DNA of 33,938 nt. Source: Candidatus Saccharimonadota bacterium (GTDB lineage Bacteria; Patescibacteriota; Saccharimonadia; Saccharimonadales; Saccharimonadaceae). Numbering within the stretch: the stretch's first letter is position 1; each line of letters starts with the position of its first letter. The position numbers were made by a program, and so were the translations under genes. Shown one piece after another: positions 1 to 33,938 of this stretch. The DNA is taken from positions 1-33,938 of the forward strand of contig WRFU01000008.1 of the NCBI GenBank assembly GCA_009778675.1, read 5' to 3'. The notes under the pieces are model-generated. The model was not told the origin of the DNA, did no database searches, and saw nothing but the letters and a program-made list of their open reading frames with translations.

Positions 1-1177
1 CAACAGTAATGTAGACTTTAGCACGGCCACACCAAGCGTACCGTACACTCTACACACTCTAACACCCGATCAACAAGCCTGGTTTACTACCAATGGTGTC
101 ACTTGGCCATCAGACATTACAGCCACCGCTTGGTTGCCAGCTGACAATACCCTTGGTGCTAACAACCAACGGCTTGGTACACCATACAGCAACATTACCG
201 CCGGTGCTACTACCACCGTCTTTGCTGATCAACGCCCACTATATCCAACTTATACGCAAGCTTTAAGCAGTGTGGCTAACCATTTGTATTCTACGATACC
301 AGTCACTAACGCGACTAATCCAACCAACCAAACTGTTTCTATCGGTAGCAGCACTAGTTTTAGCTCCATTGTTAGCTTAGCCAATCCAGCCTTAAGTCCA
401 ACCTATACCCCAACTTACCAATGGCAGGTTAGTATCGATAGTGGATCTAATTGGTCTAATCTAACTGATGGGGCTGGTATTTCGGGTTCTGGTACTACCG
501 CACTGAGCTTAACTAATATACCTTATGCTTGGAATGGTTATTGGTATCGGTTGGCGATTAAAACGCCACTGCTCAGTGGCACACCTAACACCGGTAGTGC
601 CGTGTTACGCACTACCGCACCGGCCACTTTAACTGTAAATGCCCCAACTATAACTCTTAGTGCTGATTCAACAGTCCCGATAGATGTTCAACCTGGTAAG
701 TTTAGCTCTAATTATGGTAATGTCACCGTAGATTACGATGGCACATCTGGCGTATCTTTGTCGATGTCGTTAGTAAATGCCAGCAATTCTAGTCTGGTTA
801 ACACTCAAGATTCAACCACAACTATTTCATCACTAAGTAGCCAGTGTTGGCAAATCAACCCTTGTGGTTTTACGCAGGCCAATAACAATATGGGTGGTAC
901 TAGTTGGTGGGGGTGGGCATTTGGCAACAATGGAGAAGGTTGGAACAATTTTGATGATATGACTACCGAAACTAACGTGTCGGCCTCGACACACACCTGG
1001 GCAGCTGTGGCGCCTGATTTAAGCGATGGAGACATTTCGACTCTTACGACAGGATTTAATGGTTCGTATCCATTCCCATGGACTGCAAAAGTTTATTTTG
1101 GCGTTTATGCTAGCCCGATTCAAAAGTCGGGCACTTATGTTGGGCAGGTATTATATACGGCAGTAGCCGGTATTTAG
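1..1177 (+). CDS. Extracellular Ig-like surface protein, 5' truncated by window edge
   Basis: The reading frame is open from base 2 to the TAG at 1175-1177, so the gene begins before the window; the TTG at 134 is not a convincing start. The visible 391 residues are rich in Ser, Thr, Asn and Gly and low in charge, typical of exported beta-sandwich proteins. A stretch coded around 400-640 (YQWQVSIDSGSNW ... YWYRLAI) reads like a bacterial Ig/fibronectin-type domain. The C-terminal third (about 645-1174) is another beta-rich domain ending in GTYVGQVLYTAVAGI, like the last strands of fimbrial or WxL-like domains. No LPxTG motif or C-terminal membrane segment is seen, so attachment is unclear. It lies just upstream of two wall-anchored proteins. 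Function: probably a surface or adhesin-type protein; not recognised more precisely. Confidence 0.75.
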   Translation, partial: NSNVDFSTATPSVPYTLHTLTPDQQAWFTTNGVTWPSDITATAWLPADNTLGANNQRLGTPYSNITAGATTTVFADQRPLYPTYTQALSSVANHLYSTIPVTNATNPTNQTVSIGSSTSFSSIVSLANPALSPTYTPTYQWQVSIDSGSNWSNLTDGAGISGSGTTALSLTNIPYAWNGYWYRLAIKTPLLSGTPNTGSAVLRTTAPATLTVNAPTITLSADSTVPIDVQPGKFSSNYGNVTVDYDGTSGVSLSMSLVNASNSSLVNTQDSTTTISSLSSQCWQINPCGFTQANNNMGGTSWWGWAFGNNGEGWNNFDDMTTETNVSASTHTWAAVAPDLSDGDISTLTTGFNGSYPFPWTAKVYFGVYASPIQKSGTYVGQVLYTAVAGI

Positions 1178-1207
1178 CAAAAACCATTTTACAGAGGTAG
1201 CGCACTA

Positions 1208-1236
1208 TTGACTTTTTAGGATATCTGTGCTAGTAT
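1208..1236 (+). promoter_or_regulatory. Class I promoter for the 1266 gene
   Basis: TTGACT (1208-1213), 17-bp spacer ending TGTGC, then TAGTAT (1231-1236). The predicted transcript starts near 1243, downstream of the upstream in-frame start at 1227, which fixes the coding start at ATG 1266. Same promoter type as at 1867, 3332, 15996, 26083 and 30920. Confidence 0.7.
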
Positions 1237-1265
1237 GGAAGGGAGTTAAATTAAAAAACAAAAAA

Positions 1266-1766
1266 ATGTTAGCAGATCCAGAAAAATACGAAAAACCACC
1301 AGAATTTAAATCTTCTGCCGAGAATCTTCCCGAGCAACCTGGCTCAGAGGCCGAATCTGATCAGTTCAAACTGCCTGAAGCGGCCATAGAAGTTATTGCC
1401 GATCCAAGAAAAATCGAAGCAGCTATTGAAAAAGCCAGGGGGGATATTGATAAAGTTTTTGAATCAGCTGAAACAGACGCTGGCACTAATAGAAAAGTTA
1501 GTGTCACTGAAATTCAGGTCAAGGCCTTTGAAACAGCTATGGGTCCAATAGGCTCAGATGTAAAAGAAGCATTGCAACTAAAAGCAGTTTCGCCAGATCA
1601 AGATTTTGATAATAAACAGCAATTACAAGAATTATTCTCACAACCATCGCAGGCCTTAGAGACGAACAAAAACCGTCCAACCATAGAAAAAGCTCGTGAC
1701 GTTTTAACAGCTTTTACAATGACATTTCGTCGGGATAAAGAGTCCTATCAGGGCGACAAAGCATAG
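1266..1766 (+). CDS. Small soluble hypothetical protein
   Basis: A 166-residue acidic and charged protein with no signal peptide, membrane segment or cysteine. An in-frame TTG at 1227 would give a longer product, but the promoter -10 sits at 1231-1236, so the ATG at 1266 (MLADPEKYEKPP) is the supported start. The first 40 residues are Pro/Glu/Ser-rich and look disordered; the rest (about 45-166) is predicted helical, with segments such as ADPRKIEAAIEKARGDIDKVF. No clear Shine-Dalgarno precedes the ATG and the leader is only about 23 nt. It sits between surface-protein genes and shares the promoter type of the two wall-anchored proteins downstream, suggesting co-expression. I do not recognise the family. 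Confidence 0.7.
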   Translation: MLADPEKYEKPPEFKSSAENLPEQPGSEAESDQFKLPEAAIEVIADPRKIEAAIEKARGDIDKVFESAETDAGTNRKVSVTEIQVKAFETAMGPIGSDVKEALQLKAVSPDQDFDNKQQLQELFSQPSQALETNKNRPTIEKARDVLTAFTMTFRRDKESYQGDKA

Positions 1767-1866
1767 ACTTAGGCTAGAACATATCATAAAAAGTATAACT
1801 GGTCACCATACCAGATCATAATCATGCTGTTACGGTTGACACAGGTGGTAAAAAGCATAAAGGGTA

Positions 1867-1895
1867 TTGACTTTCCAGCTTATCTGTGCTAGCAT
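1867..1895 (+). promoter_or_regulatory. Class I promoter for the 1940 surface protein
   Basis: TTGACT (1867-1872), 17-bp spacer ending TGTGC, TAGCAT (1890-1895). Predicted start of transcription near 1902 gives a leader of about 38 nt, A-rich and without an obvious Shine-Dalgarno. Confidence 0.7.
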
Positions 1896-1939
1896 GGAAT
1901 AGATAATAGATAAAAAATAAAGATTAAACAAGACAAAAC

Positions 1940-3310
1940 ATGAAACACCTCAAAATATCTAATAAAACCCTAGGCTTTATTGCTGGCACAATTGTGATGG
2001 CTTTAGCCATGATTATCAGTGTGGCGGCATTTGCTTGGGGGCCAGACCGAACGACTTATACGATTGAAAAACCTGCCAATAAAGTAACGTTTAACTCTAT
2101 GACTGACAACCCTAACTATGGTGATGAACGAAACTTTTTGATTGCTAAGGGCGCAAATGAAAGTACATCTAGCTGGCGTGACGTAGTCAATGTTAGCCAG
2201 GATGGCGAATACACCGTGCGTTTGTACGTACACAATAACGCGGCTGCTAACCTGAACTTAGTCGCCAAAGATACCAAAGCCCAGATTAGCTTGCCAAATA
2301 CCTGGGCAAACTCAATAGACGTCAACGGTTATCTTTCGGCCAGTAACGCGACACCAGCCCAAATATGGGATCAGGTAACGTTTAAAGGCACTAGTACCAG
2401 AATCCACATTGCATATATCACCGGTTCGGCACGTTACTTTAACAACGTTAACCCCAGCACTGGCTTTGTTATACCAGATAGTGTAGTTAGCAGCGGTGCG
2501 TTGATCGGTTATGAAAAAATGGATGGCAACGTGCCAGGCTGTTATCAGTATTCAGGCATTTTGACGATACGGGTAAAAGTTACAACCGAAAAAGACCCAG
2601 GTTTTACCGTAGAAAAGAAAGTTCGCCTACACGGTAGTACCGATTGGGTCAAGATTGTAAACGCTAAACCAGGCGAACAAGTTGATTACCAAATTGGCTA
2701 CAAAAACACTGGTACGGCACAGCAAAATAACGTTATAGCCAAAGACCAATTGCCAATTGGTGTAACTTACAAAAACAGTACTACAACTTTAAGGAATGCC
2801 GCTAATCCCGACGGTAACGGTCTAAGAGTTGCCAGCAACAATTTGATAACTACTAAAGGTATCAACATTGGTAATTATGCCGCTGGCGCTAACGCCTATG
2901 TCCGTTTTACCGCCACCTTGCCAGCTGCTAAAGACTTGCGGTGTGGTAAAAACACTTTAACTAATACCGGTTCGATCGAAACTGATAATGGTGCTAAAAG
3001 CGACACAGCCAATGTAGTAATCGACGTAGAATGTGCCCCTAACGAATGTAAACCCGGTGTACCAGAAGGTGATGCACGGTGCGATGAAGCTCTGGCTGCC
3101 CCTGTTGCTCCAGATGAATTGCCGCACACCGGCCCAGCCGAAATCGTCCTATCAATAGTTGCAGTGCTAGCCATTACCGTTGGTGTGATCTACTGGTATC
3201 GCAGTAACGAAGCGGTAAAGAAGGTTACTGTTGGTGGTAAACTAGATAATTTTGAAGCTACAGTTAAACACTCCATAAAAACCATAAAATCGAAGTTTAT
3301 AAAAAAATAA
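1940..3310 (+). CDS. LPHTG wall-anchored surface protein with DUF11-like domain
   Basis: 456 residues. An N-terminal signal segment (about 11-32, GFIAGTIVMALAMIISVAAFA) is followed by a beta-rich domain (33-215), a DUF11-like domain (about 217-362: FTVEKKV, KPGEQVDYQIGYKNTG, LTNTGSIET), a short Cys/Pro linker (CKPGVPEGDARC) and a sortase-type sorting signal, LPHTG at 394-398, then a hydrophobic segment (about 400-420). Known of the family: LPxTG proteins are exported by Sec and linked to the wall or to pilus partners by sortase. Odd: about 36 basic residues follow the membrane segment, much longer than the usual few. Paralogous at the C-terminus to the next gene, down to near-identical DNA at the sorting signal. 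Likely an adhesin or pilus-like component; no sortase gene is in the window. Confidence 0.85.
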   Translation: MKHLKISNKTLGFIAGTIVMALAMIISVAAFAWGPDRTTYTIEKPANKVTFNSMTDNPNYGDERNFLIAKGANESTSSWRDVVNVSQDGEYTVRLYVHNNAAANLNLVAKDTKAQISLPNTWANSIDVNGYLSASNATPAQIWDQVTFKGTSTRIHIAYITGSARYFNNVNPSTGFVIPDSVVSSGALIGYEKMDGNVPGCYQYSGILTIRVKVTTEKDPGFTVEKKVRLHGSTDWVKIVNAKPGEQVDYQIGYKNTGTAQQNNVIAKDQLPIGVTYKNSTTTLRNAANPDGNGLRVASNNLITTKGINIGNYAAGANAYVRFTATLPAAKDLRCGKNTLTNTGSIETDNGAKSDTANVVIDVECAPNECKPGVPEGDARCDEALAAPVAPDELPHTGPAEIVLSIVAVLAITVGVIYWYRSNEAVKKVTVGGKLDNFEATVKHSIKTIKSKFIKK

Positions 3311-3331
3311 ACAATCCACAAAATTAAAAGC

Positions 3332-3360
3332 TTGACTTTTTTACACCGATGTGCTAGTAT
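3332..3360 (+). promoter_or_regulatory. Class I promoter for the 3401 surface protein
   Basis: TTGACT (3332-3337), 17-bp spacer ending TGTGC, TAGTAT (3355-3360). Transcription from about 3367 excludes the upstream in-frame ATG at 3332 and supports the start at 3401. Confidence 0.7.
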
Positions 3361-3400
3361 TGAGACAGAGTTATTAAAAAACAAAAACAAAAGGCAAAAC

Positions 3401-6400
3401 ATGGACAATCAGATACAACATCGCAAGCGCTTGCAGCCAAAGGCCATCGCTATTTTGGCGGCCGTAGTTGTGGCAGTGATATTACTAGTCGTGCTGGTAG
3501 CAAATGCACTTAGTAATAAAGACATCATAATCGGTGATACAACTATCACCCAGCGGCAGATCAACACTAACGCTACAGACATGAAGAATTTCCTGCAAGC
3601 CCATCCCGGTACTAGTTTTGGTAAGGGTGGTATTAAAACAATTGCTCGCAACGACCTAGTTATGAACGCTGGGCTAAAACTGTACAATACTAGCAATAAA
3701 TGTAATGTCACAGTCAGTAATCAAGATATAATGTCAGCCGCCAACGTGACAGCTATGACGCAACTTGGTACTGGCAGCGATTTTCGGCTAGTGCGAGCTG
3801 AAAATACAGCCTACCAGAATAAATTGGCTAGTTGTTTGATTGCTGCTAAAAACGTCTTTTTGATGAGTATTCCGTTTGATACGCCTTATTTTGCCCAAAT
3901 GTCACAAGCTGATGCCACCAAGGCTTATGCCGCGGCCAAAGCAAAACTAACCAGGGACATTTTGCCATTGTTTGAACAAAAGCAATCACAACAGCAAATT
4001 GCCACACATGCCGATGTTAACCGTGTTAATCCTAATTATGTGGCCGACGATGATCGAGAATTAGATCTAGCTTACAAAGGCCCAGTGATTTTTGCTATGC
4101 AGTACGATTGTACGAGCGGCTGTTTTAATGATTTGACAAAAACTAAATATCCAGCTGATCCTGGCCAGCAAGTTAGTCTAAACGATAGTCTAGCTAATTT
4201 AAACCAGGTTGGTGATTATACTAATGTGCTAGTTGGCCAAAATGGTGAATTTACTATTATGCGCCTAGAGGCCAAAGTTGGTGAATTTGACTCCTGGGAT
4301 AACTTTTTGGATACGCTGAATCATGAATACGTTGGTTTTAAAATTGCCGATGCAACAAACAACCAGGCCATCAATAATGTTGCTAGCACGTTTACTAATT
4401 GGTTAGCGCAACTACCAAAAGCTTTTGTAAGTGATACTTATGCTGCTAGCTGTGCGACTGATTACGATGGTATGTACAACCATGAAATCCCATTTGTGAT
4501 TAACGCTAAAGTTAATTCGGCCTCGGGTTCGGCGCTTAAAGGTGTCTCGCTTAAAACTATCCAACGCAAACCGTCTGATCCAACCGGCTGTACCCGCACC
4601 AAAAGCGGTACGACTGATGCGACTGGCAAAGTCACAATTGGTAGCCACAGTGCTGGGATGAATTGTTGGTATTATCGCCCAGAATTGTACGTAACTGCAC
4701 CAGCTGGTTACATCTACAAGGGTGCAATTAATGTCTCGACCGGGGCACTAGCAGCCGAACCGACACCAGTTACACCAAAAAGCAAAACTGGCGGTACGGC
4801 TTATTACAATTGGACAGATACCACCTGGAAATGGAATGGCCAATCTGGCAAAGGTTGGGCAGGCGTTAACGGTTCAGCATCGATGGAAATCACTCTGATT
4901 TTTGCGCCAATCCCACCTAGCTACAATTCAACTATCAACAAAAAAGTTAGTACCGATGGTAGTAATTGGCAAAACAACATCACGATTAAGCCAGGTGATA
5001 TTGCCTACTTCAAGATAGATTATATGAACCAAGGTGACATTTCGCCAACCGATGTTAGTATTATAGACGCGTCGGTCTTTAATGGTGGTTTAATCAACAT
5101 TTCTAGCCTAACTGTTAATGGTAAAAGCGGTAATATTAATGATCTAAAAACTGGTCTAAATATTGGCAAGCCAGCCAAGGGCTCAACGACTTCTATCAAA
5201 TTTAAAGCTCAGGCGCCATTGAATGACAGTTTGGCGCAATGTGGCGTTAACACCTTTAACAACACCGCCCAAACTACTGGCGACCCGTCTGGCACTAAAA
5301 AAACTAACCAAGCAACAGTCACAGTTAGCAAAACTTGTACGCCTAGTTTTACGGTAGTCAAAGAAGTCCGTAAATCTGGCACTACAACTTGGGCTAAAAG
5401 TGTTCAGGTTAACCCTGGCGATGAAGTTGAATATCGTATCACCGTGACCAACACCGGCAATGTACCGCTGACTAATGTCATGGTGCGTGACCAACTGCAA
5501 AATGGCTTGGTTTACGTGTCGGGCAAAGATGGTATTACAACTAGCACTGGTGTAAATATTGGTACTATCGCGACCAAGGGCGCAACAGCTTCGGTGATCT
5601 TTAAGGCCAAAGCTCCAGTTAATGATGCTTTAGCTCAATGTAATCAAAACTCTTTAACTAACAGCGTGTTTGTCAAAACTACCGAAGTGCCGACCGAAAG
5701 TAAAGATTCGGCTATTGTGGTGGTCAATAAGCAATGTATTTATCAGTGTTCAGATTTGCAGGTGCAACTGCTAAGCCGCACAAAAGTCCAATTTGCTGCC
5801 AAACCAACCGCGCAGGGTGGTTATACTTACCAAGGTGTGGTTTACACCGTACGGGACGAAAATGGTAATGTAGTTGATGTGATTACCTCTAACGCCGGTG
5901 CTGATGCTAGTGGTTGGGCGGGCGTTAGCCAATATACACGAGCTCAGGCCGGGAGTTATACAGTTGAAGCCAATGTCAAATTCATGTCGCCAGATAACAG
6001 CGTCGTTGACTCGTCGGTCAACTGTGTTGGCAAGTTCTCGATCGAACCAGCCCCAATCTACACTTGTGATCTATTGACAGTTACCAAACAGACAGATTCA
6101 GTTACTAAACATGATTTAGCGATCAATTATACAGCCCAAAACGGAGCAGTTTATAACGGCGTGACTTACGTCATCAAAGATGCTAATGGTGTAGCCATTG
6201 GTGATCCAATAACCGTTAGCGCTGCTACTAGTGAAACTGGCGCTTATACCTTTGATGCGCCTAAGGCTGGTGACTACACCATCGTTGCAACTATATCGGT
6301 TACAGCCGATGGTGCTGCTCAGACTGCTACCAGCGAAACCTGTGTTAAACCGATTACTGTTAGCGAACTGTGCGCTTTGCCTGGCAAAGAAGGCATAGCT

Positions 6401-6742
6401 GCAACTGATCCTAATTGCCGTGAAAAATGTGCCATTGACGGTAAAACTGATCTGTGGGCGGATGATCCAAGTTGTCGCCCAGAATGTAAACCTGGCGTAC
6501 CACAGGGCGATCCACTATGTGTCGATGCTCCAGTTGAATTGCCGCACACCGGCCCAGCCGAAATAGTATTGTCAGTGATGGCAGTTTTGGCAATCACAAT
6601 TGGCGGTGTTTACTGGTACAAGAGCCGCACCGAACTACGAAAAGTCGAAGTTGGTAGTGGTAGTAGCAAGGTTAATCTTAAAAAGATCAAGAAAACTATC
6701 AAAAAGCAATTAGTAGCGCTAAAAGATCAGCTTTACAAGTAG
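3401..6742 (+). CDS. Large LPHTG wall-anchored protein with foldase-like N-terminus and DUF11-like repeats
   Basis: 1113 residues from the ATG at 3401; the in-frame ATG at 3332 lies on the promoter. A signal/anchor helix at about 13-36 is followed by a helical region (about 40-330: TTITQRQINTN, ARNDLVMNAGLKL, VSNQDI) that resembles the N-terminal domain of SurA/PrsA foldases (inference). Then come a Cys-containing carboxypeptidase-regulatory or Cna-B-like region (about 345-500), two DUF11-like domains (505-643, 647-780), two Ig-like domains (781-987), a Cys/Pro segment with repeats of the type C..PGK..DPNC (988-1041), LPHTG at 1047-1051, a hydrophobic segment and a 39-residue Lys-rich tail. 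Probable surface adhesin or stalk covalently attached by sortase. The pairing of a foldase-like head with wall-anchored repeats is unusual. Confidence 0.85.
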   Translation: MDNQIQHRKRLQPKAIAILAAVVVAVILLVVLVANALSNKDIIIGDTTITQRQINTNATDMKNFLQAHPGTSFGKGGIKTIARNDLVMNAGLKLYNTSNKCNVTVSNQDIMSAANVTAMTQLGTGSDFRLVRAENTAYQNKLASCLIAAKNVFLMSIPFDTPYFAQMSQADATKAYAAAKAKLTRDILPLFEQKQSQQQIATHADVNRVNPNYVADDDRELDLAYKGPVIFAMQYDCTSGCFNDLTKTKYPADPGQQVSLNDSLANLNQVGDYTNVLVGQNGEFTIMRLEAKVGEFDSWDNFLDTLNHEYVGFKIADATNNQAINNVASTFTNWLAQLPKAFVSDTYAASCATDYDGMYNHEIPFVINAKVNSASGSALKGVSLKTIQRKPSDPTGCTRTKSGTTDATGKVTIGSHSAGMNCWYYRPELYVTAPAGYIYKGAINVSTGALAAEPTPVTPKSKTGGTAYYNWTDTTWKWNGQSGKGWAGVNGSASMEITLIFAPIPPSYNSTINKKVSTDGSNWQNNITIKPGDIAYFKIDYMNQGDISPTDVSIIDASVFNGGLINISSLTVNGKSGNINDLKTGLNIGKPAKGSTTSIKFKAQAPLNDSLAQCGVNTFNNTAQTTGDPSGTKKTNQATVTVSKTCTPSFTVVKEVRKSGTTTWAKSVQVNPGDEVEYRITVTNTGNVPLTNVMVRDQLQNGLVYVSGKDGITTSTGVNIGTIATKGATASVIFKAKAPVNDALAQCNQNSLTNSVFVKTTEVPTESKDSAIVVVNKQCIYQCSDLQVQLLSRTKVQFAAKPTAQGGYTYQGVVYTVRDENGNVVDVITSNAGADASGWAGVSQYTRAQAGSYTVEANVKFMSPDNSVVDSSVNCVGKFSIEPAPIYTCDLLTVTKQTDSVTKHDLAINYTAQNGAVYNGVTYVIKDANGVAIGDPITVSAATSETGAYTFDAPKAGDYTIVATISVTADGAAQTATSETCVKPITVSELCALPGKEGIAATDPNCREKCAIDGKTDLWADDPSCRPECKPGVPQGDPLCVDAPVELPHTGPAEIVLSVMAVLAITIGGVYWYKSRTELRKVEVGSGSSKVNLKKIKKTIKKQLVALKDQLYK

Positions 6743-6759
6743 CCAAGATCCATAGTTGC

Positions 6760-6788
6760 TTGTACTAGGTGGTAACATCTGCTACAAT
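6760..6788 (+). promoter_or_regulatory. rplU promoter
   Basis: TTGTAC (6760-6765), 17 bp, TACAAT (6783-6788) preceded by TGC, an extended -10. The ATG at 6798 is only 9 nt beyond the -10, so the leader is 0-3 nt. Confidence 0.65.
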
Positions 6789-6797
6789 ACTCAGGTT

Positions 6798-7106
6798 ATG
6801 AAAAAAGCAGTCATTAAAACCGGTGGCAAGCAATATCTTGTAGCCGAAAAAGAGACCCTACTGGTGGACCGCCTCCAGGAAGGAACTAAAGAGCTCAAAC
6901 TTGACGCTTTGCTAGTGATCGACGGTGATAAAACCACTGTTGGTACGCCTACTGTTAAAGGCGTAGTAGTTACAGCCAAGGTTATCGAGCTAGAAGTCAA
7001 AGGCGACAAACTACGCGTGATTCGCTATAAAAGCAAAAAGCGTGTGCACACCGAAACTGGACATCGGCAAAAGTATTCTAAGATTGAAATAGCATCTATT
7101 AAATAA
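6798..7106 (+). CDS. rplU: 50S ribosomal protein L21
   Basis: 102 residues beginning MKKAVIKTGGKQYLVAEKE, the usual L21 start, and ending in the conserved basic part YKSKKRVHTETGHRQKYSKIEI. The longer frame from TTG 6756 is rejected because the promoter lies at 6760-6788. L21 binds 23S rRNA in the large subunit. rplU is normally followed by rpmA; here rpmA is absent and a long palindrome followed by parA comes instead. The very short predicted leader leaves no room for a Shine-Dalgarno. Confidence 0.95.
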   Translation: MKKAVIKTGGKQYLVAEKETLLVDRLQEGTKELKLDALLVIDGDKTTVGTPTVKGVVVTAKVIELEVKGDKLRVIRYKSKKRVHTETGHRQKYSKIEIASIK

Positions 7107-7108
7107 TT

Positions 7109-7196
7109 AGATTAACCTATATCGATGCTACCAGAGCATTCCCCCTTTAGGGGGTTGGGGGCAATATGCTCTGGGAGTATTGATATAGGTTAATCT
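7109..7196. repeat. 88-nt imperfect palindrome, possible terminator
   Basis: 7109-7123 is the exact reverse complement of 7182-7196 (15 bp). Pairing continues inward (7124-7139 with 7166-7181, two G-U and one mismatch) and again C5/G5 (7141-7145 with 7157-7161). This gives a stem of about 31 bp between rplU and parA. It is far longer than a normal intrinsic terminator and lacks a clean T-run, so it may be a terminator, an RNase III-type processing site or a small mobile palindrome. Confidence 0.8.
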
Positions 7197-7250
7197 TTAC
7201 ACTTTTACTCATAAAAGTTCGCCAGTAAGCTTTGTCTTTTACTCTGTAAA

Positions 7251-7259
7251 TGCTATAAT
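7251..7259 (+). promoter_or_regulatory. parA extended -10 promoter
   Basis: TGC followed by a consensus TATAAT (7254-7259); a weak -35 TTGTCT at 7232-7237 is 16 bp upstream. The ATG at 7270 is 10 nt past the -10, so the leader is about 4 nt. Confidence 0.6.
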
Positions 7260-7269
7260 TCTTATAGTT

Positions 7270-8037
7270 ATGAGTACGGTGATAGCTGTGACCAATCAAA
7301 AAGGCGGGGTGGGCAAAACCACCACGGCTATTAATGTAGCTTTTTGTTTAGCTAAAATGGGCAAAAAAACGCTATTGATTGATCTTGACCCGCAGGGTAA
7401 CGCAACCAGCGGCTTAGCTTTTGACAAACAAGAGCTAAAAAAAACCATGACAGATGTCATGCTCGATGATGCCAAACTAGAAAAAATTATTCAAATCACA
7501 AAGTTTAAAAACTTAAGCCTAGCGCCAACTACGGCGTACTTGGCTAATGCCGAAGTTGAATTATCTAAAGTAAAAGGGCGTTTTACACGTCTAAAAGATG
7601 CCACTATCGCGGCGCGGGGAACATTCGATTATATTATTGTCGATAATCCACCATCACTTGGGCTGCTAACTGTCAACGGGCTAATCGCTGCCGATTACAT
7701 TTTGCTGCCAGTGCAAACCGAATTTTATGCTCTAGAAGGCGTTTCACAGCTGCTAGAAAGCATGAAACTAGTCAAAAAGGCCATGAACCCAGATTTAGAT
7801 CTATTGGGCGTGGTGCCAACTATGGTGGATGCTCGTACGACACTCAGCGTGCAAGTACTAGAAGAAATCCAAAAATTCTTTGGCAGTAAGGTATTTGAAA
7901 CATTTGTACCCAGAAACGTTCGTTTAGCCGAAGCCCCTAGCCACGGTGTACCAGTAGGGGTATACGACAGGTTTAGCAAGGGTGCCAAAGCCTATAAAGC
8001 ATTAACTAAGGAGATCGTAAAACGTGTTGAACAATAA
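7270..8037 (+). CDS. parA: Chromosome partitioning ATPase ParA/Soj
   Basis: 255 residues. The deviant Walker A motif KGGVGKTT is at 11-18, Walker A' region DYIIVDNPPSLG near 118-129, and LLIDLDPQGNATSGL near 34-48, all standard for ParA/Soj. ParA is a dynamic ATPase that binds nucleoid DNA and, with ParB bound at parS, segregates the origin region. It overlaps parB by 14 nt, the common parAB arrangement. Length is typical of the chromosomal, helix-turn-helix-free type. I found no parS-like site in the window. Confidence 0.95.
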   Translation: MSTVIAVTNQKGGVGKTTTAINVAFCLAKMGKKTLLIDLDPQGNATSGLAFDKQELKKTMTDVMLDDAKLEKIIQITKFKNLSLAPTTAYLANAEVELSKVKGRFTRLKDATIAARGTFDYIIVDNPPSLGLLTVNGLIAADYILLPVQTEFYALEGVSQLLESMKLVKKAMNPDLDLLGVVPTMVDARTTLSVQVLEEIQKFFGSKVFETFVPRNVRLAEAPSHGVPVGVYDRFSKGAKAYKALTKEIVKRVEQ

Positions 8038-8914
8038 AAAACATGGCCTGGGTCGCAGTTTCGAATCTTTAATCCCTACAGAACTGTTAGACGATAGTTT
8101 TGACCCAACTTCACACCAAGATAGCAAGGTAAGTAAGTTAGTCGAATTAAAACTAGACCATATTCAGCCCGATGCTAATCAACCACGTAAACATTTTGAC
8201 CAACCAGCCTTAGAAAAACTGGCTGATTCTATTAAAACTTATGGTGTGTTGCAGCCAATTGTGGTTGCTAAAAGTGGTGAAAAATACACGATTGTCGCTG
8301 GTGAACGGCGTTATCGGGCTAGTAAACTAGCCGGCAAAACCACTATACCGGCAATTGTGCGCACCCTTAGCAGTCAACACAAACTAGAAATATCATTAAT
8401 CGAAAATGTTCAACGTAAAGATTTAAACGTCTTAGAAGTTGCTACAGCTTATACTAAATTACGTGATCAATTTAACATGTCGCCCGAAGAAATCGGTAAA
8501 AAGGCTGGTGATAAATCGGCCACAGCGATAACTAACACTATCCGTTTGTTGCGCTTACCCGAAGCTGTTAAACAGGCGATTGTGGCCGGTAATTTAAGTG
8601 AAGGACAGGCCAAGCCATTAATAAATGTAGATCATAAAATTATCGAACAAATATTGCCAACCATTTTAAAAGAAGGTTGGAGTGCCCGTAAAGTTGAACA
8701 ATTCGTAGTTAACCTAAAAAAATCTGGCTTTAATACACCAAAATTGAATGTTGTCAAAAGTATTACGGCCTATGGCACAGAAACCAAAAGTCTAGAAAAC
8801 CGTTTAAAGGCTAAAATTAGTGTTAGCTCTACCACAAAAGGCCGTGGCCGCATCACGATAAAGTTTGACGACGAGGCCGATTTTAAACGTATTACAGATT
8901 TAATTTTAAAATAA
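8024..8914 (+). CDS. parB: Chromosome partitioning protein ParB
   Basis: 296 residues from GTG 8024, inside the parA 3' end, with AAGGAG about 10 nt upstream; no in-frame ATG is nearby. The N-terminal ParB/Srx domain contains the QPRKHFD and GVLQPIVV segments and the CTP-binding box GERRYRASKL (about 91-100), followed by ENVQRKDLNVLE and a helix-turn-helix region (about 145-185). The C-terminus (about 255-296) is the short dimerisation domain. ParB loads at parS, spreads as a CTP clamp and works with ParA. The 3' end overlaps the convergent lepB gene by 9 nt. Confidence 0.93.
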   Translation: MLNNKKHGLGRSFESLIPTELLDDSFDPTSHQDSKVSKLVELKLDHIQPDANQPRKHFDQPALEKLADSIKTYGVLQPIVVAKSGEKYTIVAGERRYRASKLAGKTTIPAIVRTLSSQHKLEISLIENVQRKDLNVLEVATAYTKLRDQFNMSPEEIGKKAGDKSATAITNTIRLLRLPEAVKQAIVAGNLSEGQAKPLINVDHKIIEQILPTILKEGWSARKVEQFVVNLKKSGFNTPKLNVVKSITAYGTETKSLENRLKAKISVSSTTKGRGRITIKFDDEADFKRITDLILK

Positions 8915-9511
8915 TCTTATTTTATTAAATGGGAAAATTCGTACGCTGGCTGGACCGATTATATCGTATAGCGGTATGGTGCCAAGGCCGTTTCTGGAAT
9001 CAAACGAATTAGAACCTTCGCGGTTATCACCGGCTACAAATACCTCGCCTTCGGGCACAATTAAATCCGTGTTACCTGACGTATAAGATTTAGGTTCACC
9101 ATGAAAGGCGACATCTGGATCAAAACCATTGGGGTGGTCTTTATTGTAAACCGTGAGTTTACCATCTTCGACCACTACTCGTTCGCCAGCAAAGGCGATT
9201 ACCCGTTTGATAAGATATTGTTCATTTTCGGTTGAACCATTCTTGGGGTTAACAAAAACAATAATTTGGCCACGTTCTGGCTGGTATTCCTTGTTTTCTA
9301 GGTGAGCTATAGTGACTGATAGACGATTCACAATAATACGATCATCGGTATGTAATGTGTTTTGCATACTGCCGCCCACGACGTTGTAACTACGAAAAAC
9401 GAAGGTATTTAATATAACCGTACCTAAAACAACGGCTAAAGCAAAGCCGATTAACCCCATAGCGTCTTTTAAACCAGGGTGACGCTGCATAAATCCAGCC
9501 TTTATGTCCAT
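8906..9511 (-). CDS. lepB: Signal peptidase I
   Basis: 201 residues. One N-terminal membrane helix (about 18-38), then the catalytic Ser48 in GGSMQNTL and the catalytic Lys102 in YLIKRVIA, the usual Ser/Lys dyad of type I signal peptidases; the GDNRE motif is near the C-terminus. It removes signal peptides from Sec-exported proteins such as the surface proteins of this window. The start ATG (9511) is 6 nt after an extended -10 on the minus strand; the AGAAGG in between would be in the promoter gap rather than the mRNA if transcription starts at the A of ATG. Confidence 0.95.
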   Translation of the reverse strand: MDIKAGFMQRHPGLKDAMGLIGFALAVVLGTVILNTFVFRSYNVVGGSMQNTLHTDDRIIVNRLSVTIAHLENKEYQPERGQIIVFVNPKNGSTENEQYLIKRVIAFAGERVVVEDGKLTVYNKDHPNGFDPDVAFHGEPKSYTSGNTDLIVPEGEVFVAGDNREGSNSFDSRNGLGTIPLYDIIGPASVRIFPFNKIRLF

Positions 9512-9517
9512 CCTTCT

Positions 9518-9526
9518 ATCTTATCA
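9518..9526 (-). promoter_or_regulatory. lepB extended -10 promoter
   Basis: Minus strand TGA-TAAGAT, then 6 nt, then the lepB ATG. The -35 is weak. Predicts a leaderless mRNA. Confidence 0.5.
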
Positions 9527-9572
9527 CACATTAAAAATCATGACACTAGCACTTTATGTATTGGGCGTTTTT

Positions 9573-9581
9573 TGATAGTAT
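9573..9581 (+). promoter_or_regulatory. Extended -10 promoter for the LCP gene
   Basis: TGA-TAGTAT with TAGTAT at 9576-9581; the ATG at 9594 is 12 nt on, giving a leader of about 5 nt. No good -35. Confidence 0.45.
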
Positions 9582-9593
9582 GGTACGTGCGTT

Positions 9594-11123
9594 ATGAAAC
9601 GACAAAACACTAGTATAGATGGATTTATACCTAGGCGATCTAAATCTAAGCCGATTAATGCAGGGGATAGCCCTAAAAAAGTTGGACGCCCTAATAAAGA
9701 TATCGAAGATTCACTAAATGCTATTAATCTAACAGATGTAGATGAGCCGCAAAATAAACGTCGGCGTAGGCATAAAAAAGCGCACAAAGCCAAAGGTTCG
9801 CGTTTAGGCCGATTTTTTAAACGTTTTATGTTACTCATCGGTGTTGTTTTGCTGGCTTTTGTGGGTTATTTAGCTTATCGGGCGATACACGATACGGGTA
9901 ATATATTCGAAGGTGGGCTATTTGGCCTGATGCATCATACTGCGCTTAAAACTGATGCTAATGGTCGTACTAATATAGTAATTTTTGGTACAGCCGAAGA
10001 TGGATCATTTGGGGCACACGATGGCGCTAATTTAACAGATTCTATTATGGTTTTGAGTATTTACGGCAAGGGTAATACGGCTAGCATGATCAGTCTACCG
10101 CGTGATCTATGGGTGCAATACGATCAAGCTTGTGTAGCGGGTTACCAGGGTAAACTGAACGCAGTTTACTTTTGCGCCTCTGATGATGGAGCTAACGAGA
10201 AAGTCGGTGCTCAGGCACTAAAGTCTAAAATTAAAGAGGTAACCGGCATTGATATCCAGTATTACGCTCATCTTAATTTTGCGTCGGTTATCGCTGCCGT
10301 AGACGCGATCGGCGGGGTAGATGTCAAGATTGAAAGTGATGACCCAAGGGGCATTTACGATGTAGCGACTGGTGTAAATTACAAGAATGGTGAGGTCGTG
10401 CACCTAAATGGTGATCGTGCTTTGGCATTGGCCAGGGCTCGTAACTCTGAGGGTGGTTATGGTTTAGCAAATTCTAATTTTGATCGCGAAAAAAATCAAC
10501 AAAAAATTCTAAAAGCATTGTTTAGCAAAGCAACCAAATTGAACTTGGCCACTGATATTGGCAAAGCACTTGGCTTAATGCAGGTAATGGGCAATAATTT
10601 GCATACGGATATTAATACCAGTGAAGTACGCGCGTTTGCTGACATAGCTAAAGGTCTAAAACTTGATGATATTAACTCGATTAGTATGTACGACCAAGAC
10701 AACCCACTACTTGCAACCGGTCCAATTGACGGCCAAAGCGCAGTTTATCCGACTGCTGGTAATTTGGACTTTTCTGGGATCCGGGCTTTTCTAAAACAAC
10801 AACTAAGCACTGACCCAGTTGTTAAAGAAGCAGCCAAGGTAGATATTTATAACGGTTCAGATATTGACGGTTTGGCGCAATCGATGGCCGATGAACTAAC
10901 AGGTCTAGGTTTGGTGGCCGGCAATGTGGCCAGCACCAACGAACAAATTAGTGGCAATATTGCAATTTATCAGCTAAATACCAAAAAAACTGCCACCCGC
11001 CAAAAACTAGAAGAATACTATAAAACGCAGGTTAAACCCGCCAAATCATTACCGGCCAGTTTTACAAACCGGCAAGCGGACTTTATAATCGTGGTATCAA
11101 GCAAGAAGGCTCTTCATGGCTAA
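9594..11123 (+). CDS. LytR-CpsA-Psr family glycopolymer transferase
   Basis: 509 residues. A basic, disordered cytoplasmic N-terminus (1-75, ending in RRRRHKKAHKAKGSR) precedes one membrane helix (about 77-98). The extracellular LCP domain (about 120-330) shows NLTDSIMVLSI, ISLPRDLWV, KLNAVYF, IGGVDVKI and LARARNSEGGYG...NFDREKNQQ, including the arginines and aspartates that bind polyprenyl pyrophosphate. A LytR_C-like domain follows (about 420-480: VDIYNGSDIDGLAQSMADEL). The family transfers teichoic acids or other glycopolymers from the lipid carrier to peptidoglycan, which fits the uppS gene downstream and a Gram-positive-like wall. The 3' end overlaps the next gene by 8 nt. Confidence 0.92.
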   Translation: MKRQNTSIDGFIPRRSKSKPINAGDSPKKVGRPNKDIEDSLNAINLTDVDEPQNKRRRRHKKAHKAKGSRLGRFFKRFMLLIGVVLLAFVGYLAYRAIHDTGNIFEGGLFGLMHHTALKTDANGRTNIVIFGTAEDGSFGAHDGANLTDSIMVLSIYGKGNTASMISLPRDLWVQYDQACVAGYQGKLNAVYFCASDDGANEKVGAQALKSKIKEVTGIDIQYYAHLNFASVIAAVDAIGGVDVKIESDDPRGIYDVATGVNYKNGEVVHLNGDRALALARARNSEGGYGLANSNFDREKNQQKILKALFSKATKLNLATDIGKALGLMQVMGNNLHTDINTSEVRAFADIAKGLKLDDINSISMYDQDNPLLATGPIDGQSAVYPTAGNLDFSGIRAFLKQQLSTDPVVKEAAKVDIYNGSDIDGLAQSMADELTGLGLVAGNVASTNEQISGNIAIYQLNTKKTATRQKLEEYYKTQVKPAKSLPASFTNRQADFIIVVSSKKALHG

Positions 11124-11904
11124 ATTCATAAATATTGCTCGTAGTAAAAGTATCTTAAGCCAAGCAGTATACGTATTGTTGAATCTATTATTAGCCGCCG
11201 CTGTATTTGGCCTGGTAGCACTAACTAATTCACCAGTACTAGCCTGTATTTTAGTGTTACTTAGTAAATGGCGCATGCTGGCTGTTAGGCCAAGGTTTTG
11301 GTGGGCAAATTTACAATCTAACACCTTAGATATTATCGTTGGTATTAGTTTTGCACTGTTAATCTACCTGGCGGGTAGCAACGCCTGGTTGACACAGTCG
11401 GTTCTGGCTGCTTTGTATGCCGTATGGTTGCTAATTGTTAAGCCGAGTGATAAACCTTTCGCTATAGAGATTCAAGCTGGTGTGGCCTTGTTCTTGGGGC
11501 TGAGCGCATCGGTATCATTGGTCTATGGTTTACACTCTAGCGTATTATTAGCACTTAGTTTTGCTATAGGTTACGTAACCGCTAGTCACGTGCTAGTGGG
11601 GGATGATGTTGCTGACGCGCACTTTATCAGCCTGATTGTGGGACTTGTTTTAGCCGAATTTAGCTGGATTTCATACCATTGGTTAATAGCTTACAGCGTG
11701 CCTGGCACGACGTTAAGGATTCCACAGCTAGCTATAGTGGCTGTGTTATTGGGCTTTGCAGCCGTTAGTATTTATCGGGCTTATAAAGAAAAACACAATA
11801 AACTCAAACTCCAAGATTGTATACTGCCAGTCGGATTTTCGGTTACGGCGATTTTAATAATTTTAATCTTCTTTTCGGGTACACTGATTAACATTGGCGG
11901 CTAA
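11116..11904 (+). CDS. Polytopic membrane protein of unknown function
   Basis: 262 residues with about seven or eight hydrophobic helices (roughly 13-50, 71-85, 93-108, 120-137, 143-158, 167-185, 202-218, 238-258) and short charged loops. It starts inside the end of the LCP gene (8-nt overlap), so the two are probably translated together, and a role in cell-envelope polymer metabolism is possible but only inferred from position. The 3' end overlaps the convergent prmC by 17 nt. I see no family motif. Confidence 0.75.
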   Translation: MAKFINIARSKSILSQAVYVLLNLLLAAAVFGLVALTNSPVLACILVLLSKWRMLAVRPRFWWANLQSNTLDIIVGISFALLIYLAGSNAWLTQSVLAALYAVWLLIVKPSDKPFAIEIQAGVALFLGLSASVSLVYGLHSSVLLALSFAIGYVTASHVLVGDDVADAHFISLIVGLVLAEFSWISYHWLIAYSVPGTTLRIPQLAIVAVLLGFAAVSIYRAYKEKHNKLKLQDCILPVGFSVTAILIILIFFSGTLINIGG

Positions 11905-12694
11905 ATAGCAAGCAAAAGTCAGCTATTTTGACTAGTTTTAGGCCGTAATTTTTGGCCAATTGCACGATATTATCATGTTGTTTGGTGTCGGCTTCTAGTA
12001 CTAAATAACTGCCATTGTGTAGATGCGTAGGCAACTGCTTGAACAACTTTTTTATACAACTTAAACCGTTATCTTTGGCGTATAATGCTATGGTTGGTTC
12101 GTATTCTACTTCTGGCGAAGTTGCCCAAGTCACGTCAACATAGGGCAGGTTAGCTACCACCAAATCATATTTTTTGGCTACATTTTGTAACAAATTACTT
12201 TGGACAAAATTTACTTTGGCCTCTAAAGTATTAGCATTTTTGCGTGCTATATTTAGCGCTTTTGCGCTGATATCTAGCAGAGTCACATTGGCATTTGGCA
12301 GCTCTAACTTAAGTGTGATACCAATGCAACCACTGCCAGTCCCAACATCTAAAATAGATGCACCATTCATTATAACTGGTTTAGCTAGAATCACAATATT
12401 CTCGGTTTCGGGGCGGGGAATTAAGACATCTGGTGTAACCAAAAATTTACGACCGTAAAATTCTTTGTAGCCAATTATATAGGCTAACGGCTCTCGTGCC
12501 AATCGTCGAGTTAGTAATTTTTCAACGTCATCCCGAACTTGTTTCAGGATCTTAGCATCACCATGGGCGTGTAAAAATGTACGCGGCTTATTCAGCACGT
12601 GCGCCAGCAATAGCTCTGCGTCAAGTCGTGCAGTTGGAATATCCGCAGTTTTAAGCAGCACAGTGGTCTGGCTAACCCAGTCGTCAATAGTCAT
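11888..12694 (-). CDS. prmC: Release factor glutamine methyltransferase PrmC
   Basis: 268 residues. N-terminal helical domain (1-75) with REPLAYIIG, then the Rossmann methyltransferase: IPRPETE (93-99), SAM loop DVGTGSGCIG (116-125) and NLPY at 182-185, in place of the usual NPPY. PrmC methylates the Gln of the GGQ motif of release factors; its substrate RF1 is encoded two genes upstream in the same operon. The start codon directly abuts the stop codon of the preceding gene. Residues 48-56 are encoded by a 26-bp sequence (12527-12552) that is nearly identical to an intergenic palindrome at 27621-27646, although the protein length in this region is normal for the family. Confidence 0.93.
   Translation of the reverse strand: MTIDDWVSQTTVLLKTADIPTARLDAELLLAHVLNKPRTFLHAHGDAKILKQVRDDVEKLLTRRLAREPLAYIIGYKEFYGRKFLVTPDVLIPRPETENIVILAKPVIMNGASILDVGTGSGCIGITLKLELPNANVTLLDISAKALNIARKNANTLEAKVNFVQSNLLQNVAKKYDLVVANLPYVDVTWATSPEVEYEPTIALYAKDNGLSCIKKLFKQLPTHLHNGSYLVLEADTKQHDNIVQLAKNYGLKLVKIADFCLLFSRQC
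12527..12552. repeat. Dispersed palindromic repeat, copy inside prmC
   Basis: 25 of 26 bases match 27621-27646. Core ATCC(C/T)GAA-CTTG-TTTCAGGAT forms a stem of about 8 bp, here with one mismatch. It encodes part of KILKQVRDD of PrmC. Confidence 0.7.
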
Positions 12695-13498
12695 TTATAG
12701 CCCTCGTTGACGCACAACTTCATAGGCAATTGCAACAGTAGCGGCGCTAACGTTCAGCGAGTCAGCAATACCAGCCATCGGTAATCGAACTGGCAAATCA
12801 CAGTTTTTAAGCCAAAAATCGGTTAAACCGAATTGCTCGCTGCCCATCACGATCGCCACTGGCTGGGTAAGGTCAACATCGGTGTAAAGTTCTTTGGCAG
12901 CTGGCGTGGCGGCTAGCGATTTAATGCCGTGCTGGTGCAGGAAATCAAGAGCACTTTTACTATCGGTAATAACGGTCGGAGTGGTAAACATCACACCGGT
13001 CGAAGCCCGTACCACATTGGGGTTAAACAGATCGGTCACGGCGTTGCACACAATCACGGCTTCAGCACCAGTGGCATCAGCCGAGCGTAAAATAGTCCCT
13101 AAATTACCCGGCTTTTCTATGGCTTCAACCACAATAATAAATGGGTCAGTCGATAATTTAAGGTCGATAAGTTTAGTATGCCACTGTTGACCAATCGCCA
13201 ACAAACCCTCTGGCCGTTCACGGTAGGCAATTTTTACAAAAGCCTCTTTGCCTAAACGGATCAATTCGACGCCAGCTTTTTGGGCTGTTTTTAAGACTTT
13301 TTGCTCATTTTCACCCAAAAACCACTCTGGACAGTAATATAGCTCACTAAATTTAAAACCAGCTGCTAGCGCCCGAGTAATCGGGCGGTAACCTTCAATC
13401 AAAAAAATACCTTGCGCATCGCGCTCGGAGCGCTTTTTTAGCTTGGTAAGCGCTTTAATGCGTGGATTATGAATGCTAACGATTGCTTCTGAGTCCAT
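12695..13498 (-). CDS. SpoU-family (TrmH/RlmB-like) RNA 2'-O-methyltransferase
   Basis: 267 residues. An N-terminal substrate-binding domain (about 1-105: IHNPRIKALTKLKKRS, FLIEGYRPITRAL) is followed by the SPOUT methyltransferase with the three SpoU motifs: EKPGNLGTILRSADATG (near 128-144), IVMGSEQFGLTD (near 215-226) and LPMAGIADSLNVSAA (near 239-253). Members methylate 2'-OH of rRNA or tRNA; the exact target (RlmB-, TsnR- or TrmH-like) cannot be told from sequence alone. It is the middle gene of prfA - this gene - prmC, one base after prfA and directly abutting prmC, so all three are probably one translation-related operon. Confidence 0.9.
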   Translation of the reverse strand: MDSEAIVSIHNPRIKALTKLKKRSERDAQGIFLIEGYRPITRALAAGFKFSELYYCPEWFLGENEQKVLKTAQKAGVELIRLGKEAFVKIAYRERPEGLLAIGQQWHTKLIDLKLSTDPFIIVVEAIEKPGNLGTILRSADATGAEAVIVCNAVTDLFNPNVVRASTGVMFTTPTVITDSKSALDFLHQHGIKSLAATPAAKELYTDVDLTQPVAIVMGSEQFGLTDFWLKNCDLPVRLPMAGIADSLNVSAATVAIAYEVVRQRGL

Positions 13499-13499
13499 G

Positions 13500-14573
13500 T
13501 CAATTTTGCTCGGCTTCGTGTGCTTGCAAACTGCCTTCGGCTTTTTGCAGTTCTAAAATAATATCATCAATTTCGCCATTCATAGCCGCTGGAATATTGC
13601 TACGTGAATAACTAATGCGGTGGTCGGTAATGCGATCTTGCGGAAAGTTATAAGTGCGGATTTTCTCGCTGCGATCGCCCGAACCAATCAAAGCTCGGCG
13701 TTCGGCCGTTTCTTTAGCAGCTTTTTTATCAATTTCCATTTGCAACAAACGTGAACGCAGTACACTCATCGCTTTGTCTTTATTCTTAATCTGCGACTTT
13801 TCATCTTGGTTGGTTACTACAATGCCGGTTGGTAGGTGAGTAATGCGCACGGCGCTGTCGGTGGTGTTAACAGATTGCCCACCGTGGCCGCTGCTGCGGT
13901 AAATGTCAATTCGTAAGTCTTTGGGGTCAATATTAACTTCAGCTTCGCTAGCTTCGGGCAGTACTGCCACGGTAGCTGTGCTAGTGTGAATCCGCCCGGC
14001 GCTTTCGGTGACCGGCACGCGCTGCACGCGGTGCACGCCACCTTCAAATTTTAGTTTAGCATACGGACTATCGCCAGAAACTCCAAAAATAACTTCTTTA
14101 TAGCCGCCACTGTCATTACTGTTTTCACTAATCAGCTCGGTTTTTAGGCTATGATTTTCGGCGTAGCGCAGATACATGCGGTATAATTCGGCCGCAAATA
14201 GGCTAGCTTCATCACCGCCAGCACCAGCCCGGATTTCCATGATGATATTCTTATCGTCATTTGGATCTTTGGGTATCAGCATGGAAGAAAGTTTAGCTTC
14301 AACCTGTTCTAGGTCGGCCTCAATTCTTGCCACATCATCTTTAGCTAACTCGGCTAATTCATCACCGCCAGCTGCCAATTGTTGCGATTCAACCAGTTGA
14401 TTTTCTAACTTTGTTCGTTCATAAGCTAAGTCTAAAATAGCTTGGATTTCGTTAAAACGTTTATTTTTAGTGGTGAATCCTAGGTCTTGGTAAGCCGTAG
14501 GTTGTGCCAAAAACTGCTCCAATTGCGCTTGTTCGTCCTCTAAGCTTTCAATATCTAAGTTTATTTTAGCCAT
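13500..14573 (-). CDS. prfA: Peptide chain release factor 1
   Basis: 357 residues from the ATG at 14573 ([13 protein letters not shown]); an upstream in-frame start at 14609 is rejected because the promoter lies between them. The GGQ motif is in [20 protein letters not shown], and the codon-recognition loop [16 protein letters not shown] carries the PVT tripeptide that marks RF1 (UAA/UAG) rather than RF2. First gene of the operon with the SpoU methyltransferase and PrmC. Its own stop is TGA, and TGA ends other genes here, so TGA is a stop in this organism and RF2 must be encoded elsewhere. Confidence 0.95.
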
Positions 14574-14579
14574 GCCATA

Positions 14580-14609
14580 ATTGTAGCATAACAGATAGAA
14601 AACTACCAA
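14580..14609 (-). promoter_or_regulatory. prfA promoter
   Basis: Minus strand TTGGTA (14604-14609), 18-bp spacer ending TGC, TACAAT (14580-14585), then exactly 6 nt to the ATG. Predicts a leaderless prfA operon transcript. Confidence 0.6.
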
Positions 14610-14624
14610 GAAACCACGATATAG

Positions 14625-14653
14625 TTGATTTATTATCGATTTAATGCTAATAT
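14625..14653 (+). promoter_or_regulatory. Promoter of the alpha-CTD-like gene
   Basis: TTGATT (14625-14630), 17 bp ending TGC, TAATAT (14648-14653). The leader of about 80 nt contains the palindrome AGCTTATAAGCT and an AGGTGA Shine-Dalgarno 5 nt before ATG 14740. Confidence 0.6.
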
Positions 14654-14739
14654 ATAGTCATATGTACATTTACAGCACTTAGCTTATAAGCTTTGAGTTA
14701 GATTTTAGTTTTTAGCGACAAGAAAGATAGGTGATTAAT

Positions 14740-15279
14740 ATGTTTTTGGCGTTTAAAAAACGCAGAACAATGGCGGTAAATACGGTTTGTATTAAAAGTT
14801 GGGACAAAGAAGGACACGAGGTAATACTAGATGATGGTCAAGTTATAGAATATGAAGATGGTTCCGATTTGGCTGCATATTTTGCTAGAGGATGCAAATT
14901 ATACGGTGTAAGTTATCTTGATACCTTAGTGACTACTATTAATAGCGACGATATCGACATGTATGCACCTATCGGCTCCCTGGATTTCCCAACTCGTCTT
15001 AATTTTTTATTGTTGAGGCAGAACATCACTACAGTTGGTCGTCTTACAGAACTTACAGAAGATGATTTGTTGGAAATGAGAGGGTTCGGCGAATTGAGTA
15101 TCCAGATAGTAAAAAGGCGACTCGAGCAAATAGGTTTGTCATTAAAACTGCAAGATCCAAATGTTGAGGTTACTAAACCTAAACCAGAGCAAGAGCCGGA
15201 ACCGGGATTTGACATAAACTTTGATGATTGCGATATCAGTAAATACTTTGGTATTACATCCGATCCATCTGACATTTAA
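14740..15279 (+). CDS. RNA polymerase alpha C-terminal-domain-like protein
   Basis: 179 residues. ATG 14740 is chosen over GTG 14731 and ATG 14770 because AGGTGA ends 5 nt before it. Residues about 78-136 read as an alpha-CTD (helix-hairpin-helix) fold: IGSLDFPTRLNFLLL, NITTVGRLTELTEDDLLEMRGFGELSIQIVKRRL and IGLSLKL align with the RpoA C-terminal domain. Of the E. coli DNA-contact residues, the Arg265 position is kept (R86), as are the Gly296 (G117) and Ser299 (S120) positions, while Asn268 and Lys298 are replaced by hydrophobic residues. The N-terminal 75 residues and the acidic tail (PKPEQEPEPGFDINFDD) are unrecognised. There is no alpha-NTD, so it is not RNA polymerase alpha; a transcription-related DNA- or polymerase-binding role is inferred. 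Confidence 0.75.
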   Translation: MFLAFKKRRTMAVNTVCIKSWDKEGHEVILDDGQVIEYEDGSDLAAYFARGCKLYGVSYLDTLVTTINSDDIDMYAPIGSLDFPTRLNFLLLRQNITTVGRLTELTEDDLLEMRGFGELSIQIVKRRLEQIGLSLKLQDPNVEVTKPKPEQEPEPGFDINFDDCDISKYFGITSDPSDI

Positions 15280-15294
15280 ACAAGCTAAGCGTTA

Positions 15295-15338
15295 AAAAGC
15301 CCCAATGTTAAGCAATTAACAACGGGGCTTTTGTCTTT
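15295..15338 (+). terminator. Intrinsic terminator after the alpha-CTD-like gene
   Basis: AAAAGCCCC (15295-15303) pairs with GGGGCTTTT (15324-15332); the apical part contains a smaller GTTAA/TTAAC stem. Followed by a T-rich run. Confidence 0.8.
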
Positions 15339-15429
15339 TAGGCGTCTTTTTCGGCTTTTTAGTCTTTATGGCAGTGGTTTTTTTAGCCTTGTTAGTTAAT
15401 GCGGCCTTGCGTTCGGCGGCTTTGGCGGC
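15316..15429 (-). pseudogene. rpmE 3'-end remnant
   Basis: On the minus strand this encodes a 37-residue tail, [19 protein letters not shown]..., ending at TAA 15316-15318. It matches the C-terminus of the intact L31 gene (minus strand, 16731-17057): 23 of 25 residues, and by hand alignment 55 of 68 bases between 15362-15429 and 16756-16823 without a gap. Similarity stops abruptly at 15429; upstream the frame has a stop three codons later and no L31 sequence. Best read as the displaced tail of an older or foreign rpmE copy, left when the DNA between 15430 and about 16750 arrived. It is overprinted by the terminator and by the upstream part of the nuclease promoter. Confidence 0.75.
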
Positions 15430-15436
15430 ACCTGTG

Positions 15437-15445
15437 TGTTATAAT
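15437..15445 (+). promoter_or_regulatory. Extended -10 promoter of the nuclease gene
   Basis: TGT followed by consensus TATAAT (15440-15445), 7 nt before ATG 15453. No -35. Predicts a leaderless transcript, and excludes the longer frame from 15399. Confidence 0.6.
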
Positions 15446-15452
15446 TACGCTC

Positions 15453-15848
15453 ATGGTTAAAAAAGAGTATAACGTCATAAAACCTGTTGGCTTAAAGCCA
15501 AGGCCGGATAAATATGAGGAATCCATCGCTGAGCTTATGGCTAAGTATTTTAAGAGCGACGTAAGGTTTATCAAGCGAGCCTCTACCACCACTCCAGATG
15601 TTGTAGTCCTACGCTATAACCAGCAGTGGGAGATTAAAAATATAAGGGGTAATAGCAAACGAACAATTCAGAACAATTTGCGTACTGCTGATAACCAATC
15701 AGAAAATATTATCATCGGACTGTCTCGTACAAAGATGACAACAAAACAAGCCGAAGGCCGCATTAACGAGTTCTTGCGCACTGGTTCTGTTAAGATAAGG
15801 CGAATACTTTTGGTCACGAAAAAGCAAATAGTGCTTGTAATTAAATAA
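15453..15848 (+). CDS. PD-(D/E)xK nuclease-like protein resembling CdiA C-terminal tRNase domains
   Basis: 131 residues. The frame is open from 15399, but the -10 at 15440-15445 and the rpmE-derived sequence upstream make ATG 15453 the start. The pattern is PD-(D/E)xK-like: an acidic helix with E22/E23, then P48-D49 on the first strand, E60-I61-K62 on the second (QQWEIKN), followed by GNSKRTIQNNL and a strand-helix-strand end (ENIIIGLSRTK, KIRRILLVTKK). This arrangement, WE(I/V)K-x4-GNS...TI..NL, is what I recall from the C-terminal tRNase domain of some CdiA toxins and related stand-alone proteins; that is memory, not a search. No signal peptide or CdiA-like body is present. It could be a restriction or defence nuclease, a toxin, or a domesticated element. 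No obvious immunity gene is beside it. Confidence 0.65.
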   Translation: MVKKEYNVIKPVGLKPRPDKYEESIAELMAKYFKSDVRFIKRASTTTPDVVVLRYNQQWEIKNIRGNSKRTIQNNLRTADNQSENIIIGLSRTKMTTKQAEGRINEFLRTGSVKIRRILLVTKKQIVLVIK

Positions 15849-15872
15849 TTATTTTGTTACGATAAATATGTT

Positions 15873-15924
15873 AAAAGATGCATGCGACACTGTACTGAGT
15901 CAATAGGGCATCTTTTACTTTTTT
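15873..15924 (+). terminator. Terminator of the nuclease gene
   Basis: AAAAGATGC (15873-15881) pairs with GCATCTTTT (15908-15916), followed by a T6 run at 15919-15924. Confidence 0.75.
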
Positions 15925-15995
15925 GGCTGATGTTCAACGTTTCCAAGGTTCGACCTTGGGAACAAGCACTATATAGTATAACATACCACTTAAGC

Positions 15996-16024
15996 TTGAC
16001 TTTTTAACAATAGTGTGCTACACT
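15996..16024 (+). promoter_or_regulatory. Class I promoter of module A
   Basis: TTGACT (15996-16001), 17 bp ending TGTGC, TACACT (16019-16024). Predicted transcription start near 16031, so the leader is about 147 nt. Confidence 0.75.
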
Positions 16025-16057
16025 GAAAGTATAAGCATGTAACTTACTTATTACAGT

Positions 16058-16137
16058 ATGCGTACATGTACGCATTTTTTGCTTTTACTAACAAAAAATG
16101 CGTACATGTACGCATTTTTTGCTTTTACTAACAAAAA
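16058..16137 (+). repeat. Tandem 40-bp duplication in leader A
   Basis: 16058-16097 and 16098-16137 are identical. Each unit carries TGCGTACATGTACGCA, T6G, a 10-nt loop and CA5; the sequence after the second unit supplies the final ATGC. Copies B and C have one unit. Confidence 0.95.
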
Positions 16138-16141
16138 ATGC
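16058..16141 (+). promoter_or_regulatory. Candidate attenuator or operator array, leader A
   Basis: Each unit can form a palindromic hairpin TGCGTACATGTACGCA followed by T6 (terminator-like), or a 10-bp stem GCATTTTTTG/CAAAAAATGC that captures the T-tract. The two folds share the bases GCA and exclude each other. Alternatively the perfect palindrome is a DNA operator; here it is present twice. Confidence 0.55.
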
Positions 16142-16177
16142 CAGTAAAAATAAAAGTAACAAAGAGGAAAAATAAAA

Positions 16178-16639
16178 ATGCCTAGGATAGCAAAAACCGA
16201 AGAATTGCAAAACCGCAGTGAGGACGGAGAGGGCGGGTTTATACCAGCTTTTAGGCCAGAAGGGCAGCCAGAACGTGATGTGAACAAGATAGGTGAGACG
16301 ATTTTCTATGAAACGGGTAAATATCACTCGGCTGATAAGGCTATCGAGGATGCTCGAGAACTCGGGTTTGATAATAACGCCCAAGACATAGAGTGGACAA
16401 TAAATAGTGACGCATATGCTGTCGTTGAAGCCGAGAGGGAACGCTTTAAACTGTTTCCCTACGCCGTTTTTACGAACGGTAATGTCAAGTGGGGCTACTA
16501 TGTTCCATGTGACATTACAGAGCCTATCCACGGGTTTCCTGTCGAGGAGGTTGATACTGTCACTGATAGTGCCTTAGTATCATATGAGCCTGAGACTGCA
16601 GTTTCGGCTGAACTGGCTCCTAATCCATCAGTAGACTGA
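16178..16639 (+). CDS. Hypothetical protein behind leader A
   Basis: 153 residues, acidic, no signal peptide or membrane segment. AAAGAGG lies 10 nt before ATG 16178. The first 40 residues are Glu/Gly/Pro-rich and probably disordered; the middle (about 42-125: ETGKYHSADKAIEDARELGF, YAVVEAERERFKLFPYAVF, NVKWGYYVP) looks like a small alpha/beta fold; the tail is again acidic and low in complexity. It lacks the DVG..RL motif of the proteins behind leaders B and C, so the shared part is the regulatory DNA. Lies in the island between the rpmE remnant and rpmE. Family not recognised. Ends in TGA. Confidence 0.75.
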   Translation: MPRIAKTEELQNRSEDGEGGFIPAFRPEGQPERDVNKIGETIFYETGKYHSADKAIEDARELGFDNNAQDIEWTINSDAYAVVEAERERFKLFPYAVFTNGNVKWGYYVPCDITEPIHGFPVEEVDTVTDSALVSYEPETAVSAELAPNPSVD

Positions 16640-16695
16640 ACCTTCACAACAGACCTGAGCATGTCCATGAATAGCTCAATCACCTGTAATTATCA

Positions 16696-16723
16696 TAAAG
16701 TGGCTCATTGAGCCGCTTTATTT
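16696..16723. terminator. Bidirectional terminator between the 16178 gene and rpmE
   Basis: TAAAGTGGCTC (16696-16706) pairs with GAGCCGCTTTA (16710-16720) around a 3-nt loop, one G-U pair; T-rich on the plus side and A-rich upstream, so it can serve both convergent genes. Confidence 0.7.
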
Positions 16724-16730
16724 AGCAAAT

Positions 16731-17057
16731 CTATTTCTTATCAGTTTCTTTTTTCGTCTTTACAGCGGTAGTTTTCTTGGCTTTGTTGGTTAAAGCCTGT
16801 TTGCGTTCGGCGGCTTTGGCGGCGCGGGCTTTAAACCTGTCTACGCGGCCTTCGGTGTCGATAATGCGCTCTTCGCCGGTGAAGAACGGGTGGCTAGCAC
16901 TCGAAAGTTGAATTTTAACTAATGGGTACTCGTTGCCGTCTTCCCACTTTATAACTTCGGTACTTGTGGCCGTTGATTTAGTTAAAAAGGCAAAACCAAC
17001 CGAATCGTCACTAAAAACGACCAGGCGGTAATCTTGTGGATGTATATCTTTTTTCAT
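16731..17057 (-). CDS. rpmE2: 50S ribosomal protein L31, type B
   Basis: 108 residues starting [15 protein letters not shown] at 17057; the upstream in-frame start at 17168 is rejected because the promoter lies between. The L31 signatures [22 protein letters not shown] and GRVDRF are clear. There are no cysteines, so it is the zinc-independent type B (YkgM-like) form. A 30-residue Ala/Lys-rich tail ([14 protein letters not shown]...) extends beyond the usual end; a second copy of this tail is found as a remnant at 15316-15429. Divergent from frr with only 96 bp between. Confidence 0.93.
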
Positions 17058-17066
17058 AACCCAACG

Positions 17067-17095
17067 ACTATAGCAGATAAAAACTTGCAAGTAAA
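17067..17095 (-). promoter_or_regulatory. rpmE2 promoter
   Basis: Minus strand TTTACT (17090-17095), 17 bp ending TGC, TATAGT (17067-17072); 9 nt to the ATG, so the leader is at most 3 nt. Confidence 0.6.
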
Positions 17096-17118
17096 GACTG
17101 TCGCAAGGCGGCAAAACC

Positions 17119-17127
17119 TGGTACAAT
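17119..17127 (+). promoter_or_regulatory. frr operon extended -10 promoter
   Basis: TGG-TACAAT (TACAAT 17122-17127). Unlike its neighbours this one leaves a leader of about 20 nt with an AGGAGA Shine-Dalgarno (17145-17150) before ATG 17154. Confidence 0.55.
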
Positions 17128-17153
17128 GAGTAGCTGTAGAACTTAGGAGAATT

Positions 17154-17699
17154 ATGTTTGATTTGCAAGATATTAAGCTAAAAATGGCCAGTGCGCTGGA
17201 TCATTTTAGTGGTGAGCTGGCCAAAATTCGTACTGGCCGGGCTAACCCTGGTATGCTAGGGGGCGTCAAAGTTTCGGTTTATGGCACTCAATTACCGCTT
17301 AACCAAACTGCCACCATAACCGCACCCGAAGCCAGCATGATATTAGTCACACCGTTCGATCCTAGCAATATTGCTGCCATTTCGGCTGGTATCCGCACCG
17401 ATCAAACCCTAGGGCTAAATCCTAGCGACGACGGCCGTGTAATTCGCGTACCTATACCACCGCTCACCGAAGAGCGCCGCCGGCAAATTGTCAAGCAAAC
17501 GGCCGAAAAAGTCGAAGAATCTAAAATTACCCTACGTAATATTCGTCAAGATGCGTTCAAAGATATCAAACAGCTACAAGAGGTTGGTGACGATGAAAAA
17601 CGTCGCTTTGAAAAGCAAATTGATGATTTGATGCGTGAATTTCAATCTAATATAGACACGGCTTTTAAAGACAAAGAAGCCGAGATAATGAAGGTTTAG
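17154..17699 (+). CDS. frr: Ribosome recycling factor
   Basis: 181 residues, normal family length. Domain I helices contain [14 protein letters not shown] near the N-terminus and [26 protein letters not shown] in the second half; [11 protein letters not shown] is the conserved hinge. RRF with EF-G splits post-termination ribosomes. It has a good Shine-Dalgarno. First gene of the run frr-uppS-rseP-CPBP, a common order (the usual upstream pyrH and tsf are missing here). Confidence 0.96.
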
Positions 17700-17703
17700 C
17701 TAA

Positions 17704-18396
17704 ATGGCAGATACAATAGTGCCCCAGCACGTTGGTTTTATCGTAGACGGTAACCGCCGCTGGGCAAAAGAACGTGGTAAACCAACGTTTCTAGGCCATA
17801 AAACTGGCTTCGACAAACTAAAAGAAATTATGGATTATACACACGAACGTGGCGTTAAGTATGTCACGGCTTTTATTTTTTCAACCGAAAATTGGGATCG
17901 CAGCAAAGAAGAAGTTAAGTATTTAATTGATTTATACCGGGATTTATTCACCAAAGAAGTCAAGCGTCTGCACGAAAAAAATGTGCGAGTTAATATTTTG
18001 GGTCACAATGATGGATTAGCCCCAGATATTATCAAAATGACTAAAGAAGGCGAAGACCTAACTAAAAATAATACCAAAGCTGTGGCTTCGTTTTGTTTTA
18101 ACTACGGGGGTGAATGGGAACTTGCCGAAGCGTGCAAGCAAATTTGTAAAAGTGGTATTGACCCCGATACATTGACGCCCGAGGTCATAAAACAGCATTT
18201 ATATCACCCCGAAGTACCAAAAATGGATATGCTAGTACGCACTAGTGGTGAACAGCGAATCTCGGGGTTTATGTTGTATCGAGCAGCTTATAGCGAGTTA
18301 ATGTTTTTAAAAAAATACTGGCCAGATATGGAAAAAAGCGATGTCGATGACATTATTGCCGAATATCAACGCCGTAATCGTAGGTTCGGTAAATGA
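17704..18396 (+). CDS. uppS: Undecaprenyl diphosphate synthase
   Basis: 230 residues. The cis-prenyltransferase signature HVGFIVDGNRRWA holds catalytic Asp15; FSTENWDRSKEEV and the C-terminal RTSGEQRISGFMLYRAAYSEL segment bind the diphosphates. It makes the C55 lipid carrier used in peptidoglycan and wall-polymer synthesis, including the substrate of the LCP transferase at 9594. Four nt after frr; its TGA overlaps the ATG of rseP (ATGA), so the two are translationally coupled. Confidence 0.95.
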   Translation: MADTIVPQHVGFIVDGNRRWAKERGKPTFLGHKTGFDKLKEIMDYTHERGVKYVTAFIFSTENWDRSKEEVKYLIDLYRDLFTKEVKRLHEKNVRVNILGHNDGLAPDIIKMTKEGEDLTKNNTKAVASFCFNYGGEWELAEACKQICKSGIDPDTLTPEVIKQHLYHPEVPKMDMLVRTSGEQRISGFMLYRAAYSELMFLKKYWPDMEKSDVDDIIAEYQRRNRRFGK

Positions 18397-19535
18397 CGAT
18401 CATCGGGATTATTATTGGGCTAATAATTTTAACATTGATTGTTATTATTCACGAACTTGGCCACGCTTTGGCGGCTATTAAAAATGGGGTGGTAGTAGAA
18501 GAATTTGGGATTGGTTTTCCGCCACGGGCTTGGGGCAAAAAACTTAAAAATGGTGTTTTACTAAGTCTTAACTGGCTGCCAATTGGTGGTTTTTGTAAAA
18601 TGCAGGGCGAGCACGATAGTGACAACAAAAAAGGTGATTATGGCCGCGCTAGTTTGTGGGGGAAAACTCAAATATTATTTGGTGGGGTAATTTTTAACCT
18701 AATCCTAGCTGTTGTAATATTTACAATATTAGCCGTGGTGGGTTTGCCAAAGCTGTTCGATAATCAGTTTTCGATACCTAGCGACACCAAAACAATTTTA
18801 AGTCCAGTCACGATCGGCCACATCGAAAATAACACGCCCGCAGCTAAAGCCGGGCTTAAAGTTGGCGACCAACTGGTGTCTATTGCTGGCCAATCGCTCA
18901 ATAGGGGTGCTGATGTATCTAAAGTGACAGCCAAACACAAAGGGCAAAATATAATTATCAACTATAAACGCAACGGTAAACTAGTTAGTGTCAGAACGAC
19001 ACTAAGGGCTAAAAATAATGATAGCAAGGGTTATTTAGGCATAGGTGTTGACCAAAGCGAGAACATAAAGGCTACATGGTCGGCACCAATTGTTGGGGTA
19101 GCTACCACTGTGCAACTGACCACCGAAACCTTTAAGGGTGTTGGGGGGCTAATTGGTAACTTTTTTGGTGGTTTGGCTAAACAACTAAGTTTTAACCGTG
19201 AAACTAGGCAAGAGGGGCAAAAAGAGGTTAACCAAGCCGGCGAAGGTGTATCGGGGCCAATTGGGATTGTTGGGATTTTATTCCCACAAGCCGCCAGAAT
19301 GGGGCCTATTACGCTATTAATGCTGGCTGGTATTATTTCATTGTCGTTGGCCGTAATGAACACCCTGCCTATCCCAGCGCTTGATGGTGGCCGCTGGCTA
19401 GTCACGATGATTTTCAGGCTACGTCGCAAAAAACTAACGCCAGACCTAGAAGAAAAGATCAATACGATTGGTTTTATGGTATTAATGGCCTTTGTAGTGT
19501 TAATCACCGTGGTAGACGTCTTTAGGTTGTTCTAA
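18393..19535 (+). CDS. rseP: RIP metalloprotease RseP/RasP (site-2 protease)
   Basis: 380 residues. Zinc motif HELGH at 20-24 in the first membrane helix, second membrane region near 95-120, one PDZ domain (about 135-205, with NNTPAAKAGLKVGDQLVSIAG) and the LDG motif at 330-332 (NTLPIPALDGGRW) in the third helix. One membrane helix follows near the end. Family members cut transmembrane anti-sigma factors and leftover signal peptides within the membrane. Overlaps uppS by 4 nt and is followed by another membrane protease gene after 3 nt. Confidence 0.94.
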   Translation: MTIIGIIIGLIILTLIVIIHELGHALAAIKNGVVVEEFGIGFPPRAWGKKLKNGVLLSLNWLPIGGFCKMQGEHDSDNKKGDYGRASLWGKTQILFGGVIFNLILAVVIFTILAVVGLPKLFDNQFSIPSDTKTILSPVTIGHIENNTPAAKAGLKVGDQLVSIAGQSLNRGADVSKVTAKHKGQNIIINYKRNGKLVSVRTTLRAKNNDSKGYLGIGVDQSENIKATWSAPIVGVATTVQLTTETFKGVGGLIGNFFGGLAKQLSFNRETRQEGQKEVNQAGEGVSGPIGIVGILFPQAARMGPITLLMLAGIISLSLAVMNTLPIPALDGGRWLVTMIFRLRRKKLTPDLEEKINTIGFMVLMAFVVLITVVDVFRLF

Positions 19536-19538
19536 ATT

Positions 19539-20297
19539 ATGTCCAAAGCTGTACAAAAACTACGCCAAAAGCCACTCAACAAATGGGTTATTATAATTGG
19601 CTTGCCATTATTCGTACTGGCGACGTTTTTTGCTGTGCAATACGGTTTAGCATTTGCATTAATACTAATGATTGGTAATCAAGTTAAAACACTGGCCGAT
19701 AACGCTCTATTTAATACTATCCTTATGGCAGTCGCAGAAATAATTGTGCTAGCGATTGTAATCGGTCTACCGTATTATTTGCTAAAAGCAAAAACTTCAC
19801 TCAAAGAACTAGGTGTGCATAGACCCCCCAGCTGGACAGACATCTTGTTGAGCCCCGCTGGTTTAATTGTTTATTTTGTGCTAGCTGCGTTATTAACTGC
19901 TGTGGCTTCATTATTTTTGCCGAACAGTATTATGCAACAGGCTCAAGACGTTGGCTTTAAAAACCTAACCCACCAGGCCGATTATGTATTAGCCTTTTTG
20001 TCTTTGGTTGTAATTGCCCCAGTGGTAGAAGAAACTATTTTTCGTGGATTTTTATTTGGCAAACTTAAAAAACACATGCCAGTCATAGTGGCAGCTTTGG
20101 TTACTAGCGCGGTGTTCGGCATTGCTCATGGCCAAATAAATGTTGGGTTAAACGTTTTTGCTCTAAGCATGGTGGCTTGTTATCTGCGTGAATTTACAGA
20201 TAGCATTTGGGCTGGGGTGCTGCTGCATATGATAAAAAATGGCATCGCTTTTTACTTTTTGTTTATTAACCCCTCTTTGCTACATATGGTAGGATAG
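19539..20297 (+). CDS. CPBP-family intramembrane metalloprotease
   Basis: 252 residues with about six to eight membrane helices. The CPBP (Abi/CAAX protease) motifs are present: EETIFRG at 164-170, FGIAHGQ at 193-199 and HMIKNG near 229-234. Known members include Rce1-like proteases and bacteriocin-immunity or maturation factors; the substrate here is unknown. Three nt after rseP, so probably in the same transcript. The proS promoter lies over its last codons. Confidence 0.9.
   Translation: MSKAVQKLRQKPLNKWVIIIGLPLFVLATFFAVQYGLAFALILMIGNQVKTLADNALFNTILMAVAEIIVLAIVIGLPYYLLKAKTSLKELGVHRPPSWTDILLSPAGLIVYFVLAALLTAVASLFLPNSIMQQAQDVGFKNLTHQADYVLAFLSLVVIAPVVEETIFRGFLFGKLKKHMPVIVAALVTSAVFGIAHGQINVGLNVFALSMVACYLREFTDSIWAGVLLHMIKNGIAFYFLFINPSLLHMVG
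20287..20295 (+). promoter_or_regulatory. proS extended -10 promoter
   Basis: TGG-TAGGAT, TAGGAT 20290-20295, exactly 6 nt before ATG 20302. It lies inside the last codons of the CPBP protease gene. Confidence 0.45.
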
Positions 20298-20301
20298 TGG
20301 T

Positions 20302-21540
20302 ATGAGATTAAGCCAACTTTTTACTAAAACCAGCAAAACCGTTCCAGCTGACGAACAGGCTATAAATGCCAAATTATTAATTCAGGCTGGTTTTATTCAT
20401 AAAGAAATGGCTGGGGTATATGCCTATTTACCACTAGGCCTAAAAGTGCTCGACAATATCAAACAAATCGTGCGCGAAGAAATGAACGCCATAGGTGGGC
20501 AAGAAGTCATGATGACAGTGCTACAGCCGCGTGAGTTATTCGAAAAAACTGATCGTTGGGATGATAAAAAAGTCGATAATTGGTTTAAAACAAAGTTAGA
20601 CAATGGTAGTGAACTGGGGCTTGGTTTTACACACGAAGAACCAATAGTCAACACCCTAAGCAGCTACGTTAATTCGTATAAAGATCTGCCGATTTTTGTT
20701 TACCAGATACAAACTAAATTCCGCAACGAAAAACGGGCAAAAAGTGGGCTGTTGCGTGGCCGGGAATTTATCATGAAAGATATGTATTCGCTGGCACGCA
20801 CCCCAGCAGAGCACGATGAATTATACGAACGTGCCGCTACTGCTTACACTAAAGTTTATGATCGGTTAGGTATCGGCGATATTACCTATCGCACGGCGGC
20901 CGATGGCGGCGTATTTACAAAAAAGTTTAGTGACGAATTCCAAACCTTAAGCCCACTTGGCGAAGACACAATTTATCTGGACGAAGCAAAGCGGCTAGCG
21001 ATTAATAACGAAATTTATACCGATGCAAACTTGGTAAAGTTGGGGCTCGACAAATCAAAACTGGTCGAAAAAAGGGCGGTTGAAGTTGGCAATATTTTTC
21101 CGCTCGAAACGAAATACACCAATGCGCTTGGTGTTTACTATACAGATAAAAACGGCCAACAACAGCCAATTATTATGGGGTGCTACGGCATTGGCATCAG
21201 TCGGCTAATGGGGGTACTGGCCGAACACTTTGCCGACAATAAAGGTTTAGTTTGGCCTAAAAACATCGCGCCAGCCCAGATTTATTTGATCGGCATAGGT
21301 GATGTTGTAAAAGATACAACAGGACTATACGAAAAATTGCAACAACAAGGCATAGAAGTACTATATGATGACCGTGATGTTCACCCTGGCCAAAAGTTTG
21401 CCGATAGTGAACTAATGGGCATACCCTACCGTGTGACATTAAGTGAAAAAACTTTAAGCCAAAATAAAGTTGAGCTTACCAATAGATCCAGTGGTGAAAT
21501 AAAACTATTGACAGCCGATGAACTAGTTGCTAGACTCTAA
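20302..21540 (+). CDS. proS: Prolyl-tRNA synthetase without the editing insert
   Basis: 412 residues. Class II core: motif 1 region AGVYAYLPLGLKV, motif 2 TKFRNEKRAKSGLLRGREFIMKDMYS, motif 3 GCYGIGISRLMGVLAE; the C-terminal anticodon-binding domain has YDDRDVHPGQKFADSELMGIP. Between motif 2 and motif 3 the connection (about 210-270) is only some 50-60 residues, so the roughly 180-residue INS domain that removes Ala-tRNA(Pro) in most bacterial ProRS is missing, as in mitochondrial and alphaproteobacterial forms. Mischarged tRNA may need a trans-editing protein, not seen here. Predicted leaderless start. Confidence 0.95.
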   Translation: MRLSQLFTKTSKTVPADEQAINAKLLIQAGFIHKEMAGVYAYLPLGLKVLDNIKQIVREEMNAIGGQEVMMTVLQPRELFEKTDRWDDKKVDNWFKTKLDNGSELGLGFTHEEPIVNTLSSYVNSYKDLPIFVYQIQTKFRNEKRAKSGLLRGREFIMKDMYSLARTPAEHDELYERAATAYTKVYDRLGIGDITYRTAADGGVFTKKFSDEFQTLSPLGEDTIYLDEAKRLAINNEIYTDANLVKLGLDKSKLVEKRAVEVGNIFPLETKYTNALGVYYTDKNGQQQPIIMGCYGIGISRLMGVLAEHFADNKGLVWPKNIAPAQIYLIGIGDVVKDTTGLYEKLQQQGIEVLYDDRDVHPGQKFADSELMGIPYRVTLSEKTLSQNKVELTNRSSGEIKLLTADELVARL

Positions 21541-21582
21541 AGAATCAAATTAAAAAACTAATTAATTTATAGAGGTGAAGTT

Positions 21583-22038
21583 ATGAATAAGACATTTCGG
21601 ATTACTTCAGAGGGTCGAAAAGAGCTCGAAGCAGAATTAGTTAGCCTAAAGGCTTCTCGGTCAGAAATTGCCGATAAGATTGCTGCTGCCCGTGATTTTG
21701 GTGATTTAAGTGAAAACGCCGAATACGATGCAGCCCGTAAAGAGCAAGGTATAGCCGAAACTCGCATCACCGAGATCGAGCAAATTTTGAATAATTCAGA
21801 ATTAATAACCAAAAAACGCAGTGGCGCTATAGGTATCGGTAGCGTAGTTGAACTAGATGATGGCAAGAAAAAACATGAATATTCTGTAGTTGAAGCCATA
21901 GAGGCCAACCCGCTGGAATACAAGATCAGTGATCAATCACCACTGGGGCAGCTGCTAGTCGGTAAACAGGTTAACGATAAAGTTGAACTTAAAACACCCA
22001 AAGGCACAATTCATTATAAAATCTCAAATGTAGCTTAA
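21583..22038 (+). CDS. greA: Transcription elongation factor GreA
   Basis: 151 residues. N-terminal coiled coil (about 5-75) with the acidic tip GDLSENAEYDAA (near 41-52) that enters the polymerase channel and stimulates transcript cleavage, then the FKBP-like C-terminal domain (IGSVVELDDGKKKHEYSVV, SPLGQLLVGKQVNDKVELKTPKG). AGAGGTGA lies 8 nt before the ATG, one of the strongest Shine-Dalgarno sequences in the window. It follows proS by 42 nt. Confidence 0.96.
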   Translation: MNKTFRITSEGRKELEAELVSLKASRSEIADKIAAARDFGDLSENAEYDAARKEQGIAETRITEIEQILNNSELITKKRSGAIGIGSVVELDDGKKKHEYSVVEAIEANPLEYKISDQSPLGQLLVGKQVNDKVELKTPKGTIHYKISNVA

Positions 22039-22138
22039 TTTTTTGCAACTAAGCCCTTGTATTTTGTTAATAAGTGTTATAGCCTATTAGTAAGAGTGTA
22101 AAATAAAGAATAAACAGCGAGAGAAAGTGTATAATTTT

Positions 22139-23392
22139 ATGCGCAAAATAAAGTTATGGCCAAGTGTGTTAACGGTGTTAGCGCTAATAGCATTTGGTAT
22201 TTGGCAGGGAATGCCGTTGTTTAATAATCAAGCGCAAGCGTCAACACAAATTGCGGCTAGCGATTATAACTTTAATTGCTCGGCTAGTATAGATCTTCGT
22301 AATTTCGGCACTGGTGCTATAATTTCTAACATCGCCCAAGATGGACACGGCCATTTATATGCGTTTATTGACAATGACTATACAGAGATGACTATTAATA
22401 AATATGATATGGCAACTTGTAAGCTGATATCGTCTAATCCAGTTCAGGATTTATTATTCTCGGTGGGGCTGTCTAATGGTCTGCATTGGAATAAGTTTCG
22501 CGTCAGCACCAATGGGCAATATGCTTACGTTGGTAATTTTGGCCCCGGGGGGACATGCTATGTGGCTCGTTTCACCATTGGGAGTAACGACCCGCCAGCC
22601 TGTGTACTGAGCAGTACAAGTAAAGGTTCGTGTACTAGTCTTTTTGGGCTAGGTAATGGGGTGGGATTTGCCCTAACTGACAATGATAGCCAGATTATGT
22701 TTGGTGGTTATTGCCAAGATGCCAGTAATGATATCACTATTCTGAATAGAATTGATGGTAGTAGTAATATTGTTAATGGTCCATCAACCACCTTTAACTA
22801 CGTTGATGATCAAAACTACTCAATCGTAATGGGTGCTGGGCCAGGAGCTATATATATAGCTCCGAATAATCCTAACTTAATTTATTTTGCAAGCTGTCCA
22901 ATTACCAATTGGACTGATGGTCAAGATGCTAGTATAGATTCTTTTGTTTGTACTTATAATCGTTCAACTAACAAATTTACACCAATCGTAATGCGATCTA
23001 ACGCAAACCTAGATTATGATATGTCAATGAAAAATCCCGTAAATATGACTGCCGATAACAACGGTAATATCTATATTGGTACAGATGTACAAATAAACGG
23101 TGGTAGTTCGACTTGTGCCATTGCCAAGTTTGCGTCAGATGGTGCTTGGTTAGGGTGTATTGTGCCGCAATTTGACGGCAGTGGTATTGGCCCAAATAAT
23201 TCGCTAACCGCTAACTATAATTCTGACTCAATAGTAGTATCACCGGATGGACGAATAATTTGTGCTGTTGACAATGGTGGCTATGGGATATCTGATGGTG
23301 ATGGAAACGATAAAATCAAATGTTGGCAAGCTCCAGCCGAACCATCAACTCCACCCGTTGTGCCAGGCGTACCAAATACCGGCCGGCGATGA
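22139..23392 (+). CDS. Secreted propeller-like protein ending in VPNTG
   Basis: 417 residues from ATG 22139; GTG 22127 is in frame but gives a poorer signal peptide. The signal segment (MRKIKLWPSVLTVLALIAFGIW, cleaved perhaps after AQA) leads to repeated strands of the type DGHGHLYAFI, STNGQYAYVGNF, DNNGNIYIGTDV and VSPDGRIICAVDN, suggesting a six- or seven-bladed beta-propeller (inference). Seven or more cysteines may form disulfides. It ends PPVVPGVPNTGRR and stop: a sortase-like VPNTG without the hydrophobic segment needed for anchoring. The TGA stop is also the TGN of the lysS promoter. Probably secreted or loosely surface-bound. Confidence 0.8.
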   Translation: MRKIKLWPSVLTVLALIAFGIWQGMPLFNNQAQASTQIAASDYNFNCSASIDLRNFGTGAIISNIAQDGHGHLYAFIDNDYTEMTINKYDMATCKLISSNPVQDLLFSVGLSNGLHWNKFRVSTNGQYAYVGNFGPGGTCYVARFTIGSNDPPACVLSSTSKGSCTSLFGLGNGVGFALTDNDSQIMFGGYCQDASNDITILNRIDGSSNIVNGPSTTFNYVDDQNYSIVMGAGPGAIYIAPNNPNLIYFASCPITNWTDGQDASIDSFVCTYNRSTNKFTPIVMRSNANLDYDMSMKNPVNMTADNNGNIYIGTDVQINGGSSTCAIAKFASDGAWLGCIVPQFDGSGIGPNNSLTANYNSDSIVVSPDGRIICAVDNGGYGISDGDGNDKIKCWQAPAEPSTPPVVPGVPNTGRR

Positions 23393-23398
23393 TATACT
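23390..23398 (+). promoter_or_regulatory. lysS extended -10 promoter
   Basis: TGA-TATACT (TATACT 23393-23398), exactly 6 nt before ATG 23405. TGA 23390-23392 is at the same time the stop codon of the preceding gene. Confidence 0.6.
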
Positions 23399-23404
23399 AC
23401 CTGT

Positions 23405-24907
23405 ATGGCAACGCTAAAAGAACTGCGCAGTGAGCGTTTACGTAAGCTAGAAGAACTCAAAAAGCTAGGGGTAGACCCTTACCCAGCTAGCAGTTTTCGT
23501 GATCACGACATTGCGCAAATTACAGATAACTTTAATGATTTTAAGGGTAAAACGGTTACTTTAGCTGGTCGTGTAACTAGCATTCGCAAGTTTGGTAAGT
23601 TGGCATTTATTGTAATTAGCGATTTTAGCGGTCAGATTCAACTGTTTTTAAAAACTGGTGATGTTGCAAAACTGAACGCCAGTAAAAGCCAATTAGGGCT
23701 AGAGCAATTGCCATTACTAGATATCGGCGATTTTTTAGAAGCTACTGGCGAGATTATTAAAACTCAAACTGGTGAAATATCACTGGGCGTTAAAACTATG
23801 CGGTTACTTACAAAATCGTTACGACCGATGCCGGGGCGTGATGGTTTTACCAACAAAGAAGAACGCCTGCGCCGCCGTTACATTGATATGAACGTCAATA
23901 AAGACGTGCAAGAACGTTTTATCCGTCGTAGTAAGTTTTGGCAAGCTACACGCGATTTTCTAAATCAGCATGGTTTTATCGAAATCAATGTACCGGTGCT
24001 GGAACATACCACTGGTGGGGCAGACGCCACGCCATTTGTGACCCATATGGATGCCCTAAATCAAGATTTCTTTTTACGGATTAGCCATGAATTACCCCTA
24101 AAGCGCTTAATCGGCGGTGGTTACGAGCGCGTTTACGATATAGGTCCACGTTTTAGGAACGAAAATTACAGTGACGAACACCTACCAGAGCACGTGGCCA
24201 TGGAATGGTACGCGGCCTATTGGGATTGGCATCAAGGCATGGAGTTTATGGAAGCGATGTATAAATACGTGCTGCAGCAAACTTTTGGCACATTAAAGTT
24301 CAAAGTTCGCGGTTTTGACGTCGATATGAGCAAAAAATGGCAAGTTTGGGACTATGCCGATGTCATTAAAAAACACTATAATATTGATGTATATAATACA
24401 ACGCTTCAAGAAGTTAAAAAGGAACTTAAAGCGAATAAACTAGAGGTAGAAGATAGCGAGAATTTATCGCGCGGTATAGATAAATTGTGGAAGCACCTGC
24501 GGGCGACGGTTGCCGGGCCAGTTTGGTTGGTTAACGAGCCAAAATTCTTATCGCCACTATCTAAAACAGCGGCCGATGGTAAAAGCGCCGAGCGTTTTCA
24601 CCCGATTATGGCTGGCAGTGAACTTGGTAACGGCTTTAGTGAGCTGAATGATCCAGTTGATCAGCTAGATCGTTTTAAGCAACAGCAAAAAATGCGTGAT
24701 GCTGGCGATAGCGAAGCCATGATGTTAGATATCGATTTTGTAGAAATGCTAGAATATGGCATGCCGCCGGCCTGTGGTTGGGGCTGGAGTGAGCGGGTTT
24801 TTTGGACATTCGAAGGTGTCACGGCTCGTGAGGGTGTACCTTTCCCACAACTTAGGCGCGAAATTGACACTACCACCAAAGAACTATACCCAGATGTAAA
24901 ATTGTAA
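23405..24907 (+). CDS. lysS: Lysyl-tRNA synthetase, class II
   Basis: 500 residues. N-terminal OB-fold anticodon-binding domain (about 45-140, VTLAGRVTSIRKFGKLAFIV), class II catalytic core with TTGGADATPF, LRISHELPLKRLIGGGYERVYDIGPRFRNE (motif 2) and motif 3 in GWGWSERVFW. Motif 2 continues NYSDEHLPEHVAMEWY where typical LysRS have a GMDxTHNPEFT-type sequence, and motif 3 departs from the usual GLGIGIDRL, so this is a divergent branch of the family, though the GxGxxR core is kept. Predicted leaderless; promoter embedded in the end of the upstream gene. Confidence 0.93.
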   Translation: MATLKELRSERLRKLEELKKLGVDPYPASSFRDHDIAQITDNFNDFKGKTVTLAGRVTSIRKFGKLAFIVISDFSGQIQLFLKTGDVAKLNASKSQLGLEQLPLLDIGDFLEATGEIIKTQTGEISLGVKTMRLLTKSLRPMPGRDGFTNKEERLRRRYIDMNVNKDVQERFIRRSKFWQATRDFLNQHGFIEINVPVLEHTTGGADATPFVTHMDALNQDFFLRISHELPLKRLIGGGYERVYDIGPRFRNENYSDEHLPEHVAMEWYAAYWDWHQGMEFMEAMYKYVLQQTFGTLKFKVRGFDVDMSKKWQVWDYADVIKKHYNIDVYNTTLQEVKKELKANKLEVEDSENLSRGIDKLWKHLRATVAGPVWLVNEPKFLSPLSKTAADGKSAERFHPIMAGSELGNGFSELNDPVDQLDRFKQQQKMRDAGDSEAMMLDIDFVEMLEYGMPPACGWGWSERVFWTFEGVTAREGVPFPQLRREIDTTTKELYPDVKL

Positions 24908-24917
24908 AACTACTATT

Positions 24918-25014
24918 AGGCTTTTTGCTATTTACCATTTTTGCCCTCCAAGCCGAGCGTTTTGTCGCTACGCGACAAAGCCGACTGTCCAAAATGGTAA
25001 ATAGCAAAAAGCCT
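24918..25014. repeat. 97-nt perfect-arm palindrome with nested hairpin
   Basis: 24918-24941 is the exact reverse complement of 24991-25014 (24 bp). The interior has a second hairpin, TTTGTCGC (24961-24968) with GCGACAAA (24972-24979) around TAC. The left arm contains CTTTTTG and the right CAAAAAG. It lies between lysS and the dehydrogenase gene and ends 13 nt before the latter's promoter. Candidate bidirectional terminator or a small non-autonomous palindromic element. Confidence 0.85.
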
Positions 25015-25026
25015 ACACCTAATCTA

Positions 25027-25035
25027 TGCTAAAAT
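25027..25035 (+). promoter_or_regulatory. Extended -10 promoter of the dehydrogenase gene
   Basis: TGC-TAAAAT (TAAAAT 25030-25035), exactly 6 nt before ATG 25042. No -35. Confidence 0.5.
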
Positions 25036-25041
25036 AAAAGC

Positions 25042-26022
25042 ATGAGAATTATCGCTTACAGCGTTAGCAGCGACGAGCTGCCATTTTTTGAAAAATATGC
25101 CCATGAATTAGGGGTTGCCTACAAAGTCACCAGCAAACCGTTAAACGAAGAAACCATGCATTTAGCCAAAGGCTGCCAGGGGGTAAGTGATTTTATGCAT
25201 GGCGATTACACCAATAAATTGCTGCAACAACTGCAGGATTATGGCATAAAATACCTTTCGTTAAGATCGGTCGGATACGATGGTATTAACCTAGATTTGT
25301 TCAAACAACACCACATTAAACTTGCCAATGTACCCCAGTACTCGCCCAATGCGATTGCCGAATTCACGATTGCGCTAACTTTAATGCTGTTACGTAACTT
25401 GCAGGTTATTTTGCCACGAGTCAAAACTCAAGATTACGCTCGCAATAATATGAAGGGTCGCGAGCTAGCTGATTTAACGGTCGGTGTGGTCGGTACGGGG
25501 CATATCGGGGCAAGGGCAGCCAAATTATTTGCTGGTTTCGGCGCTAAAGTTGTGGCCTATGATCATCAGCAATCTGGTGATTTAACTTATGTTGATTCGC
25601 TCGAAGATCTGTATAGACAGGCCGATGTTGTTTCGCTGCATGTGCCGTTAACGGACGATAATCACTATATGATTAACACCCAAACTATTTCACAGATGAA
25701 AGATAGTGCGCTGTTAATTAACACTGCTAGGGGCGGGTTAGTGGATTCTAAAGCATTACTTAGGGCGTTAACTAGCAAAAAATTAGCTGGTGCGGGGTTA
25801 GATGTTTACGAATTTTTTGCCAGCGAGATTTTTGGCGAAGGTAAAGAAAACGAAGTAATAGACGACCCAACATTCTTAGAACTTTCCAGTTTGCCGAACG
25901 TTATAATTACACCGCACATTGCCTACAACACCGTAACAGCCATAGCAAACATGGTTAAAATATCCACCCAGAACCTGTTAGATTTTGACAAAACCGGCCA
26001 AAGCACCAACCAAGTAGCGTAA
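25042..26022 (+). CDS. D-lactate dehydrogenase-like D-2-hydroxyacid dehydrogenase
   Basis: 326 residues. N-terminal catalytic domain (1-100) with YLSLRSVGYDGINLD, then NAIAEFTIALTLMLLRN, the NAD-binding GTGHIG at 151-156, and the catalytic residues of the family: R230 in NTARGGLVD, E257 in LDVYE, H292 in TPHIAYNT. The pattern is closest to D-lactate dehydrogenase/VanH. It would reduce pyruvate to D-lactate, regenerating NAD+ in a fermenting cell; another 2-oxoacid substrate cannot be excluded. Single gene with its own leaderless-type promoter, downstream of a long palindrome. Confidence 0.9.
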   Translation: MRIIAYSVSSDELPFFEKYAHELGVAYKVTSKPLNEETMHLAKGCQGVSDFMHGDYTNKLLQQLQDYGIKYLSLRSVGYDGINLDLFKQHHIKLANVPQYSPNAIAEFTIALTLMLLRNLQVILPRVKTQDYARNNMKGRELADLTVGVVGTGHIGARAAKLFAGFGAKVVAYDHQQSGDLTYVDSLEDLYRQADVVSLHVPLTDDNHYMINTQTISQMKDSALLINTARGGLVDSKALLRALTSKKLAGAGLDVYEFFASEIFGEGKENEVIDDPTFLELSSLPNVIITPHIAYNTVTAIANMVKISTQNLLDFDKTGQSTNQVA

Positions 26023-26029
26023 ACCTTAC

Positions 26030-26048
26030 AAACAAGCCGGACTTGTTT
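26030..26048 (+). terminator. Possible terminator of the dehydrogenase gene
   Basis: AAACAAG (26030-26036) pairs with CTTGTTT (26042-26048) around CCGGA; the following sequence is AT-rich but lacks a strong T-run. Confidence 0.4.
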
Positions 26049-26082
26049 AAAATAATTTTGTGGCATAATATACCACTTAAGC

Positions 26083-26111
26083 TTGACTTTTTAACAATAG
26101 TGTGCTACACT
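26083..26111 (+). promoter_or_regulatory. Class I promoter of module B
   Basis: TTGACT (26083-26088), 17 bp ending TGTGC, TACACT (26106-26111). Transcription start predicted near 26118; leader about 107 nt. Confidence 0.75.
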
Positions 26112-26147
26112 GAAAGTATAGACATGTAAACATACATAATTACAGTA

Positions 26148-26190
26148 TGCGTACATGTACGCATTTTTTGTTTTCGTGAATAAAAAATGC
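26148..26190 (+). promoter_or_regulatory. Candidate attenuator or operator, leader B
   Basis: Palindrome TGCGTACATGTACGCA (26148-26163) followed by T6; alternative stem GCATTTTTT (26161-26169) with AAAAAATGC (26182-26190), closed by a G-T pair where A and C have G-C. Confidence 0.55.
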
Positions 26191-26224
26191 CAAATAAATT
26201 AACAGGAAACAAAGGGAAACAAAC

Positions 26225-27229
26225 ATGTCTGAGATACCAAAAAATAGCAGCGAGACAGAACAAACACCGACTGATAACAAAAATAAACTACCAGACCCTG
26301 ATGATGTTGGCCAAGAGCGCTTAGACAGAGAGCTTAAGGCTCGTGGTTTACCAGAAGACGCTAGCTGGTCAGACGTTGTAGATTATGATAATCAGCCTGA
26401 TGAAGGTAAAGAGCAAGACCCAGAGCCAACGAGGCCACATTACGAAGCAACTTATAATCCCAAAATAGATAAAGAAGACTCGAGAAGTCAACTTCAAAAA
26501 GAATCTGCACGATTTGAAAAATTTACAGGTACAGCAGGCGATTATATTGATAGGTTTGCTAGTAAAAAGTCAGAGTCTAAAGACGAACAGGCCGAAGAAC
26601 TCGCTGCGCGTGAAGCAGAACGAGACCATTACTTAGATATACTAAAAAAGGCTGATTCTTCTGATCTAGAACAACTTGGTTTTAGCGATTTTTCCGAAGT
26701 TGAAAAACTCAACGGAGTAGAAGCTTATAATATATTGGGTGAATATCGCAAACTTGAGGCTGCCAAACAAGAGCCGGCTAATGTAGCCAAAGTATTAGAG
26801 CAACAAGTGGCGGATCAAGCAGCTGAAATGGATGTAAAAGTACAAGACTTAACATCACGTGCTGATGTGGAGATGGTTAGGGCGCATATTCAACAGTTGC
26901 ATGATGATGCTCTCGAAACAGCACTGAATACGGCGCCTTTTAATAATCATAATCCAAAGCGTTATGCAAAAGTATGGCGTGAACGTTATCAAATGATGCT
27001 GGATACGTTGGATCAAGTAAGTGGCGACAATGTTTTAGAGCAGCTTGATACCTTAAAAGACAAATATAGTGAGACTATGCAGGATGAGCACCGTCAATAT
27101 GAAAAGTTGAATCATGGTGTATTTGGTAGGCTGAGAGCACGATCGCATCGCAAAAAAATGACAGAAGCAGGCAGTAGATATGGTATAATAGTCCACCTGA
27201 TTGATGAAATAAACTCATCAATAACGTAG
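26225..27229 (+). CDS. Hypothetical protein with DVG..RL motif, behind leader B
   Basis: 334 residues, highly charged, no signal peptide or membrane helix. AAAGGG precedes the ATG by about 9 nt. Residues 22-55 (LPDPDDVGQERLDREL, ARGLPEDASWSDVVDYD) match residues 25-58 of the 31062 protein, and the C-terminal SRYGIIVHLIDEI resembles its GVLVHMLEE. Between these the protein is mostly helical (about 80-300), with probable coiled coil (ELAAREAERDHYLDILKKA, KVLEQQVADQAAEMDVKV), and diverges from the paralogue. Function unknown. The common head plus variable body, under a repeated regulatory module, suggests a family with many members in this genome. Confidence 0.75.
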   Translation: MSEIPKNSSETEQTPTDNKNKLPDPDDVGQERLDRELKARGLPEDASWSDVVDYDNQPDEGKEQDPEPTRPHYEATYNPKIDKEDSRSQLQKESARFEKFTGTAGDYIDRFASKKSESKDEQAEELAAREAERDHYLDILKKADSSDLEQLGFSDFSEVEKLNGVEAYNILGEYRKLEAAKQEPANVAKVLEQQVADQAAEMDVKVQDLTSRADVEMVRAHIQQLHDDALETALNTAPFNNHNPKRYAKVWRERYQMMLDTLDQVSGDNVLEQLDTLKDKYSETMQDEHRQYEKLNHGVFGRLRARSHRKKMTEAGSRYGIIVHLIDEINSSIT

Positions 27230-27237
27230 ATAATCTT

Positions 27238-27597
27238 CTAATTAAGCTCTAGCAGCTCCTTTTCCAACTCATACAACCTTTGTACGCCGTTTTCTAACTG
27301 GTAGTAATGGTGTACGTAAAATATGTCGGTTATGCTCAAGATAAGTACTAGCAGCCCTAGGCAGATGTATAGCGTGGGGTCGTAAAAGCTTAACATCATG
27401 GCTACATATAGCCCAATTATCAACAGCGTAGCCGCAATAAAGAAGAACGTGACTAATAGGTGAATTAGCCGTTCATGCTGAAAATTACGGGTCATGTTTT
27501 GGTGATAGGCAAGTAGTTTGGCGGCTTTTTCACCGCTCACCCCAGCCTTTAATTCCTTTTCGATGTATTTTTGGTGGTCTTTTAATTTTTTATCCAT
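27238..27597 (-). CDS. Small membrane protein with two helices
   Basis: 119 residues from ATG 27597 (MDKKLKDHQKYIEKEL); the in-frame start at 27615 lies upstream of the promoter -10. Basic N-terminal helix (1-45), two membrane helices (about 50-72 and 78-98) and a C-terminal helix rich in Leu and Glu (LENGVQRLYELEKELLELN). Probably a cytoplasmic-facing hairpin membrane protein of unknown function. Divergent from padR, convergent with the 26225 gene (8 nt apart). Confidence 0.7.
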   Translation of the reverse strand: MDKKLKDHQKYIEKELKAGVSGEKAAKLLAYHQNMTRNFQHERLIHLLVTFFFIAATLLIIGLYVAMMLSFYDPTLYICLGLLVLILSITDIFYVHHYYQLENGVQRLYELEKELLELN

Positions 27598-27603
27598 AAG
27601 CGT

Positions 27604-27612
27604 ATTGTAGCA
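27604..27612 (-). promoter_or_regulatory. Extended -10 promoter of the 27597 gene
   Basis: Minus strand TGC-TACAAT (27604-27609), exactly 6 nt before the ATG. Leaderless type. The sequence upstream is the dispersed palindrome. Confidence 0.55.
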
Positions 27613-27620
27613 CATTCTTT

Positions 27621-27646
27621 GTCATCCTGAACTTGTTTCAGGATCT
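27621..27646. repeat. Dispersed palindromic repeat, intergenic copy
   Basis: ATCCTGAA-CTTG-TTTCAGGAT-type palindrome between divergent genes; 25 of 26 bases match 12527-12552 inside prmC. I recall very similar sequences as abundant repeats in unrelated bacteria, unverified here. Confidence 0.75.
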
Positions 27647-27656
27647 GAAAATAGTA

Positions 27657-27685
27657 TTGACATTGCAAGCTACTAGGCATACTAT
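27657..27685 (+). promoter_or_regulatory. padR promoter with overlapping palindrome
   Basis: Consensus TTGACA (27657-27662), 17 bp, TACTAT (27680-27685), exactly 6 nt to ATG 27692. TACTATAGTA (27680-27689) is a perfect palindrome covering the -10 and start site: a plausible autoregulatory PadR operator. Confidence 0.65.
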
Positions 27686-27691
27686 AGTACC

Positions 27692-28087
27692 ATGCAATAC
27701 AAAGATAATGATTTAGACAACATAGTTGATATTACCGAAGGCACTAGCGATAAAGCGCCGGCTTATGCTAAGCAACTAGATGCGCAGCTTAAAAAAGGTG
27801 CACTAAGCTATTGTGTGTTATTGGCGTGTGAAAAACTAACTTATACCAGCGAAATTATCACCAAACTGCGCCTAAGCGAGCTTAATGTGGCCGAAGGTAC
27901 AATTTATCCTCTGTTAGCTAGGTTGCAAAAAGATGGCCTATTGCTGCACAAATGGCAAGAATCAGAACAGGGGCCGCCGCGTAAATATTACGTAATCACA
28001 GATTACGGCCGGGCGGTGCGCAGTTTGCTAGCCAGCAATGTTAAACAGCTTAATAAATCAATTAAAACGCTTGAGAAAGGAGCGTAA
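27692..28087 (+). CDS. PadR-family transcriptional regulator
   Basis: 131 residues. A 30-residue N-terminal extension is followed by the PadR winged helix: KGALSYCVLLACEKLTYTSEIITKL, then AEGTIYPLLARLQKDGLLLHKWQESEQGPPRKYYVITDYG, where the recognition helix and wing are typical. A short C-terminal helix follows. PadR proteins are dimeric repressors that usually control an adjacent membrane or transport gene; here the next gene, one base away, encodes a PspC-domain membrane protein, the usual pairing in Gram-positives. Likely autoregulated through the palindrome at its promoter. Confidence 0.9.
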   Translation: MQYKDNDLDNIVDITEGTSDKAPAYAKQLDAQLKKGALSYCVLLACEKLTYTSEIITKLRLSELNVAEGTIYPLLARLQKDGLLLHKWQESEQGPPRKYYVITDYGRAVRSLLASNVKQLNKSIKTLEKGA

Positions 28088-28088
28088 A

Positions 28089-29157
28089 ATGAACGAAGTA
28101 ACAAGAATCCACCTGGCCAGGGTAGCGTACGACATCGACGCAACAGCCCAAAAAGAGCTAGAAAAGTACATAACAGCGGTCAAAAAGAGCCTGGGCAGTG
28201 AGGCTGAGGCCATGGAAGATATCGAAATCCGAATGACGGAAATCTTGGCTGAACGGGGTGTAAATAAAGATGATGTGATCACTAGTCCAGATGTAGCTGC
28301 CATAATTGATCAATTGGGCGAGCCAAAGGACTTTTCGTCTGCCGATGCCAAGGCCGAAGCTGCCACAGGTTCGTCATCGTCGGCCAAAAAATATTACCGC
28401 GATAGCGAAAATGGCATACTGGGCGGTGTAATCGCCGGGCTGGCAGCCTATACTGGCTGGGATGTTACACTGCTGCGTATAATAGCGGTACTACTACTGA
28501 TATTTTCTACCGTTATACCGGTGTTACTAATTTACATTGTAGTGTGGATTGCCGCACCCGAGGCTAACACCGTGAGCGAAAAGCTAGCCATGCACGGCGA
28601 GCCGGTCAATATTGATTCAATCAAGCAAGCGGCCGAAAAAGTGGGTAATAAAGCCGGGGCTATGGGGGCAGGAAGTAGCGGCCAATGTAAAGCGAAACCG
28701 TGGCGCCATGAACGATGTGGCGCGGGTTATTTTAGCGGTAATCGGCGTTTTAGGTATTATAGCCTGTGCCGGTATACTGGCCGGCGTAGTAACCAGTTTC
28801 GCCTACCTATTGCCGATAGTTATTGGTATGAATATCGTGGCTTTTCCGCTGTTTGTAGTGACCTTTTCGCTAAGTTTTGCGTTCTGTTTTATGTTGGCGG
28901 TAGCTGGGATTTCGTTTTTTGCTAGGTTAATTAGTGGCAACTTTAAAAAAGCTGGTGTAAGCCTGGCAATAACTGGGGTGATGGCGATGGTGTTGTTGCT
29001 GGCGGCGATGGTTAGCGGGGCATCGTGGCTAAGTGTTGCCGGTAATAAAGGACTACGACAATTACGCGATGCGGCCGAAAGCCATATAATGGTTAACGAC
29101 AAGCGTGTGCACGTAGATTTCGCTCCATTTAGGGTGGATGTAAAAGTCGATAAATAA
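28089..29157 (+). pseudogene. PspC-domain membrane protein, frameshifted at a G5 tract
   Basis: Start ATG 28089 with GAAAGGAG upstream. The first frame gives a DUF1700-like helical head (about 1-95: VAYDIDATAQKELEKYI, EDIEIRMTEILAERG), a PspC domain (about 100-160: NGILGGVIAGLAAYTGWDVTLLRIIAV) and then, after 28664-28668 (GGGGG), non-membrane sequence rich in Arg, Cys and Tyr until the stop at 28925. The next frame, from the same place, continues as four clear membrane helices (ARVILAVIGVLGIIACAGIL ...) to 29157. Removing one G joins them as ...GAMGQEVAANVKRNRGAMNDVARVI..., a 355-residue protein. So the gene has a one-base insertion, or is a sequencing error, or is recoded. A C-terminal product could also start at ATG 28708. 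Confidence 0.8.
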
Positions 29158-29212
29158 ATACAAATAAGGCAGTCTTGTAGCAGATTTAGCTGGCCAGGGC
29201 TCGAGCTATTTA

Positions 29213-29221
29213 TGGTACAAT
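29213..29221 (+). promoter_or_regulatory. serS extended -10 promoter
   Basis: TGG-TACAAT (TACAAT 29216-29221), 8 nt before ATG 29230. It overlaps the alternative start 29212 and so excludes it. Confidence 0.5.
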
Positions 29222-29229
29222 TAATGTAT

Positions 29230-30477
29230 ATGTTGGACATAAAATATATCCGTGAGAATACAGATAAAGTTAAAAAATCAGCGGCCGATAAAGGTTACCA
29301 AGTTGATATTGATAAGTTGCTGGCAGCTGATGATGCACGTAAGAAAGTTATGGGGCAGATTGAAAAACTCCGTGCCGAGCGTAACGATATCGCAAAACAA
29401 ATGAAAACCGCCGATGCGATGAAAAAGTTTGGCAGTGAACTGGTCGATCGTGGCAAAGCTATCAAAGAGAATCTAGCACACCTAGAACTCCAGTTGCGCG
29501 AAAACGATCTAGACGGACGCCTAGCAAAAGTTCCTAATATTACTTTGCCTGACGTACCGCTAGGTGGCGAAGACGACAGCGTAGAAATCAAGGCGTGGGG
29601 CACACACAAAACACAAGCGATGGATCATTTAGATTTTGCCACCAAACGTGATTGGGTGGATTTTGAACGTGGCGTTAAAGTAGCCGGTGCTAAATTCTAC
29701 TTTTTAAAAGGTGATTTAGCACTACTAGAAAATGCCATCTATCAGTATGCGTTGCAAAAAATTGTTGGTAAGGGTTTTAATTTTATGACTGTACCACACA
29801 TGGTAAGTGGTCGAATTATGACTGGTACTGGTTTTGCGCCGCGCAGCAGCAAGCAAAGTGATGAATATGCCATTGATGGCGAGGATTTATCGTTAATCGC
29901 TACAGCTGAAATTCCGCTAACTGGCTATCATGCCGATGAAATTATCGACGAAAGCGATTTACCATTAATGTATGCTGGTTATTCACCTTGCTACCGCAAA
30001 GAGGCTGGCACTTATGGTAAATTCACGCGGGGGCTATTTAGGGTGCATCAGTTTAATAAACTAGAAATGTATATTTATTGTCTGCCAGAAGAATCAACTA
30101 AAATGCACGAACAAATCTTGGCAACAGAAGAAGAAATTTGGCAAGAACTTAACATCCCGTATCACGTGGTGAACATTGCGGCCGGTGATTTGGGCGCGCC
30201 AGCCGCTAAAAAATACGATATCGAATATTGGTCACCAGTCGATAACAAGTATCGCGAGCTGACTAGTTGTTCGAATTGTACAGATTACCAGGCGCGTAAT
30301 TTAAATATTCGAGTCCGCCGAAAAAGTGGTAATACCGAAATATTGCACACTCTAAATGGCACGGTTGTAAGTTTGGCGCGTACACTTGTGGCAGTGCTTG
30401 AAAATTACCAAGCTGGTGAAAAGCTGATTGTCCCAGAGGTTTTACAACCATATATGAACGGCAAAAAGGAAATTTAA
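29230..30477 (+). CDS. serS: Seryl-tRNA synthetase
   Basis: 415 residues from ATG 29230 (MLDIKYIRENTDKVKK, the standard SerRS start). N-terminal tRNA-binding coiled coil (about 28-100), then the class II core: TGTGFAPRSSKQSDEYAID, LIATAEIPLTGYHADEII, motif 2 CYRKEAGTYGKFTRGLFRVHQFNKLE, SCSNCTDYQARN and motif 3 region TLNGTVVSLARTLVAVLENYQ. In-frame starts at 29212 and 29224 lie on the -10 or before the predicted transcript start. hpf follows after 9 nt. Confidence 0.96.
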   Translation: MLDIKYIRENTDKVKKSAADKGYQVDIDKLLAADDARKKVMGQIEKLRAERNDIAKQMKTADAMKKFGSELVDRGKAIKENLAHLELQLRENDLDGRLAKVPNITLPDVPLGGEDDSVEIKAWGTHKTQAMDHLDFATKRDWVDFERGVKVAGAKFYFLKGDLALLENAIYQYALQKIVGKGFNFMTVPHMVSGRIMTGTGFAPRSSKQSDEYAIDGEDLSLIATAEIPLTGYHADEIIDESDLPLMYAGYSPCYRKEAGTYGKFTRGLFRVHQFNKLEMYIYCLPEESTKMHEQILATEEEIWQELNIPYHVVNIAAGDLGAPAAKKYDIEYWSPVDNKYRELTSCSNCTDYQARNLNIRVRRKSGNTEILHTLNGTVVSLARTLVAVLENYQAGEKLIVPEVLQPYMNGKKEI

Positions 30478-30486
30478 GGGGGTAGA

Positions 30487-30852
30487 ATGATTAAAAATAT
30501 TGGACTAGTCGCTAGTAAAACTAAGCTGAATGATGCCACCAAAAAGTACGTAGAAAAACGCATTGGCAAACTAGACAAATTTTTGCCTAGGCATGCTAAG
30601 AAAACAGTGTTAGCGCGGGTGCATGTTAAAGAGGTCGGCCGGGCACACGGTAATAAATATGAAGTCGAAGTAGTGCTAGATGTGCCAGGTAAAACCATTA
30701 CGGCCAAAGATGAAGCTGGTAATGTACTTTCGGCGATAGATATTTTAGAGGTTAAACTAGCTACTCAGCTACGCCGCTATAAAGCCGAAGCCCACCCATA
30801 TACTGGCAAAAAACGCTTACTTTCACGCCTAAAAATCCGTTCAAAAATATAA
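30487..30852 (+). CDS. hpf: Ribosome hibernation promoting factor, short form
   Basis: 121 residues. The beta-alpha-beta fold of the HPF/YfiA family is seen in LNDATKKYVEKRIGKLDKFLP, KYEVEVVLDVPGKTITAKDEAGNVLSAIDILEVKLATQLRRYKAE. It lacks the C-terminal dimerisation domain of long HPF, so it is the short HPF/YfiA type that binds in the 30S decoding region and silences idle ribosomes. GGGGG lies 5 nt before the ATG. Nine nt after serS, probably one transcript. The basic tail (KKRLLSRLKIRSKI) may extend rRNA contact. Confidence 0.93.
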   Translation: MIKNIGLVASKTKLNDATKKYVEKRIGKLDKFLPRHAKKTVLARVHVKEVGRAHGNKYEVEVVLDVPGKTITAKDEAGNVLSAIDILEVKLATQLRRYKAEAHPYTGKKRLLSRLKIRSKI

Positions 30853-30860
30853 CCAACCTA

Positions 30861-30889
30861 CCGTTTCCAAGGTTCGTCCTTGGAAACGG
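30861..30889 (+). terminator. Hairpin after hpf
   Basis: CCGTTTCCAAGG (30861-30872) pairs perfectly with CCTTGGAAACGG (30878-30889) around TTCGT. No T-run follows. It is related to the hairpin at 15939-15963, so it belongs to the repeated module as well as ending the serS-hpf transcript. Confidence 0.55.
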
Positions 30890-30919
30890 GGACTATATGG
30901 CATAATATACCACTTAAGC

Positions 30920-30948
30920 TTGACTTTTTAATAATAGTGTGCTACACT
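30920..30948 (+). promoter_or_regulatory. Class I promoter of module C
   Basis: TTGACT (30920-30925), 17 bp ending TGTGC, TACACT (30943-30948). Predicted transcription start near 30955; leader about 107 nt. Confidence 0.75.
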
Positions 30949-30983
30949 GTAACTATAGACATGTAAACATACCCATTACAGTA

Positions 30984-31026
30984 TGCGTACATGTACGCAT
31001 TTTTTGTTTTCCTGAACAAAAAATGC
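30984..31026 (+). promoter_or_regulatory. Candidate attenuator or operator, leader C
   Basis: Palindrome TGCGTACATGTACGCA (30984-30999) then T6; alternative 10-bp stem GCATTTTTTG (30997-31006) with CAAAAAATGC (31017-31026). Confidence 0.55.
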
Positions 31027-31061
31027 CAGTAAAAATAAAAGAAAACAAAGGAAAATAGAAA

Positions 31062-32012
31062 ATGACAAAATCCAGTGAGCATCAGCCAAATCCCGAAAAC
31101 GAACAACAGCTGCAAGATGGCCCTAAAGCTGGATTACCTTCAATAGAAGATGTCGGTTTGCAACGCTTAGCAAAAGAGCTTACTGAGCGTGGTTTGCCAG
31201 AAGATGCGACTTGGATGGATATTAAGGAATATGATGAATCACACGAAACTGATGTTAACCCCGAGCAGAAAACCGAACGAGAACGCGCCGCAGAATTAGC
31301 TGATTACGTGAATCGGCATATGATAGATATGTATAAAACTGTTTCTCTAGATGAAACAGGTACTCCTGATGAGTATCGTTTAGAAGCTTTTAAAAGGATG
31401 ATGGAGTATGAGCAAAGAGCAAAAAGGGATAAAGAGTTAGCTAGAGGAGCTGGTGATATGTCGGTTCATGAACTTGAGTATCGCAAGCAGGCTTTCGATA
31501 AAGCTGAGCTGAACGCCGGTCTGTTACGGTCTGGTATCATAATAGGTAATTATGAATGGGAAGATAAGGCTAGACAGGCTAAACAGGCTAAACTTAGTAA
31601 TTTTGAGTTAGCAATGCAAACTAGCGATCTACGCCTAGAAGAGCTAGACTCGGTGGCCTATGAGAAGACCATGGGCAAGGTTATAGATGAGTTAAATGTG
31701 CTGGGCGTTGCTGAAGATCCGAATGGTGAATTGTTCAAAAAATTTGAAAATAGTATTGACAGTGCAGCGAAGGCCGAAGATACCTTAGAATTTATAAAAC
31801 TGGTAAAAGATATTGATCCTCGCCCTGATTATGACTGGCATGATGACACACCTGATAATAAATACGATTCAGACCAGCATTGTGCGCGTCTTATACAGCT
31901 GGCCTCTAATATGGGTGGGCAATCTGGCGTGCTAGTGCATATGCTTGAAGAGTCAGGCTCTATAAGCGACTGGCAAAGTATAGTAGCTGGTTACGCATCG
32001 TCTGTTTCTTGA
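31062..32012 (+). CDS. Hypothetical protein with DVG..RL motif, behind leader C
   Basis: 316 residues, acidic and mostly helical, no signal peptide or membrane helix. AAAGGA precedes the ATG by about 11 nt. Residues 25-58 (LPSIEDVGLQRLAKEL, ERGLPEDATWMDIKEYD) match the head of the 26225 protein, roughly 22 of 34 identical by eye. The body (about 70-275) contains segments such as YRLEAFKRMMEYEQRAKRDK and SNFELAMQTSDLRLEELDSV and is not alignable with the paralogue except near the end (SGVLVHMLEE). Function unknown; the conserved head may be an interaction or export tag. Ends in TGA. Confidence 0.75.
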   Translation: MTKSSEHQPNPENEQQLQDGPKAGLPSIEDVGLQRLAKELTERGLPEDATWMDIKEYDESHETDVNPEQKTERERAAELADYVNRHMIDMYKTVSLDETGTPDEYRLEAFKRMMEYEQRAKRDKELARGAGDMSVHELEYRKQAFDKAELNAGLLRSGIIIGNYEWEDKARQAKQAKLSNFELAMQTSDLRLEELDSVAYEKTMGKVIDELNVLGVAEDPNGELFKKFENSIDSAAKAEDTLEFIKLVKDIDPRPDYDWHDDTPDNKYDSDQHCARLIQLASNMGGQSGVLVHMLEESGSISDWQSIVAGYASSVS

Positions 32013-32074
32013 GCCCTATAAGCCAATAATAATTATTCTCATAAAGTTTTTACCTTTTTTTTACCGTCAAAAAT

Positions 32075-32083
32075 TGCTATACT
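32075..32083 (+). promoter_or_regulatory. secA extended -10 promoter
   Basis: TGC-TATACT (TATACT 32078-32083). Leader of about 37 nt with GGAG (32111-32114) before ATG 32127. Confidence 0.5.
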
Positions 32084-32126
32084 AACTAGAGTATAAATTT
32101 ACGGATTTTTGGAGTGTTTATAAAAT

Positions 32127-33938
32127 ATGCCCAGTAAAACGAAACAGCCGACAGATAAACTGGCCGACCGTTCAACCAAAACTAAGCTACTAAGCAAAGT
32201 TTTTGGTGATGCCCAAAAGAAAACTTTGAAACGTTTAGAAAAACGGGTGGCCGAAGTTAATGCGCAAGAGCCAAAATACAAAAAAATGACCAAAGCCGAG
32301 CTTAAAAAACAACCCGATGTACTGCGTAAAAAACTAGAGAAAAAGAGTGTCACACTAGATACAATCTTGCCCGAAGCGTTTGCTTTGGTGCGCGAAGCGG
32401 CCTGGCGAGTACTGGGTCAGCGGCATTTCGACGTGCAGTTAATTGGTGGTATGGTGCTACACGAAGGTAGTGTGGCCGAAATGAAAACTGGCGAAGGTAA
32501 AACCCTAGTAGCCACGCTGCCGGTGTTTTTGAATGCTTTAACCGGTAAAGGTGTGCATGTAGTAACCGTCAACGATTATTTGGCACAGCGTGATGCTGCC
32601 TGGATGGGCAGTGTTTATGATTTTTTGGGCTTAAGCGTGGGTGTAATTATCAACGAAGCGTCGTTTGTGTACGATCCTACGTATAATAATGAAAACCATC
32701 AAGATGAAAACATGAAAAAGCTAAAACCTGCCACTCGTAAAGAAGCCTATGCGGCTGATGTGACTTATGGCACGAATAACGAATTTGGGTTTGATTATTT
32801 GCGTGACAATATGGTTAACGAAGTAGAATTATTGCGTCAGCGTGATTTAAATTTTGCGATTGTGGATGAAGTCGATAGTATTTTAATTGATGAAGCCAGA
32901 ACGCCGCTAATTATTAGCGCTCCAGCGGCCGAAAACCCTGAAAGTTATTACCAATTTGCTAAAATAGCCGCAAAATTAACGCCAGAGGATTACGATTTAG
33001 AAGAAAAACGCCGCAGTGTCGCTCTGACCGACGAAGGCGTCGAAAAAATCCAAAAATTATTGGGCGTAGCTAATTTATACACGCCAGATCATATTCGGCT
33101 GGTTTACCATATGGAACAGGCATTAAGGGCGCAAACTTTATTCACGCGTGATAAAGACTACGTGGTAACGAACGATGGCGAAGTAATAATTGTTGACGAG
33201 CACACTGGCCGTTTGATGAATGGCCGGCGCTATAACGAAGGCCTGCACCAGGCGATCGAAGCCAAAGAAGGTGTGCCAGTACTGCAAGAAAGTATGACGC
33301 TGGCAACCATATCTTTCCAGAATTATTTTAGACTTTACGACAAATTAAGTGGCATGACTGGTACAGCTTTTACTGAGGCCGAAGAATTTCAACAGATTTA
33401 TAGCTTGGACGTGGTGCAGATTCCGCCTAATAAACCAATTATCCGTGTCGACAAGGATGACCTAATTTTTAAGACCGAAAAAGCCAAGCTGAAAGCGGTG
33501 GCTGGAGTTATTAAGGGGCATCACGAAGCTGGCCGCCCGGTGTTGGTTGGTAGTGCCAGTATTGTCAAAAACGAGCTGATTGCTAAATATCTAGAAAAAG
33601 AAGGTATTAAATACGAGATTTTAAATGCCAAAAATAACGAACGAGAAGCATCGATTATCGCTAAAGCCGGCGAGGTGGGGGCTATTACGTTAGCCACTAA
33701 CATGGCTGGCCGTGGTACAGATATTAAACTTGGCAAAGGTGTGGTAGAAAAAGGTGGATTGGTGGTGATTGGTAGTGAACGTCATGAATCGCGCCGGATT
33801 GATAACCAGTTGCGTGGCCGTGGTGGGCGCCAAGGTGACCCGGGCGAAACACAGTTCTTTGTGAGCACCGAAGACGATTTGATGCGTATTTTCCAGGGCG
33901 ACCGCATTGCCTCGCTAATGGAGCGCTTGGGTGTTAGC
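32127..33938 (+). CDS. secA: Preprotein translocase ATPase SecA, 3' truncated by window edge
   Basis: 604 codons are visible with no stop; the gene runs past the window. Walker A GEGKT at 122-126 ([15 protein letters not shown]), [31 protein letters not shown], the DEAD-type box DEVD at 247-250 followed by [14 protein letters not shown], and the second motor domain with [13 protein letters not shown] and [16 protein letters not shown]. SecA drives Sec-dependent export of proteins such as the surface proteins at the left of this window. The first 45 residues are unusually basic ([19 protein letters not shown]). Confidence 0.97.

Follow-up and report, generated by a model that had tools for sequence, protein, structure and literature searches.

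The window, that is the whole stretch of 33,938 nucleotides that was analysed, is contig C8 of the 825 kb (0.83 Mb) genome of a Candidatus Saccharimonadota bacterium. Three of its genes (A, B and C) are preceded by leaders built of the same parts: a promoter, an upstream helix (AT), a palindrome (P) with an adjacent T-tract, and a second hairpin (Q) (Table 1). From about position +5, leader C reads ACATGTA-aa-CATAC, followed by the partner strand GTATG-cg-TACATGT, and the resulting helix AT covers the 5′ arm and the loop of P. A preliminary description of this DNA had noted P with its T-tract and the second stem in all three leaders, and we could locate them in C, in B and, doubled, in A. As had also been stated, the second stem takes the GCA of P, and these three nucleotides are the only ones contested between P and Q. 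The reported change of a closing G-C pair to G-T in leader B is real, and the pair can still form in RNA. Helix AT, which is transcribed before P, was absent from that description. For the tandem units of leader A, folding predicts a single long hairpin which ends just before the second T6.

Table 1. Features of the three leaders in the window and the genes behind them.
Feature	Position	Strand	Remarks
Leader A promoter	15996..16024	+	
Leader A helix AT	16035..16069	+	weaker, one mismatch
Leader A tandem 40-bp P-Q units (two)	16059..16141	+	P at 16059-16074 and 16099-16114
Gene A	16178..16639	+	153 aa, no family match
Leader B promoter	26083..26111	+	
Leader B helix AT	26122..26158	+	
Leader B P, T6 and Q	26148..26190	+	P 26148-26163; Q 26161-26190 with one G-U pair
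Gene B	26225..27229	+	334 aa, no family match
Leader C promoter	30920..30948	+	TTGACT, 17-bp spacer, TACACT; TG precedes the second hexamer
Leader C helix AT (anti-terminator-like)	30959..30994	+	30959-30972 (ACATGTA+CATAC) with 30981-30994 (GTATG+TACATGT)
Leader C palindrome P	30984..30999	+	TGCGTACATGTACGCA, 16 bp; terminator-like hairpin of 6-7 bp, CAUG loop
Leader C T6 (U-tract)	31000..31005	+	immediately 3′ of P, within the 5′ arm of Q
Leader C hairpin Q	30997..31026	+	core GCATTTTTTG 30997-31006 pairs with CAAAAAATGC 31017-31026; extends to 13 bp (30997-31009 with 31014-31026); GCA 30997-30999 common to P and Q
Gene C Shine-Dalgarno-like AAAGGA	31047..31052	+	
Gene C	31062..32012	+	316 aa, no family match

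The promoter of leader C is of a type that is also present in other members of the family, and a strong promoter type, TTGACTTTTTAAT...GTGTGCTATAAT, is common to several family genera (L032-L048) and to the promoters in the window. An inverted repeat, GTTTCCAAGGTTCGTCCTTGGAAAC, which has no T-run, is located 5′ of the promoter of leader C (30871-30896), with further copies ahead of leaders A and D and at G000:C16:15073. Just 5′ of leader A, a protein of 135 aa with a CdiA_C toxin domain (PF18451, E=2.9e-10) is encoded (15441-15848). An ORF after PadR (28038-28925) seems to be continued in another frame at 28612-29157, possibly by a frameshift in a membrane protein gene. PadR itself was considered as the regulator and rejected, as the palindrome is absent from its own promoter region.

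Four copies of P are found in the window, where 0.02 are expected from dinucleotide shuffles. In the complete genome there are eight exact copies, distributed over five leaders (A-E), and when up to three mismatches are allowed, only one additional site is obtained, which is a sixth leader, F. Three leaders are thus in the window and three (D, E and the diverged F) on other contigs. Leader D (contig C4) precedes ftsA-ftsZ and leader E (contig C13) a run of five genes, and both consist of the same parts as A, B and C. P and T6 lie in a core of about 28 bases that is invariant in A-E, while the remainder of the leader is variable. The 40-bp P-Q unit is duplicated in exact tandem in A, D and E. 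Unit types and flanks disagree in that flanks are common to C/D while units are common to A/D and to C/E, which suggests conversion or exchange between the loci. Leader F (C13:27437) has the palindrome GCGCACATGTGCGC and the Q arms GCAGUUUUUAU/AUAAAAACUGC, and its differences from A-E are compensated. Exact P was not found in the collections of genome contigs, viral contigs, phages and plasmids that were searched. A generic Q pattern matched 105 loci over many phyla in the genome contigs, which we take to be chance matches or terminators.

Relatives were searched with a covariance model in which the pairs of AT and Q, but not those of P, were encoded. Among 297 genomes this model found leader F, one leader in another genus (G003) and one in genus g40 (G039). 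The G003 leader carries CACGCAACATGTTGCGTG, followed by UUUU and by Q UGUUUUGGUU/AACCAAAACA, and the G039 leader has TGCGTGTATACACGCA. As the model did not encode the pairs of P, the presence of palindromes in F, G003 and G039 confirms P independently. A model of P and Q, applied to 366 genomes, revealed that two g40 genomes each have multiple copies, and an explicit scan of the relatives' sequence for the architecture added G039_C1c and G052 (genus g53), the latter having been a weak model match before. In total, 16 leaders from four genera are available, six from the source genome and ten from g4, g40 and g53. The final model yielded no further genus among 372 genomes of the order, but the stricter filters of Infernal and the limited first look may have left leaders elsewhere undetected. 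The architecture scan gave no match in 1.67 Mb of shuffled sequence or in other loci of Saccharibacteria (154 kb), and three low-complexity matches in 757 kb from other bacteria. Weak model matches in G265, G143, G222, G431, G282 and G398 were discarded as ordinary terminators or chance.

In all 16 leaders at least six of the eight nucleotides after P are U; in g40 the U-tract is interrupted (UAUUUGUU). Perfect dyad symmetry of P is seen in 15 of the 16 leaders, and all 16 have a self-complementary centre of four bases (CATG, TATA, ATAT); these counts are slightly biased, as two leaders had been noticed through a palindrome scan. The distance between promoter and P is variable, with P at about +20-30 in the source genome and G003 and far larger distances in g40, while the relation between P and Q is fixed across genera. 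The g40 leaders (L218-L223) are long, mostly 200-350 nt up to the start codon, and have an additional, large conserved hairpin 3′ of Q and possibly a stem that closes around AT, P and Q; they could be a larger structured RNA.

Leaders A-E are uninformative for covariation, P being identical in all five. In an alignment of five sequences, both partners have changed in 5 of 15 pairs, a number matched by none of 500 shuffles. In a ten-sequence alignment, which leans towards the model because it was fitted to it and from which row relatedness was not removed, 7 of the 15 pairs are changed on both sides (16 cells), 98.6% of the cells are paired, and the covariation score is 0.35 versus 0.11; no shuffle reached the observed level. 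When partners in the same alignment were slid by 1-3 columns, 0 or 1 doubly changed pair remained. When 12 sequences were tabulated by hand, every P pair and the majority of the Q pairs were seen to have changed. The contested triplet (5′ end of P/3′ end of P/tail of Q) occurs as TGC/GCA/TGC, TAC/GTA/TAC, AGG/CCT/AGG and CAC/GTG/CAT, and in a fifth version, ACT/AGT/ACC, with one non-pair. Through these changes the contested nucleotides keep two partners, which directly supports P and Q as conserved pairings that exclude each other. A lack of covariation had been one part of the refutation test set in the preliminary description, and covariation in support of the mutually exclusive folds is now found in four genera.

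Folding of the P-Q stretch gives z-scores of -4.3 (C) and -2.5 (B), and that of the entire leader C a z-score of -6.1. In isolation, P with T6 has -6 kcal/mol, with three G-C pairs among six, and Q has -13.7. In the minimum free energy structure of the complete leader C, P is not present and its 5′ arm and loop are occupied by AT. Stepwise folding of the nascent RNA predicts that AT precedes the completion of P in all five leaders with exact P, and that it largely excludes P while P is being completed, with the weakest effect in A. AT is lost when the upstream part is shuffled, the fraction of shuffles with equal stability being 0.0005-0.0075. Given the divergence of the leaders from the source genome, AT is preserved modestly better than under random change (fractions 0.23, 0.15 and 0.05 among A, B and E). 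An upstream helix before P is clear in B-E, and helices overlapping the 5′ arm of P are clearly predicted in F, G003, G039_C2/C4 and G052. The helix is weak in A, weak or unclear in G039_C1b, G081_C16 and G039_C1c, and without clear excess over shuffles in several other g40 leaders. No domain for binding of a ligand or factor was found in the leader.

With moderate confidence, we interpret the leader as an RNA switch acting in cis, and most likely as an attenuator of transcription that has four segments. Segments 1 and 2 would pair first, forming AT. Pairing of segments 2 and 3 would form P, a short hairpin followed by the U-rich tract, like an intrinsic terminator or a pause signal, and pairing of segments 3 and 4 would form Q, in which the end of the 3′ arm of P and the U-tract are paired to a downstream A-rich strand. 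AT can coexist with Q, and the two would jointly take both arms of P, which would be the read-through state, while P with a free U-tract would be the stop or pause state. P would terminate or pause transcription, AT would be the regulated step, and some factor or condition would tip the balance between them. It is the position behind a strong promoter, the U-rich 3′ side of P and the predicted early masking of P by AT, best supported in the source genome (with F), G003, G039_C2/C4 and G052, which argue for attenuation of transcription. Because P would make a weak terminator, we give equal weight to plain termination and to a pause or factor-dependent stop. The element lies between promoter and gene and recurs before different genes in four genera.

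In a leader with a single unit, Q alone cannot prevent termination because its 3′ arm is made only after the U-tract has been passed; Q would remove P afterwards and lock in the combination of AT and Q. AT is our candidate for the true antiterminator. In two-unit leaders (A, D, E), Q1 would precede P2, and a predicted hairpin between P1 and P2 with 20-26 bp abuts the second T6. Since this hairpin can form before the second T6, stronger termination is predicted at the second unit.

No Rfam 15 family, be it of riboswitches, T-boxes, thermosensors or leaders, matched the window or the leaders of relatives at the gathering threshold, and a permissive scan gave only sub-threshold chance matches. 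Our best reading is an undescribed attenuator-like RNA of the hairpin-attenuator kind. To this extent the proposal of an attenuator of no recognised class holds, but the key competitor of P is AT rather than Q alone. As in attenuators, two stems share nucleotides and both are conserved, and as in intrinsic terminators a hairpin, although with a weak stem, is directly followed by a U-rich tract. A promoter-proximal leader, overlapping pairings and a terminator-like hairpin with U-tract are shared with trp-type and similar attenuators, and in those leaders where AT is clear, it would correspond to their upstream antiterminator. However, trp-type leaders encode a leader peptide, which is not conserved in the Saccharibacteria leaders, and their terminator is formed by segments 3:4 rather than 2:3; also, the Saccharibacteria leaders reuse the U-tract in the downstream hairpin and have a perfect palindrome as P. 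In BglG/LicT-SacY antitermination, the RAT hairpin is located 5′ of the terminator and overlaps it, as AT does with P, but AT lacks a conserved internal-loop pattern. Attenuators based on BIMEs or other repeats, and palindromes used by terminators as well as by DNA-binding factors (PMC2965389), likewise consist of one repeated palindromic unit before unrelated genes; they have another sequence and occur in another lineage, and the Saccharibacteria leader adds a conserved Q and triple covariation. In phase-variable attenuation of pil1 from Streptococcus gallolyticus, GCAGA repeats alter a leader peptide (PMC3894217). In both systems a premature terminator could be made stronger or weaker by the number of repeats in the leader, but in our case the hairpin unit itself is duplicated, and no variation within a population was observed.

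The palindromic loop of P is superfluous in the attenuator model, as is dyad symmetry for an RNA hairpin. The self-complementary centre may reflect a dimeric DNA-binding protein or co-evolution with the 5′ strand of AT, which largely copies the right half of P. P might then bind a dimeric repressor as an operator in DNA, either exclusively or beside a role in RNA, with the tandem sites about four helical turns apart. The symmetry of P and its eight exact copies in one genome speak for this, and a double use of palindromes, as attenuator and as factor site, has been proposed (PMC2965389). However, Q and the one-sided U-tract are conserved together with P, the promoter distance of P varies widely between genera while the P-Q relation does not, two palindrome versions (A-E versus F) exist in one genome and have changed with compensation, and regulator genes carry no extra copies of P. 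We consider the operator reading unlikely. To judge from the fixed P-Q relation, the variable promoter distance and the two versions, a pure operator is less likely still. As sole explanation the repressor operator suggested earlier is thus not favoured, while it may be a second role, given the self-complementary centre.

P was also considered as a parS site for ParB and rejected, as it differs from TGTTTCACGTGAAACA-like 16-mers and is tied to Q and promoter. Sampling of other genomes of the family gave no close form of P with the T-tract. A consensus-type parS occurs in one of 61 family genomes, namely in the source genome, with two mismatches. This site, the symmetric variant TATTTCACGTGAAATA, is found at G000:C1:35660-35675. 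The helix-turn-helix of ParB from the source genome reads KSATA, where KSRSH is typical, and the family may use another parS.

Instead, P, AT and Q could be alternating folds of a leader that does not terminate transcription but acts post-transcriptionally, on the stability, processing or translation of the mRNA. The weakness of P as a terminator and the leaders running on into an intact gene start are consistent with this, as is the predicted pairing of the U-rich arm with the Shine-Dalgarno and start region in C and E. But such masking is not predicted in A, B and D, the start codon is distant in g40, and this reading, which we regard as quite unlikely, gives no role to the U-richness after every P. 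Start-site masking was rejected as a shared function, as it is not conserved. Two further candidates were discarded: a leader peptide from the start-stops AUGUAA/AUGUAG, which are restricted to A-E and absent in F, G003 and g40, and a short ORF (MPVKIK) before the start codon, the frame of which is not conserved.

We regard it as very improbable that the unit moves or recombines as a DNA element, with inverted repeats for a recombinase and the leader position as a by-product. The tandem duplication in three leaders and the disagreement between units and flanks would fit, but the unit has one orientation, is always located between promoter and start codon, has no recombinase in sight nearby, and is absent from phage, plasmid and viral collections. 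An AU-rich thermosensor, which the preliminary description had considered and to which the AU-rich Q and the possible Shine-Dalgarno pairing in C and E would be suited, has next to no probability, as folding predictions for each leader hardly change between 15 and 45 °C and masking of the start is not conserved. By these predictions the leaders do not resemble fourU or ROSE thermosensors, in which a stem that melts in the physiological range covers the start region.

Most of the leader-associated genes have no family match, the exceptions being a PGDYG protein (E1), a protein with P-loop and Csx3 (F) and a gene run containing SPFH (G081_C16). The gene behind leader F (L185:1586-2992 on G000:C13) codes for 468 aa, in which an N-terminal P-loop is combined with a C-terminal Csx3 domain (CRISPR ancillary; PF09620, E=2.6e-5, above the Pfam cut-off). 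Genes B and C have about 75 N-terminal residues in common (41% identity), the N-terminal regions of D and E3 are partly alike, and some g40 genes are homologous to one another and to the G052 gene. Homologues of gene C were not found in relatives. Those of the PGDYG gene have plain leaders without the P-Q RNA, as far as readable, and thus the RNA does not travel with this gene. Our best reading is that the leaders control several mostly lineage-specific genes.

A more far-reaching reading, which we consider unlikely, is that of a new Saccharibacteria RNA class, a three-helix switch ahead of several lineage-specific genes with a genus-specific palindrome that a co-evolving factor reads (perhaps on both DNA and RNA), where the number of 40-bp units would be a heritable on/off setting. 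If true, a leader that is mostly open would become strongly terminated upon tandem duplication of the unit.

Gene regulation in the ultrasmall, host-attached Saccharibacteria is almost unknown, and a 2024 perspective called the mechanisms that govern their differentiation completely unknown (PMC11665869). The leader is a concrete and testable cis-regulatory element. With six loci in one 0.83-Mb genome and others in three further genera, this covarying RNA points to a candidate regulon, most genes of which are unnamed, and it could supply parts for control of expression in Saccharibacteria.
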